From assembly GCF_002884495.1 (NCBI RefSeq), contig NZ_KZ614145.1, positions 1,750,423-1,814,422 of the forward strand: a stretch of 64,000 bases of DNA, in the 5' to 3' direction. This document shows, piece after piece, positions 1-64,000 of the stretch. The position numbers and the translations under genes were made by a program. The DNA comes from Rummeliibacillus pycnus. GTDB taxonomy: Bacteria > Bacillota > Bacilli > Bacillales_A > Planococcaceae. Under the pieces are notes generated by a model that saw only the letters and a program-made list of their open reading frames with translations, did not search any database and had not been told where the DNA came from. How positions within the stretch are numbered: the stretch's first letter is position 1; each line of letters begins with the position of its first letter.

Positions 1-469
1 TACGTTTCCACCAGCGTCCGTTATCGAACATGATGTATACATAATTGAGTTTATCTTGTTTGTTAAGATAAGTAATTTCCCATACAACTCCTGGCTTTTC
101 TAGCCCCAATTTAGTATGAAGTATTTTTTTTACATCACCATTTTTAGTTGCTTCGGAAAGAACGTCTTTTTTTGATATTCCGTCTTTCATCAAGACTGCT
201 GTAGGTTTTTCTTTAGTATTACCTTGAGGAACAAAGACAGCTTTCTTTTTGCCATTACTATCTGTACCAATAACCGTTACGTAATCATCTTTACCATGAT
301 ACACATAAGTATCTGTTACTGTTTTTAACTGTTGTGTTTGTAAAACAGCTGCTTTTGCAGTCTTTTCCGTACTGTAAAATGGTGAATAAGATTTCCAACC
401 AATTATAACGATTAGTGATAACGACAGGATCAGTAAAAAAATTGTTAAAAACTTTATCCAGTTTTTCAT
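1..469 (-). CDS. ypmB: YpmB-like DUF5590 membrane-anchored protein, C-terminus cut by window edge
   Basis: The start codon is at 467-469 on the minus strand, with the ribosome site AAGGTG five bases upstream. The frame stays open to base 1, so about 156 residues are visible and the C-terminus lies outside the window. Residues 5-22 form one hydrophobic segment (signal anchor). The rest is a predicted extracytoplasmic domain of the YpmB/DUF5590 (PepSY-like) type, including a YVYHGKDDY stretch and a late GLEKPGVVWEITY stretch. Placement directly downstream of dinG is as in B. subtilis, where ypmB lies between dinG and aspB. Its function is not established. The assignment rests on locus and sequence pattern and is fairly sure. 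Confidence 0.8.
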   Translation of the reverse strand, partial: MKNWIKFLTIFLLILSLSLIVIIGWKSYSPFYSTEKTAKAAVLQTQQLKTVTDTYVYHGKDDYVTVIGTDSNGKKKAVFVPQGNTKEKPTAVLMKDGISKKDVLSEATKNGDVKKILHTKLGLEKPGVVWEITYLNKQDKLNYVYIMFDNGRWWKR

Positions 470-641
470 TATATCACCTTATGTTTCATTTATCACGTAG
501 CTAGCTATCCTAACAAGCCACTTTCTTTTTTCATTTTAATCAGCTTAACGAGCTGGTACTTAAAGAAAGTACATGGACAAAAATCAGAAAATATTTTTTT
601 GATTTAATACTTCGTATAGGGAACCAAGAACGTTTTCGCTT

Positions 642-3422
642 TTAATGTTTATTATACCAATCTTCTAATTCAAAGACCATATGTTCAAGTGACACTTTTT
701 TAACTGGAATATCAGGTAACGCGTCTATAAATTCCTGTCCATAGGATTTCGTTTCAATCCGTCGATCAAGAACAATAAATACCCCTTTATCTTGTGAGGA
801 ACGTATCAATCTTCCAAAACCTTGCTTGAATCTTAAAATAGCTTCTGGCAGCGATAGTTTATAAAACGAATTCAATCCTTGTTTTGTTATTCGTTCTGCC
901 CTTGCCTTAAAAAATGGTTCTTCTGGTGATGAAAATGGTAATCTTACAACAATGACCGCTGCTAATGCATCTCCTGGGACATCTACACCTTCCCAAAAGC
1001 TATTTGTTCCAAATAGTACAGAATGTTCAAAGCGTTGAAACATTTTCAGTAAACGCATGCGACTACCTGAGGACACTCCTTGAGCGAAAAGCATATAATC
1101 ATCAAGTGTACCTGTTTCTTGAATGAGTTCAACTGTCTTGCGCAACATGTCTTGCGCAGTAAATAATACAAAGCAGCGACCTTCCGTGGCTAATACAGTT
1201 TGTACAATAGCATCGGCTACAGATTCAATATATGCAGTCTGTGTTACCTTCTTAATGTCAGGCATATCATCCACAATATATAGACTTGCACCATCATAAT
1301 AAGATTTTGGTGCTTGGAATTGATATAGTGGAACATCTTCTGAAAGACCAAGTTGCTTTGCAATAAAACGTCTATCATTAGGAACTGTTAAAGTACCGGA
1401 TGTCCAGATAATTCCCGTTTTATTACGAAATTCTTGCAAAACATCTGTGATTGAATCTTCGACTTGAACTGGTCTTTTAAATATATGAAGACTACCTGGC
1501 ATACTTCTCATATCAATTTCTAACCATTCTGTATCTTTTTCTTGATGTCGTAAAAAAATTGAGTTCCATTCTGCCAAACAAATTTTTAGTTCTCGAAGCT
1601 GGTATTGCCAATCAGCAAGATTTGTTTGTTGCTTCAATGACAATTCGTCAGGATATTGTAAATAGGTTGTTGTTATTGACTCTGCTAAGTTTAGCCAGTG
1701 TGTTAATTTACGACTAAATTCAGAACCAAAAGGTTGCGCCAATTCAATATTTGATAGTAAAAAACTTTGTTTATTTTGTCTATGTTTTCCGTTTTGTATG
1801 GGTAGGTGGTGTAATAATCGATCAATTTCTTTGTCAAAGCTTTGAGTCATGTCTCTAAACTGAGATTCTAGCGCCATTAATTGTCGCAATGGAATTTTGT
1901 CTTCTTGTTGCATACTAAGATAAAAAGAATGCTCTATTGTATGTGTTTCGGTTGATCCTATTTGTCCAAATAGATACTTCCAGTGTGTATAAGAAAAAAT
2001 TTTCTCATCTCTTAATGTGGCCGCCTGTAAAAACTGATGTCCTTCGTCAAGTATCCAACCATTTAAATGTTTTAAAATAGGCTCTTCCCTACCCAAGTCT
2101 GCTAATACCATTGCATGGTTTGTGATCACTAAATCTGCATCCTTACATTTTGAAAGTGCTTTTAAATAGAAATCAAACGCATTCTTATGATGAGTTACTG
2201 AAGTTGTTTGAGTTCGACGAATTTTATCAACTAAATACTGTCCACCACCTGATAAAGTAATTTCACTAAGGTCACCTGTGTCTGTACCTTGTAACCAAAC
2301 GATTAATTGCATCTTCGTAAAGTTTTCATCATATGAATCATCCTTTACTAGTAAAAGATCACAAATTCGGTCAAGATCCACATAATGTTCCATCCCTTTT
2401 ACTACTGCCGTGGTAACGTTAGTTTTTAAAATTGCTTCTGCCTTTGGTAACTCTTCTTGCAATAATTGATCTAGTAAATGTGATGTATACGTGCTTATTC
2501 CAACTGAACAATGATTCTTTTTAGCAAAAATAATAGCTGGGATTAGGTATGCAAGAGTCTTTCCAATTCCTGTTGATGCCTCAGTCATTATTTCTTGCTT
2601 TGTAACAAGTGCCTGCCAAACCGTATCCATCATTTTAAATTGATCTGGGCGCACTTCAAAATTATTGAATGCTGCTTCAAATAATTTTTCTTTTTCCTGA
2701 AAAGATGATGGATAGGCTAGATTCTTATGATCTGTTTTTTCCACCCTTATTGATTGTTTTAAAGCAATATCCCGATAATATAAATGGCCATCACTATCAT
2801 TCGGTTGTTTTCTTTTTATATGAATTGCATCTAAAAAAAGCTGTGACAAATCTGACTTTAAATGAAATGATCTCTCATGAAGTTGCTCGATGGTTACTAA
2901 TGGTAATGACAGAAGTTCTTCCCAACAAGCTTTTAATAAATAGGCTGTTGCAAGTGCATCATCATCAGCCCGATGAGCGTGCGCTAATCTTATGCCTAAC
3001 TCCATTGAAATATCTTGCAATTTAAAACTAAATGCAGTCGGAAAAAGAATCTTCGATAACTCAACTGTATCCATATGTTTCCCAAACCATTTTGGTAAAC
3101 CTGCTCGTTTAAACTCTGCTTGTAAGAATGGCAAGTCAAAATCAGTATTATGAGCAACAAAGACAGTATCTTGTAAAAGCTCATAAATTTGTTGTGCCTG
3201 CTCCTCAAAAGGAAGAGCATCTTGTACTTCTTGGTCTGTAATATGTGTTAAATCTTGAATGAAATAGGGTATCTTCTTGCCTGGATTCACAAACGATGTA
3301 TATTTAGAAATTACTTTCCAATCTTTCATCAAGACAATAGCGATTTGAATAATGCGGTCTCCTTGTTGTGAGGAATGACCTGTTGTTTCTAAATCGACAA
3401 TGGCGTAAGTTTGACTTTCCAT
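642..3422 (-). CDS. dinG: DinG-type protein: 3'-5' exonuclease fused to a superfamily 2 helicase-like domain
   Basis: A 926-residue protein, the usual length for Bacillales DinG. Residues 1-165 are a DnaQ/DEDDh exonuclease domain with DLETTG at 10-15 and a late HRADDD block. The helicase-like part follows, with Walker A (STGIGKT, about residue 283), a DEGH Walker B box and C-terminal motifs ending in GFGRLIR. The cysteines that bind the iron-sulphur cluster in E. coli DinG are not evident. This fits the Firmicute form, where nuclease activity rather than robust helicase activity has been described for Staphylococcus aureus. It probably acts in DNA repair. No LexA-type box was recognised upstream. 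The ypmB gene follows 172 bases downstream. Confidence 0.93.
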   Translation of the reverse strand: MESQTYAIVDLETTGHSSQQGDRIIQIAIVLMKDWKVISKYTSFVNPGKKIPYFIQDLTHITDQEVQDALPFEEQAQQIYELLQDTVFVAHNTDFDLPFLQAEFKRAGLPKWFGKHMDTVELSKILFPTAFSFKLQDISMELGIRLAHAHRADDDALATAYLLKACWEELLSLPLVTIEQLHERSFHLKSDLSQLFLDAIHIKRKQPNDSDGHLYYRDIALKQSIRVEKTDHKNLAYPSSFQEKEKLFEAAFNNFEVRPDQFKMMDTVWQALVTKQEIMTEASTGIGKTLAYLIPAIIFAKKNHCSVGISTYTSHLLDQLLQEELPKAEAILKTNVTTAVVKGMEHYVDLDRICDLLLVKDDSYDENFTKMQLIVWLQGTDTGDLSEITLSGGGQYLVDKIRRTQTTSVTHHKNAFDFYLKALSKCKDADLVITNHAMVLADLGREEPILKHLNGWILDEGHQFLQAATLRDEKIFSYTHWKYLFGQIGSTETHTIEHSFYLSMQQEDKIPLRQLMALESQFRDMTQSFDKEIDRLLHHLPIQNGKHRQNKQSFLLSNIELAQPFGSEFSRKLTHWLNLAESITTTYLQYPDELSLKQQTNLADWQYQLRELKICLAEWNSIFLRHQEKDTEWLEIDMRSMPGSLHIFKRPVQVEDSITDVLQEFRNKTGIIWTSGTLTVPNDRRFIAKQLGLSEDVPLYQFQAPKSYYDGASLYIVDDMPDIKKVTQTAYIESVADAIVQTVLATEGRCFVLFTAQDMLRKTVELIQETGTLDDYMLFAQGVSSGSRMRLLKMFQRFEHSVLFGTNSFWEGVDVPGDALAAVIVVRLPFSSPEEPFFKARAERITKQGLNSFYKLSLPEAILRFKQGFGRLIRSSQDKGVFIVLDRRIETKSYGQEFIDALPDIPVKKVSLEHMVFELEDWYNKH

Positions 3423-3572
3423 TTATTCTTCACAACTTTCCGTTCATGTTATATTGAAGATTTTATCATATTTCGAGAGGAATAGCTGAATTTGGTGATA
3501 GATCATTTAAGTTTATGAATAATATTAAAGAATTTCTTAGAGAAAGAGGCTAAATGGAAAATAAAATAGAAC

Positions 3573-3609
3573 AAAAAAGCTTAGTATCTAAGATATACTA
3601 AGCTTTTTT
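3573..3609 (-). terminator. Intrinsic terminator after panD
   Basis: A 15-bp perfect stem (3573-3587 with 3595-3609) encloses a 7-base loop. Because the arms begin and end in A and T runs, a U tract follows on either strand. It lies 10 bases after the panD stop and ends the panBCD unit. It could also act on the other strand. Confidence 0.85.
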
Positions 3610-3618
3610 AATGATCAA

Positions 3619-4005
3619 CTAAACCATTACAGTTGCTTCAGGTTCATAATTAATTAATTGTTTTACTTTATTTTGTTCATCTAAAATTGCAACTGTCGGT
3701 TTATGATTTGTGGCTTCTTCTAATGTCATGTAACCATATCCGATAATAATTACAATATCTCCTGGTTGAACGAGTCTTGCAGCAGCACCGTTTAGACAAA
3801 TTACGCCTGATCCACGTTCCCCAGCTATGGTATATGTTTCAAAACGTGAACCATTGTTATTATTTACAATTTGCACTTTTTCATTTGGTAAAATTCCAAC
3901 TGTATCTAATAAATCTGCATCAATTGTAATACTCCCAACATAATTCAAGTCTGCTTGTGTAACTGTTGCTCGATGTAATTTTGAAGTCATCATCATTTTT
4001 AGCAT
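3619..4005 (-). CDS. panD: Aspartate 1-decarboxylase proenzyme
   Basis: PanD decarboxylates L-aspartate to beta-alanine for pantothenate synthesis. The 128-residue length matches the family (about 127). The self-cleavage site Gly-Ser that yields the pyruvoyl group is visible in the N-terminal block YVGSITID. The downstream [13 protein letters not shown] and [14 protein letters not shown] blocks are typical. The start is set by co-linear alignment of the first ten residues with the B. subtilis protein as I recall it. It is the last gene of panB-panC-panD, three bases after panC, so translational coupling is likely. A terminator follows. Confidence 0.96.
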
Positions 4006-4008
4006 TTT

Positions 4009-4860
4009 TTAGATCTCCTCATTCGTAAAAAGAATATTATCAATTAACCTTACGTTTGAAAAATAAACTGCTGTTGCAAGTAAAAATTGATTTGTTTCAG
4101 GGTGAATTTCTTGTAAATCTGGATAGCTTCGTAATTCTAAATAATCTATATGACCTGATGTTTTTGTCTCAATCATATCAATCGCTTTTTGAATGGCAAG
4201 TTCTTTATCATGGTTACTTAAGAAGTCTGCTTTGGCTTGTTGTAATGCTTGTTGAATTATAGGAGCTTGCTTTCTTTCTTCAGCTGTTAAAAATACATTT
4301 CGAGAGCTTTTGGCAAGCCCATCATCTTCACGAACAATTGGTACACTACATATAGTTACCGGAAAGTTGTAATCTCTCACTAACAACTTGATCAAGGCTA
4401 GTTGTTGTGCATCTTTTTGACCAAAATAAGCATTAGTAGGTTGAACGATATGAAATAGCTTTGATACTACTTGTAAAACACCGTTAAAGTGTCCTGGTCT
4501 CGATGCACCACAAAGAATTTTAGAAGCAGGACCTGCTTCGATTCGAATACCTCCATCTGCTGGATACATTTCATCTTCAGATGGAGCGAATAAGTAATCT
4601 ACACCTGCTTCTGTTGCAATTCTTTCATCTCTAGCTAAATCTCTAGGATAATTTTCATAATCTTCATTTGGACCAAATTGAGTTGGATTAACAAAATCAC
4701 TCATCACCACAATGTCATTTTCTTGTCTTGCAGTTTTTGCTAATGTTAAATGCCCTTCATGTAAATAACCCATTGTTGGAACTAAAGCGATCTTTTTATT
4801 TTTTATGCGATACTTTTCTAATTCTTGTTGAAGTTCAATGATTGTTTTGATGACTTTCAT
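4009..4860 (-). CDS. panC: Pantothenate synthetase (pantoate-beta-alanine ligase)
   Basis: PanC condenses pantoate and beta-alanine using ATP, giving pantothenate. The 283 residues show the nucleotidyltransferase HIGH-like motif HEGH after [14 protein letters not shown] (about residues 28-41). [17 protein letters not shown] and [12 protein letters not shown] are further family blocks, as is the KMSKS-type region around [13 protein letters not shown]. Its start overlaps the panB stop by four bases (ATGA), so it is coupled to panB. Its substrates are made by the two flanking gene products, PanB (through ketopantoate reduction by an enzyme encoded elsewhere) and PanD. Confidence 0.96.
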
Positions 4861-5696
4861 CTCTTTATTCCTCCATATAATTGTCCAAGGACTTCATCTG
4901 GCATTGTAAATTGATGTGATGATGTAGGGAATGAACCTTTTTTTACCTCATCTCGATAATCTTCAATCCCTTGTGTTATTTCTTTACCTACTTCCGCAAA
5001 AGTTTTTACAAATTTAGGTACGTGGTGATTACCGTAAGCTAAAACATCATGGTAAACTAATACTTGTCCATCAACTTCTTGACCTGCACCAATACCGATC
5101 ACAGGAATTTTCAATTTCGCAGCAATAACGCCTGCTAATTGATGTGGTACACATTCTAAAACAATTGCACAAACTCCTGCCTCTTCAAGTGCTAATGCAT
5201 CTTCGATTAGTTTTTCTGCCGTTTCAACTGTTTTCCCTTGTACTTTATAGCCACCTAATACTTCTGCAGATTGTGGCTGTAATCCCAAATGCCCTACAAT
5301 TGGAATACCTGCAGAAATTAGTGTCTTAATTGCTTTTACTAATATACCTGCACCTTCCAATTTTAAAGCATTGGCACCGGTTTTTTGGAATACTTGAACA
5401 GCATTTTTTAAAGTGTCTGTTACATCACCATGATAACTTCCAAAAGGCATATCTACGACGATAAATGTATTTTGAGCTCCTCTTCTTGTAGCCTTCCCAT
5501 GATGAATCATATCATCCAATGTTACTTTAACCGTTGAATCATAGCCTAAAACAACCATTCCAAGTGAATCACCAACTAGAATCATATCTACACCAGCATT
5601 TTCAGCAAGCATTGCCGAAGGATAGTCATAAGCAGTTAACATGACAATTTTCTCATTACGTTCTTTCATCTTTAGAAAATCTGTTGTACTTTTCAT
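4857..5696 (-). CDS. panB: 3-methyl-2-oxobutanoate hydroxymethyltransferase
   Basis: PanB makes ketopantoate from alpha-ketoisovalerate and methylene-tetrahydrofolate, the committed step to pantothenate and coenzyme A. The 279 residues contain the metal- and substrate-binding blocks [17 protein letters not shown] (about 40-56), [14 protein letters not shown] and HLGLQPQS. A strong ribosome site (AAAAGGAGGAG) precedes the ATG. It is the first gene of panBCD. Its leader at 5697-5875 carries tandem pan RNA hairpins and a terminator, so expression of the whole operon is probably controlled by conditional termination ahead of this start. Confidence 0.96.
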
Positions 5697-5731
5697 TTAA
5701 GCTCCTCCTTTTAATGAGGAAGAAAACAAAA

Positions 5732-5760
5732 ACCCTTCTGTCAAAAATGGACAGAAGGGT
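5732..5760 (-). terminator. Leader terminator upstream of panB (expression platform)
   Basis: On the minus strand an 11-bp stem, ACCCTTCTGTC with GACAGAAGGGT (5750-5760 with 5732-5742), encloses a 7-base loop and is followed by TTTTGTTTTC. It lies between the pan promoter and the panB ribosome site, so it can stop transcription before panB. Nine bases, the complement of 5749-5757, are also fully complementary (one G-U pair) to the 3' half of the upstream pan hairpin (complement of 5785-5793). That gives a mutually exclusive antiterminator. Confidence 0.85.
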
Positions 5761-5786
5761 AGTATAGTCTCATGTAATCGTTTTCT

Positions 5787-5816
5787 TCCGTCCCTGTCTA
5801 AAAAGATCAAGGCAGA
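5787..5816 (-). ncRNA. pan RNA motif, copy 2 (promoter-distal hairpin)
   Basis: Read on the minus strand, the hairpin has a 4-bp lower stem UCUG/CGGA, an unpaired A on the 3' side, a 5-bp stem CCUUG/CAGGG, an unpaired A on the 5' side, a 3-bp stem UCU/AGA and a UUUU loop. This is the two-bulged-A architecture of the pan RNA motif, a cis-regulatory candidate described upstream of pantothenate genes. The 3' half overlaps the antiterminator sequence, so ligand-stabilised folding would favour the downstream terminator. The assignment is from memory of the motif's shape, not a covariance-model hit. Confidence 0.75.
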
Positions 5817-5845
5817 TATTCTTATTGTAGTGTAGAAAAATTTTT

Positions 5846-5873
5846 AGGTACAGTTCCAATTGGATACTGTCCT
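5846..5873 (-). ncRNA. pan RNA motif, copy 1 (promoter-proximal hairpin)
   Basis: The order of elements is the same as in copy 2: lower stem AGG/CCU, unpaired A on the 3' side, 5-bp stem ACAGU/ACUGU, unpaired A on the 5' side, 3-bp stem UCC/GGA and a 4-base AAUU loop. The base pairs differ completely from copy 2 while the shape is preserved, which is good internal evidence for a conserved RNA. The predicted transcription start (about 5875) falls right at its 5' edge, and 29 bases separate the two copies. Confidence 0.75.
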
Positions 5874-5881
5874 GTGATATC

Positions 5882-5910
5882 ACTATAACAATATTTAAAA
5901 CGATAAACAA
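5882..5910 (-). promoter_or_regulatory. Sigma-A type promoter for panBCD
   Basis: On the minus strand TTGTTT (5905-5910) is followed after 17 bases by TATAGT (5882-5887). It starts four bases beyond the birA stop, so panBCD can be transcribed independently of birA, with a leader of about 180 bases. Confidence 0.65.
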
Positions 5911-5913
5911 TAT

Positions 5914-6897
5914 TTATTTTTGAAGTTCAATATCAGCTGAATAAATGTTTTCAATTCTTCCATCATCAAGCTGTAATTGTAAGATACCATCTTTTGTAAT
6001 GCCAATTGCCTTTCCAACAAAAACATCACGTAAAGTTGTTGCTTTTATACGACTACCAATTGTACAAGAATATTCTTCCCACAAAGTTTTAATGTTTTCA
6101 AAACCTTCTTCAATATATTGTTTACTATACTTTTCTAAATAGAAAAGAATTTTCGCTACGAGTTTCGCTCTGTCAACTTGTTTACCTGAAGCTATTTTTA
6201 ACGATGTGGCAATATGAACAATATCCTCATCAAAATCTTCAGATTCATGATTAACATTAATTCCAATTCCCATAATAATTGCATTCACTCGATCAGGATC
6301 AGCTTGCATTTCTGTTAATATACCAGTACATTTCAAACCATTAATCAATAGGTCATTTGGCCATTTGATATCTGGACGTACTCCTGTCACATCTTTTATA
6401 GCATTTGTAATGGCAACGGCTGCTACTAATGTAAATTGAGGTGCTTCATAGGGTGGAACATCGGGGCGTAAAATAACGCTCATCCAAATTCCTTTCCCCT
6501 TTTGAGATTTCCACTCTCTCATTAAGCGACCTCTACCATCTGTTTGTTCTTCACAGATAATAACTGTTCCGTCTGGTGCTCCCTCTTGCGCATATTGATG
6601 CGCTACTGTTTGAGTTGATGTTAATATTTTTTCATACACAATCTTTTTTCCAAAATGCTCTGTTTCAAGTGCTAATGTGATTTTAGCTGGATCTAATGTA
6701 TCGGGTGTTGAAAGCAATATATATCCTTTTTTTCGAATCGATTCAAATGTATATCCTTCTTCTTCCAGTTGTTTCATATGCTTCCAAATTGCCGTTCTTG
6801 AAATATTCAAGTCATCCGCCAATTGTTGTCCTGAAAGTGGTTTTCCATTTGCAGCAGATAAACGCTTTAATAATTCATATTTAATGGGTACATTCAC
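5914..6897 (-). CDS. birA: Bifunctional biotin-[acetyl-CoA-carboxylase] ligase / biotin repressor
   Basis: BirA makes biotinyl-AMP and attaches biotin to carboxylases. The group II form also represses biotin genes. The 327 residues comprise an N-terminal winged helix-turn-helix (about 1-65, with LSGQQLADDLNISRTAIWKHM), a central ligase domain with the biotinyl-AMP loop GRGRLMREW and KWPNDL, and a C-terminal SH3-like domain. Translation starts at GTG (6897) with AAAGGAA upstream; the nearby ATG is out of frame. In B. subtilis birA also lies next to panB and close to cca. No paired GTTAAC-type biotin operator was found in the window. Confidence 0.95.
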   Translation of the reverse strand: MNVPIKYELLKRLSAANGKPLSGQQLADDLNISRTAIWKHMKQLEEEGYTFESIRKKGYILLSTPDTLDPAKITLALETEHFGKKIVYEKILTSTQTVAHQYAQEGAPDGTVIICEEQTDGRGRLMREWKSQKGKGIWMSVILRPDVPPYEAPQFTLVAAVAITNAIKDVTGVRPDIKWPNDLLINGLKCTGILTEMQADPDRVNAIIMGIGINVNHESEDFDEDIVHIATSLKIASGKQVDRAKLVAKILFYLEKYSKQYIEEGFENIKTLWEEYSCTIGSRIKATTLRDVFVGKAIGITKDGILQLQLDDGRIENIYSADIELQK

Positions 6898-7325
6898 TCA
6901 AAAACCATTCCTTTATTTAAATATAGTATCGTGCACATTGTTTATATAGAGCTAATTATCAGATTTAATCATATCATTAATTATCAAAAAGATGTCTATA
7001 TCTAAAACAATACTAACATTTTGGTCACTTATTGGTTATTTTTTCATCACTCTAGTGTAGCATCATGTTATCTAATTTTTCTTTTGCACTTTATAATCTA
7101 TTAATTGACATTTTAAGTTTTGACACTACCTTATGTAAATTTATATTTTTATATAACTCTCTTTAAAAATCAAGTATTTATCATTTAATATCTATTTTTT
7201 GAAATTCTTAATATTTAACATGAATTTTATACTAATAAAGCGCTAATAATATTTACACATTTCCGATCATTCCACAATGAACAATAAATGGTATAATTAA
7301 ACAAAATTATGAAAGAGGGAGTAAA
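6898..7325. other. AT-rich intergenic region between divergent birA and a secreted protein gene
   Basis: The 428 bases hold the 5' regions of two divergent genes. A likely -10 box TATAAT (7292-7297) precedes the plus-strand gene, with no convincing -35 box. No open frame with a ribosome site, no hairpin with a U tract and no repeat was seen. Confidence 0.5.
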
Positions 7326-7922
7326 ATGAGTATTTCTCTTAAACAAATAGTGTTATCAGTGCTTTTACCTGTTAGTTTTTTAATGACCAGTCTTATCATT
7401 TCTCCTCAAGATACGTTAGCAGCTAAAATGAAGGGCTACGAACTAAAGTCAGGAGACATTTTAATTTCTAGTAAAGGAGGAGACAGAAGAAGTTATACTG
7501 GTCACTCTGGAATTGTTTATAAAGATAAAGTTATTGATATTCATCCACGAAATAAAGGTAAAAAACCTACATATATGAGTTTTGATAAATGGATTAAAGA
7601 TTTTAAAACCACTAAAGTTGTTAGATATAAAGATTCTAAAAAAGCTAAAGAAGCAGGAAAATACGCTTGGGACAATTATATAAAAGGTACATACAAAAAT
7701 AGAACATATGATATAACATCTAACCCCAAAAATAGAAACTATATTTATTGTTCAGAACTAGTATGGCAATCATATTATTATGGACCTAAAGTTACTTGGA
7801 AACATTTTGTTGTAAAGCCCTATAAGGAAATTATTCCTGATATTGTTGCTCCTTACGACTACCTCAATGAATCTTTTCAAAAAATAAATGGTTTCAAAAC
7901 CGCTAAAACAATTGCCTGGTAA
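7326..7922 (+). CDS. Secreted permuted NlpC/P60-like (YiiX-type) papain-fold amidase
   Basis: A 198-residue protein. Residues 1-33 look like a cleavable signal peptide (hydrophobic core, then LAAK). The mature part begins with GDILISS, followed by GHSGIVYKDK (putative catalytic His, about residue 60) and ends with YIYCSELVWQSYY (putative catalytic Cys, about residue 144). The His-before-Cys order is that of the circularly permuted NlpC/P60 (YiiX/YycO-like) group. The substrate is unknown; an amide or thioester of the cell wall or a lipid is possible. The ribosome site AAAGAGGGAG precedes the ATG. It is a single-gene plus-strand unit between birA and cca, not part of the conserved synteny, so probably a lineage-specific insertion. 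Confidence 0.72.
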   Translation: MSISLKQIVLSVLLPVSFLMTSLIISPQDTLAAKMKGYELKSGDILISSKGGDRRSYTGHSGIVYKDKVIDIHPRNKGKKPTYMSFDKWIKDFKTTKVVRYKDSKKAKEAGKYAWDNYIKGTYKNRTYDITSNPKNRNYIYCSELVWQSYYYGPKVTWKHFVVKPYKEIIPDIVAPYDYLNESFQKINGFKTAKTIAW

Positions 7923-7943
7923 GTAAAAAAGATAATGCAAAAA

Positions 7944-7994
7944 CAGGTGACTTATTAGACGACATTTTTAAATTGGTCGCTTTTTAGTCACCTG
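7944..7994 (-). terminator. Intrinsic terminator at the end of the dapB-mgsA-bshA-cca operon
   Basis: A 9-bp stem (CAGGTGACT 7944-7952 with AGTCACCTG 7986-7994) with a shorter internal CGAC/GTCG pairing is followed on the minus strand by TTTTTGCATT. It lies between the convergent ends of cca and the secreted amidase gene and may serve both. Confidence 0.7.
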
Positions 7995-8044
7995 ATTAAA
8001 AAATCGATTATTTTAGATAGTTAAAATGTTGATATACCATCGTT

Positions 8045-9238
8045 TTAGATACTTCTAGAATATTCACTCAAAAACCATTTCTTTATATGTTGTTGGTCAT
8101 TTTTTAGACGATTTTCAAGAATTTCTGTCAGTATTTTTTCAAGAGTTTCTTTTAACCAAGGTCCGCTTTTTTGACTACTCCATCTTATCAAATCATGCCC
8201 TGTTACAACTAAATCCGTTTTCTTTTGAATGGCTAAGTTTGCCTTAATTTGTTTTATCTCTTCTACGGATTTAGGGTTTGCTGGTGCTTTTTTGAGATAG
8301 TTAGCAAATTCAAACGCTGTTTTCAAAACTTCAAATTCATATTCGAAATAGTTTCTCTTTGTCCATCCATCAGAAATTAATAATTGATAAGCATCAATTA
8401 TATCTTTTACGCGTTTTTTTTCGTTATTAGAGCATTTAAACACGTTTAAAAGTTCAACATCCTGCTTTGGTTGTAATAAGCAGAAAAATGCCCAACCTTT
8501 CCACGATCCTATATCTGCTTTAAAATCCTCCCAAAGCTCCATTTGACTATAGTCCCCTGGTAAAAATTGATTTAAACCGGATTGTTGAATATTTTGTATT
8601 GCTTTCTGAGGATGTTCACTAACAAAAATCTTATCAAATTCAGCTTTTATACGTTCCTTTGCAATAAAATGTAGATCTTTTGCTTGTTTAGAAATAGCAT
8701 CAAATGTAGAATTTTCTATTTCAAATCCTAGCTGTGCACTAAAACGAATCGCGCGGAGCATTCGTAAAGCATCCTCTTTAAATCTTTCTACTGGTTCTCC
8801 TACAGCCCTTATTACGCCATTTTGCAAATCTTCTTTACCGCCAAACAAATCAATAATTTCCTGATTTCCTGACATTGCCATTGCATTGATCGTAAAATCT
8901 CTTCGCTTTAAATCCTCTGCTAATGAAGACACAAAATGCACTTTATCCGGACGACGATGATCTTGATAGGTACCTTCTGTACGATATGTTGTTACCTCCA
9001 CAGGACTTAAGGGATGTATGACAAGAACAGTACCATGAGAAATTCCTACATCTGCTGTACGTGCAAAAACAGTTTTTACTTCTTCAGGTACAGCATTTGT
9101 CGCTACATCAACATCATTCGCCACATGGCCTCTTAATGAATCCCGTACTGCACCACCTACTATAACAGCCTCATAGCCATTTTCTTCGAGTGACTTTATA
9201 ACATCAAATGCGGCTTCCCATGATTTTTGCTTAATCAT
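8045..9238 (-). CDS. cca: CCA-adding tRNA nucleotidyltransferase
   Basis: The enzyme builds or repairs the 3' CCA end of tRNAs (class II poly-A polymerase/CCA family). VGGAVRDSLRG carries the nucleotide-binding GG motif and DVDVAT the catalytic carboxylates. RRDFTINAMAM and ALRMLRAIRFSAQLGF follow, then a helical neck and tail. A longer frame starts at 9271, but the start chosen here has AAAGGTGG nine bases upstream, gives a normal N-terminus of about 397 residues and leaves only an eight-base overlap with bshA. It is the last gene of the dapB-mgsA-bshA-cca operon, with a terminator after it. Confidence 0.94.
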   Translation of the reverse strand: MIKQKSWEAAFDVIKSLEENGYEAVIVGGAVRDSLRGHVANDVDVATNAVPEEVKTVFARTADVGISHGTVLVIHPLSPVEVTTYRTEGTYQDHRRPDKVHFVSSLAEDLKRRDFTINAMAMSGNQEIIDLFGGKEDLQNGVIRAVGEPVERFKEDALRMLRAIRFSAQLGFEIENSTFDAISKQAKDLHFIAKERIKAEFDKIFVSEHPQKAIQNIQQSGLNQFLPGDYSQMELWEDFKADIGSWKGWAFFCLLQPKQDVELLNVFKCSNNEKKRVKDIIDAYQLLISDGWTKRNYFEYEFEVLKTAFEFANYLKKAPANPKSVEEIKQIKANLAIQKKTDLVVTGHDLIRWSSQKSGPWLKETLEKILTEILENRLKNDQQHIKKWFLSEYSRSI

Positions 9239-10367
9239 CTTTTCTTGCCACCTTTTCATAAAGCGCTTCATATTGTTCTACAATATTCGATGAATGGAAT
9301 CTATGATTTGCCGTATAAATAGCTGATTCTCTAAATTGCTGTAACTTTTGATCATCTTGCAACAATTCAATTGCATAATTTGCAGCTTTCTCATAATCGC
9401 CAAGTTCCACAATATAGCCATTTTTACCATGTTCGATTACTTCAGGAATTCCACCAATATTCGTACCAATCCCTGGTACTCCACACGCCATAGCTTCTAA
9501 CAAGACTAACCCGAATGCTTCTTTTTCAGACATTAATAATTTTAAATCACTAATTGCATAAAGTTCCGATAAATTTTCTTGCTTCCCTAAAAACAAAATA
9601 TCTGAAGTGAATTTACACTTTTTCACTTCATGCATGATTTGATTCTTCTCCGGACCGTCACCAACTAATAATAATTTAGCAGGTATTTTCTCTCTTACTT
9701 TAACAAATGTCCGAATAACATCGGGTATATGTTTTACTTTTCTAAAATTCGATACATGTATTAATACTTTTTCATCTTCTTGAATTTCAAAATCTTCTTT
9801 AAGTCGTCTGCCATCTCTCGGTGTATATTCACGTTCATCCACAAAATTATAAATTGTTTCAATCGGTTTATTTGTTTCAATTAGCTCATAAGTCTGTTGT
9901 TTCAAAGAATTGGAAACAGCTGTCACAATATCAGATTTCTCTATACCATACCGAATTGCACTGCTTAATGAGGAATCAAATCCTAATACAGTGATATCAG
10001 TACCGTGTAATGTAGTTACTATACCGATATCTTGTCCAGACATGTCTCGTGCTAACACGGCACAAACTGCATGTGGTATAGCATAATGTACATGCAATAC
10101 ATCTAGTTCTTCACTTTGAATAACATCTGCCATCTTACTCGCCAATGCAATGTCATATGGAGGATACTGAAAGACAGAATAATTGTTTACCTGAACTTCA
10201 TGATAAAAAATATTTGGATAAATTTTATTTAAACGGAAAGGCATACTTGATGTAATGAAATGAATTTCATGTCCTCTTTCAGCCAACATTTTACCTAACT
10301 CTGTTGCCATAACACCAGAGCCTCCAACGGTCGGATAACATGTTATTCCGATTTTTAATTTTTTCAT
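9231..10367 (-). CDS. bshA: N-acetyl-alpha-D-glucosaminyl L-malate synthase (bacillithiol biosynthesis)
   Basis: BshA transfers GlcNAc from UDP-GlcNAc to L-malate, the first step of bacillithiol synthesis. The 378-residue GT4 glycosyltransferase has the family N-terminus GITCYPTVGGSGVMATELG, HVHYAIPHA, TTLHGTDITVLG, and the nucleotide-sugar region SEKEAFGLVLLEAMACG with the EX7E motif. In B. subtilis the deacetylase gene bshB1 lies between bshA and mgsA. Here only 15 bases separate them, so the deacetylase must be encoded elsewhere. The ypdA gene at 53,993 belongs to the same redox system. Confidence 0.95.
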   Translation of the reverse strand: MKKLKIGITCYPTVGGSGVMATELGKMLAERGHEIHFITSSMPFRLNKIYPNIFYHEVQVNNYSVFQYPPYDIALASKMADVIQSEELDVLHVHYAIPHAVCAVLARDMSGQDIGIVTTLHGTDITVLGFDSSLSSAIRYGIEKSDIVTAVSNSLKQQTYELIETNKPIETIYNFVDEREYTPRDGRRLKEDFEIQEDEKVLIHVSNFRKVKHIPDVIRTFVKVREKIPAKLLLVGDGPEKNQIMHEVKKCKFTSDILFLGKQENLSELYAISDLKLLMSEKEAFGLVLLEAMACGVPGIGTNIGGIPEVIEHGKNGYIVELGDYEKAANYAIELLQDDQKLQQFRESAIYTANHRFHSSNIVEQYEALYEKVARKDD

Positions 10368-10382
10368 CCGACCACTACCTTT

Positions 10383-10787
10383 CTATTTTCTGCGTTCTTG
10401 AATTAAACGCCAATCGATAAATCCTTCTTGTAATCCCTTTAATAATACTTCTGCAGTTCCCATATTGGTTGCTAATGGAATTTGATAAACATCACTCAAA
10501 CGTATCAAAGCAGAGACATCAGGTTCATGCGGCTGAGCTGTTAATGGATCCCTAAAGAAAATAACCATATCCATATCGTTATTGGCAATCATACTACCAA
10601 TTTGTTGGTCTCCCCCCAATGGACCAGAACGGAATCTTGTCACATTTAAGCCTGTTGCATCAATTACTCTTTGTCCAGTTGTACCTGTAGCAAAAAGATC
10701 ATGCTGTGCTAAAATATCGCGATATGCTGTCACAAATTGCACCATATCATCTTTTTTCTTGTCATGTGCAATTAATGCAATTTTCAT
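10383..10787 (-). CDS. mgsA: Methylglyoxal synthase
   Basis: MgsA converts dihydroxyacetone phosphate to methylglyoxal, a bypass used when sugar phosphates accumulate. The protein of about 134 residues has the N-terminal [10 protein letters not shown], the phosphate-binding [18 protein letters not shown] with the catalytic Asp, and [14 protein letters not shown]. Two adjacent ATG codons exist. The second (10787) is preferred because it has better spacing from AGAAGG and matches the usual MKIALIAHD start. Bacillithiol, whose first enzyme is the next gene, takes part in methylglyoxal detoxification, which fits the shared operon. Confidence 0.95.
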
Positions 10788-10802
10788 CATGCTACCTTCT
10801 CT

Positions 10803-11600
10803 CTATAAAATATTTTCTAATCCATAAACTAATTCTTTTAACCCCATTACCTTTTCAATAGACAATTTTACACCTGTCATAAAGGATTTTCGATCAAATG
10901 AATCGTGACGTATCGTTAGTAGTTCGCTTGTTCCACCAAATAATACTTGTTGATGTGCAACTAAACCTGGTAAACGGACACTGTGAATACGCATACCATC
11001 AAAATCTGCACCACGTGCTCCAGGGATATTTTCGTGTTCTTCTGGATGACCTTGTTTATGAGATAATCGGTTTTCAGTCATCAATTGAGCTGTTTTTACA
11101 GCTGTACCTGAAGGGGCATCTAATTTTCTATCATGATGCATTTCAATAATCTCAATGTCAGAAAAATAATTAGCAGCCATTTGTGCAAATTTCATCATTA
11201 ATACTGCTCCTATGGCAAAATTAGGGGCAATAATACATCCTATTTCTGATGACTTCGCAATGTTAGTAAGTTCCTCTAACTGTCCATCTGTAAATCCTGT
11301 AGTTCCAATTACAGGACGTACTCCTGCAAAAAGTGCTGTTTTTGTATGTTCGTATACAGCTTGAGGTGTCGTTAAATCAACAAAAACATCTGCTTTTACT
11401 ACATCAAATAATCTATGTAATTCTGTATATACAGGAACATCATAATGTTCTGGGAATTGTTCATATTGAGATAAGTTTACAGCCAATTCTCTATGGTCCA
11501 GAACAGCAACTAATTCCATATGATCATCATTCATTACTGTGTGAACCGCTTCTTGTCCCATTTTACCTCTTGGTCCTGCTATTACTACTCGAATTGTCAT
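10803..11600 (-). CDS. dapB: 4-hydroxy-tetrahydrodipicolinate reductase
   Basis: DapB is an NAD(P)H-dependent reductase of the lysine/diaminopimelate route; its branch also leads to dipicolinate for spores. The 265 residues show an N-terminal Rossmann motif (VVIAGPRGKMGQEA), the GTTGFT loop, APNFAIGAVLMM, the catalytic EMHHDRKLDAPSGTA block (about residues 155-170) and a C-terminal GLEN. It is the first gene of dapB-mgsA-bshA-cca, 15 bases before mgsA. The B. subtilis ypjD (MazG-like) gene just upstream of dapB is absent here. Confidence 0.96.
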   Translation of the reverse strand: MTIRVVIAGPRGKMGQEAVHTVMNDDHMELVAVLDHRELAVNLSQYEQFPEHYDVPVYTELHRLFDVVKADVFVDLTTPQAVYEHTKTALFAGVRPVIGTTGFTDGQLEELTNIAKSSEIGCIIAPNFAIGAVLMMKFAQMAANYFSDIEIIEMHHDRKLDAPSGTAVKTAQLMTENRLSHKQGHPEEHENIPGARGADFDGMRIHSVRLPGLVAHQQVLFGGTSELLTIRHDSFDRKSFMTGVKLSIEKVMGLKELVYGLENIL

Positions 11601-12090
11601 TACTTCTCTTCCTTTCTACTCCAATGATTTTTTAACACGTGTTTCAAATTTTAATTACTGTTTATATGGCTTTTGTCATAATATGTTTTCAACATTTATG
11701 AAATAAATAAAAATAAACCCCTCAAAATCATTATTCTACTATTTGATAACTTTAGTGAAATTTTGCCCCCTATTTACATTTTGCAGCTTTAGCATTCTCC
11801 TAATTTTCCTGTTAGATGTGCTAATAAATAAATATTAGTATACTTTTTATTTTCTCAAGAGTCTCCCCACATAATCCTAATCAACTATTAAGGTAGTTGT
11901 CAAAATCCATAAAATACATGATAATATATTCTTGTGTTAAGTTATTAAATATGGCAAAACCATGTAAAAAGAGGGAAACACTTATAACTATAACTGTATC
12001 ATCTATTCTTGATGATTTCGATAAATGGAATCAATTTTCTGTACATTTATCGTTATTATACTCTACAACTTAAAAATGAGGTGAAAATGA
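11601..12090. other. Intergenic region between divergent dapB and the YitT-family gene
   Basis: The 490 AT-rich bases carry both 5' regions. A plausible promoter for the rightward gene lies at 11897-11925, leaving a leader of about 160 bases in which I found no strong hairpin. A short open frame at 11951-12073 has no ribosome site and was not called. Nothing else was recognised. Confidence 0.5.
11897..11925 (+). promoter_or_regulatory. Candidate sigma-A promoter for the YitT-family gene
   Basis: TTGTCA (11897-11902), 17 bases, then GATAAT (11920-11925). It is the best box pair on the plus strand of this gap, about 165 bases before the start codon. Confidence 0.45.
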
Positions 12091-12957
12091 ATGCCAAATA
12101 TTAAAATTAAAAATACTTTGTTCATCATATTAGGTGCGGCTATTTTTAGTTTTGGTTTTGTACATTTTAATATACAAAATCACTTGGGTGAAGGTGGTTT
12201 TAACGGTATTACGTTAATTTTATACAACGTATTCCATCTTGATCCCGCAATTATGAACTTAGTATTAAACATACCTATGTTTATCATTGGTTGGCGCGTA
12301 CTTGGGCGAAAAACCTTTATCTATACAATTATCGGTACTGTTTCTGTTTCTGTATTTCTAAAGGTATTCCAAATTTATACGTTTACAATTGACTTACACA
12401 ATGATATGTTCCTTGTCTCATTATTTGCTGGTGTATTTCTAGGCATTGGATTAGGTATTATTTTCCGAGTGGGGGGTACAACTGGTGGTGTCGATATTAT
12501 TGCCCGTTTAGTCAATAAATTCTTCGGATGGCCAATGGGAAAAACAATGTTCATATTTGATGCTATTGTTATTATTTTATCATGGATCACTTTCTTAGAT
12601 TCCCGTTCTGTAATGTATACCTTAGTCTGTGTATTTGTAACAGCACGAGTAATCGATTTTGTACAAGAAGGTGCTTATACGGCAAGGGGTGCAATCATCA
12701 TCTCGAACAATAATAGTGAAATTGCAGAACGTATTGCCAAACAGATGGATCGAGGCGTCACTTTTTTAAGAGGATATGGTTATTACACGAAAGAAGATCG
12801 TGAAGTTATCTATTGTGTAGTTGCAAAGAATGAAATGTTCAAATTAAAAAGTATCGTTTTATCAGTTGATCCACATGCTTTCATGACTGTATCCGAAGTC
12901 CATGATGTAAGTGGAGAAGGTTTTACATTAGATGATCAAAAACAACCAATAGAGTAA
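12091..12957 (+). CDS. YitT-family membrane protein with C-terminal DUF2179 domain (YpjC-like)
   Basis: The 288-residue integral membrane protein has five or six hydrophobic segments between residues 8 and 195, with the family block GLGIIFRVGGTTGGVDIIARL (about residues 123-143). A cytoplasmic DUF2179 domain (about 205-285) contains RGVTFLRGYGYYTKEDREVIYCVV. YitT proteins are common in Bacillales in many paralogs; no transport function is firmly established. The ribosome site GAGGTG precedes the ATG, and an overlapping upstream ATG is out of frame. A paralog (ypjC) sits near dapB in B. subtilis, but here the gene points the other way. Confidence 0.85.
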   Translation: MPNIKIKNTLFIILGAAIFSFGFVHFNIQNHLGEGGFNGITLILYNVFHLDPAIMNLVLNIPMFIIGWRVLGRKTFIYTIIGTVSVSVFLKVFQIYTFTIDLHNDMFLVSLFAGVFLGIGLGIIFRVGGTTGGVDIIARLVNKFFGWPMGKTMFIFDAIVIILSWITFLDSRSVMYTLVCVFVTARVIDFVQEGAYTARGAIIISNNNSEIAERIAKQMDRGVTFLRGYGYYTKEDREVIYCVVAKNEMFKLKSIVLSVDPHAFMTVSEVHDVSGEGFTLDDQKQPIE

Positions 12958-12975
12958 TACTAATCTAAATGATAA

Positions 12976-13024
12976 AAAGGGTATCTTCTTAGTCCTTATA
13001 TAAAAGACTTTGAAGTTACCCTTT
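12976..13024. terminator. Bidirectional terminator between convergent YitT and DUF3870 genes
   Basis: A long stem (AAAGGGTA/TACCCTTT extended inward by CTTC/GAAG and AGTC/GACT) has an A/T-rich loop. On the minus strand it ends in TTTTTATC; on the plus strand the tail is weaker. It closes both converging transcripts. Confidence 0.75.
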
Positions 13025-13028
13025 AGCT

Positions 13029-13355
13029 TTAATTATGGACTTTCAAAAGAACATGTTGTTCGTATTGTTTATATAAATCTTTTAATGATGATACTAGGGC
13101 ATTCCCTGCTTTCCCTAGATAATATTCCTTAACGACTTTAATAGGGGTCTCAATACCGTCTTGTAAACTATAACCTCGTAATATATTTTCAACAAATACT
13201 TGGCTATGTTGTGTTGCAAGTGTACAACTTGCCGCAACGATTACTCCATATTTCTTATCAATCTCTGCTGTAATTGTTAAAGTCTCATATATATTTTTTG
13301 CAGCCATCCCTGAAGGAAGTCTTGCATGTCCTGCAATAAATATAGTATTCATCAT
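13029..13355 (-). CDS. DUF3870 domain protein, last gene of the hyu operon
   Basis: A 108-residue soluble protein with no signal or membrane segment. The pattern FIAGHARLPSGMAAK near the N-terminus, the central EIDKKYGVIVAASCTLAT and the late GKAGNALVSSLKDLYKQY are those of DUF3870, a small family of unknown function that I associate with hydantoinase/oxoprolinase clusters. An ATG ATG pair marks the start after GGGGG, and either ATG is possible. It is the distal gene of the six-gene operon, 93 bases after the dehydrogenase. A role as accessory or substrate-handling protein is only a guess. Confidence 0.75.
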   Translation of the reverse strand: MMNTIFIAGHARLPSGMAAKNIYETLTITAEIDKKYGVIVAASCTLATQHSQVFVENILRGYSLQDGIETPIKVVKEYYLGKAGNALVSSLKDLYKQYEQHVLLKVHN

Positions 13356-13448
13356 TCCATCCCCCTCGGCAAATTTATGACATCCCCCTACTTAGATATC
13401 ATACTATACCAAGATGGAAATAGACAATACTTCAATAAATTGCCATCA

Positions 13449-14897
13449 TCATTCTACATTAATAGATACAAACTGTGACTCTATATATGGTTCTATTCCT
13501 TCATGTCCTCCTTCACGCCCTACCCCACTTTCCTTCATCCCACCAAATGGTGCTTGGGTTGTAGAAGGTACTCCATCATTCCATCCAATAATACCATATT
13601 CTAATTTTTCAATTAGTTTCATGCCTTTTGAAACATTGTTTGTAAAAACATATGCAGCTAAGCCATATGGTGTATCATTTGCTAAAGTAGCAGCTTCCTC
13701 AATAGAAGAAATTTTTTGAATTGGTGCTATTGGCCCAAAAGTTTCCTCATGCATAACAATCATTGAAGAATCAACATTACAAAGAACAGTTGGCTGATAG
13801 AAGTTTTCTCCAAGTTCTTGTAATCTTTCACCGCCATATGCTACCTTGGCACCTTTTTGCACTGCATCCTCTACATGTTCAATCACTTTATTTAAACTTG
13901 ATTTATTGATTAAAGGTCCTATGTCAGCTGATTCTTCAATACTATTTGCAACATTTAATGCTTTCACAGCTTCAACATACTTTTCAACAAATTGGTCATG
14001 AATCCCTTCCTGTACATAAATACGATTCGCACATACACAAGTTTGCCCAGTATTACGGAACGCTGAAGCCACTGCCTCTCTGACTGCTAAATCAATATTA
14101 GCATCATCTAAAACTATTACTGGTGCATGACCACCTAGCTCTAATGATAACCGTTTAACTTGCGCTGCACTTTGTTCGATTAATTGTTTACCTACCTCAG
14201 TTGAACCAGTGAATGTAATTTTCCGAACTTTTGGATTTGCCATTAGTTCATCGCCAATTTCTTGCGATGAACCTGTTACCAAGTTAACAACGCCTTTTGG
14301 AAATCCTGCTTGTTCACATAACTCTACAATTTTTATTGCAGTTAATGGACTTTCACTTGACGGTTTAATAACAATTGTACAACCTGCTGCAAGTGCTGGT
14401 CCCATTTTCCGAGCTAACATTCCAGCAGGAAAATTCCAAGGCGTAATCGCACCAACAACTCCTACTGGTTTCTTCCATACCTGTAAGCGTTTATTTGTAT
14501 TATGTGATGGAATTGTTTCACCATAAATTCTCTTTCCTTCTTCTGCATACCAATCTAAAAACGAAGCAACAGAATCGACTTCACCGCGAGATTCACGAAT
14601 TGGTTTACCCATTTCTAAAGTCATTGTTTTAGCTAACTCTTCTTTATTTTCCAGTACTAATTCATGTAGTTTACGTAATAACTTTCCTCTTTCATAAGCT
14701 GTTGTTTGAGACCATTCTCTGAATGCATAATGAGCTGCCTCAATCGCTTCTTTTGTTTCCTTTGTACCGCCATTTGGTACATATCCAATGACTTCGTTTG
14801 TTACTGGATTAATTACTTCTCGTGTAGGTAAAGCTTTTCCTATCCATTCACCATTAATATAATTTCCATATGATTTTACGATTGTTTGTTGACTCAT
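13449..14897 (-). CDS. gabD: NAD(P)-dependent succinate-semialdehyde dehydrogenase family aldehyde dehydrogenase
   Basis: The 482-residue ALDH has PWNFP (about 152), the catalytic glutamate in LELGGHAP (about 255), the active cysteine in GQTCVCANR (about 288) and EETFGP. The double-cysteine CVC context and overall length are typical of succinate- or glutarate-semialdehyde dehydrogenases. It lies 18 bases after hyuB and shares an operon with a class III aminotransferase. This suggests it oxidises the semialdehyde the aminotransferase makes (GABA to succinate, or a C5 analogue). Substrate choice cannot be settled from sequence, so the symbol is provisional. Confidence 0.82.
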   Translation of the reverse strand: MSQQTIVKSYGNYINGEWIGKALPTREVINPVTNEVIGYVPNGGTKETKEAIEAAHYAFREWSQTTAYERGKLLRKLHELVLENKEELAKTMTLEMGKPIRESRGEVDSVASFLDWYAEEGKRIYGETIPSHNTNKRLQVWKKPVGVVGAITPWNFPAGMLARKMGPALAAGCTIVIKPSSESPLTAIKIVELCEQAGFPKGVVNLVTGSSQEIGDELMANPKVRKITFTGSTEVGKQLIEQSAAQVKRLSLELGGHAPVIVLDDANIDLAVREAVASAFRNTGQTCVCANRIYVQEGIHDQFVEKYVEAVKALNVANSIEESADIGPLINKSSLNKVIEHVEDAVQKGAKVAYGGERLQELGENFYQPTVLCNVDSSMIVMHEETFGPIAPIQKISSIEEAATLANDTPYGLAAYVFTNNVSKGMKLIEKLEYGIIGWNDGVPSTTQAPFGGMKESGVGREGGHEGIEPYIESQFVSINVE

Positions 14898-14915
14898 AGT
14901 ATCCCTCCTATTGAT

Positions 14916-16883
14916 CTAGTTCCAATGTGGCACCATTCTTTGTTGCAACATTTCACGATATTGCTTTGTTGAATTAGGTAAAGCTTGCTTGGCAGCATGA
15001 TCAAAAATAACACCATGTCTACGAATTAAATCGTATTCATCGATCTCACCATTCAAATACTTTTCCTCAACTTTTACAATATCCTCTTGTAACCAAGCTT
15101 TACGATTTTCACGAATATATGCACGTTCCTTTTCAGTTGCATTTTCATTTATTTCAAATAAATCTAAATCCCGATCAATTTCTAGAATAATAACCCCATA
15201 ATCTTTTTTTGCACGCTCAATTGATACATACTCATCGATAACATCTTCTAATACAGCTTTTGGATCACGTAAAAGTGGATCGCCTAAACCTCCACCACCT
15301 GCTGATGGCCGTGTAAATGAATCACCTTTTTTTACTGCAACATTTGAAAAAATAGCTCCTAAAAACTGTTCTTGTTCTTTATTAGGATTTAGCCATGCCC
15401 CATGTGGAGATGATGGAAGTCCTCCTGAAATCCCCCACGTAATAGCACGTGATCGATCACAACAATAAGACATCACAGTATCCTCAATTTCAGTTAGAAC
15501 ACCACCTTTTTCTACACCACATCCACCTCGATATTGACCTGGTCCACCCGAATCAATCACAATCTCATGTTTTGTTGTAACAACAGGAGATAATCGTTCT
15601 TGGCCTTCGCATGGCTGTACACTAAGTCCTACCCCAAATACTGGAGACATCGCATTTGCTCCATCTCGTTTATGGCGACCACCATGACCCCCAGCCATCC
15701 AGTCATACCACATAAAGTAATTTCGTTCTTGTCTGGTATCCCAACCACCAATTAACAAATATTCAAGGTTAAATGAACATGCTAGAGCGCGTTCTGGCAT
15801 AATTCGAGACCATAATTCGAAACAAGCATTCAAGATTTTTTCATATGCTCCCGAACAAAATCCAGTTACCGCAATTGGATATGGTGCATTAACAACTGAA
15901 TTTTCTGGTAATTCGATGTGAATTGCTCTATAAAAGCCGGAGTTTAATGGTATATTAGGGAAAAAGGTCTTCGTTCCCGCATAGGCCGCTGACATAGATG
16001 CACCAAACCCTGCATTTAAGAAGCAACCTATATATCGATGTGAACCGCTCAAATCATATGAAACTTCATCATCTTGAATCGTCATTTTTATTTTAATAGG
16101 GATCAAGCCATCGCCAATTTGGGGATCCATATCTAGAAAATCTTCCGTTTCCCAGGTACCATTCGGTAACGCTTGAATATGTGAACGTGCAAGTCTCTCT
16201 ACATAGTCTTGAACCTCTGCAAATGCTGTCTCTATCGTATCAATGCCATATTTATCTATAAGAGCGTGTAATTGTGTTTCTCCTACTTTAGTTGCTTCTA
16301 TTTGTGACCGTAAATCACCTAATCTCTCTTCAGGGATTCGCATATTTGATACAATTAAATTTGCAACATCATTTAAAAATATCCCTTTACTTATAATACG
16401 AGTTGGAGGAATACGCATCCCTTCACCATAGTGATCTTTTGATTTTATATCGAATGATCCGGGCACAGAACCTCCCATATCTGCCCAGTGGCCATTTACC
16501 TGCATAAAGGAAATCAAACGATTCTCATAAAATACAGGACGAATCAATCGTGTATCATTAAAATGGGTACCACCACGGTATGGGTCATTAACAATAAATA
16601 CATCCCCAGGATGAATGTCATTTTTAAAATCTTCTAATACTGCTTTAGCTGTTAAATGTAAGGTACCAACATGGACTGAAATATCTTGTGTCCCTTGCAT
16701 GACTGTGTTCCCATCCGCATCACATATAGCCGAACTAAAATCTCTGTTATAGATAACAAATGAATAACATGTTCTCAAAATTTGTTCTGACATTTGGTCT
16801 ACCAAATTGACATAGGCATTTTTTAAGACCTCGAATGTGACAGGATCTAATTTACTTTGAAATAATTCAGGTTTTGTTGTCAT
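14916..16883 (-). CDS. hyuB: Hydantoinase B / ATP-dependent oxoprolinase-type subunit
   Basis: A 655-residue HyuB-family protein with DPVTFEVLKNAYVNLVDQM at the N-terminus, then NDPYRGGTHFNDT (about residues 99-111), GHWADMGGSVPGS, a GAYEK/AGGHGGRHKRDG region, and GGPGQYRGGCG followed by SAGGGGLGDPL. HyuB pairs with HyuA to hydrolyse cyclic amides (hydantoins, oxoproline, lactams) using ATP; related pairs carboxylate ketones. It is 19 bases after hyuA. About 90 extra charged residues follow GLGDPLLRDP, making it longer than many HyuB proteins and nearer to acetophenone-carboxylase-type subunits. The substrate is therefore uncertain. Confidence 0.85.
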   Translation of the reverse strand: MTTKPELFQSKLDPVTFEVLKNAYVNLVDQMSEQILRTCYSFVIYNRDFSSAICDADGNTVMQGTQDISVHVGTLHLTAKAVLEDFKNDIHPGDVFIVNDPYRGGTHFNDTRLIRPVFYENRLISFMQVNGHWADMGGSVPGSFDIKSKDHYGEGMRIPPTRIISKGIFLNDVANLIVSNMRIPEERLGDLRSQIEATKVGETQLHALIDKYGIDTIETAFAEVQDYVERLARSHIQALPNGTWETEDFLDMDPQIGDGLIPIKIKMTIQDDEVSYDLSGSHRYIGCFLNAGFGASMSAAYAGTKTFFPNIPLNSGFYRAIHIELPENSVVNAPYPIAVTGFCSGAYEKILNACFELWSRIMPERALACSFNLEYLLIGGWDTRQERNYFMWYDWMAGGHGGRHKRDGANAMSPVFGVGLSVQPCEGQERLSPVVTTKHEIVIDSGGPGQYRGGCGVEKGGVLTEIEDTVMSYCCDRSRAITWGISGGLPSSPHGAWLNPNKEQEQFLGAIFSNVAVKKGDSFTRPSAGGGGLGDPLLRDPKAVLEDVIDEYVSIERAKKDYGVIILEIDRDLDLFEINENATEKERAYIRENRKAWLQEDIVKVEEKYLNGEIDEYDLIRRHGVIFDHAAKQALPNSTKQYREMLQQRMVPHWN

Positions 16884-16902
16884 GGCCAGTCTCCTTTGCT
16901 AT

Positions 16903-18933
16903 TTAATATTGAACCAGTATATTGCGATATTCATCAACTTTAGCAATAAAAGTTGGTGGAATTAAAATAGTAGAATCTAGTTGGTTAATAACAGCGGGAC
17001 CTTGAATTTGAATATCTGTTGGCAATTGATCACGATGATATACTGGTGTTTTAACGAAACCATTAGATTCTTCAAAGTATACTGGTCTTTCCTCAACTAA
17101 AGCATCTTCTAATGTACCTTCAACAAACATTTTTGGTAATTCTGGTTTTTCTACAATACCAATTGCAGACACTCGTAATCCAAAAATTTCAACTTCTTGA
17201 GTAGCATTAAAGAAGGCAAATTCTCGTTCATGTTCCCTATGGAATTGTTCTAATATATCATCCATTGAAGTAAGTTTGCTGACGGTAATGGCTAAAGAGC
17301 GCCATTGTCCTGCATACCGCATATCAACATAACGGATAAAATTCATATCTTCCTCTGCAATACCTTCTTCTTTTAATAAAGCAAAGGCATCTGTTTCCAT
17401 AGATGAAAATTCATGATCTAATTCATCAACTGTAATTTTCTTTGCATTTGCCATGAATGTTTTTGTTATATCGTGCTGAACATCTACCATTAAGCATCCC
17501 ATCGCAGCAGCAACACCCGAATAAGGAGGGATAATCAACATCGGAATATCCATTTCCTTAGCCAAGTATGCTCCATGCATACCTCCAGCACCACCAAAAG
17601 CAACTAACGCAAAATCTCGCGGATCATATCCCCGGCGAACAGATATTAATCGTAATGCATCACACATATTTGCATTTGCCACTTTTAGAATTGAATCTGC
17701 AGCTTCTGCAATACTTAAATCAAATTTTTTTGCAATACTATCACGAATTACCTGCTCAGAAGCCTTTTTATCTAAAGACATTTGACCATCTAATAGATTC
17801 AGCCCTAAACGCCCTAACACTACATTAGCATCTGTATTTGTCGGTTCAGTACCACCACGGCCATAACAAGCTGGTCCCGGTTCTGCCCCCGCACTTTGTG
17901 GACCATTACGAAGTGAACCACCTTCATCTGTCCATGAGATACTTCCGCCACCTGCCCCAATTGTAAGAATTTCTATACTAGGGAAGCCAATTGGATAACC
18001 ATATTCTATATACCAATCCTTAGTAATGCGTAATTCACCATCATACATAAGTGATATATCTGTACTTGTTCCACCCATATCAAAACCTATTGCATTTTTA
18101 TATCCGCATAGGCTAGCGATATATTTACTCGCGATTGCTCCCGCTGCAATACCAGAGCTAGCTAATCGCGCTGCATAACGTGGGACTGTTTCAGATGTCA
18201 TCACTCCCCCACCAGAATGCAAAACTAGAATATCCCCTTCATATTCAAGCTTTTTCATCTCATCTTCTAAACGATGAATATAGTTACTGACTGTTGGACC
18301 AAGCACAGCATTAATAATTGTAGTACTCATTCGATCTGTTTCAAAAATTTCAGGTAATACATCATTCGAATTACAAATGTAGACATCTTCACCTAACTCT
18401 TCACGCAAAATCTCTTTTACTCTTATCTCATTTTCTCCGTTGACATACGCATTAATGAAACAAATAGCAACTGATTCAACACCACGTTTTTTTAATTTTT
18501 TACCAAGTTGACGTACCTCATCTTCGTCAATATGTTCTAAAATATTTCCAGCATAATCGGTGCGTTCCTGTACTTCAAAGCGATCTCGACGTTTGATGTA
18601 TGGTGGTGCCACATCATTATAAGCATCCCATAAATCCAGTCTTGTACCATCTCGAATCTCAATAACATCTCTGAACCCCTTAGATGTAACAAGTGCTGTT
18701 TTGGGTAATTTTCGTTCTATTAATGCATTTGTCCCAACTGTTGTGCCGTGCGAAAATCGTATGATATCGTTTCCTGATACCTCTGTTTGTTTCACACCTT
18801 CTACAATTCCTATCTCTGGACTTTTCGGAGTAGAAGATACTTTAGTTATCGAAATTTTCTTTTCTGTTTCATCAAAAACAAAAACATCAGTGAAGGTACC
18901 TCCAACATCAACCGCAAAACGATAATTTGACAT
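16903..18933 (-). CDS. hyuA: Hydantoinase A / ATP-dependent oxoprolinase-type subunit
   Basis: A 676-residue HyuA-family ATPase with the actin-like fold. The N-terminal phosphate loop is VDVGGTFTDVF (residues 8-18). HGTTVGTNALIER, a second phosphate-binding block GFDMGGTSTDISLM (about 279-292) and GAGGGSISW follow, then RGYDPRDFALVAFGGAGGMH. It activates the substrate, probably by phosphorylation, for the partner HyuB. It stands between the APC permease (43 bases upstream) and hyuB (19 bases downstream) in one transcription unit. Known relatives include N-methylhydantoinase, 5-oxoprolinase, lactamase OplBA and acetone/acetophenone carboxylases. Confidence 0.87.
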   Translation of the reverse strand: MSNYRFAVDVGGTFTDVFVFDETEKKISITKVSSTPKSPEIGIVEGVKQTEVSGNDIIRFSHGTTVGTNALIERKLPKTALVTSKGFRDVIEIRDGTRLDLWDAYNDVAPPYIKRRDRFEVQERTDYAGNILEHIDEDEVRQLGKKLKKRGVESVAICFINAYVNGENEIRVKEILREELGEDVYICNSNDVLPEIFETDRMSTTIINAVLGPTVSNYIHRLEDEMKKLEYEGDILVLHSGGGVMTSETVPRYAARLASSGIAAGAIASKYIASLCGYKNAIGFDMGGTSTDISLMYDGELRITKDWYIEYGYPIGFPSIEILTIGAGGGSISWTDEGGSLRNGPQSAGAEPGPACYGRGGTEPTNTDANVVLGRLGLNLLDGQMSLDKKASEQVIRDSIAKKFDLSIAEAADSILKVANANMCDALRLISVRRGYDPRDFALVAFGGAGGMHGAYLAKEMDIPMLIIPPYSGVAAAMGCLMVDVQHDITKTFMANAKKITVDELDHEFSSMETDAFALLKEEGIAEEDMNFIRYVDMRYAGQWRSLAITVSKLTSMDDILEQFHREHEREFAFFNATQEVEIFGLRVSAIGIVEKPELPKMFVEGTLEDALVEERPVYFEESNGFVKTPVYHRDQLPTDIQIQGPAVINQLDSTILIPPTFIAKVDEYRNILVQY

Positions 18934-18976
18934 GCATCCATCCCCTTTGACAACATGATTTTATGTTACAAAAATA

Positions 18977-20452
18977 TCAAACTACATCTTCAGAAAGACC
19001 AATAGTATTCTTATTATTCTGACTATTATCAACGATATCATCTTCTGATAAAATACGATTGATTTCTTGATCCATTATGTTATTTGCATTTTCTGCGCCA
19101 TATTTATGCATAGAATATTTATATAAGATGCCTCCAAATGCTGCCCATGCTATAATTATGACCCATTCATACGGCCAAACAAGTGCTGATGGCATCCCTG
19201 GCATATAAAGTGATAGCACTCCAACAGATAATACAACGGCAATCCAACCAACTAAATTACCACCTGGCACTTTAAATGGACGTTTTAAATTTGGTTCTTT
19301 TTTACGTAAAGCAATAAATGCGCATGCTACAAGTATCCAAGCTACTACTAAAGCCATTCCACCAGCATCCACTAGCCAAACAAGTGCTGGTCTACCAAAT
19401 AATGGTGCGAAAGTTGTTAAAACAGCAATTAATAAGATTGCCTTATGTGGAGTTTTATATTTTGGATGAAGTTCTCCTAATGATTTTGGCAACATTCCCG
19501 CTTTTGCTAGAGCAAAAATTGCACGACTTCCACCAACATAAAATCCAAGCCAACTCGTCAATATGCCTCCAATCCCACCAAGTACAAGGACGTTCCCCAT
19601 CATTTTACTACCACCAAAAGCTTTCGCCATCGCATCAGCTGTTACTAAATTTGACTTAGCGATTTCTGCAGGTGTCAACATATAAGAAACGCCAAAAATA
19701 ATGCCTACATACCAAATGATTGCTAGTAATACGGATATTACTAATAATTGACCTATTCTTTTCCTTGGTAAATTGATCTCTTCAGCTGTTTGTGGAATTA
19801 CATCAAATCCAACGAACATAAAAGGCGTCATAATGAGCACAACCATTATACCGCCCCAGCTATCTACAAATAAGGGCTTCATATTGGATACATTTCCTGC
19901 TATTGAACTCCCTGTAATGAGAAGCACTCCTGAAATTAAAATAACAAGTGTTAAAATACTCATAACAACACTCGTTACTTTCATACCGCGATAATTAATA
20001 AATGCCATAATTACAGATCCAATTACCCCCACAGCTACCCAAGTAAAATTAACATCCCATCCGGCAATCGTATACATATAGCCTTTGCTGTAACCAGGTA
20101 CAACATATTCAAAAACTGTTGGTAATGCAACCGCCTCGAACGCTACAACCGATACATAGCCTAGCACCATTGCCCAAGTCGCTATAAATGATATTTGCCT
20201 CCCAAGCGCTTTATAGCTAAAGTATAGTTCTCCGCCTGAGAGAGGCATTGCCGAAGCTAGTTCGGCATATGCAAGACCGATAAATATGACTAAAACCCCA
20301 CCGATTAAAAAAGAAATAATCGCTCCTAATGACCCTGCTCCAGTGATCCACAATCCTGCAGTAACTACCCATCCCCAACCAATCATTGCACCAAAAGCTA
20401 AAGCCATTACATCGCGGTTTCCAAGAATCTTCAAGAGTTTTTGATCTTCCAC
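18977..20452 (-). CDS. APC-superfamily amino acid/amine permease
   Basis: A 491-residue membrane protein with about twelve hydrophobic segments and a hydrophilic C-terminal tail. The APC hallmark GAMIGWGWVVTAG lies in the first helix (about residues 21-33). Further family features are PLSGGELYFSYKALG, TPFMFVGFDVIPQTAEEI and GGSRAIFALAKAGMLPK. It probably imports the operon's substrate, an amino acid, amine or small cyclic amide. It is 32 bases after the aminotransferase and 43 before hyuA. Specificity cannot be read from the sequence. Confidence 0.85.
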   Translation of the reverse strand: MEDQKLLKILGNRDVMALAFGAMIGWGWVVTAGLWITGAGSLGAIISFLIGGVLVIFIGLAYAELASAMPLSGGELYFSYKALGRQISFIATWAMVLGYVSVVAFEAVALPTVFEYVVPGYSKGYMYTIAGWDVNFTWVAVGVIGSVIMAFINYRGMKVTSVVMSILTLVILISGVLLITGSSIAGNVSNMKPLFVDSWGGIMVVLIMTPFMFVGFDVIPQTAEEINLPRKRIGQLLVISVLLAIIWYVGIIFGVSYMLTPAEIAKSNLVTADAMAKAFGGSKMMGNVLVLGGIGGILTSWLGFYVGGSRAIFALAKAGMLPKSLGELHPKYKTPHKAILLIAVLTTFAPLFGRPALVWLVDAGGMALVVAWILVACAFIALRKKEPNLKRPFKVPGGNLVGWIAVVLSVGVLSLYMPGMPSALVWPYEWVIIIAWAAFGGILYKYSMHKYGAENANNIMDQEINRILSEDDIVDNSQNNKNTIGLSEDVV

Positions 20453-20484
20453 ATTAATCCCCCCTTTGTTGAAAAAAGCTATTC

Positions 20485-21843
20485 TTATTTTGTAGCTACT
20501 TCTTGTGTTAATTGTTGCTGAATTTCTAGTACAACATCCTTTACAATAGCTATCATTTTATCTACTTCTTCAGCTGTAATAATCAACGGTGGAGAGAAGC
20601 ATAAAATATCTGTTTGTTCATAAGTTACTGCACGACAAATTACACCTTTGTCGTGTAATGCTGCAACGATTCTCGGAGCTACCCCTAACTCCTTCTCAAA
20701 GCGTTCATTTGTTACTGGATCTTTAACAAACTCAATTGCTCCTAACAAGCCTTTAGCACGCACATCACCAACAATTGAAGATGCAGCTTTTATTTCTTGG
20801 AATCCATTTAGTAAACGTGTTCCCATTAAAGCTGAATTTTCAACAATTCCTTCTTGCTCCATAATTTCAAGATTCTTAAGTGCTACTGCAGCACCTGTAG
20901 GATGACCACTATAAGTAAAACCATGGAATAATGTCCCTACAGATTTTTCTTTTAATACTTCGTGTACTTGATCTTTTACAAGAACGCCACCTAATGGGAA
21001 ATAGCCACTTGTTACACCTTTTGCAAATGCCAGTAAATCAGGTTCAACTCCATAATGTTCTACCGCAAACATTTTACCTGTTCTTCCAAAACCTGTTATT
21101 ACTTCATCCACATGCATTAAAATGCCGTATTCATCACATATTTTTCGTACTTCTATCAAGAAATCATCTGGTGGAATTAAAACACCACCTGCCCCTTGAA
21201 TTGGTTCTGTCATAAATGCTGCAATTGTTTCAGGACCTTCTTTTTCAATTGTTTCACGAATTGACTGGATCGATGCAGCCGTTCCAATTTCATAAGGTGA
21301 TTTGGCATGTACAAAACCTTGCATAGTGACACCCGCCATGTCCCAAAATTCAGGAATACCTGTTGCACTAGTTGCTCCCGCAGAAACGCCATGATAGCCA
21401 CGATTCATCGCAACAATTTTATTTTTTTCTGGTTTACCTTGAATTCTCCAGTAATGGCGAATTAGTTTTATAGCCGTATCATTGGATTCAGATCCACCCG
21501 AGGTCAAAAAAACTGCATTTAGGCTAGGTGGTGCAAGCTCTGCTATTTTCTTTGTTAATAAAATCGCTGGTTCGTTACTAAATGTAGAAAAACATGAGCT
21601 GTATGCCAATTGTTCCATCTGCTCTTTAGCTGCTTCCCCTAGTTCCTTACGTCCATGCCCAATATTGACATTCCATAATGATGACATAGCATCAATATAT
21701 TCTTTACCTTCAGTAGAAGTTAAATAGATACCTTGACCTTTTTCAAAAATTACTTTTGCCCCTTTTGTTTGCTGTTCTTGGATCGATGTTGTTGGATGGA
21801 TAAAATGTTGTTGATCCCATTTCACTAAATCTTTTGTATTCAA
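20485..21843 (-). CDS. Class III omega-aminotransferase (beta-alanine/GABA-type, PLP-dependent)
   Basis: A 452-residue fold-type I transaminase with LTSGGSESNDTAIK (PLP phosphate site, about residue 113), NRGYHGVSAGATS, EPIQGAGG, HVDEVITGFGRTG and the Schiff-base lysine in FAKGVTSGYFPLGG. The pattern resembles beta-alanine/omega-amino acid:pyruvate aminotransferases. A longer frame reaches an ATG at 21897. A TTG start at 21843 is preferred because AAAGGGGG lies eight bases ahead of it and the protein then begins at the normal family position. It is the first gene of the aminotransferase-permease-hyuAB-aldehyde dehydrogenase-DUF3870 operon, behind a structured leader. Confidence 0.88.
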   Translation of the reverse strand: MNTKDLVKWDQQHFIHPTTSIQEQQTKGAKVIFEKGQGIYLTSTEGKEYIDAMSSLWNVNIGHGRKELGEAAKEQMEQLAYSSCFSTFSNEPAILLTKKIAELAPPSLNAVFLTSGGSESNDTAIKLIRHYWRIQGKPEKNKIVAMNRGYHGVSAGATSATGIPEFWDMAGVTMQGFVHAKSPYEIGTAASIQSIRETIEKEGPETIAAFMTEPIQGAGGVLIPPDDFLIEVRKICDEYGILMHVDEVITGFGRTGKMFAVEHYGVEPDLLAFAKGVTSGYFPLGGVLVKDQVHEVLKEKSVGTLFHGFTYSGHPTGAAVALKNLEIMEQEGIVENSALMGTRLLNGFQEIKAASSIVGDVRAKGLLGAIEFVKDPVTNERFEKELGVAPRIVAALHDKGVICRAVTYEQTDILCFSPPLIITAEEVDKMIAIVKDVVLEIQQQLTQEVATK

Positions 21844-21904
21844 AATAATTTCCCCCTTTGATTTGGTAATAATCGGATACTCAAATGATTTCTGCATAAT
21901 AAAA

Positions 21905-21948
21905 GCCAGCTCAAAAAAAGCAGCTAATGCTACACTTTTGAAACTGGC
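21905..21948 (-). terminator. Terminator-like hairpin in the leader of the aminotransferase/hyu operon (candidate attenuator)
   Basis: On the minus strand a nearly continuous 20-bp stem (base GCCAG/CUGGC, tip GUAGC/GCUGC with wobble pairs) carries an AUUA loop and is followed by UUUUAUUAU. It lies about 60 bases before the ribosome site and downstream of the operon's likely promoter, so it would interrupt the operon unless read through. The preceding gene already has its own terminator at 22135-22172. Confidence 0.6.
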
Positions 21949-22006
21949 TGATACCTGCGAATTTAATAGCTTGTAACGCTTTTTAACAGGTTAGGCAGTA
22001 ATATCA
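21949..22006 (-). other. Structured 5' leader segment of unknown class upstream of the attenuator
   Basis: Read on the minus strand, UGAUAUU (complement of 22000-22006) can pair with GGUAUCA (21949-21955), closing a region that holds a second hairpin (UUAA..AGC / GCU..UUAA). An alternative pairing ACCUG/CAGGU overlaps the closing stem. The segment abuts the terminator-like hairpin directly, as riboswitch aptamers do. I do not recognise it as a known class; it is a weak candidate. Confidence 0.35.
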
Positions 22007-22014
22007 TTTTTTAT

Positions 22015-22043
22015 AGCATATCATATTCTAATAGAATTGTTAA
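22015..22043 (-). promoter_or_regulatory. Candidate sigma-A promoter of the aminotransferase/hyu operon
   Basis: On the minus strand TTAACA (22038-22043), 17 bases, then TATGCT (22015-22020). It would start transcription near 22008, at the 5' edge of the structured leader. Confidence 0.5.
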
Positions 22044-22134
22044 TAATTTTCTGAAATATTTAATTATTCTCTGTGCTATGTATGCATTTTCATTTTACAA
22101 AATAGTACTAATCATTAGAATTTCTCAAATAAAA

Positions 22135-22172
22135 AAGCATTTATAAGCAGAATCTACTGCTCATAAATGCTT
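22135..22172 (-). terminator. Intrinsic terminator after the zinc metallopeptidase gene
   Basis: A 15-bp stem with one mismatch (22135-22150 with 22157-22172) and a 6-base loop, followed by TTTTTTATTT on the minus strand, 16 bases past the stop codon at 22189. Confidence 0.88.
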
Positions 22173-22188
22173 ACTTGTTTAATGATTT

Positions 22189-22890
22189 CTAATCATCATT
22201 GTTATTCAAACCTGTATACATTAACACTAATCGTAGTAATTCCAATACAGCTGTTGCTGCAGCTGCTACATATGTCAATGCTGCTGCACTTAATACTTTT
22301 CTAGCATGAGATTCTTCTTCATTTCGAATGATCCCTAAACTAACAACTTGGTTAAGTGCTCGTTTGGATGCATCAAATTCTACTGGTAACGTTACAATTT
22401 GGAAAAGCACACCGATTGCTAACAGTATAATACCAATAAGCATTAGTGAACGCATAGTTGAACTAAGCATACCAATCATAATGAATATCCAAGATAGGTT
22501 TGATGAAATGTTCGCTGCTGGTACTAATTTCGAACGAAATGTCAAGAATGCATAAGCTTCTTTATGTTGAATTGCGTGTCCACATTCATGTGCTGCAACA
22601 GCTGTTCCAGCTACTGAAGCGTTATGGTAATTATCTGAAGACAGCGCTACAGTTTTACTAGTTGGATCATAATGATCGGATAAAACGCCTGAAACTTCTA
22701 CCACTCGAACATTACTTAACCCATTATTGTCTAAAATAGTTCTTGCAACTTCTGCACCTGTCATACCAGATGTGGAACGAACTTCCGCATAACGTTGATA
22801 CGTTTTCATCACTTTACGTTGAGCATAAAGTGGTAACAACATCAATACAAGAAAATATACGATATACATCGCTACTGACAAAAATACCAT
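22189..22890 (-). CDS. YugP-type neutral zinc metallopeptidase, membrane protein
   Basis: A 233-residue protein with an N-terminal membrane helix, the zinc site HECGH inside AAHECGHAIQH (about residues 99-109), and two or three C-terminal hydrophobic segments. TSGMTGAEVARTIL and DHYDPTSKTVALS are typical of the YugP (putative neutral zinc metallopeptidase) family. Its substrate is unknown; a role in membrane-protein turnover or stress is possible. It follows the ypjA homolog by 26 bases and is terminated separately from the hyu operon. The B. subtilis sporulation gene ypjB does not appear at this position. Confidence 0.82.
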   Translation of the reverse strand: MVFLSVAMYIVYFLVLMLLPLYAQRKVMKTYQRYAEVRSTSGMTGAEVARTILDNNGLSNVRVVEVSGVLSDHYDPTSKTVALSSDNYHNASVAGTAVAAHECGHAIQHKEAYAFLTFRSKLVPAANISSNLSWIFIMIGMLSSTMRSLMLIGIILLAIGVLFQIVTLPVEFDASKRALNQVVSLGIIRNEEESHARKVLSAAALTYVAAAATAVLELLRLVLMYTGLNNNDD

Positions 22891-22916
22891 CCTCCTATTA
22901 CTAGCTTAATTTTATT

Positions 22917-23528
22917 TTAAAGGTAATTATTTGACCTCGCAAATGAAAACCTTTTTTGAGAAACAAAATAGGCTAATGTGATACAACCAATAGATAGCCA
23001 AAATGTAAAGTAACCAATTTCCGCCATATACTGTGCAAGCATACTATAAATAGGCATTTGACCAAATACATAGTCAATCACATCATTATGCAATGTCCAA
23101 ATCGCTGCAAGTCCTACATGAGTAATCTTAAAATCATACATTGGAATATATAATATTGCTTGCACAGCCATAGCGAAATGTGAAAAAACTAGCATCCAGC
23201 CAAGATATCCGATTGATCCCATTTCTAATAATGCTAATAAATTCATCACTACTGCCCAAAGACCGTATTTTACTAATGTAATCAATGCTAGCGCTTCTAT
23301 TAACCGCCAGTGTTTGCCGAAAATCCATCCTACTAGTGCGATGGAGAAGGATAATGTGGCTGTTGGGCTATCTGGAACAAAAATATAAAAGATTGGCTCT
23401 GTTATAGATAATTGTCCTCCATACCAAATATATCCATAAATTGTACCCAAAATGTTAACAATCAACAGTATCCATAGAAAAACCTTGTGAGATAATATCT
23501 TCCAAACTAACGTAAATAATTTATTCAT
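22917..23528 (-). CDS. ypjA: YpjA-like DUF1405 membrane protein
   Basis: An integral membrane protein of about 203 residues with six or seven hydrophobic segments. FVPDSPTATLSFSIAL near residue 50 is characteristic of DUF1405. The frame extends 18 codons further upstream, but the ATG at 23528 has AAGGGG at good distance and is taken as the start. Function is unknown. Position next to qcrC is as in B. subtilis (ypjA-qcrC), which supports the name, although here qcrABC has its own terminator before it. Confidence 0.85.
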   Translation of the reverse strand: MNKLFTLVWKILSHKVFLWILLIVNILGTIYGYIWYGGQLSITEPIFYIFVPDSPTATLSFSIALVGWIFGKHWRLIEALALITLVKYGLWAVVMNLLALLEMGSIGYLGWMLVFSHFAMAVQAILYIPMYDFKITHVGLAAIWTLHNDVIDYVFGQMPIYSMLAQYMAEIGYFTFWLSIGCITLAYFVSQKRFSFARSNNYL

Positions 23529-23606
23529 GGCTGACCCCTTAAAAGAATATTCTAAATATGTTATAACCTTTTTTGGTACCATACGTCTATGTATATGTAT
23601 AGAAAA

Positions 23607-23628
23607 AAGAGTCAGTATCCTGACTCTT
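23607..23628 (-). terminator. Intrinsic terminator of the qcrABC operon
   Basis: An 8-bp stem AAGAGTCA/TGACTCTT with a 6-base loop is followed by TTTTCTATAC on the minus strand, just past the qcrC stop. Confidence 0.85.
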
Positions 23629-23639
23629 CTCTTTAACTA

Positions 23640-24407
23640 TTATTCAGCCTTTAAACTTGAAATAAATTTAGCTAATTTTTGAAGATCTTCATCTGATCCT
23701 TTGTATTGACCAGCAGGCATTCCACCTTTACCTTCGTGAGCAATTTTAGCAATTTCTTCAGGAGATAAGCCAGTGTTAGTTAAATTAGGACCAGCACCAC
23801 CTTGAAGTTTATCACCATGGCAGTTTATACATGATTGTTTAGCATATACTTTGTAACCTGGATCTTCTTGGTTTATTTCAACAGCTTTAACGATTTGACC
23901 TTGTTTCTTAGCAGCAGCCCAGTCATGGTTAACCACTGATTCCCAAGTTAAGAAAACCATAGCAGCAAGTGCTAATAACATAAATGCTACTGGAAGTGGG
24001 CGTTTTAATGGTCTGCGTTCGGGACCTTTATCTAAGAAAGGTGCCAACATTAAAGAACCAATTGCGATAGCTGGAATAACAATTGCACCAATCGTATTAT
24101 AAGGTCCTGAAGCATATTCATATTTAAGTAATTGATATAAGAATAAGAAGTACCAGTCCGGCATTGGAATATAACCAGTGTTTGTTGGATCTGCTTGTCC
24201 CTCTAATGGAGATGGGTGAGCAACTGTTAAAATTAAATAACCAACTAAGAAAACCGCACCAACCATCCATTCTTTTAATAAGAAGTCTGGCCAGAATGGT
24301 TCTGTTTTGCCAGGATATTCGGAATAATCTGGTGGATATACTTTGCGATTGTCTTTTTGTGGCACACGCGTATCTCCTACGAATTTCATTCCTTTTCCTT
24401 TATGCAT
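23640..24407 (-). CDS. qcrC: Menaquinol:cytochrome c reductase cytochrome b/c subunit
   Basis: QcrC is the fused subunit (C-terminal part of cytochrome b plus cytochrome c) of the Bacillus bc complex, which passes electrons from menaquinol to cytochrome c. The 255 residues, the usual length, comprise an N-terminal segment with three membrane helices (starting about 47, 102 and 138) and PMPDWYFLFLYQLLKYEY, then a C-terminal cytochrome c domain with the heme motif CINCH (about residue 193) and a methionine ligand in GGMPAGQ. It is the last gene of qcrA-qcrB-qcrC. Confidence 0.96.
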   Translation of the reverse strand: MHKGKGMKFVGDTRVPQKDNRKVYPPDYSEYPGKTEPFWPDFLLKEWMVGAVFLVGYLILTVAHPSPLEGQADPTNTGYIPMPDWYFLFLYQLLKYEYASGPYNTIGAIVIPAIAIGSLMLAPFLDKGPERRPLKRPLPVAFMLLALAAMVFLTWESVVNHDWAAAKKQGQIVKAVEINQEDPGYKVYAKQSCINCHGDKLQGGAGPNLTNTGLSPEEIAKIAHEGKGGMPAGQYKGSDEDLQKLAKFISSLKAE

Positions 24408-24451
24408 TTTGTCCCCTCCTTAAGGAAATATTGGTGGCTAAATTGTAAGTT

Positions 24452-25126
24452 CTACAATGGGCCAGATATCCCTTGTCTACGAATCATAACAAAGTGTGCA
24501 GCAAGCAACGCTAATAGGCAAGCTGGTAAGAAGAATACATGAATTGCAAAGAATCTTGTTAATGTTTCTGCACCAATGATTGTAGAATCACCCGCTAATA
24601 ATATTTTAATTGCTTCACCAATAAATGGTACGGATGCTGCAATTTGAATACCTACTTTTGTAGCGAATAATGCTTTCATATCCCAAGGAAGTAGGTAACC
24701 TGTAAAACCAAGGCCTAACATTACGCAGAAAATTAGAACCCCTACAATCCAGTTTAATTCACGAGGTTTTTTGTAAGAACCTGTAAAGAATACACGTAAT
24801 GTATGAAGGAACATCATGACAATTACGAGGGAAGCGCCCCAATGGTGCATACCACGCACTATTTCACCGAATGCTACCTCATTTTGTAGGTAGTAAACCG
24901 ATTTCCATGCATTTTGAATATCGGGTACATAGTACATTGTTAAGAACATACCGGATAAGATTTGAATAACAGTAACGAAGAACGTTAAACCCCCAAAACA
25001 ATATACAAATGCAGAGAAATGATGCGCAGGGTTTACGTGCTCTGGAACTTCATGGTCAGCAATATCACGCCAAATTGGTGTAATATCAAGACGTTCATCG
25101 ACCCAATCATAAATTTTATTAAGCAC
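24452..25126 (-). CDS. qcrB: Menaquinol:cytochrome c reductase cytochrome b subunit
   Basis: QcrB is the cytochrome b6-type membrane subunit that holds the quinol sites and two b hemes. Its 224 residues equal the B. subtilis protein. Four membrane helices are visible. The heme-ligating histidines fall in GMHHWGASLVIVMMFLHTLRVF (about 91-112) and in the fourth helix, AIHVFFLPACLLALLAAHFV. GFTGYLLPWD follows the third helix. It lies 21 bases after qcrA and 44 before qcrC. Confidence 0.97.
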   Translation of the reverse strand: MLNKIYDWVDERLDITPIWRDIADHEVPEHVNPAHHFSAFVYCFGGLTFFVTVIQILSGMFLTMYYVPDIQNAWKSVYYLQNEVAFGEIVRGMHHWGASLVIVMMFLHTLRVFFTGSYKKPRELNWIVGVLIFCVMLGLGFTGYLLPWDMKALFATKVGIQIAASVPFIGEAIKILLAGDSTIIGAETLTRFFAIHVFFLPACLLALLAAHFVMIRRQGISGPL

Positions 25127-25147
25127 TGATGTCGTACCCCCTTACAA

Positions 25148-25651
25148 TTATACTAAAGTGTTTGCTCTTGCTTTTCCGATCATTAATAGACCGTCTTTTT
25201 CTTTTACATCAAATTGATCTAACGGACCAAGTGGTGGTGTACCTGGAATATTCTTACCATTTTTTTCATATCGACCACCGTGACATGGGCAATAGAATTG
25301 ATTTTTAAATTCTGCATTACCATTCCAGTTAACAGTACAGCCTAAATGTTTACATACAGGTGATAGAGCAATAATTTCATTGCCATTTTTATAAACCCAC
25401 GCTGTGTTTGTAACATCTGATTTGTACCAAGCGTCAACTTGTTCAAATGTAAAGTCTACTTTTACAGGAGTTTCAGAAAGTTCTGTAATTTTTTTATCTG
25501 TTAATATAAAATCTCCTCCTGCTTTCTTTTGTAGAATCGGGTCGACTGCAAAACGAGCCATTGGCATTAACATACCTGCAGCCATGAAACCACCAACACC
25601 TGTTAATGTGTAGTTCAAAAATTGACGTCTTGTGACACGATTGTTACTCAT
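25148..25651 (-). CDS. qcrA: Menaquinol:cytochrome c reductase Rieske iron-sulphur subunit
   Basis: QcrA is the [2Fe-2S] Rieske protein of the bc complex. The start at 25651 is preferred over the longer frame because AGAGGGGGG lies upstream and the product (167 residues) then opens with RVTRRQFLNYTLTG, a twin-arginine-like N-terminus followed by one membrane anchor. The two cluster motifs CKHLGC and CPCHGG are intact (residues about 104-128). It is the first gene of qcrABC; the ypiF gene ends 155 bases upstream and the promoter should be in that gap. Confidence 0.96.
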   Translation of the reverse strand: MSNNRVTRRQFLNYTLTGVGGFMAAGMLMPMARFAVDPILQKKAGGDFILTDKKITELSETPVKVDFTFEQVDAWYKSDVTNTAWVYKNGNEIIALSPVCKHLGCTVNWNGNAEFKNQFYCPCHGGRYEKNGKNIPGTPPLGPLDQFDVKEKDGLLMIGKARANTLV

Positions 25652-25806
25652 CCTTTTCCCCCCTCTAACATCAGGTAAGTGCAATGGACCAAACTTATAC
25701 AAAAAAGTAATACTAGGACATATCTATGATATCTCATGTAAAATGTTAGGTCAATATTGCAACTAATTGTTTTGTTTCCATTTGTGAACATTTATTGAAA
25801 GAAAAT

Positions 25807-26256
25807 TCATTGGTTTGACCACTTAGAAGATAGCATTGGTATCACTTGTCTTAACTGATCACTTAGAACCGATTGTCTAACCTTCTGATCCATATCACCT
25901 AATGGAATAGACGGTAGCCATATTACGTCGTAATTTGGTACAATTTGATTCCATTCATGATCTGAGGTTACAAAGAAAATATATTTAAAACCAGCAGCTA
26001 GCAATTCATCATGTATAGAGGTGATCATTTCTTTTCTATGCATAGACTTGGTATATGTAATCGGAGATGTTAAAACAATTCGCCCTTTAAATTGTTGCTC
26101 AATGAAATTAGTTAATGACATTAAGAATTCTGCCCCAGTAGCACTTTGTTTTATACCTAAATCTGAACCTTCTAAAATAACTAAAGGAACAATTGCTGTA
26201 TCAATAAATTCTTTTTGTTTTAAAAATTCTTCAATATCTTTGCTTGTCCAAAACAT
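25807..26256 (-). CDS. ypiF: YpiF-like DUF2487 protein
   Basis: A 149-residue soluble protein of DUF2487 with no signal peptide, opening with WTSKDIEEFL and containing IVPLVILEGSDLGIKQSATGAEFLM and VIWLPSIPLGDMD. Function is unknown. Position between ypiB and qcrA is conserved in Bacillus, where this gene is usually annotated ypiF. Here a hairpin terminator separates it from ypiB, so it is probably transcribed on its own or into qcrABC. Confidence 0.85.
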   Translation of the reverse strand: MFWTSKDIEEFLKQKEFIDTAIVPLVILEGSDLGIKQSATGAEFLMSLTNFIEQQFKGRIVLTSPITYTKSMHRKEMITSIHDELLAAGFKYIFFVTSDHEWNQIVPNYDVIWLPSIPLGDMDQKVRQSVLSDQLRQVIPMLSSKWSNQ

Positions 26257-26280
26257 AAAATATTCCTCCTAAAAGTAAAA

Positions 26281-26302
26281 CTTCATCCAATGATGGATGA
26301 AG
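26281..26302 (-). terminator. Intrinsic terminator after ypiB
   Basis: A 9-bp stem CTTCATCCA/TGGATGAAG with an ATGA loop is followed by TTTTACTTTT on the minus strand, directly after the ypiB stop. Confidence 0.82.
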
Positions 26303-26305
26303 TTT

Positions 26306-26857
26306 TTATTTTTCTACATTTTTTATAACATTTAATAATGCAGACAACTTGTAAAACTTCTCTTTGTCATTTTGATCAAGTGCTTCATCGATTTGTTTTA
26401 ATATTGCTTCTTCTTGGAATGTCTTCATACTATCTTGTAAAATTTCCTCTGCCAGTTGGCGATCTGATTCACTAATTTGTAAATAGTTTGGCATATAAGG
26501 ATTCTCCTCTAATACCGTTAAGTATTCACGACTAGGTGGTACTTTAGGGAAATTCAATTGTATAAACATTTCCTCGTCTGGATGAAGTCTTAAATCATGG
26601 AAGGATTTTTCCGCATCTGCTGTCATGATATTACCACGATAGAAGCGAAATGGTATGCCTGATGAATCTGTTGTTGACATGACCATAGCTCGTGGGCAGT
26701 AATGTGCTTCTTCAACAAAATGAATATGTTCCAATAATTCATCATGACCAAGCAGATAATTTAAAATCCATACACACTCACGACGTTTCATTTGGTACTT
26801 TTTTAAAAACCAACGGACAAATTCTTTTTTATCCAAGACAGAAACGGATGCGGTCAT
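26306..26857 (-). CDS. ypiB: YpiB-like UPF0302 protein with IDEAL domain
   Basis: About 183 residues. The N-terminal UPF0302 domain includes FLKKYQMKRRECVWILNYLL and HYCPRAMVMST. The C-terminus (about 145-175) carries an IDEAL motif of the form QIDEALDQNDKEKFYKLS. The start at 26857 uses AGGAGG. An ATG seven codons earlier overlaps the ypiA stop by four bases but has no clear ribosome site. The B. subtilis homolog has been linked to turnover or assembly of the bc complex Rieske protein, which fits the nearby qcr genes. That link is from memory. Confidence 0.88.
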   Translation of the reverse strand: MTASVSVLDKKEFVRWFLKKYQMKRRECVWILNYLLGHDELLEHIHFVEEAHYCPRAMVMSTTDSSGIPFRFYRGNIMTADAEKSFHDLRLHPDEEMFIQLNFPKVPPSREYLTVLEENPYMPNYLQISESDRQLAEEILQDSMKTFQEEAILKQIDEALDQNDKEKFYKLSALLNVIKNVEK

Positions 26858-26874
26858 TTTGTATGAGCCTCCTC

Positions 26875-28128
26875 TCATTCAAATGTTTGTAAAAGGTCTT
26901 GCCAAGTAGGTTCATCTGGTTGCAAAGTCACTAATTGCTTAACTACTGCATGTGCTTCTTCACGTTTACCATCTTCAATCAAGAAATAAGCATATTTTTC
27001 AAGGAACAATGGATCTTCCTTATGGTCATTATATGCTAATTGATAAAAATCGTATGCACGTTCATAATTTTCTAATCGATCATATGAGACAGCTGCAAAT
27101 GCTGAAAGAGTAGACCAATCGAAACTTTCTTGTTCTAATTGTTCAATCAACTCAATAATTTCTTCGTCTCTCTCTTCTTTCGATAAAACTGATACAAGTG
27201 TAATAATTGCCTCCATATATTCACTATCTAATGCAATTGCCTGACGCAAATATTTTTCGGCTTCTTCAGGTAAACTATTTTTTAGCGCCATTTTACCTGC
27301 GAATAAGTATAATTCTTTATCATATTCATCACGAGTTAATCCTTCTTTTATTATTTCATATGCTTTTTTATTATTCTCTAGCATGGCATAACTTTGAGCT
27401 AATAATAAATAAGCAGAAAAATAATCTGGATCGAAGGTTTTTAAATCTTCAGCATAGCGGATTGCAGTTTCATACATTTGTGATTGAAAAGCTGAGTATG
27501 CAGCACCAAATAATAAATCTGGAGAGGTATTGTCTTCAAGAGCTTTCATATAAAATGTTAGGGCTTCTTCAAACGCTGCACCAGCACGATGTACTTCTGC
27601 TAAACGTTCAACTAGTCTCACTCCTGCAATCTCTGTTTGTTCTTCGTATAATTCATGATAGATACGAGCAGCTTCTGTAAAACGCCCCATTTCCATTAAT
27701 AATTCTGCTTTTGCAAAATGTAATAACGGTTCAGCTGGTAATAATTCTAATGCTTCATTAATACGTTGTTCAGAAGCTTCATATAACCCCTGCATTTGAT
27801 AATAGTCTGCTAAAGCTAACAGAACTTGTGGATATTCTGGTGTAGTTGGACTAATAGACATTAATAAATTTAATGCCTCATCTTCTTGTTCACGATCCAT
27901 CAAAAGTGTTGCTCGGTCAATTTTAAGCTGTGCTTCATCAGGAAATAAATATTGTAAATGCTCTAATAGTTCATCAGCTTCATCTAAAAAACCAAAGTTC
28001 ATAAAGAAACCAACCACTTCATATTGCATATCCGGGTCTGCCTGTATTTTAAAATCCTCAAGGAGATTTTGAACGCTTTCTAAATCACCTTGTTGAATTG
28101 CTTCAATCATTCTTTTTTGTATTTCCAT
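26875..28128 (-). CDS. ypiA: YpiA-like tetratricopeptide repeat protein
   Basis: A 417-residue soluble protein built almost entirely of TPR-type helix pairs. A/L/Y-rich repeats such as EALTFYMKALEDNTSPDLLF and AEKYLRQAIALDSEYMEAI recur about every 34 residues, roughly a dozen times. No catalytic motif is present, so a scaffold or adaptor role is likely. It is coupled to ypiB by a short overlap or junction and is the first gene of ypiA-ypiB. A perfect 7-3-7 palindrome lies about 85 bases upstream of its start. Confidence 0.88.
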   Translation of the reverse strand: MEIQKRMIEAIQQGDLESVQNLLEDFKIQADPDMQYEVVGFFMNFGFLDEADELLEHLQYLFPDEAQLKIDRATLLMDREQEDEALNLLMSISPTTPEYPQVLLALADYYQMQGLYEASEQRINEALELLPAEPLLHFAKAELLMEMGRFTEAARIYHELYEEQTEIAGVRLVERLAEVHRAGAAFEEALTFYMKALEDNTSPDLLFGAAYSAFQSQMYETAIRYAEDLKTFDPDYFSAYLLLAQSYAMLENNKKAYEIIKEGLTRDEYDKELYLFAGKMALKNSLPEEAEKYLRQAIALDSEYMEAIITLVSVLSKEERDEEIIELIEQLEQESFDWSTLSAFAAVSYDRLENYERAYDFYQLAYNDHKEDPLFLEKYAYFLIEDGKREEAHAVVKQLVTLQPDEPTWQDLLQTFE

Positions 28129-28211
28129 TTTGTCACCTGATTCTTCTAATTATACTGGATACGAGGTGTTCCGCTTTTTTTATAATTCCACTATGAACAC
28201 AAATTTCCTTG

Positions 28212-28228
28212 GATTAACAACGTTAATC
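28212..28228. promoter_or_regulatory. Perfect 7-3-7 palindrome upstream of ypiA, possible operator
   Basis: GATTAAC, three bases, GTTAATC. It sits about 85 bases ahead of the ypiA start codon in an AT-rich gap with no other function seen. The regulator is not recognised. Confidence 0.35.
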
Positions 28229-28343
28229 TTTGATCATCATTACATTATAAGATACAACCAACTTTGGTTACCTCCCATAATACTTGGTATCCTTTGCTTT
28301 TAACATTATGCTACATGACTGAGGCTTTATACACAAGAAAAAA

Positions 28344-28362
28344 CTCTCCTAAAATAGGAGAG
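28344..28362 (-). terminator. Intrinsic terminator of the aro operon (after aroA)
   Basis: A 7-bp stem CTCTCCT/AGGAGAG with an AAAAT loop is followed by TTTTTTCTTGT on the minus strand, 20 bases after the aroA stop. Confidence 0.85.
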
Positions 28363-28381
28363 CTTTATGAGAATAAATCTA

Positions 28382-29668
28382 TTAAATTATATTTTTTATA
28401 TCTTCAAAAAATGTTGGATAGGATACCGCTATGCAATCTGCATCATCTAATTTTACAGATCCATCTGTTAATAGTGAAGCTATTGCACCCATCATACCAA
28501 TACGGTGATCTCCATATGTTTTAAGTGAAGCACCTCGAAGTTGATTTTCTCCATGGATAATCATACCGTCATCTGTTGCTTCAATAGTAGCCCCTAATTT
28601 CTTCAATTCTTCTACAACTGCTGTTATTCGATCCGTTTCTTTTACTTTTAATTCGGCAGCATCACGGATAACAGTCTTTCCTTTTGCTTTTGTGGCAAGT
28701 AATGCAATAATAGGTATTTCATCAATTAATCGAGGAATTAAATCTCCATCAATTGTTATTCCTACTAATTCAGATGTTCGAATAATTATTGTTCCAGTTG
28801 GTTCAGCGGCATCTTCATTGTCCACAATTATGTCCATATTGGCTCCCATCTCTTGTAGTACATCAATGATTCCAGTACGTGTATGATTGAGCCCAACATT
28901 ACGAAGTATGATTTCACTATCTTCTGCCATTGCTCCAGCCACTAAAAAGAATGCCGCAGAAGAAATATCACCTGGTACATTTACATGTGTAGCATGTATT
29001 TTTTGGCCACCTTTATAGGAGATTGTACCATTTTCTACATTTATATCAGCTCCAAATTGGCGAAGCATTCTTTCCGTATGATCACGTGAAATATCTTTTT
29101 CGTGAATGATTGTTGTTCCTTCAGCTTGTAAACTAGCTAGAAGTATAGCAGATTTTACTTGTGCGCTTGCAACAGGCATCTCATATTCAATTGCTTTTAA
29201 TTGACTACCTTTGATCGCTAAAGGAGTATATTGTCCATCCATTCTTCCAGTTATATGAGCTCCCATTTCTCGAAGAGGTGTAATTACACGCTTCATAGGT
29301 CGTTTCCCAATAGAAGCATCACCATTCAAAATAGCATGGATATTGGATCCAGCCAGTAAACCTAGCATTAAACGAGTTGTAGTACCTGAGTTACCTGTAT
29401 ATAAGATATCTAATGGCTCTTGCCAATTATTCATACCCTTACTGTTAATGACAACATCTGTTCCATTCAACTCGATCTTAACACCAAGTTTTCTAAAACA
29501 ATCAATTGTACTTAAACAATCATCACCTAGTAAAAAACCACTGACTGTAGTACAACCTTCTGCTATACTACCGAACATTATGGAACGGTGAGAGATGGAT
29601 TTATCTCCTGGTACTGTAATCTCACCCCTTAATGAAGGCTTGTGAAAATTCAATTTAACTTCTGCCAA
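28382..29668 (-). CDS. aroA: 3-phosphoshikimate 1-carboxyvinyltransferase (EPSP synthase, class II type)
   Basis: EPSP synthase is the sixth enzyme of the shikimate pathway. The 428 residues contain [10 protein letters not shown] near the N-terminus, [32 protein letters not shown] and the C-terminal TYGDHRIGM. The combination GDKS, SAQVK, RDHTE and NHTR is the set used to define class II EPSP synthases, which tolerate glyphosate better than class I. This is a statement about family, not a measured property. It is the last gene of aroC-aroB-aroH-hisC-tyrA-aroA, 17 bases after tyrA (the B. subtilis gene is called aroE). Confidence 0.96.
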
Positions 29669-29685
29669 GTTCAGTACACCTTCCT

Positions 29686-30786
29686 TTATGATATATATAC
29701 TTCATATGGACTGCGTCTTTCTATACATTTAGCCGCTTGATCCCTGTCTTCTGCATTTTGAAAACTAACAACTAATATACCAAATATATCCTCACGAGTT
29801 TCTACAATTCGGATATTCGTGATACTTATTCGTTCATCTGCCAAATATGCAGTAATCTCAGCTATACTACCTGGATAGTCAGGTACATCAATGTACAAAT
29901 CATATGTCGAATAAAGTGCACCTTGCGTCGTACTCGGAAGGTCATCTCTAAAGCTCTTAGCTTCCGCAAAAAAATTTTCGATTTGTTCGTCGTTACCATT
30001 TTCTAGGAGCGTTTGAACTCTTGACATTTCCTGCTGCCAATTTGCAAGTTGATTTGTAATTTGCTTACGATTCTGAATTGTAATATCTCGCCATAATATT
30101 GGATTTGATGATGCTACTCTTGTTATATCTCTAAAACCACCTGCAGCTAACAATTTCGTTAATGTATTGTCCTTACTTTCTTGAGCCAATTGATGAACTA
30201 AAGAAGCTGCAACAATATGCGGAAAATGGCTTACTACTGATGTCATTTGATCATGTGTAACTGCTGCAACAGTCGTTAGTTTTGCTCGAGTATACTGTAA
30301 TACATCTTGAAGTTGTTGAATTTTACTGTCATCCTCATCTTCGTGTGGCGTTAACATATAATAGGCATTTTCAAATAGGTATGGTTTGGCAGCAAGTACC
30401 CCACTTTTATGAGAACCTGCCATTGGATGACCACCAATAAAGGTAATACCTAATTTTTTTAACTCTAATGCTTTTTGCATTATTAATGATTTTGTACTAC
30501 CTGTATCTGTAACGATTAAATCCTTAGGCACATCCCAAGTTTTTAATTTCTCCATCCATTTAATTGTAGCATTAACAGGTGTAGCAAAAAGTAGAATATC
30601 AACATTTTTAACTGCAACCTCTGGTTGTTTCGTCACATCTTGCACAACACCTAACACTTTAGCACTTTGAAGCGTATCTTCATTTATATCAAAACCAATC
30701 ACACGGATATCGGGTGATTTTTGTAGAGCTAGCGCAATAGAACCACCTATTAGGCCAAGTCCTACGACAAGGACTGTTTGCTTCAA
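29686..30786 (-). CDS. tyrA: Prephenate dehydrogenase with C-terminal ACT domain
   Basis: TyrA oxidatively decarboxylates prephenate to 4-hydroxyphenylpyruvate for tyrosine. The 366 residues begin with a Rossmann motif [23 protein letters not shown] and [11 protein letters not shown] lie in the catalytic region, and a C-terminal ACT domain (about 295-366: [19 protein letters not shown]) probably gives tyrosine feedback. The start overlaps the hisC stop by four bases, so it is coupled. Confidence 0.95.
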
Positions 30787-31886
30787 GCGAAGACCCCTTC
30801 TTCTTCTAAGATTGCTGTCAATTGTGCTAATAAACCTTCATTTTGTGCTTGTGTACCAATTGTGACTCGAATATAACCAGGTGCTCCAAGTGCATTACCA
30901 CTTCTAATAATAAAACCGCGTTGCATTAATTTTTGGAATACAACATCACTGTCGGTCTTTACTTCCATTAAGATAAAATTAGTATCTGTTGGGAAGTAGT
31001 GTAAACCATGTTCATCACAATAAGCTTCAATTTGTTTTTTACCTTTTGTATTTTCTTCACGACATTTTTCAATGTATTCTTGATCCTGTATAGCAACTTC
31101 AATTACAGCTTGACTTAATACTGTATTATTGAATGGTCCACGTACAGGATCCAATTTTGCGATTAATTCTTTATTTGCAATTCCATAACCAACACGAAAT
31201 GCAGCTAAGCCGTATGCTTTAGAAAATGTACGTAAGATAATAAGGTTTGAATAATCATGAATATATGAAATCGTGTTTTTGTGATTTGGATTTGTAACAT
31301 ATTCAAAATACGCTTCATCCAACACAACTAATACATCTTTAGGAACTTGATCCAAAAATGCTTTTAAAGTCGTATCCTCAATGACAACGCCTGTTGGATT
31401 ATTTGGACTACATACCCATACAACTGCAGTATTATCATCAATTTTTTTAAGCATTGTATCTAAATCATGATTACCATCTTTTAATGGTACTTCTATAATT
31501 TTTGCTCCTTCAATTCTTGCATTTAATGCATACTGAGAGAATGTAGGGTTCCCCATAATTGTATTTACACCTGGATGTAATAAAGCGCGTGAGATAATAC
31601 TAATTAATTCATCAGACCCATTACCGAAAATAAGTTCCTCTCCAGAAACGCCTAGATGTTCTGCAACTGCAGCTCGCATATCAGTAGCATATCCATCTGG
31701 ATATAAAGCAAAGTTAATGGATTCTTTTGCGATAAATTCATGTACTTTTGGTGAACAGCCAAATGGATTTTCATTTGAAGCTAATTTTACAATTTCAGCT
31801 AAACCAAACTCTCTTTTTACAGCATCAATTGATTTACCTGGTTGGTAGGCTTGCATCCCTTTAATTTGTTCTTTCCATTTCATCAT
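30783..31886 (-). CDS. hisC: Histidinol-phosphate / aromatic aminotransferase
   Basis: This PLP-dependent class II transaminase serves both histidine synthesis and the final tyrosine/phenylalanine transamination in Bacillus, which explains its place in the aro operon. The 367 residues show LASNENPFG near residue 35, CSPNNPTG, VLDEAYFEY and the Schiff-base lysine in RTFSKAYGLAAFRVGYG. Two adjacent ATG codons follow AGGAG, and either may be used. In B. subtilis the trpEDCFBA genes lie between aroH and hisC; here the gap is only 24 bases. Confidence 0.95.
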   Translation of the reverse strand: MMKWKEQIKGMQAYQPGKSIDAVKREFGLAEIVKLASNENPFGCSPKVHEFIAKESINFALYPDGYATDMRAAVAEHLGVSGEELIFGNGSDELISIISRALLHPGVNTIMGNPTFSQYALNARIEGAKIIEVPLKDGNHDLDTMLKKIDDNTAVVWVCSPNNPTGVVIEDTTLKAFLDQVPKDVLVVLDEAYFEYVTNPNHKNTISYIHDYSNLIILRTFSKAYGLAAFRVGYGIANKELIAKLDPVRGPFNNTVLSQAVIEVAIQDQEYIEKCREENTKGKKQIEAYCDEHGLHYFPTDTNFILMEVKTDSDVVFQKLMQRGFIIRSGNALGAPGYIRVTIGTQAQNEGLLAQLTAILEEEGVFA

Positions 31887-31910
31887 TCATTCTCCTCTTT
31901 CTCAACTCAG

Positions 31911-32273
31911 TTATTTCGCTAAATCTGGTCGTAATTTTACAGCATCATTTAAATAAATATGTTGAATCTCCTTTTGGGTAACTTCTGTATTTACATGTAT
32001 TAAGGCACGTATACATAATGGCAATGCACCTGGTACATTCATTTCATGCATACACATAACCGGCACATAATTCCAATCCGGTAATGTACGAACTGCCCTT
32101 GCAGGGAATGCAGAGACTATATCTGGTGTGGTAGAAATAACAACTGAAGCAACATCCTCTGGATTAATATGATTAGCAGCAATTATTTTCTTCATCAATT
32201 TAGTCGTTTCTTGTAATACTAGCTCTGCGTCATCATATTCAATTGTAATAGCACCTCTCACTCCTCTAATCAT
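31911..32273 (-). CDS. aroH: Monofunctional chorismate mutase (AroH type)
   Basis: AroH rearranges chorismate to prephenate. The 120 residues are typical of the trimeric Bacillus type: MIRGVRGAITIE with the active-site arginine near residue 6, the central FPARAVR with a second arginine (about 60) and RALIHVNT. It overlaps aroB by eight bases and is followed 24 bases later by hisC. Confidence 0.95.
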   Translation of the reverse strand: MIRGVRGAITIEYDDAELVLQETTKLMKKIIAANHINPEDVASVVISTTPDIVSAFPARAVRTLPDWNYVPVMCMHEMNVPGALPLCIRALIHVNTEVTQKEIQHIYLNDAVKLRPDLAK

Positions 32274-33360
32274 AAGCTACCTCCTTCAACAACTCTCTAA
32301 AAAGAAAATCTATTTCACGACACTCATCTTGAGAAACCTTTTGCACAAATGGTCGACCAATTTTTTGTAATAGAACAAATTGTAATTCACCATATTCAGC
32401 CTTTTTATCTTTCATCAAATAATCTAATAGTTCATCGAAGGTGAATTTTGCTACTGCTTCAAACGGATAGTCATTTCTTAGTGCAAATTGTAAAAAGTCC
32501 TTTGTAAACTTATGAGTAATTTCACCATAACGTTCACTAAGCAATAATGCATAAATCATACCAATCATTACAGCTTCACCATGAGCTAACTTTCCAAAAC
32601 CGGATGCAGCCTCTATCGCATGACCATATGTATGACCAAAATTCAAATATTTTCGAACAGAATGTTCTTCCTCATCTTGTTCCACAATATTAGCCTTTAC
32701 ACGAATGCCTTGTTCTAGATTTTTTTCTAACTGTTCTTTCGATAAATCGAGAATGGAAGGTAAACTCATTAACTGTTGCAACCATTTTTCATCTGAGATT
32801 AAAGCGTGTTTTATCACTTCTGACATGCCAGATCGAACTTCACGATTTGGTAAACTTTCCAAATAATCAATATCAAAGATGACGCACTCTGGCTGATAAA
32901 AAGCACCAATCATATTTTTTCCTAATGGATGATTTATAGCTGTTTTTCCCCCTACCGCACTATCATGGGCAAGTATGGTTGTTGGAATTTGTATGAACGG
33001 TACGCCTCTCATAAAAGTCGCTGCCACAAATCCTGTTAAATCACCTACAGCACCACCACCAAAAGCAAATAGTAAAGATTTTCGTGTACATTTTTGTTGA
33101 AGTAGATAAGATTGAGCAGCAAAATAATTGTCAAATGTTTTACATGCCTCTCCCCCTGGTAAAACAAAAACATCAAATGGGTATGGGAAATCATTTGTGA
33201 ATTTTTCTTTATGGATTTTCCAAATATGCTCATCTGTAAAAACAATTAGACGATCTGCTTTTGCTATGGTCTCTTCCAATGATTGAACAGCTTTCGGTAA
33301 ATTACCACTGCCAATTTTTACTTCATAAGAATGTGAGTGTGCATTAACAGGAATATTCAT
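32266..33360 (-). CDS. aroB: 3-dehydroquinate synthase
   Basis: AroB cyclises DAHP to dehydroquinate in an NAD- and metal-dependent reaction, step two of the shikimate pathway. The 364 residues include FGGGAVGDLTGFVAATFMRG (NAD binding, about 100-119), PTTILAHDSAVGGKTAINHP and the metal-binding histidines in LNFGHTYGHAIE and HGEAVMIGM. It starts two bases after the aroC stop. Confidence 0.96.
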   Translation of the reverse strand: MNIPVNAHSHSYEVKIGSGNLPKAVQSLEETIAKADRLIVFTDEHIWKIHKEKFTNDFPYPFDVFVLPGGEACKTFDNYFAAQSYLLQQKCTRKSLLFAFGGGAVGDLTGFVAATFMRGVPFIQIPTTILAHDSAVGGKTAINHPLGKNMIGAFYQPECVIFDIDYLESLPNREVRSGMSEVIKHALISDEKWLQQLMSLPSILDLSKEQLEKNLEQGIRVKANIVEQDEEEHSVRKYLNFGHTYGHAIEAASGFGKLAHGEAVMIGMIYALLLSERYGEITHKFTKDFLQFALRNDYPFEAVAKFTFDELLDYLMKDKKAEYGELQFVLLQKIGRPFVQKVSQDECREIDFLFRELLKEVAYD

Positions 33361-33362
33361 TC

Positions 33363-34544
33363 TTAAAACTCCTTTGTATATTGCTTCATAGCTTCAATTT
33401 GTTCTTTCAGTTGTGAAACTTGATCACTGTGGAATTGTTCTACAATTGCTTTAGCTATTTCAAATGCAATGACATGTTCGGCAACAACAGAAGCTGCAGG
33501 TACAGCACAGCTATCAGATCGTTCTACACTTGCTTTGAAAGGTTCTTTCGTATCAATATCTACACTTTGAAGTGGTTTATATAATGTTGGGATTGGTTTC
33601 ATCACCCCTCGTACAACAATTGGCATGCCCGTAGACATCCCACCTTCAAGTCCTCCAAGACGGTTCGTTTTACGAGTATAACCATTTTCTTCTGACCAAA
33701 GTATTTCATCATGTACTTCACTACCTTTTAAATGTGCCATTTCAAAGCCTAAACCAAATTCAACACCTTTAAAAGCATTTATACTTAACATCGCTGCCGC
33801 CAATTTAGCATCTAGTTTTCGATCATATTGTACATACGAACCGATCCCTGCAGGTAATCCTTCCACAATTACTTCTACAACCCCACCGATTGAATCGCCT
33901 GCTTTTTTCGCTGTATCAATAGCTTCAACCATTTTGACAGATGCTTCTGGGTCTGCGCAATAACATGGATCATTTTCAATAATCTCACGGATTTCATTTG
34001 CTGTTTTACCTTCAGTTATTTGACGATCTACAATAACCCCACCAATTTCTGTTACATGAGATACAATGCTAATTCCAAGTTCGCTTAATAAAGCTTTTGC
34101 AACAGCACCAACTGCTACGCGCACAGTAGTTTCTCTAGCAGAAGAACGTTCAAGTACATTTCGTAAGTCACGATGACCATATTTCATCCCACCTACTAAA
34201 TCAGCATGTCCAGGGCGCGGTCTTGTTATTTTTCTTTTTATATCATCTGGATTAACATCCTCTGGTAGTGGCTCTGCTCCCATAATTTTCGTCCAGTGTG
34301 TCCAATCATCGTTTTTTACTATTAAAGCAACTGGAGAACCTAAAGTTTTGCCATGACGAACACCAGATGTAATTTCTACAGTATCCGTTTCAATTTGCAT
34401 ACGTCGTCCTCTACCATGGCCTCCTTGACGTCGTTTTAGTTCTTTATTAATATCCTCAGCAGTTAATGGTAACTGAGCTGGTAAACCTTCTATAATGGTT
34501 GTTAGTTGTGGTCCATGTGATTCTCCTGCTGTTAAATATCGCAT
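33363..34544 (-). CDS. aroC: Chorismate synthase
   Basis: Chorismate synthase (aroF in older B. subtilis naming) makes chorismate from EPSP with reduced FMN. The product of about 393 residues opens with [13 protein letters not shown] and has [31 protein letters not shown] and a late [13 protein letters not shown]. The start at 34544 is chosen over a longer frame because AAGGGAG precedes it and because the family begins there. It is the first gene of the six-gene aromatic operon. The upstream gap holds a TATAGT box, but I found no convincing -35. Confidence 0.96.
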
Positions 34545-34720
34545 AACACTTTCTCCCTTCAACTCGTTAAAGTATATGTTTTTCACTATAACATATTTTA
34601 CCGTAAAAAAGCAGTATGTTGGCTGAAATTTTTATAATAATCATTCAATTGATATTTTACTTCTATGTTCTTGCTTCTTAAACTGTATCTTCTTATTTGA
34701 GGCGTTTCTGTAATAAAAAA

Positions 34721-34746
34721 CCGCTTTTCTTCTTTTCCGAAAAGCG
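34721..34746 (-). terminator. Intrinsic terminator after cheR
   Basis: An 8-bp stem CGCTTTTC/GAAAAGCG is flanked by A/T pairs and followed by GGTTTTTTATT on the minus strand. It separates cheR from the aro operon. Confidence 0.82.
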
Positions 34747-34771
34747 AGTTTTGTATTTTATTATGTAATTT

Positions 34772-35667
<896 letters not shown>

Positions 35668-35677
35668 TTTTTTAAGA

Positions 35678-36097
35678 TTAGTGAATTTCTTCTGCTTTGA
35701 AGAATAAACCGATTTCGCGTTCTGCTGAAGCTAATGAATCAGAACCGTGAATTACGTTGTGAGATACAGTAGTTGAGTAGTCACCACGAATTGTTCCTGG
35801 TTGAGATTCAGCAGGGTTTGTAGCACCCATCATTAGACGAGCAACAGAAATTACGTTTTCACCTTCCCAAACCATAGCAAATACTGGGCCAGAAGTGATG
35901 AATTCAACTAATTCGCCAAAGAATGGTTTATCAGCATGTTCTGCATAGTGTTTTTCAGCAAGTTCTTGAGAAATTTGCATAAGTTTTGCACCTTTAAGAA
36001 CAAAGCCTTTGCGTTCGAAACGATCAACGATGTCTCCTACTAATTGACGTTTAACACCGTCTGGTTTTACCATTAAAAAAGTTTTTTGGATAGCCAT
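35678..36097 (-). CDS. ndk: Nucleoside diphosphate kinase
   Basis: Ndk equilibrates nucleoside di- and triphosphates through a phospho-histidine. The 139 residues include [13 protein letters not shown] at the N-terminus and the active site [16 protein letters not shown] (His about 115). The protein ends soon after [11 protein letters not shown], about nine residues earlier than the usual 148. The missing piece is the C-terminal tail, not the catalytic core. A strong terminator follows immediately, so the short end is real unless the sequence has an error. Confidence 0.95.
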
Positions 36098-36186
36098 TGT
36101 AATATTACAACTCCTTAAGATTATCTAGGGTTTAAACCCTACTTGAAAATATTATCATTGAACGAAGCAATGTTCAATATTTACTA

Positions 36187-37161
36187 TTAAAATTTACGTT
36201 TTCCCATATATAATGCAATATCTCTTAATGATTTTTTTACAGAGTTACTTGGTAATGCATCTATTTCTTGTAGTGCTTTTTGTAAATATAAATTACTAAT
36301 ACGATATGATTCTTCAATTGCACTTGATTTTCGTATTTTTTTCAAAAAGACTTGTCTTTCGTCCTCTTTCATCGTACCATCTAATGCTTTATCAATGTAT
36401 GTGCGAATTTCTGAATCTTCTTTTACTAGGAGAACCGGTAAAGTAATATTACCTTGCATAAGATCACTACCTGCTGGTTTTCCAAGTTGTTTATCTGTCG
36501 CCGTTAAATCCAGAATATCATCAATAATCTGAAATGACATTCCAACATAATATCCAAAGCGTTTTAAATGATTTGCAACTTGCTCTTCTGCTCCAGCAGC
36601 AACTGCACCTAAATGACAGCTAGACGAAATTAATAAAGCCGTTTTGCGTTTTATACGTCGGAAATAATCTCTGATATTTTGATCCACATACATTTTATCT
36701 TCAATTTGAATAATCTCACCAAGACAAATTTCAACCATCGTTTTTGATAGAATTTCATGTGCTTTTTGATTTTCTATTTTGGTCATATATTCTAGTGCTT
36801 TTGAAAAAATAAAGTCTCCAGCATACATAGCTACACGATTATTCCATTGTGATTTGACTGTAGGGCGTCCTCTTCTAAGTTCTGAATCATCAATTACATC
36901 ATCATGTACAAGAGAAGCCATATGGATTAACTCTAATGGCACCGCTACATGCTTTATTTGTTGAATATCGTAACGACCAAATTTTGCACCAAGCAAAACA
37001 AAAACTGGGCGAATACGTTTTCCGCCAGCTTTCAGCAAATGGAGAGAAGCATCTTTCAAATAGTGTGAAGATGAATCCAACGCTGTTTCTAATTCTTTTT
37101 CGATGATTCTTATGTCTGATTGTAAATCAGCATAAAGAAGTTTTAACCTCATCTTTTCCAC
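36187..37161 (-). CDS. hepT: Heptaprenyl diphosphate synthase component II (catalytic)
   Basis: HepT makes the heptaprenyl side chain of menaquinone-7 from FPP and IPP, together with HepS. The 324 residues have the first aspartate-rich motif LVHDDVIDDSELRRG (about 85-99), GDFIFSKALE and the second DDILD. A GTG start at 37161 has GAGAAGG nine bases upstream; the ATG three codons later is poorly placed. It lies 21 bases after menG. Confidence 0.95.
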   Translation of the reverse strand: MEKMRLKLLYADLQSDIRIIEKELETALDSSSHYLKDASLHLLKAGGKRIRPVFVLLGAKFGRYDIQQIKHVAVPLELIHMASLVHDDVIDDSELRRGRPTVKSQWNNRVAMYAGDFIFSKALEYMTKIENQKAHEILSKTMVEICLGEIIQIEDKMYVDQNIRDYFRRIKRKTALLISSSCHLGAVAAGAEEQVANHLKRFGYYVGMSFQIIDDILDLTATDKQLGKPAGSDLMQGNITLPVLLVKEDSEIRTYIDKALDGTMKEDERQVFLKKIRKSSAIEESYRISNLYLQKALQEIDALPSNSVKKSLRDIALYMGKRKF

Positions 37162-37182
37162 GCGTATAAACCTTCTCCCACA

Positions 37183-37890
37183 CTAGATTTCTTTTTTAAA
37201 GCCCATATGCATAGCAGCCGCACCACCACTATATGATTTATATGTTACCTTTTGTAAACCGGCTTCTTCAAACATTTTCTTTAATTTTTTCATACCTGGA
37301 AATTCATTTGCTGATTCTTGTAACCAAGAGTATTCTTTATAGCTTTTTGCAAAAATTTTACCGAATAACGGCATAATAAAGTGAAAATAGAAACGGAATA
37401 ATTGGCGGTAACCTGGAATTTCTGATTGTGAAGTTTCAAGGCATACCACTTTACCACCTGGTTTTACAACACGATGCATTTCTCTAAGTACTTGCATATA
37501 ATCAGGAACATTTCGTAATCCAAATCCAATTGTTACATAGTCAAAAGTATTATCTGGGAATGGTAATTCCATTGCATTACCATGTACTAATTCAATTTGT
37601 TTTATTGATTTTGTTTTTTCTATTCCGACTTTCAACATATTTTGACTGAAATCAAGCCCTATTACTTGTCCATTTTCTCCTACTGCTTCCGCCAATGCAA
37701 TCGTCCAATCTGCGGTTCCACAGCAAACATCAAGCGCTTTTGAACCTGGTTTAACTGCCATTCGATTCATCGTATCTTTGCGCCAGTTTTTATGCATTTG
37801 GAAACTGATTACAGAATTCATCTTGTCATAACTATCGGAAATATTTTCAAAAACTTCATGTACACGTTTTTCTTTCGATTGTGGTGTCAT
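37183..37890 (-). CDS. menG: Demethylmenaquinone methyltransferase
   Basis: MenG (MenH/UbiE type) methylates demethylmenaquinone with SAM, the last step of menaquinone synthesis. The 235 residues contain the SAM site [16 protein letters not shown] (about 49-64), [22 protein letters not shown] and LRVVKPGG-like [14 protein letters not shown]. It lies between hepS (5 bases upstream) and hepT in the conserved menaquinone cluster, whose product feeds the Qcr complex. Confidence 0.96.
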
Positions 37891-37895
37891 TAATA

Positions 37896-38678
37896 CTAAC
37901 CTTCTCTCATCGTTTGATGTTCTCGCACATCACTTTCAATATGCAGTAACAAACTGATTTTCACTTCATCTAGTAGAATCGGAGAAGATTTAACACTTCG
38001 AATTAATTTAGATGAAAGTTCAGAAATTTGATGTTGAAGAATTTGCTCATAAGGCAAATTAGCATACTCTTCTTGTTGCTCCAAAATTTTCATAAAACGT
38101 GTCTTTTGATGCGTTTCTTGCCATTGCTTCATTTCGCGTTTAAATCTTGCTAAGACCAAACCAAGTTCTGCAATTTCAATATAGCTGTCAAAGTTATAGC
38201 GTTTCATAAATTGTCGGATAGCCATAGCTTCAATCACCCGTAGAGATTCAAACCATTCTGCTAGGTTACGTTTTTCCGGTTCATAAAAAGTGGTTTTACA
38301 TTCACTAACTTTTCCTACCGTTTTCGATAACGAACGAATCAGCTGAATATCTGGGATTGTAGCAAGTGTTGAGTAATACATTCCGCTATAATAATCTCCA
38401 GCAAGTACAGTAAGCTGTTGACTTTTAGATGTGGCATCTTGTTCATCTATAAGGTCATGCCCACTTAACGCTGCATAAATCATGGCTACTGCACTAGCTG
38501 CTAATTCTAGAGATTTTGACCATTGTTCACCATTTAACTTTGGTAACAATAAATATAACAGTTGATCATCTTCAATAACTGGCTGCCCTGTAAATTGAAG
38601 GAGCGTTCTATGATGCAATTGCTGTAAAATATTATTTTTTAGTTGCGATACTTGTTCTTCAATAATAGTTGCATTCAT
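37896..38678 (-). CDS. hepS: Heptaprenyl diphosphate synthase component I (regulatory subunit)
   Basis: HepS is the small, non-catalytic partner of HepT. The 260-residue, mostly helical protein contains [15 protein letters not shown] and [20 protein letters not shown], patterns of the HEPPP synthase subunit 1 family, and it lacks the aspartate-rich prenyltransferase motifs. It is followed closely by menG and preceded by mtrB, as in B. subtilis. The family is poorly conserved, so the call rests partly on position. Confidence 0.88.
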
Positions 38679-38741
38679 AAACTTTTCTCCATTCAGTTTG
38701 TTTCCTGTTGTCTAATTTTCTTTAACTATCTATCTTTTACA

Positions 38742-38963
38742 TTATTTTTTTGAATCGCTTTCAACAACTCCGAAAGCTGTCTGAATCTCAGCTTTACCAC
38801 GAATTTTCATGGCCGATGTGTGCTCAGTAAATTGTGCAATCATCACTTCGCCATCATCTAACTTTTCGGAATGGTGAAATTTCGTATCATTTCCACGAGT
38901 TAAACCAATGACATGAACTCCATCTTCTTTTGCACGAATTACAACATAATCATTTTGAGCCAT
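38742..38963 (-). CDS. mtrB: Trp RNA-binding attenuation protein (TRAP)
   Basis: TRAP forms an 11-subunit ring that, when loaded with tryptophan, binds GAG/UAG repeats and attenuates trp mRNAs. The 73-residue product is nearly the B. subtilis protein, with [30 protein letters not shown] and [15 protein letters not shown], which include the tryptophan pocket and RNA-binding lysines. A longer frame exists; the start at 38963 has GGAG nearby and the family length. The trp structural genes are missing from their usual place in this window, so its targets must be elsewhere. Confidence 0.95.
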
Positions 38964-39023
38964 TTGAAGTTTCTCCTTTTTTCGACTTTTCTCCATCCAT
39001 CATATCACAAAAAAGAGTGAGAT

Positions 39024-39632
39024 TTAAGACATTTGAATGAACGATAGTATTTCTGAACGTTTTACTTCGTCCGTTTCAAAGATACCTTTCGCTACTGATG
39101 TAACAGTTTTAGCTCCTGGCTTTTTAATTCCACGCATTGTCATACACATATGTTCTGCTTCAACAACCACATAAACACCTTGTGGATTCAGCATTTCCAT
39201 TAAGGTATCAGCAATTGCACCTGTAATGCGTTCTTGTAGTTGAGGACGACGTGAGATTGTTTCAACTGTTCGTGCTAATTTACTAAGCCCTGCAACAACG
39301 CCGTTTTGTGGAATATATGCAATATGTGCTTTGCCGTAAAATGGCACCAAATGGTGCTCACACATTGAAAAGAATGGAATGTCTTTAACTAGTACTACTT
39401 CATCATGGCCTTCATGGAATACTGTTTCAAAATATTGTCTGGGATCCTCATGTAATCCTTGGAACATTTCTGCGTACATTTTAGCTACTCGTTTTGGTGT
39501 ATCTAAAAGGCCTTCTCGAAGTGGATTTTCTCCAACTGCCTCTAAAATCATTGTGACTGCATTTTCTATTTTTTCTAAATCAACATTCGAAGTGGAATGA
39601 TCAATTTTTTCTAAGTTTTTTTCGATCAACAT
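39024..39632 (-). CDS. folE: GTP cyclohydrolase I
   Basis: FolE (mtrA in B. subtilis) converts GTP to dihydroneopterin triphosphate, the first step of folate synthesis. The product of about 202 residues carries the zinc and catalytic motifs [21 protein letters not shown] (about 99-119), [10 protein letters not shown] and [11 protein letters not shown]. The start at 39632 is chosen because GGGGGA precedes it; the longer frame adds an unlikely N-terminus. It forms the mtr operon with mtrB, 60 bases downstream. Confidence 0.96.
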
Positions 39633-39907
39633 AAATCCCCCAATATATCTATAAAGAGTCTCAAAATGAGAGTACCATACAAGCCGCATGTTCGCAAAAT
39701 ATGAGAACGAAATTTGTTGTTTTTTACTGATAAGTTCTATTTTTTATATTTTCCATATGATTTTGTTATCTGGTAACTTGTATTTTAAAAATTTGTTTAC
39801 TAACCAATTTTCATTAGAGCACATTTCACTATATTTTTCTATAATATTTAAGCAACTTCTATTTCAAATATTTTACATCATCTTTCTAAAATTGGACCAT
39901 AAAAAAA
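39633..39907. other. AT-rich gap between folE and the hbs terminator
   Basis: Apart from the folE ribosome site and the hbs terminator at its edge, this stretch shows only T-rich sequence. A 76-codon plus-strand frame here (39688-39918) has no ribosome site and a low-complexity F/I/L-rich product, so it was not called. Confidence 0.5.
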
Positions 39908-39929
39908 GAGTAGCCTAATTGGCTACTCT
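39908..39929 (-). terminator. Intrinsic terminator after hbs
   Basis: An 8-bp stem GAGTAGCC/GGCTACTC with a 6-base loop (TAATT region) is followed by seven or more T on the minus strand, 21 bases after the hbs stop. Confidence 0.9.
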
Positions 39930-39949
39930 ATGTAAAACAGATGCTTGTA

Positions 39950-40231
39950 TTATTTTACAGCATCTTTAAGCGCTTTACCCGGTTTGAAAGCAGGTACTTT
40001 GCTTGCAGCGATTTCAATTTCTTTACCTGTTTGTGGGTTACGACCTTTACGAGCCGCACGTTCACGTACTTCGAAGTTACCAAAACCGATTAATTGAACT
40101 TTATCACCCTTTGCAAGAGCTTCTTGGATAGTTTCAAATACTGCTTCAACTGCTTTAGATGCATCTTTTTTAGAAAGAGCAGCAGTTTCTGCAACAGAGT
40201 TAACTAATTCTGTTTTATTCACACCATTCAC
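39950..40231 (-). CDS. hbs: HU-type DNA-binding protein
   Basis: HU is the main nucleoid protein, a dimer that bends DNA. The 93 residues show [19 protein letters not shown] at the N-terminus, the [22 protein letters not shown] arm (about 46-67) and [16 protein letters not shown] at the end. The ribosome site is AGAGGAGGTG. It is a single-gene unit with its own terminator, between folE and spoIVA as in B. subtilis. Confidence 0.97.
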
Positions 40232-40352
40232 CTCCTCTCAAAGGGTCTGGACTAAATCATGTAAAAAGATTATCACAACCCTTTTAGCTGTGCAACAATA
40301 TTTATACTCCTTTTACCAACTTTAAGCAAATAAAATCTTTATTACAAAAAAA

Positions 40353-40383
40353 AAAGTCTCTTTACCCATGGTAAAAAGACTTT
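40353..40383 (-). terminator. Intrinsic terminator, probably of spoIVA
   Basis: AAAGTCT and TTTACC pair with GGTAAA and AGACTTT with one mismatch and a 3-base loop, followed by at least eight T on the minus strand. It lies about 350 bases past the spoIVA stop, on the far side of the repeat-like element at 40426-40704. Confidence 0.8.
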
Positions 40384-40425
40384 AAAATAATATCCTATTT
40401 GAATCAATTTCATAAATTCTTTTTC

Positions 40426-40704
40426 AACCGAAAAACGCGAATGTTTTCTAAATATACAATCCAATAATTCGTATTAATTTCATACATTCTATTTACTTAA
40501 TATGACGCTTTAGACAGCGTTTTCTGAGGGCTTGACTTCTACTCCTCGTTGAAATCTGCGTGGCTTTTAGCTCAAGCATACCACGCAGGACATTGAATTA
40601 GGTTCACACCACAAGAAGAAAATGCAAATGCATTTTCGAGACTCTCCATCTTCCGCTTCTTAAACAATATTCTAGTAGATTTAGAACATACGATTTTTTC
40701 GTTT
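40426..40704. repeat. MITE-like element with about 30-bp imperfect terminal inverted repeats
   Basis: The left end (40426-40457) and the reverse complement of the right end (40675-40704) match at 25 of 30 aligned positions, with one 2-base gap. No coding frame lies between them. Inside are two hairpins: ACGCT/AGCGT (40505-40520) and CTGCGTGG/CCACGCAG (40556-40588). The element sits 31 bases after the spoIVA stop, between the gene and its likely terminator. No clear target-site duplication was seen. It could be a mobile miniature element or a decayed insertion. Confidence 0.5.
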
Positions 40705-40734
40705 AATGTTCGTGTTTTATCTCAAATCTTTGAA

Positions 40735-42213
40735 TTATAAAATAAAGGTCACCATTCCGTGGTCTCCTTTATTGACCATTTTTTCAACAGTTTGTCGCAT
40801 TCTTGCTTTTGCATGTTTTGGTACTGCATCTGTTTTATAAGCAATACTTTCCTTCATCACTTCGTATAATGGTGTGCCAAATATTTGTGTTTCCCATAGT
40901 TTTTCACGATCATGCAAGTATGCGTAAGTTAAATCTTTTAATAATTGCTGGCTATAAAATTCAGATCCAATTAGCGGAGAAAATTCTGCTTCCATATCAA
41001 TTCTCAAAATATGGTAGGAAGGTGCCTTAACTTCCATTTTAACACCGAAGAAATTATTTTGTTTAATAATTTCAGGTCTAGTAGGCTCAAATTCTTGTAG
41101 GGTTGGTAATGTAACTCCATAGCCTTCTTTATGTGCTTGCTCAATTGCTTCATGGAAGCGTTGATAAGATTTTCTCGCTTGTTGCGATTCTTTTATAAAT
41201 AATAACCAATCTTTCTTACTATGGATTGGTTCTTCTAACCACTCTTCACAAATTGATTTGAAGATTTCATTTTTAAGTTGTAAGCTAATAACAGCGTGAC
41301 CTAGGCCTGCATCAACGCTTTTAACTTGTGCAGAAGCAATGAAATCCTCTTGTAAAAGTTCTTTTGTTAAACGCTCAATATCTCGAATTTTATTGACAGA
41401 CGATTTCCAATTATCAATAGATTGATTGATTAATTTGTTTAATTCGTGACTATCATCTAAAACATCTAACCAGTCTGGTTTATCCATTTCTAGTTTTGCT
41501 ATTGGAAATTCATAGAGTGCTTCTTCTAAAATATGTCTGACCTCATTCATAGACATTTGGTCAACAGAAGTGGCAATTACTGGTGCATTATATTGTTCTT
41601 GTAATTCTTGACATAATTCTTTTGCATTACTATGAGCAGGCATTTTACTATTTACAACAATGACAAATGGCTTACCAATTTCCTGTAATTGTTGGATGAT
41701 TTCTTGTTCGGCAGGACGAACAGCCTCTCTTGGTATTCCATTTACTGTGCCATCTGTTGTCATTACAACACCAATATTGGCATGTTCTCGAATGATTTTA
41801 TCTGTTCCAATCTTAGCTGCTTCTTGGAATGGTATCGGATCATTATGCCAAGGAGTATGTACCAATTTCGGACCATTTTCATCCTCATACCCCTTTACCC
41901 CATCAATAATATACCCTACACAATCAGCAAATCGAATTTTAAATGGCATATCTTGATTTCCAATTGTAATTTGTGCACCATTAGCTGGTACAAATTTCGG
42001 TTCCGTTGTCATAATAACAGGTCCTGGAGAACTTTGTGGTAATTCATCTTGTGCGCGAAGGCGTTCCTTTTCATCCTGCATATTTGGTAATACCATAATA
42101 TCCATCACACGCTTTGTAAACGTTGATTTTCCGACTCTTACCGGTCCTACAACACCGATATAGATATCACCGTTTGTACGTGTCGCCATTTGCTCGTACA
42201 CTTCTTGTGACAT
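40735..42213 (-). CDS. spoIVA: Stage IV sporulation protein A (spore coat morphogenetic ATPase)
   Basis: SpoIVA polymerises on the forespore surface, hydrolyses ATP and forms the base layer for coat assembly. The 492-residue length is standard. The Walker A motif GPVRVGKSTF lies at about residues 24-33, with DCVGYIIDGVKGYED and a TEPKFVPANG block after it, and the conserved C-terminal region anchors it. The ribosome site is AAGGGGGAAGG. A mother-cell sigma-E promoter is expected; CATAGGAT with GCATGAA 14 bases upstream near the start is only a partial match. Confidence 0.97.
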   Translation of the reverse strand: MSQEVYEQMATRTNGDIYIGVVGPVRVGKSTFTKRVMDIMVLPNMQDEKERLRAQDELPQSSPGPVIMTTEPKFVPANGAQITIGNQDMPFKIRFADCVGYIIDGVKGYEDENGPKLVHTPWHNDPIPFQEAAKIGTDKIIREHANIGVVMTTDGTVNGIPREAVRPAEQEIIQQLQEIGKPFVIVVNSKMPAHSNAKELCQELQEQYNAPVIATSVDQMSMNEVRHILEEALYEFPIAKLEMDKPDWLDVLDDSHELNKLINQSIDNWKSSVNKIRDIERLTKELLQEDFIASAQVKSVDAGLGHAVISLQLKNEIFKSICEEWLEEPIHSKKDWLLFIKESQQARKSYQRFHEAIEQAHKEGYGVTLPTLQEFEPTRPEIIKQNNFFGVKMEVKAPSYHILRIDMEAEFSPLIGSEFYSQQLLKDLTYAYLHDREKLWETQIFGTPLYEVMKESIAYKTDAVPKHAKARMRQTVEKMVNKGDHGMVTFIL

Positions 42214-42260
42214 AATCCTTCCCCCTTTTCTTCAGCACTATATCCTATGCACATAAAAAA

Positions 42261-42285
42261 CGTTTCATGCACAAGTCATGAAACG
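42261..42285 (-). terminator. Intrinsic terminator after the yphF homolog
   Basis: A 9-bp perfect stem CGTTTCATG/CATGAAACG with a 7-base loop is followed by TTTTTTATG on the minus strand. It lies just upstream of spoIVA and isolates it from the preceding genes. Confidence 0.88.
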
Positions 42286-42546
42286 CTTTTAAAGAATAAA
42301 TGAAAACTTTATTTAATTCTTAACTTTTTAGCCTTTTTTGTTTATAAATGATAAGATAACAGGTGTCTTTATTAGAAAAAAATTAAGTGTAATCATAAGG
42401 AACTTCGTTTTTTTATTCCATTTTGTGGATTGAAGTTGAAGATTGCTCAATTTCTGTAGGAAGAGGGAGCAATCCTTAGTTGAAATCTTCGAATGATCTA
42501 TATACATTATTTGAAATCGGATCATTAACTCACCTGGTAGAATAAA
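42286..42546. other. Gap between the terminator upstream of spoIVA and the yphF homolog
   Basis: The gene-free stretch 42214-42546 contains the terminator listed above and the spoIVA 5' region. The rest is AT-rich. A 65-codon minus-strand frame (42328-42525) lacks a ribosome site and any recognisable pattern and was not called. Confidence 0.45.
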
Positions 42547-43269
42547 TTATTTTTTATCTGATTTCGTTAAAAATACTACTTCATTTTTTTCATTCACAGT
42601 ATATGGAAGTGAATACGCTGGTAATATAGGATATTGATCAGAGAGTAGGTAACGGATATCCTCACCTTGTTTTACTTTCACTTTTCCTCCATTCAGAATT
42701 TTCTGTAATTCGATCGAATAATCGATACATATTTCCCCTGTCCCTTTAACAACTAATGGAAGTTGTGTATTGGAATATGGACTTGGAACTGTTGGCGCTT
42801 GCTTATAGCCCATCTTTTTAAAATCCAACTGATAGACATCATCTTTAATCTGTTTTGAAATAGGTACAAATCCATTTACACCTTTTTTTATATTTAACTC
42901 CCTAATCGTATCAGAACCACGTAAATCGACCAATTTAACCTCTGGTTTCTTACTTTCAGCCCGCCAGATAACGTATTGATAAATTCCTCCTTTCTCAAAA
43001 GAGTTTCCTGGCACTTTTGCAATATACCCTCTCTCTAACTTTTCAAAATTGATTGGATATTTAATATATTGATCTACATCTTGATCGCGATTTTGGATGG
43101 GTAATAAACCATTTGTATCTTTTCTAAATTGATCTACTGCCTTTTGAACAGTTGTTAATTGTGCCTCATCTGGCACTTGATTTTCTACTTTTTCTTTGTC
43201 TGGATACATACAACCTGATAGTAATAGTGCAATAAGAGATATGAATAATAATAAGTTAAGTTTTTTCAT
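42547..43269 (-). CDS. yphF: YphF-like lipoprotein
   Basis: A 240-residue protein with a lipoprotein signal peptide: KK, a hydrophobic core, then the lipobox LLSGC (Cys about 20). The mature part contains KAVDQFRKDTNGLLPIQNRD and YKKYP-like IKYPINFEKL, with no known enzyme motif. Size, lipobox and position between spoIVA and a DUF2768 gene correspond to B. subtilis yphF. Function is unknown. The upstream neighbour is 24 bases away, so the two are probably co-transcribed. Confidence 0.8.
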   Translation of the reverse strand: MKKLNLLLFISLIALLLSGCMYPDKEKVENQVPDEAQLTTVQKAVDQFRKDTNGLLPIQNRDQDVDQYIKYPINFEKLERGYIAKVPGNSFEKGGIYQYVIWRAESKKPEVKLVDLRGSDTIRELNIKKGVNGFVPISKQIKDDVYQLDFKKMGYKQAPTVPSPYSNTQLPLVVKGTGEICIDYSIELQKILNGGKVKVKQGEDIRYLLSDQYPILPAYSLPYTVNEKNEVVFLTKSDKK

Positions 43270-43293
43270 GTACTAACCTCATTTATTTGATGA

Positions 43294-43515
43294 TCAAAAA
43301 GTCATAATAACAAACACCATCGTTAAGAATCCAATGATGAGGAAAATATAGGCTATTATAGCCAAAATTGTACTGACTAATCTGTTTTTAATTTTTTGTC
43401 TACTTAAATAGATTAACGCTGAGGCAACTAGCAAAAAACCGATAGAATAAAAGGATATCCACATCATATCCATTGGGGAAATACTTGTGCCTGCTAATAG
43501 CACTAAATCTTTCAA
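43294..43515 (-). CDS. yphE: YphE-like DUF2768 small membrane protein
   Basis: A protein of about 73 residues with two membrane helices: WISFYSIGFLLVASALIYL and, after a short basic loop (SRQKIKNR), a C-terminal helix. This is the DUF2768 layout. A TTG start at 43515 is preferred because AAAGGTGG lies eight bases ahead; the GTG four codons earlier overlaps that site. Function is unknown. Position just before yphF supports the name. Confidence 0.75.
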   Translation of the reverse strand: MKDLVLLAGTSISPMDMMWISFYSIGFLLVASALIYLSRQKIKNRLVSTILAIIAYIFLIIGFLTMVFVIMTF

Positions 43516-43576
43516 CAGTACAACCACCTTTCATATGTAAAAAGAGGACATTTCTCACAGATGAAGTATAACATAA

Positions 43577-43613
43577 AAAAACAAGAGATGACTGCTACAC
43601 ATCTCTTGTTTTT
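43577..43613 (-). terminator. Intrinsic terminator after gpsA
   Basis: A 13-bp stem AAAACAAGAGATG/CATCTCTTGTTTT (43578-43590 with 43600-43612) is followed by TTTATG on the minus strand. It separates der-gpsA from yphE-yphF. Confidence 0.88.
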
Positions 43614-43724
43614 CTTAATAATTGAGCTTTAGTTGAATATTTGACTATTACTAGTATGCCCTTCCTATATTCGCACAATTTTGTGACAACTACTTTTTAT
43701 TCCAAGTTATCAGGAAGCAAGCCA

Positions 43725-44741
43725 TTATTCGTAAGTAGCATCCAATTCTTGCGTTTTTTCTCGTAGCATTAGTTCTTCTACAACTTGATGTGGATCTTTT
43801 CCTTCAAATAATACGCTATACAGCGCTTCAGAAATTGGCATAGAGACATCATATTTTTCGGCTAGTTGATGAGCAGCTTGTGTTGTTCGAACTCCTTCAA
43901 CAACCATCCCCATTTGGTCAAGAATTTCATCTAGAGATAATCCTTTACCTAACATGTTACCTGCTCTCCAGTTACGTGAATGGACACTTGTACATGTTAC
44001 AATTAAATCTCCCATACCAGCAAGTCCAGCAAAAGTTAATGGGTTGGCACCTAATTTTACGCCCAAACGTGAAATCTCAGCTAACCCCCGTGTTATCAAT
44101 GCTGCTTTAGCATTGTCGCCAAAGCCTAAACCATCAACTGCACCTGCAGCTAAAGCAATAACGTTTTTCAACGCACCACCTATTTCAACTCCAACCACAT
44201 CTTCATTTGTATATACACGAAAATATTGATTCATGAATAAATCTTGAATTCTTTCTGCAGAAGCAATATTTTCGCAAGCTGAAGCAACCGTTGTAGGATG
44301 ATGTTGAACTACTTCTTCTGCATGACTTGGGCCTGATAGAACGACAATATCTTCAATAAACTCTGCAGGTATCTCTTCATGCATGATTTCAGAAATACGC
44401 ATTAAAGTATCTGGTTCGATTCCTTTTGAAACATGAACAAATAATACTTTCTTATTTAAAGTTTGTAACATTTTTTTGCATGTTTCACGAATTCCTTTTG
44501 TTGGAACTGCCATTACGATAATTTCTGCATGTTCTACAGCTTCCGCAATATCTGATGTTGCTTTTAAATTTTCAGGTAAAATTGTACTTGGCAAATATTT
44601 TGCATTTGTATGTTGGATATTTATTTCATTTGCTTGTTCTTTACGATGTGACCATAGTAAAGTATCATGGCCATTTTCTGCTAAGACAATGGCTAAAGAT
44701 GTTCCCCAAGAACCCGCTCCTAGTACTGCTACGCGATTCAT
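43725..44741 (-). CDS. gpsA: NAD(P)-dependent glycerol-3-phosphate dehydrogenase
   Basis: GpsA reduces dihydroxyacetone phosphate to sn-glycerol-3-phosphate for phospholipids. The product of about 338 residues has the Rossmann motif VLGAGSWGTSLA at the N-terminus, KGIEPDTL, GPSHAEEV, the catalytic lysine region GGALKNVIALAAGAVDGLG and NSRNWRAG-like HSRNWRAG. The start at 44741 uses AAGGGGGA; the longer frame adds six residues without support. It follows der by 35 bases. Confidence 0.96.
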   Translation of the reverse strand: MNRVAVLGAGSWGTSLAIVLAENGHDTLLWSHRKEQANEINIQHTNAKYLPSTILPENLKATSDIAEAVEHAEIIVMAVPTKGIRETCKKMLQTLNKKVLFVHVSKGIEPDTLMRISEIMHEEIPAEFIEDIVVLSGPSHAEEVVQHHPTTVASACENIASAERIQDLFMNQYFRVYTNEDVVGVEIGGALKNVIALAAGAVDGLGFGDNAKAALITRGLAEISRLGVKLGANPLTFAGLAGMGDLIVTCTSVHSRNWRAGNMLGKGLSLDEILDQMGMVVEGVRTTQAAHQLAEKYDVSMPISEALYSVLFEGKDPHQVVEELMLREKTQELDATYE

Positions 44742-44776
44742 GTTGAAATCCCCCTTCAACTACATATTCTTTTGGA

Positions 44777-46087
44777 TTAATCACGAGCTCGTGTGATTAG
44801 TTTAATTGGTGTACCTTCAAAATCAAATGTTTCACGAATACGGTTTTCTAAGAAACGTTCATACGTGAAATGCATCAATTCTGGATCATTTACAAATACC
44901 ACAAATGTTGGTGGCTTAATGGCTACTTGCGTTACATAGTAAATACGTAAACGGCGGCCTTTGTCTGTAGGTGCAGGGTTTCTTGCAACTGCATCAGAAA
45001 TGACTTCATTTAAAATGCTTGATTGAATACGCATTGAGTGATTTTCACTTACACGATTAATAACCGGTAAAATCGAATGCACACGTTTTTTTGTTTTCGC
45101 TGATACAAAAACAATTGGTGCGTAATCTAAAAACTGAAATTGCTCTCTAATTTCTTTCGTTTTTTCATTCATTGTTTTTTCGTCTTTTTCAACGGCATCC
45201 CATTTATTCATGACAATTATAACTGCTTTACCAGCTTGGTGAGCATATCCAGCGATTTTTTTGTCTTGTTCTTGAATACCTTCTTCCCCGTTTAAAACGA
45301 CTAAAACAACGTCAGAGCGTTCAATAGCTCTTAATGCACGTAGGACACTATATTTTTCTGTAGATTCATATACTTTCCCCTTTTTACGCATACCAGCTGT
45401 ATCAATAATGATATATTCTTGTCCTTCATATTCATAGCTCGTATCAATTGCATCACGGGTAGTACCTGCTACATCACTTACAATCACACGGTCATCACCT
45501 AGAAATGCATTTACAAGAGATGACTTACCTACATTCGGTCGACCAATCAAAGAGAATTTGATAACATTTTCATCTTCCTGTACATCATCTTCTTTTGGAA
45601 AATGTTTTGCCACTTCATCAAGTAAATCTCCTAGTCCTAACCCGTGAGAACCTGAGATTGGGAATGGATCCCCAAAGCCTAGTGAATAAAAATCATAAAT
45701 CATATCGCGCATATCAGGATTGTCAATCTTATTTACGGCTAATACGACAGGTTTATTTGTTTTATATAAAATTTTTGCTACATGTTCGTCTGCAAGTGTT
45801 ACACCTTCACGACCATTTACCATAAAAATAATAACATCCGCTTCATCCATTGCTATTTCTGCTTGATGACGAATTTGGTCTAAGAAAGGTTCATCTCCGA
45901 TATCGATACCACCTGTATCGATAATATTAAATTCATGTGTTAGCCAATCCGCTGAACTGTATATTCTATCACGTGTTACACCTGGAATATCTTCGACAAT
46001 TGAAACACGTTCTCCTACAATTCTGTTGAATATAGTCGATTTCCCTACATTTGGACGGCCGACAATTGCTATAATCGGTTTCGTCAT
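44777..46087 (-). CDS. der: Ribosome-associated GTPase Der (EngA)
   Basis: Der is an essential GTPase for 50S ribosome assembly, with two tandem G domains. The 436 residues show the first GRPNVGKST at 10-18 with DTGG, and the second GRPNVGKSS at about 182 with DTAGMRKK and NKWD. A C-terminal KH-like domain ends the protein. It is conserved next to gpsA. A terminator-like hairpin lies in its upstream gap, in addition to the rpsA terminator. Confidence 0.96.
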
Positions 46088-46140
46088 TACTTTCTACATC
46101 CTTCCGACTTCTAATAAGTCTTATTATACAACAAAAAAGA

Positions 46141-46167
46141 TGATGGTACCTGATATGTTCACCATCA
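46141..46167 (-). other. Terminator-like hairpin in the der leader
   Basis: On the minus strand a 7-bp stem UGAUGGU/ACCAUCA with a 13-base loop is followed by UCUUUUUUG. It lies about 50 bases before the der start, downstream of the separate rpsA terminator at 46231-46257, so it may be a second terminator or an attenuator. Confidence 0.45.
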
Positions 46168-46230
46168 CCTACAATTAAAGTCATTTTGTATACTTATTTT
46201 ATCAAAATTTGACTGTAATGCAAGAAAAAA

Positions 46231-46257
46231 CAGACGAAAGCATATTGCTAACGCCTG
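46231..46257 (-). terminator. Intrinsic terminator after rpsA
   Basis: CAGGCG pairs with CGUCUG (one G-U) and an inner AGC/GCU stem caps it; TTTTTTCTTG follows on the minus strand. It lies about 85 bases past the rpsA stop. Confidence 0.7.
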
Positions 46258-46340
46258 CTATGATCATTATTTCCTATATTAGCGTACAGCAAAACCTTAC
46301 TTAAGGAAATATCATATTCAAAAGTTTTACTATCTAATTG

Positions 46341-47501
46341 TTATTTATTGAAGTTTTTAAGCTTATCGCCTATTACATCACCTAAAGAGAAACCTGTAGT
46401 TTCTTCAGGAAATTCGAACTCTTCCACTTCTGGTTCGTTCTTATTTTCCAATAATTCTTTGATGCTAAGTGATAAACGCTTTTCATCTTTGTTGACAGCC
46501 AGTACTTTGACTTGAACTTCTTGGCCTTCTTTAAGAACCTCATGCGGCGTTGAAATATGATTATGCGATATTTGAGAAATATGCACAAGACCTTCTACAC
46601 CTGGGAAAACTTCTACAAATGCACCGAATGTAACTAGTCTTTTTACTGTACCTGTTAATACTGCGCCTACTGGAGCATTTTCCTCAACATGAGACCATGG
46701 GCCTTCTAAAGTTTCTTTGATAGATAAAGAGATACGTTCTTGTTCAGGATCAACAGAGATTACTTTTACTTTTACTTTTTGCCCTTCTGAAAGAACTTTT
46801 GAAACATCATCGATATGTTCATGTGAAACTTGGGAAATATGCACAAGGCCATCAACACCACCTAAATCAACAAATGCACCAAACGATGCTAGACGTTGAA
46901 CAGTACCTTCAATAATATCACCTACATGAATATTATTGATAACTTCCCCTTTTTTCTCTGCTTTTTGCGCTTCAAGAACAGCACGATGTGAGAGGATTAG
47001 GCGATTTTTTTCTTGATCCATTTCAACAATTTTATAAGTCAAAGTTTTCCCTTTATAATCATCAAATGATTCAACGAAATGATCTTCAACTAATGAAGCT
47101 GGTACAAAACCTCTAACGCCTAAATCAACTACTAAGCCGCCTTTTACTACATCCTTTACTTCTGCTTCAATGACTTCTCCATTTTGGAATTTTTCAGTCA
47201 AAACTTTCCAAGCGTGTTTTGCGTCCACTTGACGTTTAGAAAGTACATATTGTCCTGGTTTTTTATCATCAGGTTGTTCAATTTTCGTCACTAATAATTC
47301 TAATTCATCATTTACGGAGACAGCGTCAGAAGCTTTATCCACGTGTAAGCTTGAAAGCTCACTTATTGGTACTACGCCATCAAAAGGTGCACCAGCGATT
47401 GTTACGATTGCAACTTTTTCTTCCACTTTTTCAACTTTTCCTGTAACAATATCGCCTTCTCGGATTTCTTTTACTTCATTTAAGTTCATTTCTTCAGACA
47501 T
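46341..47501 (-). CDS. rpsA: S1 RNA-binding domain protein (30S ribosomal protein S1 homolog)
   Basis: About 386 residues made of four S1 (OB-fold) domains, for example GDIVTGKVEKVEEKVAIVTI near the N-terminus, then IEGTVQRLASFGAFVDLGG and LTGTVKRLVTFGAFVEVFPG. Proteobacterial S1 has six such domains; the four-domain form is normal in Bacillales (ypfD). It binds mRNA, but its role in ribosomes of this group is debated. The start at 47501 has GAAGGAGG; the longer frame is not supported. It lies between plsC and der, as in related genomes. Confidence 0.93.
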   Translation of the reverse strand: MSEEMNLNEVKEIREGDIVTGKVEKVEEKVAIVTIAGAPFDGVVPISELSSLHVDKASDAVSVNDELELLVTKIEQPDDKKPGQYVLSKRQVDAKHAWKVLTEKFQNGEVIEAEVKDVVKGGLVVDLGVRGFVPASLVEDHFVESFDDYKGKTLTYKIVEMDQEKNRLILSHRAVLEAQKAEKKGEVINNIHVGDIIEGTVQRLASFGAFVDLGGVDGLVHISQVSHEHIDDVSKVLSEGQKVKVKVISVDPEQERISLSIKETLEGPWSHVEENAPVGAVLTGTVKRLVTFGAFVEVFPGVEGLVHISQISHNHISTPHEVLKEGQEVQVKVLAVNKDEKRLSLSIKELLENKNEPEVEEFEFPEETTGFSLGDVIGDKLKNFNK

Positions 47502-47582
47502 ATGTAATCCTCCTTCACAATGTTCACTCTCTATTTTATTAGAATTTGCTAGTAAAAACAAAAATTAACCCTTTAAATGCGA

Positions 47583-48179
47583 TTATTTTTTATTTTCCGG
47601 ATGATGTTGATTCAATAATGCTTGAATATGTGTCATGATAACTTCTGTTACCTCTTCCGCCTTGGCTCCACTTTCGCGGTATGGTTCAATATCTATTGGC
47701 TCTCCAAATACAACTTTTAGTTTTCTAAATGGTTTATATGGACCAATGATAGCACATGGTACAACATTGGCATTCCCACGTAATGCAAAAAAGCCTGCAC
47801 CTGAAAAACCTTTACCAAGTTTGCCAGTTTTATTTCGCGTTCCCTCTGGAAAAAGACCAACAACTTGACCTTCTTTTAATGTTTTTATTGCGACTCTTAG
47901 CGCTTGACGGTCACTTAATCCCCTTTTCACAGGAAATGCATGAACCTTTGGTAAAATATTTTTTAAAATAGGTACTTCAAAAAGTTCTTCTTTAGCCATA
48001 AAGTTTACAGGTCTTGGAGAACAGATACCTACAATCGGTGGATCTAAATTATCTATATGATTCGAGCATAATAGAATGCCACCCTCTTTAGGGAAATTTT
48101 CAATACCTACAATATCCAAGCGATATATTGGTTTCAGCACAGTAAAAACAACAGACTTAGCAAATTGATAGAAGTCCAT
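47583..48179 (-). CDS. plsC: 1-acyl-sn-glycerol-3-phosphate acyltransferase
   Basis: This 198-residue membrane-associated acyltransferase makes phosphatidic acid. The catalytic motif appears as NHIDNLD (HX4D, about residue 41) and the phosphate-binding motif as FPEGTRNKTG (about residue 114). It lies two bases after the cmk stop, so the two are co-transcribed. In B. subtilis plsC is at another locus, so its presence between cmk and rpsA is a lineage difference seen in other Planococcaceae as far as I recall. It fits functionally with gpsA nearby. Confidence 0.92.
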   Translation of the reverse strand: MDFYQFAKSVVFTVLKPIYRLDIVGIENFPKEGGILLCSNHIDNLDPPIVGICSPRPVNFMAKEELFEVPILKNILPKVHAFPVKRGLSDRQALRVAIKTLKEGQVVGLFPEGTRNKTGKLGKGFSGAGFFALRGNANVVPCAIIGPYKPFRKLKVVFGEPIDIEPYRESGAKAEEVTEVIMTHIQALLNQHHPENKK

Positions 48180-48181
48180 AT

Positions 48182-48856
48182 TTATGCCATCCTTTCACTC
48201 ACTAATTTTAAAATTGCATCCGCTGCTTGTTGAATTGTTAAATTGGTAGTATCTAAGAAAATTGCATCTGGTGCTTGAGTAAGTGGTGAAGCTTCACGTT
48301 CGCTATCTATTTTGTCTCTTAATGCGATTTCCTCTTTTAATTTTTCAATTGAAGATTCTATACCACGCTGCTTGTTATCTTCAAAACGACGTCGTGCACG
48401 TTCTGCTACTGTTGCTGACATATAAATTTTCAATTCAGCATTTGGTAAAACGGCTGTTGCAATATCTCTTCCATCCATAACAACTCCACCAAGTTCAGCC
48501 ATTTCACGTTGACGTTCTACCATAATTTCACGCATTGATGCATGACATGCTACCCTTGAAACATTACTTGTAACCTCATTGGAACGGATTTCTTTTGAAA
48601 CATTTTGTCCATCAAGGAACACAAGTTGTCCCTGTTCAGATGGTTTTAATTCAATAGACGTTTCTTTTAATAATTTTGTTACACTTTCTGCATTCTCTAA
48701 ATCTATATGTTCTTTCAATGCTTTTAATGTAAGTGCACGATACATTGCACCAGTATCAATGTAAGTGTAGCTAAGTTTCTCTGCTACAATTTTAGCTATA
48801 GTACTTTTTCCAGCCCCTGCAGGACCATCAATAGCAATTTGAATATTCTTTTTCAC
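48182..48856 (-). CDS. cmk: Cytidylate kinase
   Basis: Cmk phosphorylates CMP and dCMP. The product of about 224 residues has the P-loop DGPAGAGKSTIAK (about 8-20), YIDTGAMYR, MDGRDIATAVLP and RDKIDSEREASPL. Translation starts at GTG (48856) with AAGAAGGGG eight bases upstream, which gives the family's normal VKKNIQIAIDG start. The frame continues 29 codons further upstream, but that part is encoded by the repeat element at 48891 and is not protein-like. plsC follows. Confidence 0.95.
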   Translation of the reverse strand: MKKNIQIAIDGPAGAGKSTIAKIVAEKLSYTYIDTGAMYRALTLKALKEHIDLENAESVTKLLKETSIELKPSEQGQLVFLDGQNVSKEIRSNEVTSNVSRVACHASMREIMVERQREMAELGGVVMDGRDIATAVLPNAELKIYMSATVAERARRRFEDNKQRGIESSIEKLKEEIALRDKIDSEREASPLTQAPDAIFLDTTNLTIQQAADAILKLVSERMA

Positions 48857-48890
48857 GGTTTCAACCCCTTCTTTCCGTAATATTGTAACA

Positions 48891-49051
48891 TAGAAAAGTG
48901 GAACACGCCCGTTTTGCTTTGAGGTCAAATGTTCCTCCGACAAAGGGGCGCTTTTTGCCCCGCCCGAGGAGGGTTATCTGACCCGAAAAGCTGGCGTGTG
49001 GAACTAGACAAATAGAAAAGTGGGACACGCCCGTCTAGCTTTTTCGGTCAA
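48891..49051. repeat. Palindromic intergenic repeat with a repeated left arm, upstream of cmk
   Basis: The left arm 48891-48928 recurs in diverged form at 49013-49051 (shared TAGAAAAGTGGGACACGCCC with one change, then GT..GCTTT..GGTCAA). Between them, the reverse complement of about 48966-49003 also matches the left arm (ACACGCC, GCTTT, GGTCA, CCTCC), so the region can fold into a long imperfect hairpin. At its tip is GGGGC/GCCCC (48945-48961). It is much more GC-rich than its surroundings. It resembles dispersed palindromic repeats of Gram-positive genomes. Confidence 0.6.
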
Positions 49052-49122
49052 CTATTCTTTATATATTGTCGGTGTTTACACCACAAATCTGAATGTTATC
49101 TCATAACCCACTTATGAAAAAA

Positions 49123-49140
49123 AGCCCTCTAATGAGGACT
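49123..49140 (-). terminator. Intrinsic terminator overlapping the motI stop codon
   Basis: The stem AGUCCUC/GAGGGCU with an AUUA loop is followed by seven U on the minus strand. The stem's 5' arm includes the motI stop codon. Confidence 0.85.
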
Positions 49141-49795
49141 AAAAAGCAATTTCTTTTTTTCGAATTTGTAATTGTCTTTCAAAGCAAAAGCGGGTAATAT
49201 TTTGACGATCAATATCATCTGTATTGGTAAATTGCAACGGTGCAATTATTGTATTGTCCCTTTCAATAAAACGAACAACTCGTGCAGAAGTTTGAACATA
49301 CTTAATACCATCATTTGAATTAGTAAATGGTAAAACGATTGTCAGTTGTAATTCATCATTCTCTTTAAATGGTACAGGTTGATTAATAATAATTGCTAAT
49401 CCACCAGCACTTATATCTTCTGTTACGAATTGATAAAATTGATGTTTATATTCTACTGCAACATCAACAGGTGTAAGAACCCTTACAAATTCACGTCTTT
49501 GAATTTTAATAATTTCATCATCAGATGGAAAAGAAAGCATAATCATAGGAATGTTAGCTTTGACTCTTCCTAATACTTGTGTTTTAAAAGCATGAGCAAC
49601 TTTCGACTCATCTACAAAAGATGCTCTATATTGACTTCCTTCAAGAAGAAATGATGTTTTATTGGTTTTTACACTGATTGGATAGTCAATATAGATTATA
49701 TGGTTTTTTTGCTCAACAATTTTGCAACGAAAACGGTCTGAAGCTTCTGATGAAATTGATTCTAAAATAATATTTGTGCCTATTTTCAATTCCAT
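49139..49795 (-). CDS. motI: PilZ-domain cyclic di-GMP receptor, flagellar brake (YpfA/MotI)
   Basis: A 218-residue YcgR-like protein. The N-terminal half (1-95) is a YcgR_2-type domain and the C-terminal half a PilZ domain with both c-di-GMP signatures, RREFVRV (RxxxR, about residues 100-106) and DISAGGLAI (D/NxSxxG, about 128-136). In B. subtilis, YpfA/MotI with bound c-di-GMP disengages the flagellar motor. It lies between cmk and ypeB, as in B. subtilis. Confidence 0.9.
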   Translation of the reverse strand: MELKIGTNIILESISSEASDRFRCKIVEQKNHIIYIDYPISVKTNKTSFLLEGSQYRASFVDESKVAHAFKTQVLGRVKANIPMIMLSFPSDDEIIKIQRREFVRVLTPVDVAVEYKHQFYQFVTEDISAGGLAIIINQPVPFKENDELQLTIVLPFTNSNDGIKYVQTSARVVRFIERDNTIIAPLQFTNTDDIDRQNITRFCFERQLQIRKKEIAF

Positions 49796-49888
49796 GGTAA
49801 TCTCCCTTTATGCTTCTTAGGTTGTATTTTTATTATGCCATGGAATAGCCAATTTAGCTATATAAAATCAAAATATAGGTAAATGACT

Positions 49889-51178
49889 TTAGGTGAGTTT
49901 TTCATTTTTAATAACTTCCCCAGTTTCTGTATCTACTAGAACTTTATAAGTATGTGGAATTGGAGATGAATCCATTCGAACCGTTAATTCATAACATAAT
50001 CTTTCGACATAATCTTTATCTTCTGTGTAAGCTAATTCTTCATTAACGACTTTTGCTTCCTTATTGAAGAATTTATCCCAATTTATTTTCTTCATTAATT
50101 GCGGTTTGAGTTGTTCCTTTTGTATATATTCAATTCCATTTAAACCAACTACTTCACCATTATCTTTTGCAATTTTCACTTGGACTCCATCTGCATATAC
50201 TTTTGCTTTTGTCTTTTCGTCTACTCTTGCATAAGTTATATGCCAAACATCGCTGTTTTCTCTTGCATCTGTTTCTATAACATCTTTATAACCTAATTCT
50301 TTTAATCGTCGATCCGATGATTGTTTTAATTGATCTAAAGACAAGGCCTTCGTATCAAATGGTCTTTCCACAATATATGAAAGTAGATGTCCTCCTTTTA
50401 AAGTAATATCCGCATATCCAGTTCTTTCACCTTTATGAAAAACGATATGATAGAATGGATAAGGTGCACCCTTCTTACTTTGGTTTACTGATAAAGTTGC
50501 ATCTTTAAGTTCAGGGAACATTACATTAAAACGATCAATTGCTCCCTCTTTAGTAATTGGGGTATCTTTAAGGTCTTTTAATTCTCTCTTTTTTTCATAG
50601 TCTGCTTCACTTGCTGTTAGGGGAAAATCACTTTCGGTATAAGTTTTTACCGACTGAGATAATTTCTTAAATCCAGATGTATCGTCTTTAGTAGTTTGTT
50701 CTTCTAACCAATTCTTATAGTTATTATCTGCTTGTAAAATATGTGCAGTTGCAATTTGCCAATCAGATGAAAAATTCGTCAAGTTATTTGCTACTTGCTT
50801 TGCGTTATCATGCCATTTTGAAGCACTTTCTTGAGAGGTCATGGTCATTTTGGCATTATTCCCCAATCTCCCCAAATAGTTCATCCATTGTGTTGTAAAT
50901 TCACGATCTAAAGGTAAATCTGCAATAGAATATCGAATGTCAGAAGATAATCTCCAAATATCCTGCAATGAATGTTGAAAAGCAGTTGGGTCTTTAAAAA
51001 GTAATGACTGTTGTACTGCTTGTTGCAATTCGTTTAGTTGTGTAGAGGCATCAGCCATCTTACCGGTATATTCTCCATGTAATAGATACTTTAGTTCATT
51101 GTTTTCACGATGAGATGCAATGCTAAATATTAGGCAAGCAACGAAAGCGTAAGTTAATAAGAATATTGTTTTTTTCAT
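49889..51178 (-). CDS. ypeB: Germination protein YpeB
   Basis: YpeB is needed for assembly and stability of the lytic enzyme SleB in the spore inner membrane. The 429 residues comprise an N-terminal signal/anchor (1-20), a helical YpeB_N region (to about 200) and three PepSY-like units toward the C-terminus (for example DRFNVMFPELKDATLSVNQS and the final VLVDTETGEVIKNEKLT). It lies 12 bases after sleB in the sleB-ypeB operon, behind a sigma-G-like promoter. Confidence 0.94.
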   Translation of the reverse strand: MKKTIFLLTYAFVACLIFSIASHRENNELKYLLHGEYTGKMADASTQLNELQQAVQQSLLFKDPTAFQHSLQDIWRLSSDIRYSIADLPLDREFTTQWMNYLGRLGNNAKMTMTSQESASKWHDNAKQVANNLTNFSSDWQIATAHILQADNNYKNWLEEQTTKDDTSGFKKLSQSVKTYTESDFPLTASEADYEKKRELKDLKDTPITKEGAIDRFNVMFPELKDATLSVNQSKKGAPYPFYHIVFHKGERTGYADITLKGGHLLSYIVERPFDTKALSLDQLKQSSDRRLKELGYKDVIETDARENSDVWHITYARVDEKTKAKVYADGVQVKIAKDNGEVVGLNGIEYIQKEQLKPQLMKKINWDKFFNKEAKVVNEELAYTEDKDYVERLCYELTVRMDSSPIPHTYKVLVDTETGEVIKNEKLT

Positions 51179-51190
51179 CTCTATCCTCCT

Positions 51191-51970
51191 TTATATACAG
51201 AAAATATGCTCACCTATTTGTGTAATTTGTTTTCTTGTCCAAATCCATGAACTAGTAGCTGTTTTGGGATTGAAATAATATAATGCATGTTGTGATGGAT
51301 CCCAACCATTCATCGCATCAATAACTGCCTCCATCGCTTGTTTATTTGGAGTCAACCAAATTTGTCCATCCGCAACTGCTGTAAAGGCTCTCGGCTGGAA
51401 TATAATTCCTGAAATTGTATTTGGAAAATCTGGACTATCCAATCTATTTAAAATAACTGCAGCAACTGCTACTTGACCTTCATAGGGTTCCCCCCGTGCT
51501 TCTCCATAAACAGCGTTAGCCATTAATTGTAAATCCTGGTCAGTAAATTGACTAGGAATTTGCATGTTTGTACCTTTTCCAGGTCCTTTAGATGATTGTT
51601 TGTTTAAATCTTCTCCACCATAATAAGTAAATTTATTTCCTTTGTTGATTTGATCCATTACATAAGTTTTATCGTATTGTGAAACGGAAGCAAGTTTATT
51701 TTTTGTAGTCGCACCAGCCATACCGTCAACAGGTATTCCATATCGCTCCTGAAAATTTCTTAACGCCCAATATGTTCCGTAACCAAATTTCCCATCAATT
51801 GTACCGTTGTAATAACCTATATATTGTAACCTCGCTTGCAATTCGATCACATCATCGCCAAATGCACCTCTTGAAATTACTTGGTCCGAAAAAGCATTAC
51901 TATTCTGAGGAACTATACTTATTAGGAAAAAGCTAAGAGTTAATACGAGTGGTATTTTATAGCGTCTCAT
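51191..51970 (-). CDS. sleB: Spore cortex-lytic enzyme SleB
   Basis: SleB is a lytic transglycosylase that degrades cortex peptidoglycan during germination. The 259 residues have a signal peptide (1-27), a peptidoglycan-binding domain (about 33-95: DDVIELQARLQYIGYYNGTI) and a C-terminal hydrolase_2 domain with the catalytic glutamate in VYGEARGEPYEGQVAVAAVI (about 154-173). The ribosome site AAGGAG and a forespore-type promoter precede it. Confidence 0.95.
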   Translation of the reverse strand: MRRYKIPLVLTLSFFLISIVPQNSNAFSDQVISRGAFGDDVIELQARLQYIGYYNGTIDGKFGYGTYWALRNFQERYGIPVDGMAGATTKNKLASVSQYDKTYVMDQINKGNKFTYYGGEDLNKQSSKGPGKGTNMQIPSQFTDQDLQLMANAVYGEARGEPYEGQVAVAAVILNRLDSPDFPNTISGIIFQPRAFTAVADGQIWLTPNKQAMEAVIDAMNGWDPSQHALYYFNPKTATSSWIWTRKQITQIGEHIFCI

Positions 51971-51989
51971 TTCATATCTCCTTTTTCCT

Positions 51990-52019
51990 TAGGATGGTTT
52001 AATCCGTTTTTTTTATACA
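51990..52019 (-). promoter_or_regulatory. Sigma-G-like promoter of sleB-ypeB
   Basis: On the minus strand TGTATA (52014-52019), 17 bases, then CATCCTA (51990-51996), close to the forespore sigma-G consensus TGMATA/CATAMTA. It is directly upstream of sleB. Sigma-G control of sleB is established in B. subtilis. Confidence 0.65.
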
Positions 52020-52024
52020 AAAAA

Positions 52025-52050
52025 ACTGAGAGTAATTTTTCACTCTCAGT
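52025..52050 (-). terminator. Intrinsic terminator after prsW
   Basis: A 9-bp perfect stem ACTGAGAGT/ACTCTCAGT with an 8-base loop is followed by TTTTTGTAT on the minus strand, 10 bases past the prsW stop. The sigma-G-like -35 box of sleB begins immediately after it. Confidence 0.9.
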
Positions 52051-52059
52051 TCATACTAT

Positions 52060-52734
52060 TTATATCTTTTTTTCTGCAAATAGCATTTGTACTAAATGTT
52101 GATGTGCTCTTTTTACTTTACGTAATGCAAACCACCATAAAAAAAGCATGAATGGAATCATTATATATGTCCATTTTCCTTCAATTGTAAAAATGAAATT
52201 ATAAATTATATGCAAAATCAGTGGTGCAAAAAGAGCTAGCATACAACATTGTATTGATAGGTCCTTTTTGGAGAATTTTGCTTTTCCTAAATAATATCCC
52301 ATTACTACGCCAAATAAAGCATGACTCGAAACGGGCATTAAAGCTCTCATAAATGCCGTATTAACACCAAATGATAACATATATAAGATATTTTCAACGG
52401 TTGCAAATCCTAAAGAAATACTAACTCCGTATAAAACACCGTCGTATGGATCATCAAACTCAATATGATGATAAATAGCGATCATTAAAATAAACCATTT
52501 AAAAAATTCTTCCACTACTCCTGAAAACAATACATCTTGAAAAATTATATTTGGGAAAATTTGTTCCTCATTAATAATATACTGCAAGAATAAAATGGGA
52601 AACGTTAATATTGCACCGTATAAAAATGTGTGGAACAATGTTCTTCTAGGCTCCGTTGCCATTTGATTTCTTAGATAGAAAAAGCTAAAGAGAGCTAGAG
52701 CGGGAGCAATGGATACTGATAAGAGTACAAACAT
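52060..52734 (-). CDS. prsW: Intramembrane protease PrsW
   Basis: PrsW makes the first (site-1) cut in anti-sigma factor RsiW in B. subtilis, activating SigW. The 224-residue membrane protein has six to eight helices, the glutamate pair in VVEEFFKWFILM (about residues 72-83), FATVENILYM and SSHALFGVVMGYYLG. The B. subtilis gene (ypdC) is also next to sleB. RsiW itself is not in this window. Confidence 0.93.
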   Translation of the reverse strand: MFVLLSVSIAPALALFSFFYLRNQMATEPRRTLFHTFLYGAILTFPILFLQYIINEEQIFPNIIFQDVLFSGVVEEFFKWFILMIAIYHHIEFDDPYDGVLYGVSISLGFATVENILYMLSFGVNTAFMRALMPVSSHALFGVVMGYYLGKAKFSKKDLSIQCCMLALFAPLILHIIYNFIFTIEGKWTYIMIPFMLFLWWFALRKVKRAHQHLVQMLFAEKKI

Positions 52735-52812
52735 TTAGTAGCCCCTTTCATTCCATCTTCTTTTATTATACCATTCTATATGATAGATAAAGATAAATAG
52801 GGAGGATTTGTA

Positions 52813-53784
52813 ATGAAAAAAACGATTTTACTTGTGCATACTGGTGGTACTATTTCAATGCATGTCAGTCATGAATCAGGAGCTGTTGTACCAGATTCAA
52901 CAAATCCTTTAATGAAAGAAAGCAAGAAATTAGAAAAAATTGCACATATTATAGAGCTAGAAGCATTTAATTTACCATCACCTCATATGACGCCTCATAA
53001 AATGCTAGAGTTGCGAGACTTGATTTTGAATACTTTAACTACAAATAAAATCGATGGTGTTGTTATTACACACGGTACTGATACTTTAGAGGAAACTGCA
53101 TATTTTCTTGAATTAACAACAAATTTAGAGATTCCCATTGTACTAACAGGTGCAATGCGTTCTTCAAATGAATTAGGCGCTGATGGTATATACAATTTAG
53201 TAGAAGCTGTTCGTGTAGCTTCTTCTGAAGATGCAAAAAATAAAGGGGTACTTGTTGTAATGAATGATGAACTTCATTCTGCAGTGAATGTCACTAAAAC
53301 ATCAACAAGCTCTGTTGCAACATTTCAATCACCTCAATATGGACCACTTGGACTTGTTACAAAGACGATGATTCATTTTCATCAAACTCCATTGAAAAGG
53401 GAATATGTAGAAGTTTCAAATCTAGATAAAAAAGTTGCTTTATTTAAAGTATATGCTGGTATGGATGCAGATTTATTACGATCAGCAATTGATTATCAAT
53501 ATGACGGTGTAGTTTTAGAAGGCCTTGGACAAGGGAATGTTCCTCCAGCTGTTATACCAACGATAGAAGAATTACTACAACGTCAAATTCCTGTAGTACT
53601 TGTATCCCGTTGTTTTAATGGAATTGCACAAGGAGTATATGGTTACGAAGGTGGTGGCAAGATGTTAGAAGATATGGGTGTCATTTTTGCAACTGGATTA
53701 AGTGGTCAAAAGGCTAGATTAAAGTTATTAATCGGACTTAACCAAGTTCATAATCCAATAGATATGAAGAATTTTTTTATCTAA
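52813..53784 (+). CDS. ansA: L-asparaginase, type I
   Basis: The enzyme hydrolyses L-asparagine to aspartate and ammonia. The 323 residues show the first active-site threonine in HTGGTISM (about 9-16), the second in THGTDTLEETA (about 86-96), and TGAMRSSNELGADG, with no signal peptide (cytoplasmic type). The ribosome site is GGGAGGATT. It is transcribed divergently from prsW with a 78-base gap and closed by a strong terminator. In B. subtilis ansA lies elsewhere, with ansB. Confidence 0.93.
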   Translation: MKKTILLVHTGGTISMHVSHESGAVVPDSTNPLMKESKKLEKIAHIIELEAFNLPSPHMTPHKMLELRDLILNTLTTNKIDGVVITHGTDTLEETAYFLELTTNLEIPIVLTGAMRSSNELGADGIYNLVEAVRVASSEDAKNKGVLVVMNDELHSAVNVTKTSTSSVATFQSPQYGPLGLVTKTMIHFHQTPLKREYVEVSNLDKKVALFKVYAGMDADLLRSAIDYQYDGVVLEGLGQGNVPPAVIPTIEELLQRQIPVVLVSRCFNGIAQGVYGYEGGGKMLEDMGVIFATGLSGQKARLKLLIGLNQVHNPIDMKNFFI

Positions 53785-53822
53785 ACTTTTCAATATTTCG
53801 ACCATAAAGCCAAGAAAAATAC

Positions 53823-53862
53823 AAAAGCAAGACGATTTCATTTTGAAACGCCTTGCTTTTTT
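53823..53862 (+). terminator. Intrinsic terminator after ansA
   Basis: AAAAGCAAG pairs with CTTGCTTTT, capped by an inner TTTCA/TGAAA stem, and is followed by TTTTTT on the plus strand, about 40 bases past the ansA stop. Confidence 0.85.
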
Positions 53863-53992
53863 GATATTCCTTTAATTCCTCTATAGATGAATGTTTCATG
53901 AAACTGAATGCACAGCCTTGCTCACTCTAAGATTGCTATCCATCCTTAATATTCGGTTTCTGTATATAACATTAATAGAATCTGACAGAACT

Positions 53993-54955
53993 TTATTGTT
54001 TTGATTGAATGCATTTAGCAATTAAATCACCATGGAATCGCCCGTTTTCTATAAAGATTTCATTGGCATTATTCCCTGCTGCAATGACACCTGCAATAAA
54101 TAGACCTGGTACATTTGTTTCCATCGTTTCAGGATTAAATGTAGGACGTCCAGTTTCTTGATCTTCTGCAACACCCATATTTTGGATAAATGTATGATCT
54201 GGATGATAGCCTGTCATAGCAAATACAAAATCATTTTTCACAGTAATTTCTTGTCCCTCTTGAATCAAAATCACTTCATTTTCTTTAATTTCTTTAACAT
54301 TCGTATTGAACATCATATTTATTTTACCATCTCTTGCAAGTGCAGCAAAATCAGGTAATACCCATGGTTTAATACTTTCAGAATATTCTGTTCCCCGATA
54401 AACAACCGTCACACGAGCTCCAGCTTTATGTAGAGCGAGTCCGGCATCAATTGCAGAATTTTTACCACCAATTATCAGAACATCTGTATCAAAATAAGGA
54501 TGACCTTCTTTGAAGTAATGGTTCACTTTCGGTAACTCTTCCCCCGGGATATTCATATAATTTGGATGATCATAATAACCTGTTGCGATAATTACATACG
54601 GTGTTTCATAATCTTCCTTATCTGTTTTGACAATAAATTTACCATTTTGAGAGGTTACAGTGTCTACTTTTTCAAAACGATGAATAGTAATATTTTTTCG
54701 CTTGACTACTTCACGATAATAGACAAGTGCTTGGTTTCGCTTTGGTTTTTGTTGTTCAATAATAAATGGCACATCACCTATGGCTAATTTTTCACTAGAA
54801 CTAAAAAAAGTTTGATGTGTAGGATAGTTATAAATTGCGTTAACGATGTTTCCTTTTTCAATTACAATTGGATTTAGGCCAATTTCTTGCAATGAGATGG
54901 CTGCTGCTAAGCCGCAAGGACCACCACCGACAATAATTGCATCTTCTTGAAGCAT
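53993..54955 (-). CDS. ypdA: YpdA-type bacillithiol disulfide reductase (FAD/NAD(P)-dependent)
   Basis: YpdA reduces oxidised bacillithiol (BSSB) with NADPH. The 320 residues open with an FAD motif carrying a cysteine, VGGGPCGLAA (Cys about 14), which is characteristic of YpdA. A second nucleotide motif LIIGGKNSAIDAGLAL (about 160) and the FAD-binding MTGYHPDH and GLFIAGVIAAGNN follow. It complements bshA at 9,231. Confidence 0.93.
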   Translation of the reverse strand: MLQEDAIIVGGGPCGLAAAISLQEIGLNPIVIEKGNIVNAIYNYPTHQTFFSSSEKLAIGDVPFIIEQQKPKRNQALVYYREVVKRKNITIHRFEKVDTVTSQNGKFIVKTDKEDYETPYVIIATGYYDHPNYMNIPGEELPKVNHYFKEGHPYFDTDVLIIGGKNSAIDAGLALHKAGARVTVVYRGTEYSESIKPWVLPDFAALARDGKINMMFNTNVKEIKENEVILIQEGQEITVKNDFVFAMTGYHPDHTFIQNMGVAEDQETGRPTFNPETMETNVPGLFIAGVIAAGNNANEIFIENGRFHGDLIAKCIQSKQ

Positions 54956-55052
54956 AAAACTGTCACTCCTTATAAAATAAACATCTCAATTTGTAAATTA
55001 TTGATGTCGAATTATCATAATTTTATATTATACGCTTACGAACAATAAAAAA

Positions 55053-55082
55053 ACAGGCATGTGTTCTATTTCACATACCTGT
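55053..55082 (-). terminator. Intrinsic terminator after the LysM gene
   Basis: ACAGG and ATGTG pair with CACAT and CCTGT (one mismatch, 9-base loop) and are followed by TTTTTTATTG on the minus strand, right after the stop codon at 55089. Confidence 0.85.
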
Positions 55083-55088
55083 AAAGAC

Positions 55089-55745
55089 TTATTGTTCAGG
55101 AATAGCAATCGTAGTGCCCGGCGGAATACTATCACCAGCAATACCATTTGCCTCCTTAATAATAGCAATACCAGCATTACTACCATAGAACTGAATTGCA
55201 ATACTTTCAATGGTTTCGCCTGGTTTCACATTATAAAGACGTCCTGCCGCTTTCGCTTCGTTATAGATTTGTTGCTGCTTTTTCTTTGCTTTAGCTGCTT
55301 CTTTCGCAGCTTTTGCAGCCTTTTGTTGTGCTACTTTTTCTTCCGCAGCTTTCTTCTCAGCAGCTATTTTCTCTGCCTTTTCTTTTTTTGCTTTTTCTTG
55401 AGCCGTTAATTTCTTTTCTTCATTACTTGAAGTTTTTAATGTTTTGTTTGAAAGATTATCTTCGTTTGTTTCTATTTGAACTCCACCATGATCAATCTCC
55501 GTTTTTTCACTATTTTTATTAGCAAAATAACTGTAGTATACTAGCATTGACACTGGAATTAAGATAAAAATAAAAGCTAAAACTGTTAGTAATTTATTAT
55601 TGCGATTATTTTTCTTGTTTTTCTTATTCTGATTGCCATGAAGTTGTCTTCTAGTCATTCTCGAAGGGTTTTTCTCATGTTCAGGCTCAATATTAATAGC
55701 TTGTCGATGTTCCTCAATTTTCTCACGATAATTTTCTTGAGGCAT
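55089..55745 (-). CDS. ypbE: YpbE-like membrane-anchored LysM protein
   Basis: About 218 residues: a basic N-terminal cytoplasmic part (1-50), one membrane helix (LLTVLAFIFILIPVSMLVYY, about 53-72), a lysine/alanine/glutamate-rich coiled coil (about 110-160) and a C-terminal LysM domain (YNVKPGETIESIAIQFYG ... PPGTTIAIP) that should bind peptidoglycan. The start is an ATG after GGGGGGATCTT. Architecture and position before recS match B. subtilis ypbE, whose exact role is unknown. Confidence 0.83.
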   Translation of the reverse strand: MPQENYREKIEEHRQAINIEPEHEKNPSRMTRRQLHGNQNKKNKKNNRNNKLLTVLAFIFILIPVSMLVYYSYFANKNSEKTEIDHGGVQIETNEDNLSNKTLKTSSNEEKKLTAQEKAKKEKAEKIAAEKKAAEEKVAQQKAAKAAKEAAKAKKKQQQIYNEAKAAGRLYNVKPGETIESIAIQFYGSNAGIAIIKEANGIAGDSIPPGTTIAIPEQ

Positions 55746-55823
55746 CAAGATCCCCCCATTTTGATATCTACACTATTATTATGACGAATTACTAGTAAAA
55801 TGTAAATGCACGTTCAGTTACAA

Positions 55824-57263
55824 CTATGGAAGTATTGAATAAAGTCTTTCTTCCCAACTGTATAGTTCCTTACGCTCACTCGCTAAAGATCTTTTTTCAA
55901 TAATATCGTCATATTTTATCCCACAATAATGACAGCAATTCATCGGCTTTTGTTCCAGCTTTTGATCAAAATATGCAACCAATTTTTCTCGCATACAATG
56001 TTCCCCTTTTACAAAAGCTGCTACTTGAAAAATTTGTTCTATTTTTTGTTGCTTTAAACTTTCTAATTTTTGTGCTACTTCTTCTGCAGGTAATTGTTCC
56101 ATCCAATAAGAAAGTACACGGAATCCCGTTTCGTTTATCTGCTGTAAATCAAGCATCTTTTTGGGGTTCTCTCCACTTCTAACATACTCTTTGAAGAGTT
56201 CGACATGAAACAACTCTGGCAAATCTTCTGTTACTACATATTTGGTATAATCCTCATCTCTTGGGGTATACACTAAAATTGCTAATGCATCTTTACCATC
56301 ACGTCCAGCTCTTCCAACTTCTTGCATATAGTTAGCCATTGTAGCGGGTATATGATCGTGAAGTACTTGACGGATATTTTCTTTATGTACCCCCATACCA
56401 AAAGCCGTTGTCGCACAAACCCATTCCAATTCACCTGATAAAAACTGTTGCTGTATAAATTGACGATCTTCTGGCCCCATTCCTGCATGATATGCTGCAG
56501 CTCGTATACAATTGCTATTTAAAACTTCTGCAAAGGCTTCTGTTTTTTTCCTTGATTGCGAATAAATAATGCCAGGTCCCTCTGTTTGCTTAATATGATT
56601 AATAATCCAATCAAATTTTTCTTCGACAGATTGTGTTTTTACTACATCATAATGAAGATTTTCTCTTTCCACAGAATGAATATATTCAAACGAATTAGTC
56701 ATATTTAGATATGTTTTTATATCATTGACTACTGTTTTGGTTGCAGTTGCACTTAATGCTAATATAGGTGGCCGTTGTTGTCTTGGAATCCATTCCGTAA
56801 TTTTTAAATAGTCTGGTCGAAAATCAAATCCCCATTGTGAGATGCAATGTGCTTCATCTACAACAATTAGGGAAAATCTTAGATTTTGAAAAACAGTTTG
56901 AATCATCTTCGACGCAATCATCTCAGGCGATGTGAAGATAAACCGATAATTACTTAGGTTTTGCAAAGCGACTTTTTTCTCAGTACCATGCAAAAAAGAA
57001 TTCAAAGCAATCACTCTTTTTTCTCCAAACCTTTTTAGCTGTTCTACTTGGTCCTGCATGAGAGAAAGTAATGGTGAAATAATTAATACAGGGCCATTTA
57101 AAATATAGCCCGGAAGTTGATAACAAAGCGATTTACCCATTCCTGTTGGAAGTAGAGCGACAACATCTTTACCTGCGATGATGGCCTCAATCACTTCTTT
57201 CTGCCCTGGTCGAAATGTTGTATAGCCAAAGTGTTGTTGCAATAATTGCTCTAACTCTACCAT
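55824..57263 (-). CDS. recS: RecQ-family ATP-dependent DNA helicase (RecS)
   Basis: A 3'-5' DNA helicase of repair and recombination. The 479 residues have Walker A LLPTGMGKSLCYQLPG (about 38-53), DEAHCISQWGFDFRPDYL, SATATKTV and QEVGRAGRDG (motif VI). A cysteine cluster near the C-terminus (CMREKL ... CCHYCG) suggests a zinc site. There is no long HRDC tail, which fits the shorter paralog RecS (ypbC) found at this locus in B. subtilis rather than RecQ. It follows ypbB by one base. Confidence 0.92.
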   Translation of the reverse strand: MVELEQLLQQHFGYTTFRPGQKEVIEAIIAGKDVVALLPTGMGKSLCYQLPGYILNGPVLIISPLLSLMQDQVEQLKRFGEKRVIALNSFLHGTEKKVALQNLSNYRFIFTSPEMIASKMIQTVFQNLRFSLIVVDEAHCISQWGFDFRPDYLKITEWIPRQQRPPILALSATATKTVVNDIKTYLNMTNSFEYIHSVERENLHYDVVKTQSVEEKFDWIINHIKQTEGPGIIYSQSRKKTEAFAEVLNSNCIRAAAYHAGMGPEDRQFIQQQFLSGELEWVCATTAFGMGVHKENIRQVLHDHIPATMANYMQEVGRAGRDGKDALAILVYTPRDEDYTKYVVTEDLPELFHVELFKEYVRSGENPKKMLDLQQINETGFRVLSYWMEQLPAEEVAQKLESLKQQKIEQIFQVAAFVKGEHCMREKLVAYFDQKLEQKPMNCCHYCGIKYDDIIEKRSLASERKELYSWEERLYSILP

Positions 57264-57264
57264 T

Positions 57265-58302
57265 TTATATTCCTCCTTTTGCCGCTATCACTAAACGAAT
57301 TTGAAAATAAGACAAATGTGGAAGTTGTTCTCTAATAATCTTAAGTCTTTTACTACCGCTTTCTTTGAGTACTTGTATGACTCTTAGAATATCTTCTTCG
57401 TGTATAAATTGTAACAGTGGGAAATGAGGATTCGTCATAGCCATTTCAACAAAATGATCTTCAATCGTACTGATTTTTAAATGTCTCATAAAAGAAATTT
57501 GCTCCAATGAATAACCTCTTTCATATAATTCTGCAGTTTTCTTAGTAGAATCTGTTAGTAAAATTTCTATTCGAACATTCTCAGTTAGTTGGTCTAGTAA
57601 AGGAAATTGTTCTCTAGCAGCTGAAATGAAGTCAAGCCAAGAATGTAAAAATTCAACTAACATCAATTGTACATCTAATTCTGAACAATCGAATTCACTT
57701 GCAAGCTGTTGCCAAGTCCAACCTGTAAGCTTATATCCTGTCAGACGTAACATCATTATTTGTTTTGATTGCTCTGCTATTTCTAATTGTTTCAAAGATA
57801 TTTCGATCTCATCTCGTAATTGTATTCTTAATGCTGAATTTTTATAGGAATGAAGCTTTAAAAACTGTTTCACCCAAATTTGGATTTCATCCTCTTTTTG
57901 TATGGGTATGAAACGCCAATCTTCTACATAAATATGAGATAATGTTTGAACGATTAAAGATAAACGTTTAAAGAAAATATGCTCATTCCCTCTATAAAAC
58001 CAACCATTAAAATGAAAAGTTGTTGCTTTTTCTAAAATATCTTCTCCTCTATTTGTTAGTTGTAACATATGCTTTTCATCATAAAAAACCCAGCCATTTT
58101 CAACTAATTGATTAAAAGCTTCATCAAAAATTTTTTTCGAAAGTTTTGGGATAACACAAAAGTATGGATGTAATCCAAATGTTCCTACGTCTTGAATGGT
58201 TTGACCTGATCGCTTCCCCCGCAGTAAATGATATGCTGCTGATTCAGAACGTTGACCATTAAACTTTTGAAAAATATGTAACAATAACTGTTGTAAATAC
58301 AT
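57265..58302 (-). CDS. ypbB: YpbB-like helix-turn-helix protein
   Basis: A 345-residue soluble protein, mostly helical. The C-terminal third has the pattern ELYERGYSLEQISFMRHLKISTIEDHFVEMA (about 261-291), a helix-turn-helix of the YpbB/RecQ-associated type. No enzyme motif is seen. It is translationally adjacent to recS (one-base gap), a pairing kept across Bacillales that suggests joint function in DNA metabolism. This is an inference. Confidence 0.83.
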   Translation of the reverse strand: MYLQQLLLHIFQKFNGQRSESAAYHLLRGKRSGQTIQDVGTFGLHPYFCVIPKLSKKIFDEAFNQLVENGWVFYDEKHMLQLTNRGEDILEKATTFHFNGWFYRGNEHIFFKRLSLIVQTLSHIYVEDWRFIPIQKEDEIQIWVKQFLKLHSYKNSALRIQLRDEIEISLKQLEIAEQSKQIMMLRLTGYKLTGWTWQQLASEFDCSELDVQLMLVEFLHSWLDFISAAREQFPLLDQLTENVRIEILLTDSTKKTAELYERGYSLEQISFMRHLKISTIEDHFVEMAMTNPHFPLLQFIHEEDILRVIQVLKESGSKRLKIIREQLPHLSYFQIRLVIAAKGGI

Positions 58303-58332
58303 CTATATTCCTCCGATAAAAAGTAATTTAGG

Positions 58333-58361
58333 TTGAAATGTGAGGAAAAGCGTTTTAGAAT
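58333..58361 (+). promoter_or_regulatory. Sigma-A promoter of fer
   Basis: TTGAAA (58333-58338), 17 bases, then TAGAAT (58356-58361), 45 bases before the fer start codon. Confidence 0.7.
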
Positions 58362-58390
58362 GAAAAAGAAGCTATTGGGATTGATAGTAA

Positions 58391-58654
<264 letters not shown>

Positions 58655-58685
58655 TCTTCAATAGACTAGATAAAGTATTCATCAA

Positions 58686-58720
58686 AAGTGTATGGGAAAG
58701 ATTGCTTTTCCCGTACACTT
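58686..58720 (+). terminator. Intrinsic terminator after fer
   Basis: A stem of about 13 bp (AGTGTATGGGAAA with TTTCCCGTACACT, one wobble) is followed by TTTATATTTTTT on the plus strand. Confidence 0.88.
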
Positions 58721-58794
58721 TATATTTTTTAAAAATCAATCTTTTTACCACTTTTATATAGAATCTAAACAGATTTTAAAAACAAATAAACTTT

Positions 58795-59457
58795 TTAAGT
58801 AGTTACTATACGATGGCGTTTCATCATATAGCTTAGTAGTAATAACATACACCCTATGCCCAATTGGGTATACCAAGTAATTGAAAAAGTTGGGCCTAAT
58901 TCTTTCGATAAAGAAAGTACGCCAATAATAACTCCTATAAATATGACAAAACCAAAGGTTACTTTCCAGATACCTTTTGTATTACTATCTTCAAATGCTG
59001 ATTTTTTTAACACATATAGTATTAAGAAAATCATTGCAATTCCACCGATAATTACTGTTCCTAATAATATAAGTACAGAATAAAGATACATAGTATCTTG
59101 TTTGATAAATAATTTACCTAAAGCACTAGTAGTGATAAAAAACCCCAATAAGTTCCCCAATAACTCTATTCCAAATTTCCATATACTATTCTTCTTTTCT
59201 TTTGGCAATGCATCTACAATTTCTTGAGCATAAGCCTTTGGATTTGTTCCAAATACTTCTTTTGCAGTTTTCCCTTCACATTGAGCTAACAACAAATGAT
59301 CCAACATCTCCATTAAAACTTCTTCACTTTGTCTTTCTGATAGAAGTAAATGTGAGCGAATAAATACCAGTAATTGATCATAATACTTCTCATTTTCTTC
59401 CGTTAATCGATTCCGCTTTTCATTGTTATCTTGAATTAGTTTTTGTACAGCAATCAT
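58795..59457 (-). CDS. DUF1700/HAAS-type membrane protein, PadR partner
   Basis: A 220-residue protein with a soluble helical N-terminal HAAS-like domain (about 1-90, including RSHLLLSERQSEEVLMEMLDHLL) and four hydrophobic helices (about 98-215). Such proteins are commonly encoded directly after a PadR-family repressor. Its stop-start junction with padR overlaps by one base (TAATG), so the two are translationally coupled. The function is unknown; a role in envelope stress or signalling is often proposed. Confidence 0.75.
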   Translation of the reverse strand: MIAVQKLIQDNNEKRNRLTEENEKYYDQLLVFIRSHLLLSERQSEEVLMEMLDHLLLAQCEGKTAKEVFGTNPKAYAQEIVDALPKEKKNSIWKFGIELLGNLLGFFITTSALGKLFIKQDTMYLYSVLILLGTVIIGGIAMIFLILYVLKKSAFEDSNTKGIWKVTFGFVIFIGVIIGVLSLSKELGPTFSITWYTQLGIGCMLLLLSYMMKRHRIVTT

Positions 59458-59783
59458 TATTTCTCCCCCTTCATCAATTTTCCAACAGCTTCAGAAATGC
59501 CTAGCCACTCATTACGAATTTCAAGCAAAGCAGTTTCTCCGTTTTTAGTAAGTTGATAATATTTCCTATTTGGTCCAGCTTCTGACGGACGCATTTCTCC
59601 ATGGATCCAACCATTTTTTTGCAAACGTAATAGTACTGGATAAATAGTACCTTCGCTCACATCTGCTAATCCAATTTCTTGTAGTTTTTTGGATAATTCA
59701 TAGCCGTAAACTGTCTCATGTTCAATAACAGCCAATACACATCCATCTAAAATTCCTTTTAATATCTGTGATCTTACAGACAT
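59457..59783 (-). CDS. PadR-family transcriptional regulator
   Basis: A 108-residue winged helix protein: GILDGCVLAVIEHETVYGYEL (about 9-29), a recognition-helix region, then the wing block VSEGTIYPVLLRLQKNGWIHGE (about 38-59) and GPNRKYYQLT, all PadR hallmarks. It probably represses its own operon with the DUF1700 partner. Three copies of a 16-base sequence (59807, 59844, 59904) surround its promoter and are the likely operators. The effector is unknown. Confidence 0.9.
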   Translation of the reverse strand: MSVRSQILKGILDGCVLAVIEHETVYGYELSKKLQEIGLADVSEGTIYPVLLRLQKNGWIHGEMRPSEAGPNRKYYQLTKNGETALLEIRNEWLGISEAVGKLMKGEK

Positions 59784-59806
59784 TCAAATTCACTCCTTCG
59801 CTACTT

Positions 59807-59822
59807 TGTTAAACAAGATAGT
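59807..59822. promoter_or_regulatory. Putative PadR operator, copy 1
   Basis: TGTTAAACAAGATAGT, identical to the copy at 59904-59919. It lies just upstream of the padR ribosome site, inside the leader. Confidence 0.5.
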
Positions 59823-59843
59823 AAATAAATAATTGAGCTACCT

Positions 59844-59859
59844 TGCAAAACAAAATAGC
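59844..59859. promoter_or_regulatory. Putative PadR operator, copy 2 (degenerate)
   Basis: Matches the 16-mer at 12 of 16 positions and lies at the expected transcription start of padR. Confidence 0.35.
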
Positions 59860-59867
59860 TTATTTAT

Positions 59868-59897
59868 ATACTATCAATTGAGTCATCTTAAGGTCAA
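59868..59897 (-). promoter_or_regulatory. Candidate sigma-A promoter of padR
   Basis: On the minus strand TTGACC (59892-59897), 18 bases, then TAGTAT (59868-59873). It is bracketed by the three operator-like 16-mers. Confidence 0.55.
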
Positions 59898-59903
59898 CTA
59901 TTA

Positions 59904-59919
59904 TGTTAAACAAGATAGT
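59904..59919. promoter_or_regulatory. Putative PadR operator, copy 3
   Basis: Identical to copy 1 (TGTTAAACAAGATAGT). It lies between the -35 boxes of padR and fabI, so binding here could affect both promoters. Confidence 0.5.
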
Positions 59920-59931
59920 GGAATTTCTTTA

Positions 59932-59960
59932 TTGCAATCTCCTTCTGTATAAGGTACTAT
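59932..59960 (+). promoter_or_regulatory. Sigma-A promoter of fabI
   Basis: TTGCAA (59932-59937), 17 bases, then TACTAT (59955-59960). The FapR box begins one base later. Confidence 0.65.
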
Positions 59961-59961
59961 T

Positions 59962-59978
59962 TTAGTATCAGGTACTAA
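59962..59978 (+). promoter_or_regulatory. FapR operator of fabI
   Basis: TTAGTATCAGGTACTAA is the 17-base FapR palindrome (reverse complement of the published B. subtilis consensus TTAGTACCTGATACTAA as I recall it). It directly follows the -10 box, where FapR would block transcription until malonyl-CoA releases it. Confidence 0.85.
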
Positions 59979-60002
59979 TAGTAACTATTACAGGAGGCTA
60001 TT

Positions 60003-60785
60003 ATGGATAATTTATTACAATTAAAAGATAAAAATATCGTGGTAATGGGCGTTGCAAACGATCGTAGCATTGCTTGGGGGATTGCAAAAGCATTATTAGC
60101 TGTTGGCGCTAACGTTATTTTTACATATCGTAAAGAACGTTCTTTAATGAAACTAGAAAAACAACTCGCTAAATATGAAGATTTGCAACCACTTGTGGTG
60201 CAATGTGATGTAAATAGTGATGAAAGCATTCAGCATGCATTCCAAGAAATTGGTGAAAAAGTTGGGACAGTTCACGGGATTGTTCATTCAGTTGCATTTG
60301 CACATGCAGAAGATTTAAAAAATCGTTTCATTGAAACATCTCGTGAAGGTTACGCATTTGCACAAGACACTAGTGCTTATTCATTAATTGCCGTTGCGAA
60401 CGCAGCAAGACCATATATGACTGAAGGCGGTTCAATCGTTACAATGTCTTATTTAGGTGCTGAACGCGTTCTAGAAGGTTATAATGTTATGGGTGTTGCA
60501 AAGGCCGCTTTAGAGGCTTCTGTACGATACTTAGCCTCAGATGTTGGTGCTGATGGCATCCGTGTAAATGCTATTTCTGCAGGTGCGATTAAAACACTTG
60601 CTGCAAAAGGTGTACCTTCATTCAATCAAATTTTAAACAAAATGGAAGAAACAGCACCACTTAAACGCAATGTTACACCTGAAGAAGTTGCTAATATGAC
60701 TGTTGTGATGCTAAGCCAATTATCAAGCGGTGTTACTGGAGAAGTAATTTACGTAGATGGCGGTTACAATATCATGGGCGTTTAA
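60003..60785 (+). CDS. fabI: Enoyl-[acyl-carrier-protein] reductase (FabI)
   Basis: FabI carries out the final reduction in each round of fatty acid elongation. The 260-residue short-chain dehydrogenase-type enzyme has the FabI signature MGVANDRSIAWGIAKAL (15-31), HSVAFAH, and the catalytic YNVMGVAK (Tyr-X6-Lys, about 160-167), then YVDGGYNIMG at the end. The ribosome site CAGGAGG is preceded by a FapR box, so it belongs to the malonyl-CoA-responsive FapR regulon. Confidence 0.96.
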   Translation: MDNLLQLKDKNIVVMGVANDRSIAWGIAKALLAVGANVIFTYRKERSLMKLEKQLAKYEDLQPLVVQCDVNSDESIQHAFQEIGEKVGTVHGIVHSVAFAHAEDLKNRFIETSREGYAFAQDTSAYSLIAVANAARPYMTEGGSIVTMSYLGAERVLEGYNVMGVAKAALEASVRYLASDVGADGIRVNAISAGAIKTLAAKGVPSFNQILNKMEETAPLKRNVTPEEVANMTVVMLSQLSSGVTGEVIYVDGGYNIMGV

Positions 60786-60810
60786 GCTTATACTATAAAA
60801 ATTACTATAA

Positions 60811-60848
60811 AAAAGGAAAGACAAAATACGTAATTTGTCTTTCCTTTT
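60811..60848. terminator. Bidirectional terminator between fabI and the nitronate monooxygenase gene
   Basis: A 15-bp stem (60811-60825 with 60834-60848), with A/T-rich ends giving U tracts on both strands. It closes both convergent genes. Confidence 0.9.
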
Positions 60849-60856
60849 TATTTTGC

Positions 60857-61867
60857 TTAATTGGTTAAGCGCGTAACAATTTCTTGTACATTCCCAGCTT
60901 CAACTAAATGTAAATTTCGCCCTGCCCACATCGCCATTAAGCTAGAGATTCCGAATTCTTGTGCTCTTTTACGAATACTCATTGTTAAGTCATTTTGATA
61001 TGGATAAGGTGCAATCGTATTGTCTTCCATAAAAACCATAAAATCATTTTCTATACCTCTTGCTAATTTTCCTGAAAAGACTTTTGTTAAAGCAGTAACA
61101 TCTTCCTCTGCATTTAAAATTTGTTTTTTATGAATTTCCGGAGCACCACTTTCTTCACTAACAATAAAAGCTGTTCCAATCTGAACTGCTTCTGCACCTG
61201 ATTCAAGTGCTTCTTGAACTTGTTTCTTAGTAGCAATCCCCCCTGCAGCAATAACAGGAATTTTCACTTTCCCATTAACACCTTCGAGTAGTTCGTGTAA
61301 AGTTACCAATTCCACAGGCTCAGTAAATGAACCACGATGCCCCCCTGCTTCTTCTCCTTGTATTACAACTGCATCTAAACCACAATCTTGTACTAATAGT
61401 GCTTCTTCAACTGTTGTAGCTGTTCCAATTGTATAAATTCTATGTTCTTTTAGTTTTTTCATAATCTCTTGACTAGGTATCCCGAAAGTGAAAGAACATA
61501 CTTTTACATCTTCTTCAATGATGACATCTATTTGTGCATCAAATTCAGAAGTTGACAAAATGGCCCCTTCATCTGCAATCATTAATTTCTTTCGATATGG
61601 TTTCAATGCATTATAAGCTTCTTCTAGTACTTCTTTTGTAGCTTCAACATCATTTGGGACAAATAAATTTACAGCAAATGGTTTAGTTGTTTCCTTTTTC
61701 ACTTCTTTAATAAAAGCTCTCGTAACTTCAGCGCTTAAATAACCTGCACCGATCGAACCTAAAATGCCCGCATTGGCACTTGCTACAACCATTTCAGGTG
61801 TTGTAACACCAGCCATCGGTGCCTGTATAATTGGAAATTTCATTTTTAATTGTTCCATTAATGTCAT
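60857..61867 (-). CDS. Nitronate monooxygenase family FMN enzyme
   Basis: A 336-residue TIM-barrel flavoprotein: FPIIQAPMAGVTTPEMV at the N-terminus (11-27), VIQGEEAGGHRG with the catalytic His (about residues 168-179), PVIAAGGIAT and AVQIGTAFI for FMN phosphate. This is the nitronate monooxygenase (2-nitropropane dioxygenase) family, which detoxifies propionate-3-nitronate. The related enoyl reductase FabK has the same fold, so the neighbouring fabI is worth noting, but FabK usually has a different N-terminal region. I favour nitronate monooxygenase. Confidence 0.85.
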   Translation of the reverse strand: MTLMEQLKMKFPIIQAPMAGVTTPEMVVASANAGILGSIGAGYLSAEVTRAFIKEVKKETTKPFAVNLFVPNDVEATKEVLEEAYNALKPYRKKLMIADEGAILSTSEFDAQIDVIIEEDVKVCSFTFGIPSQEIMKKLKEHRIYTIGTATTVEEALLVQDCGLDAVVIQGEEAGGHRGSFTEPVELVTLHELLEGVNGKVKIPVIAAGGIATKKQVQEALESGAEAVQIGTAFIVSEESGAPEIHKKQILNAEEDVTALTKVFSGKLARGIENDFMVFMEDNTIAPYPYQNDLTMSIRKRAQEFGISSLMAMWAGRNLHLVEAGNVQEIVTRLTN

Positions 61868-62097
61868 CTGAATCCCCCTAAATTTTTTGTAATAAACTCT
61901 ACTTTCTATTTTGATTCATGTTCTGTCGCGTTCTACTTCTTGTGTTCCGTTAAAATAGATCCTTACCCAAAACTTTACTATAATTAACAAAAAATTCAAG
62001 TGATTAGATTAAAAATAGAAACTTAAATAGATGTTAGAAAGGTTCTGAATTTAAAATAGATTTTCATTTTGAAGTAGACTCATATCTATTAACAATG

Positions 62098-62126
62098 AAA
62101 AAAGCCTTCTAAGATGAAGGCTTTTT
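62098..62126 (-). terminator. Intrinsic terminator after the NlpC/P60 gene
   Basis: AAAAAAGCCTTC pairs with GAAGGCTTTTT around a 6-base loop, followed by T residues on the minus strand, about 20 bases past the stop codon. Confidence 0.88.
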
Positions 62127-62144
62127 GATTAAAGTATTATATTA

Positions 62145-63356
62145 CTAGTTGACACCAGAAATTCTGCCGTAACCAACTAAGTATTTATTCCACCAGTCGA
62201 GTGATTCTACAACAACACCGTTATTTTGTGCATCTAGCATTCTTCCACCACCTAGATAGATCCCTACATGGGCTACACCAGAACCATAACTAAAGAATAC
62301 TAAATCTCCCGCTTTCGCTTCACTTGCACTTACTTTTGTTGTTGCCAAATATTGTTGCGCAGCTGTACGTGGCAATGATACGCCTGCTTGTTTAAATGAC
62401 CATTGTGTTAAACCAGAGCAGTCAAATCCAGTTGTTGGATTACTACCTCCCCAAACGTATGCACGTCCTAGATATTTACTTGCTTCGGCAATTGCAGCTT
62501 TTGCAGAGCCTGATCCCGAAACGCTAGGTGCTTTTTGATCGCTATCTGTTACCTTCGCTCCATTTGTACCATTGCCAGCATTGCCTGCATCGCCAACACT
62601 ATTGGTATGTATTGAATTAGTGGTTTTAGAAGCTTCTTCTGCTTTTTTAGCTTCTACAAACTGTTTTTCTTGTAAGGCTTTTAGGCGTCTTGCTTCTTCT
62701 TCACGTTTCTTACGTTCTTTTTCTAGCTTTTCTTGTTGTTTTTTTGTAGCAATTTGTTCTTTTAATTTTAAAGATTTTGCTTTATTTTCAGCTTTTTTGG
62801 TTTCTAAATGATTTTCTTCATCTTGCATATCTTGGAATTGCTTTTGTAGTTTCGCTTGCTTTTCTTGTAAGGCTTGTTTTTCTTCTGCTAATTTTGCTTT
62901 ATCTGCCTTGTCTTCATCTCTTAACTCTTGGTCTGCATCTAAAACAGTTTTAACAGCAATTACGCGACCAATACTGTCTGAAACATTATCTCCACCTAAA
63001 AAAGCATCAAGATAAGTATTTAATGTACTATCTTGTCCTTGGTATGCCTTTAAACGATTATTAATAATAACTGAACGTTCTTGAATCTTTTTCTCAGTTT
63101 CTTTTATATCTTTATTGGTAGCATCAATTTCTTTTACTGTTTTTTCATATTCTTGTTGCTTTTTGTCGAGTTTTTTTTGTAATTTATTAATTTCCTTATT
63201 TAACTCTTTAATTTTTTTATCTATTTCTGCTTTTTTTTGAATCATTTGAGCAGATGTTTTCGCATCTACTTGAATAGGTTGGGTAGTATACATGACACCA
63301 CAAGTTAGTGCTAGAGTAATAATTGCACTACGACCCCATTTTGTGCGTATTTTCAA
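62145..63356 (-). CDS. Secreted NlpC/P60 (C40) peptidoglycan endopeptidase with N-terminal coiled coil
   Basis: A 403-residue protein: signal peptide (1-32, ending VDA-K), a long coiled coil (about 35-245, rich in K, E, Q, PcsB/CwlO-like), a low-complexity linker (NSVGDAGNAGNGTNG) and a C-terminal NlpC/P60 domain with catalytic Cys in FDCSGLTQWSF (about 314), His in GVAHVGIYLGG (about 362) and a third polar residue after it. It should cleave stem peptides during wall growth, like the FtsEX-dependent hydrolases. Start is a TTG with only a weak ribosome site, chosen because the signal peptide begins there. Confidence 0.9.
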   Translation of the reverse strand: MKIRTKWGRSAIITLALTCGVMYTTQPIQVDAKTSAQMIQKKAEIDKKIKELNKEINKLQKKLDKKQQEYEKTVKEIDATNKDIKETEKKIQERSVIINNRLKAYQGQDSTLNTYLDAFLGGDNVSDSIGRVIAVKTVLDADQELRDEDKADKAKLAEEKQALQEKQAKLQKQFQDMQDEENHLETKKAENKAKSLKLKEQIATKKQQEKLEKERKKREEEARRLKALQEKQFVEAKKAEEASKTTNSIHTNSVGDAGNAGNGTNGAKVTDSDQKAPSVSGSGSAKAAIAEASKYLGRAYVWGGSNPTTGFDCSGLTQWSFKQAGVSLPRTAAQQYLATTKVSASEAKAGDLVFFSYGSGVAHVGIYLGGGRMLDAQNNGVVVESLDWWNKYLVGYGRISGVN

Positions 63357-63613
63357 TCTAATTCAACTCATTTCTATTAATTTTTTCTATGTACGTTTTT
63401 TATATTCTACTTTATAATAGCATGAATCATATATTTGTATAGTCTTTTTCTCCTGTTTTAACAGAAGCGTAACTGCTGTTACATTTTTGTCATAATAAAA
63501 CATTATTATTTTTTATTCTGCAAAATATTACGTTTCCATCCAGTCAAAATCATTTCGAATAGCTATTTTTTATGATAAACTCGAACATATATTTTTAAGA
63601 AAGGACTGTTCTT

Positions 63614-64000
63614 ATGCAATATGCTATCCTGGGAGACCTTCATTCAAATGTATCGGATACAAAAGCCGTACTTGCAGATATTCATGCTAATGCTGAAAAT
63701 GCTGCAATTATAGGGCTGGGCGATTTATATGAATGTAAGATTGGGAAAAAGAAAGCTAAGGACATTTTTGGTCTTACTTTAGATGAAGCAGCTGTACTTT
63801 CAGATGAATTTACACAACTATTACAATTTCCATCAGTTCGAGGAAATCAAGAAGAAAGAATTATGAAAGTAACTGGCTTAAATACTTTTTTAACATTACC
63901 AGAATCACTAGAAATTGAAGGAGCAGAAATTATCCATGGTCATCAATTTAAGTGGTCTACTGATTGGAAACCTTTTTTGGAGCAAATTGAAGCACCTATA
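63614..64000 (+). CDS. Metallophosphoesterase (calcineurin-like), N-terminal part cut by window edge
   Basis: 129 codons are visible from the ATG at 63614 (ribosome site AAAGGA) to the window end. The metal-binding motifs GDLHSN (7-12), GLGDLYE (about 37-43), RGNQEE (about 77-82, GNxE type) and GHQF (about 111-114) identify the calcineurin-like phosphoesterase fold (YfcE/diadenosine tetraphosphatase-like group). The substrate cannot be told. It is transcribed divergently from the NlpC/P60 gene with a 257-base AT-rich gap. Confidence 0.85.
   Translation, partial: MQYAILGDLHSNVSDTKAVLADIHANAENAAIIGLGDLYECKIGKKKAKDIFGLTLDEAAVLSDEFTQLLQFPSVRGNQEERIMKVTGLNTFLTLPESLEIEGAEIIHGHQFKWSTDWKPFLEQIEAPI

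Follow-up and report, generated by a model that had tools for sequence, protein, structure and literature searches.

A pan RNA leader in Rummeliibacillus pycnus and its relatives: a probable two-layer control of pantothenate supply through one contested strand

Introduction

Attenuation in the trp leader of Bacillus subtilis is controlled by a protein, TRAP, and alternative leader helices decide termination there, as they would in the leader considered here; unlike for the trp leader, we know of no protein for pan. The FMN riboswitch of Escherichia coli ribB, which reportedly exerts both transcriptional and translational control, offers a likeness of another kind, that of one leader acting at two levels. 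It differs in that its ligand is known, and in that sensing hairpin, antiterminator and the helix freeing the Shine-Dalgarno (SD) sequence would all draw on a single strand in the pan leader.

The closest described system is the pan motif itself (Rfam RF01749), described by Weinberg and colleagues in 2010 and marked there "Switch?", with a question mark (PMC2864571). In the parts of that description covered here, the main text gives no expression platform, and its additional files may mark terminators. A 2022 review, in the portion covered, lists CoA as missing among riboswitch ligands (PMC9971707). An earlier note on the DNA analysed here took the ligand of pan to be unsettled, which agrees with the literature searched, covered in part, where no pan ligand is given. 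Likewise, a pan ligand, platform or antiterminator, or the second pairing described below (helix H3), was not found in print in a search over partial texts that took in neither bioRxiv nor most subscription journals, and panB is absent from the main text of two published studies on premature terminators and Term-seq. Pan is also named upstream of panBCD in a further paper, where the part covered gives neither a ligand nor a platform.

The leader analysed here shares with the described pan RNAs a full-length match to the model, tandem hairpins with bulged A's, a position upstream of panBCD and the phylum. In contrast to the pan motif as described, a terminator with its antiterminator, a second pairing directed towards the SD, and a lineage that has no terminator are documented here. 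Since neither the antiterminator nor H3 was found described, the locus is filed under the known elements, with a two-layer platform that is newly documented and, as judged from sequence comparison and folding models, putative.

Results and Discussion

Architecture of the leader

The window, i.e. the whole 64-kb stretch of Rummeliibacillus pycnus DNA that was analysed, carries the leader on its minus strand, downstream of birA (5914-6897, minus strand) and followed on the same strand by panB (4857-5696; TIGR00222, 363.1 bits, cut-off 207.55), panC (4009-4860; TIGR00018, 331.5 bits, cut-off 212.75) and panD (3619-4005; TIGR00223, 190.3 bits, cut-off 106), all three assigned with NCBIfam models. 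Upstream of birA, on the other strand, positions 7326-7922 (plus strand) give a weak match to LnsA, a lipoprotein N-acylation protein (50.5 bits, cut-off 225).

The letters give a promoter at 5882-5910, with a -35 box TTGTTT (5910-5905), a 17-nt spacer and a -10 box TATAGT (5887-5882) preceded by TGT. Boxes and spacer are as the earlier note had described them, but a consensus scan did not return that promoter. Transcription is expected, from the position of these boxes, to start near 5875. An extended -10 element, TGnTAyAnT, lies upstream of pan in 103 of 120 leaders from the window's family. In genus g14 the common TGnTATAGT box before the first hairpin is replaced by TGTTATTCT, as seen in 13 of 13 leaders read (L016, L022, L025 and others).

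The pan motif had been recognised from the letters alone, with the proposal that the Rfam model be run. RF01749 matches positions 5873-5784 over its full length (model positions 1-92 of 92) with 67.2 bits and E = 1.3e-9, clearly above the gathering score of 36.2 bits, and it is the sole Rfam match in the 64-kb window, even at E <= 0.5. The features that mark members of RF01749 are present: a score above gathering, two bulged A's per stem, a tandem arrangement, and a place upstream of panB, panC or panD. Hairpin P1 (5846-5873, bulged A5849 and A5865) and hairpin P2 (5788-5815, bulged A5791 and A5807) are supported by Rfam, fold and letters, and fold and letters agree with the order of parts proposed earlier for both, namely a lower stem, a bulged A on the 3' side, a 5-bp stem, a bulged A on the 5' side, a 3-bp stem and a 4-base loop. 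The further statement that the two hairpins have almost no base pairs in common does not hold, as 4 of 11 pairs are identical in position, including a U-A and a C-G pair above the 5' bulged A; both bulged A's are common as well.

The intrinsic terminator (5732-5760) was correctly placed by the earlier note and is the only terminator-like site in 5400-6300, where shuffled sequences give 0.3. Its 5' arm (5757-5749, CUUCUGUCC) doubles as the putative partner of the antiterminator strand (5785-5793, GGACGGAAG), which is made up of the 3' side of P2 and the adjoining tail. Overlapping this strand is what we call the strand A tail (5780-5789, GGAAGAAAAC), which has two G's in common with the base of P2 and is the exact complement of strand B (5718-5727, GUUUUCUUCC). 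Strand B lies between the terminator and the SD of panB (AGGAGG, 5704-5709, read from the letters), and could pair either with the strand A tail, forming H3, or with the SD. The 156-nt leader folds with z = -5.07, none of 200 shuffles being equally stable.

Distribution of pan and sample of leaders

Pan was found in 250 of 261 genomes of the window's family, in 150 of 259 genomes drawn from its class and in 152 of 398 drawn from its phylum; the class is taken to be Bacilli, since Bacillus pumilus-group genomes belong to it. The 120 family leaders used for comparison come from 113 genomes and 16 of 19 genera, and comprise 40 loci from search output and 80 picked from lists of pan matches. By homology, 106 of them precede panB (L020 and L034 were placed by their panB match) and 14 precede panC. 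The latter all belong to genus g13, where the operon is split and pan stands before both panB and panC; seven g13 genomes were read at both places, and each half has its pan leader (L032, L076, L110 with L079, L129 with L130, and others).

The antiterminator pairing

The nine-base complementarity between 5793-5785 and 5757-5749, claimed earlier, comprises nine pairs, one of them G-U. The claim that folding of P2 and antitermination exclude each other also finds support, since a leader ended before the 3' arm of the terminator folds into the antiterminator pairing with P2 opened. The earlier note had made its reading depend on conservation of this pairing, and the pairing is kept beyond the class: native partners beat partners from other families in 47 of 60 leaders outside the class (60 of 63 used; p = 2.6e-7), and in 39 of the 60 a U run lies no more than 60 nt behind the best partner of the P2 tail. 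A per-position table of the terminator arm outside the class was set aside, as it was conditioned by the search word, and exact-word counts were used instead.

In the window's family, the word of the terminator 5' arm, CTTCTGTC, occurs in 98 of 120 leaders, and that of the 3' arm, GACAGAAG, in 15 of 120. Being kept far more than its counterpart, the 5' arm appears to be held by something beyond its own hairpin. Pairing is also kept where the words have changed, as in CAGAGGG/CCUUCUG (family f10), CGGAAGG/CCUUUCG (f18) and ACGAAUGCG/CGCAUUUGU (L058).

Mutually exclusive structures, a feature of riboswitch platforms, are thus predicted here in the form of P2, antiterminator and terminator. An equilibrium scan by 3' end put the antiterminator at 0.65-0.70 for ends from 5746 to 5739, and at 0 when the basal pair of P2 was given 5 kcal/mol. 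With the terminator complete, the antiterminator was lost with or without the P2 bonus in the equilibrium model, so that a decision at this level (layer 1 below) must be kinetic.

A second long-range pairing, H3

The earlier note presented the locus as a complete switch ending at the terminator. Its terminator and antiterminator stand, but the completeness does not, as the conserved H3 pairing extends as far as the ribosome binding site, and a terminator is absent in some relatives. Over the 120 family leaders H3 scores 22.45 with native strands, 19.53 after swaps between genera and 10.82 after shuffling; the native score exceeds the swapped one in 110 of 120 leaders, and at least 8 ungapped positions are found in 119. 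A blind motif search in the same leaders, in which strand A was never used, returned strand B as its top motif, a median of 32 nt before the start codon, and ranked it over the terminator arm and the SD. This search replaced an alignment of the 3' parts, run with a heavy gap penalty, in which the H3 signal was absent (69.9% pairing vs 61-70% in slid registers) because strand B was left unaligned.

Co-change was followed in the 94 distinct rows that the 120 leaders provide. In register, 94.0% of cells pair, compared with 57.4-71.3% in slid registers; when strand B was re-dealt among leaders, pairing averaged 88.2% and reached 94.0% in 0 of 1000 re-deals. The 75 cells with changes on both sides were likewise reached in 0 of 1000. 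The core columns with such double changes are position 8 (A-U in 53 rows, G-C in 28), position 9 (G-C in 56, A-U in 9) and position 13 (A-U in 50, C-G in 31). The number of double-change columns (4) is not above chance, being reached in 985 of 1000 re-deals, nor is the number of pair types (12), reached in all 1000. When strand B is re-dealt within genera, the real order is no better than the re-deals (its pairing is reached in 138 of 1000), and the co-change of H3 therefore rests on few, old events.

In the other leaders of the class, of which 55 of 59 were used, the native tail beats tails from other families on the last 58 nt before the start in 38 of 55 (p = 3e-4). The result is strongest in families f3, f4, f7, f152, f170 and f177 and weak in f148 and f158, where the tested region is partly misplaced; starts were taken from PanB homology and lie partly inside the gene, and the 58-nt region can miss strand B. 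Outside the class the same test gave 35 of 54 (p = 8e-4), loci having been dropped for lack of a called first gene or of a recognised P2 end, or for a short leader; it is less clean because the region tested in short leaders takes in the terminator.

Among 42 sites in the window with an SD plus a start codon, that of panB has a strand B score of 19.0 and the next best one of 6.2. In L002, L013 and L017 strand B is distant from the U run of the terminator. Strands A and B are kept in L013, L017, L023 and L037 despite long insertions, which lie between P2 and the terminator, between the latter and strand B, or between strand B and the SD; by eye, several of the insertions in leaders of this type resemble self-contained hairpins.

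Strand B and the Shine-Dalgarno sequence

From strand B to the start, the sequence has a fold below the shuffle mean in 106 of 106 leaders examined, and the between-genus swap of strand B against the SD gave 62 of 106 (p = 0.048), a weak co-change; both figures refer to the 106 of 120 leaders with strand B within 45 nt of the start. When P2 was opened in the energy model, the SD became more open in 25, less open in 2 and unchanged in 83 of 110 family leaders, long leaders and SD words of fewer than 4 bases being excluded from the 120. In the window's own leader, opening P2 raised the modelled openness of the SD only from 0.42 to 0.52, and lowered SD-strand B pairing from 0.58 to 0.02. H3 in this leader was still at 0.63-0.76 with P2 favoured by 5 kcal/mol, and pairing at the base of P2 is 0.82 in the complete leader. 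The energy model names the competing structures, not what tips them.

Leaders without pan and leaders without a terminator

Natural controls are found among the 11 of 261 family genomes that lack pan. Six have no PanB match (one of these, G214, is 75% complete, and another, G019, is 8% contaminated), and five, all of genus g7, keep panB. Over the last 100 nt, strand B scores -8.2 to -1.7 in these five panB leaders, as compared with a median of 16.7 in the 120 leaders with pan and 15.4-15.6 in three pan leaders of genera g2 and g5 that were read apart from the 120. Only two of the 120, L006 and L023, score below 7; in L023 the reason is that strand B sits 242 nt from the start. By the rule of the script, no terminator-like site was found in the last 200 nt of the five leaders without pan; in one of them, L221, an unrelated hairpin followed by a U run was seen by eye behind birA.

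A control of the opposite kind is provided by one Bacillus genus with pan in all of its 44 genomes, where 27 leaders have a terminator-like hairpin plus U run and 17, from the Bacillus pumilus group, do not. Exact-match records were obtained for 10 of the 17: Bacillus pumilus (two strains), safensis (two), altitudinis, australimaris, zhangzhouensis, xiamenensis, stratosphericus and one Bacillus sp.; an eleventh exact-match record, from an Oscillospiraceae metagenome bin, is probably contamination. A terminator scan of two of the terminator-less Bacillus pumilus-group records found no terminator. Both words, that of the tail and CAT(C/T)TCCTC of strand B, are kept in the 17 leaders. The consensus fold of the ten named ones is H3, in which B. 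altitudinis shows a compensatory C-G to U-A change, another double change being found in the inner hairpin; the covariation term is slightly unfavourable (+0.52).

In the model, forcing P2 closed in the 17 terminator-less leaders put strand B on the SD at 0.88 and left the SD unpaired at 0.10, whereas blocking P2 gave 0.21 and 0.38, respectively. The modelled SD was more open upon P2 opening in 17 of 17, and the shift was weaker in the 27 leaders of the same genus that have a terminator (more open in 8, less in 1). With no constraint, 14 of the 17 resemble the P2-closed state, strand B being paired with the SD at no less than 0.74; as they are closed by default, what would open P2 does not emerge from the model. 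This lineage suggests that the second layer is able to act alone.

Genes behind pan and the nature of the signal

The first gene behind pan was considered at 73 loci, mostly outside the window's family, 3 of which gave no call. A single BLASTP-linked group accounts for 38 of the 73, one member of which (L049) matches DUF2520 with 128 bits; the first gene of L186 is DUF2520-like on inspection. DUF2520-type genes we take to be candidate alternative ketopantoate reductases, PanG. The other first genes include 15 panB, 9 panC and one panE (L260). A transporter of the SBF family lies behind pan in L157 and L162, and that of L162 is related to PanS, a family of ketopantoate/pantoate/pantothenate transporters, with 228 bits, below the cut-off of 400. 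An OPT-family transporter (L175) and an amidohydrolase-like gene (L182) are not obviously linked to pantothenate. None of the first genes at the 73 loci was recognised as acting in CoA synthesis.

The second pan copy of one genome (L168) has a gene for a BioY-family protein 296 nt downstream; a promoter-like stretch was noted by eye between the two. PanU, through which Bacillus subtilis imports pantothenate, has similarity to biotin S proteins, according to the part of its description covered here (PMC11487621), and by this analogy the BioY-family protein is a plausible candidate for a pantothenate importer like PanU. In L055 birA comes first behind pan, and the gene after it is a generic ECF S component. 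It was also observed that birA lies upstream of pan in many leaders of the class. Biotin was considered as the signal on account of birA before pan, birA after pan in L055 and BioY in L168, and is not favoured, because the gene in L055 is a generic ECF S component and PanU carries pantothenate. Judged by the set of genes linked to pan, the signal is more likely to be pantothenate or a product made from it than pantoate or beta-alanine.

A two-layer model

The sequence parts described above are conserved, and both long-range pairings co-change between families or genera; the effect of P2 on the SD is modelled; which way control runs, and what kind of signal acts and which one, we infer. On balance we favour the view that the pan leader switches pantothenate supply OFF in two layers, both of which depend on a single contested strand. 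This strand, the 3' side of P2 with its tail, would have three partners: P2 itself, the 5' arm of the terminator, and strand B. In layer 1, a closed P2 would withhold the contested strand, so that the terminator folds and transcription stops, and with P2 open the strand would pair with the terminator 5' arm and let RNA polymerase pass. In layer 2, an open P2 in the transcripts that have passed would leave the tail to pair with strand B in H3 and thereby free the SD; were P2 closed, the first bases of the tail would be taken back, strand B would turn to the SD, and translation of panB would be blocked. What closes P2 would presumably report a full pathway; the most likely signals are pantothenate, CoA and the intermediates that lead from one to the other, and the two bulged-A hairpins would sense the signal jointly.

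It is possible, and in our view rather unlikely, that a dimeric protein instead of a small ligand binds pan and closes P1 and P2, the same two layers following from it. Weinberg and colleagues, in the part of their text covered here, remark that so simple a tandem structure suggests a motif bound by a dimeric protein (PMC2864571), and P2 is closed without any ligand in 14 of the 17 terminator-less leaders, so that the energy model gives a ligand by itself no role. Yet a non-systematic look at the loci read revealed no candidate protein gene prominent beside pan, and birA, although upstream in many leaders of the class, is an uneasy candidate, as pan precedes several other genes elsewhere. Moreover, given the presence of pan in 152 of 398 genomes of the phylum, a binding protein would need an equally wide spread.

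Alternatively, the terminator layer alone could be regulatory, H3 being a helix with a structural role, in protecting the leader or in spacing it, and without control over the SD. The small modelled effect on the SD in the window's family and the weak co-change of strand B with the SD would fit such an arrangement. We consider it unlikely, as the 17 Bacillus pumilus-group leaders without a terminator-like site nevertheless keep pan and the words of strands A and B, the modelled SD effect in them has the same direction in every case, and the strand B-to-start stretch folds below the shuffle mean in all 106 leaders.

The direction of control could also be the reverse, with pan an ON switch whose signal opens P2 and raises panBCD expression. 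Closed P2 is the default of the model in most terminator-less leaders and in the window's leader (P2 base 0.82), and a signal that opens P2 would therefore be needed. Most genes linked to pan, however, make, or probably import, pantothenate or its precursors, and end-product repression would be the common logic for such genes, which renders an ON switch improbable to us.

Finally, we see very little chance that H3 is a by-product, in which any purine-rich tail would find a partner in a U-rich stretch after the terminator and an anti-SD stretch: strand B does directly follow the U run in the window, tail and SD are both purine-rich, and pairing in the controls is still 57-71% after sliding and, on average, 88% after re-dealing, but the blind search puts strand B over terminator arm and SD, three core columns (8, 9 and 13) keep their pairs through two-sided changes, strand B is far from the U run in three leaders and scores low where pan is missing, and the panB site stands at 19.0 against 6.2 for the next of the 42 sites.

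Conclusions

The two-layer OFF switch that we favour bears on a motif described in 2010 whose ligand was not found in the literature searched, at a time when CoA is a conspicuous gap among riboswitch ligands. With an antiterminator found across the phylum, a pairing directed towards the SD, and leaders with and without a terminator in one tractable genus, an orphan motif would become a specific, testable mechanism, and the putative translation-only lock in one bacterial group makes that mechanism easy to test. It is tempting to speculate, at well under even confidence, that pan may be a natural RNA sensor for CoA or pantothenate, in which one contested strand is read out at both transcription and translation, and of which lineages have kept either both layers or the translational one only.
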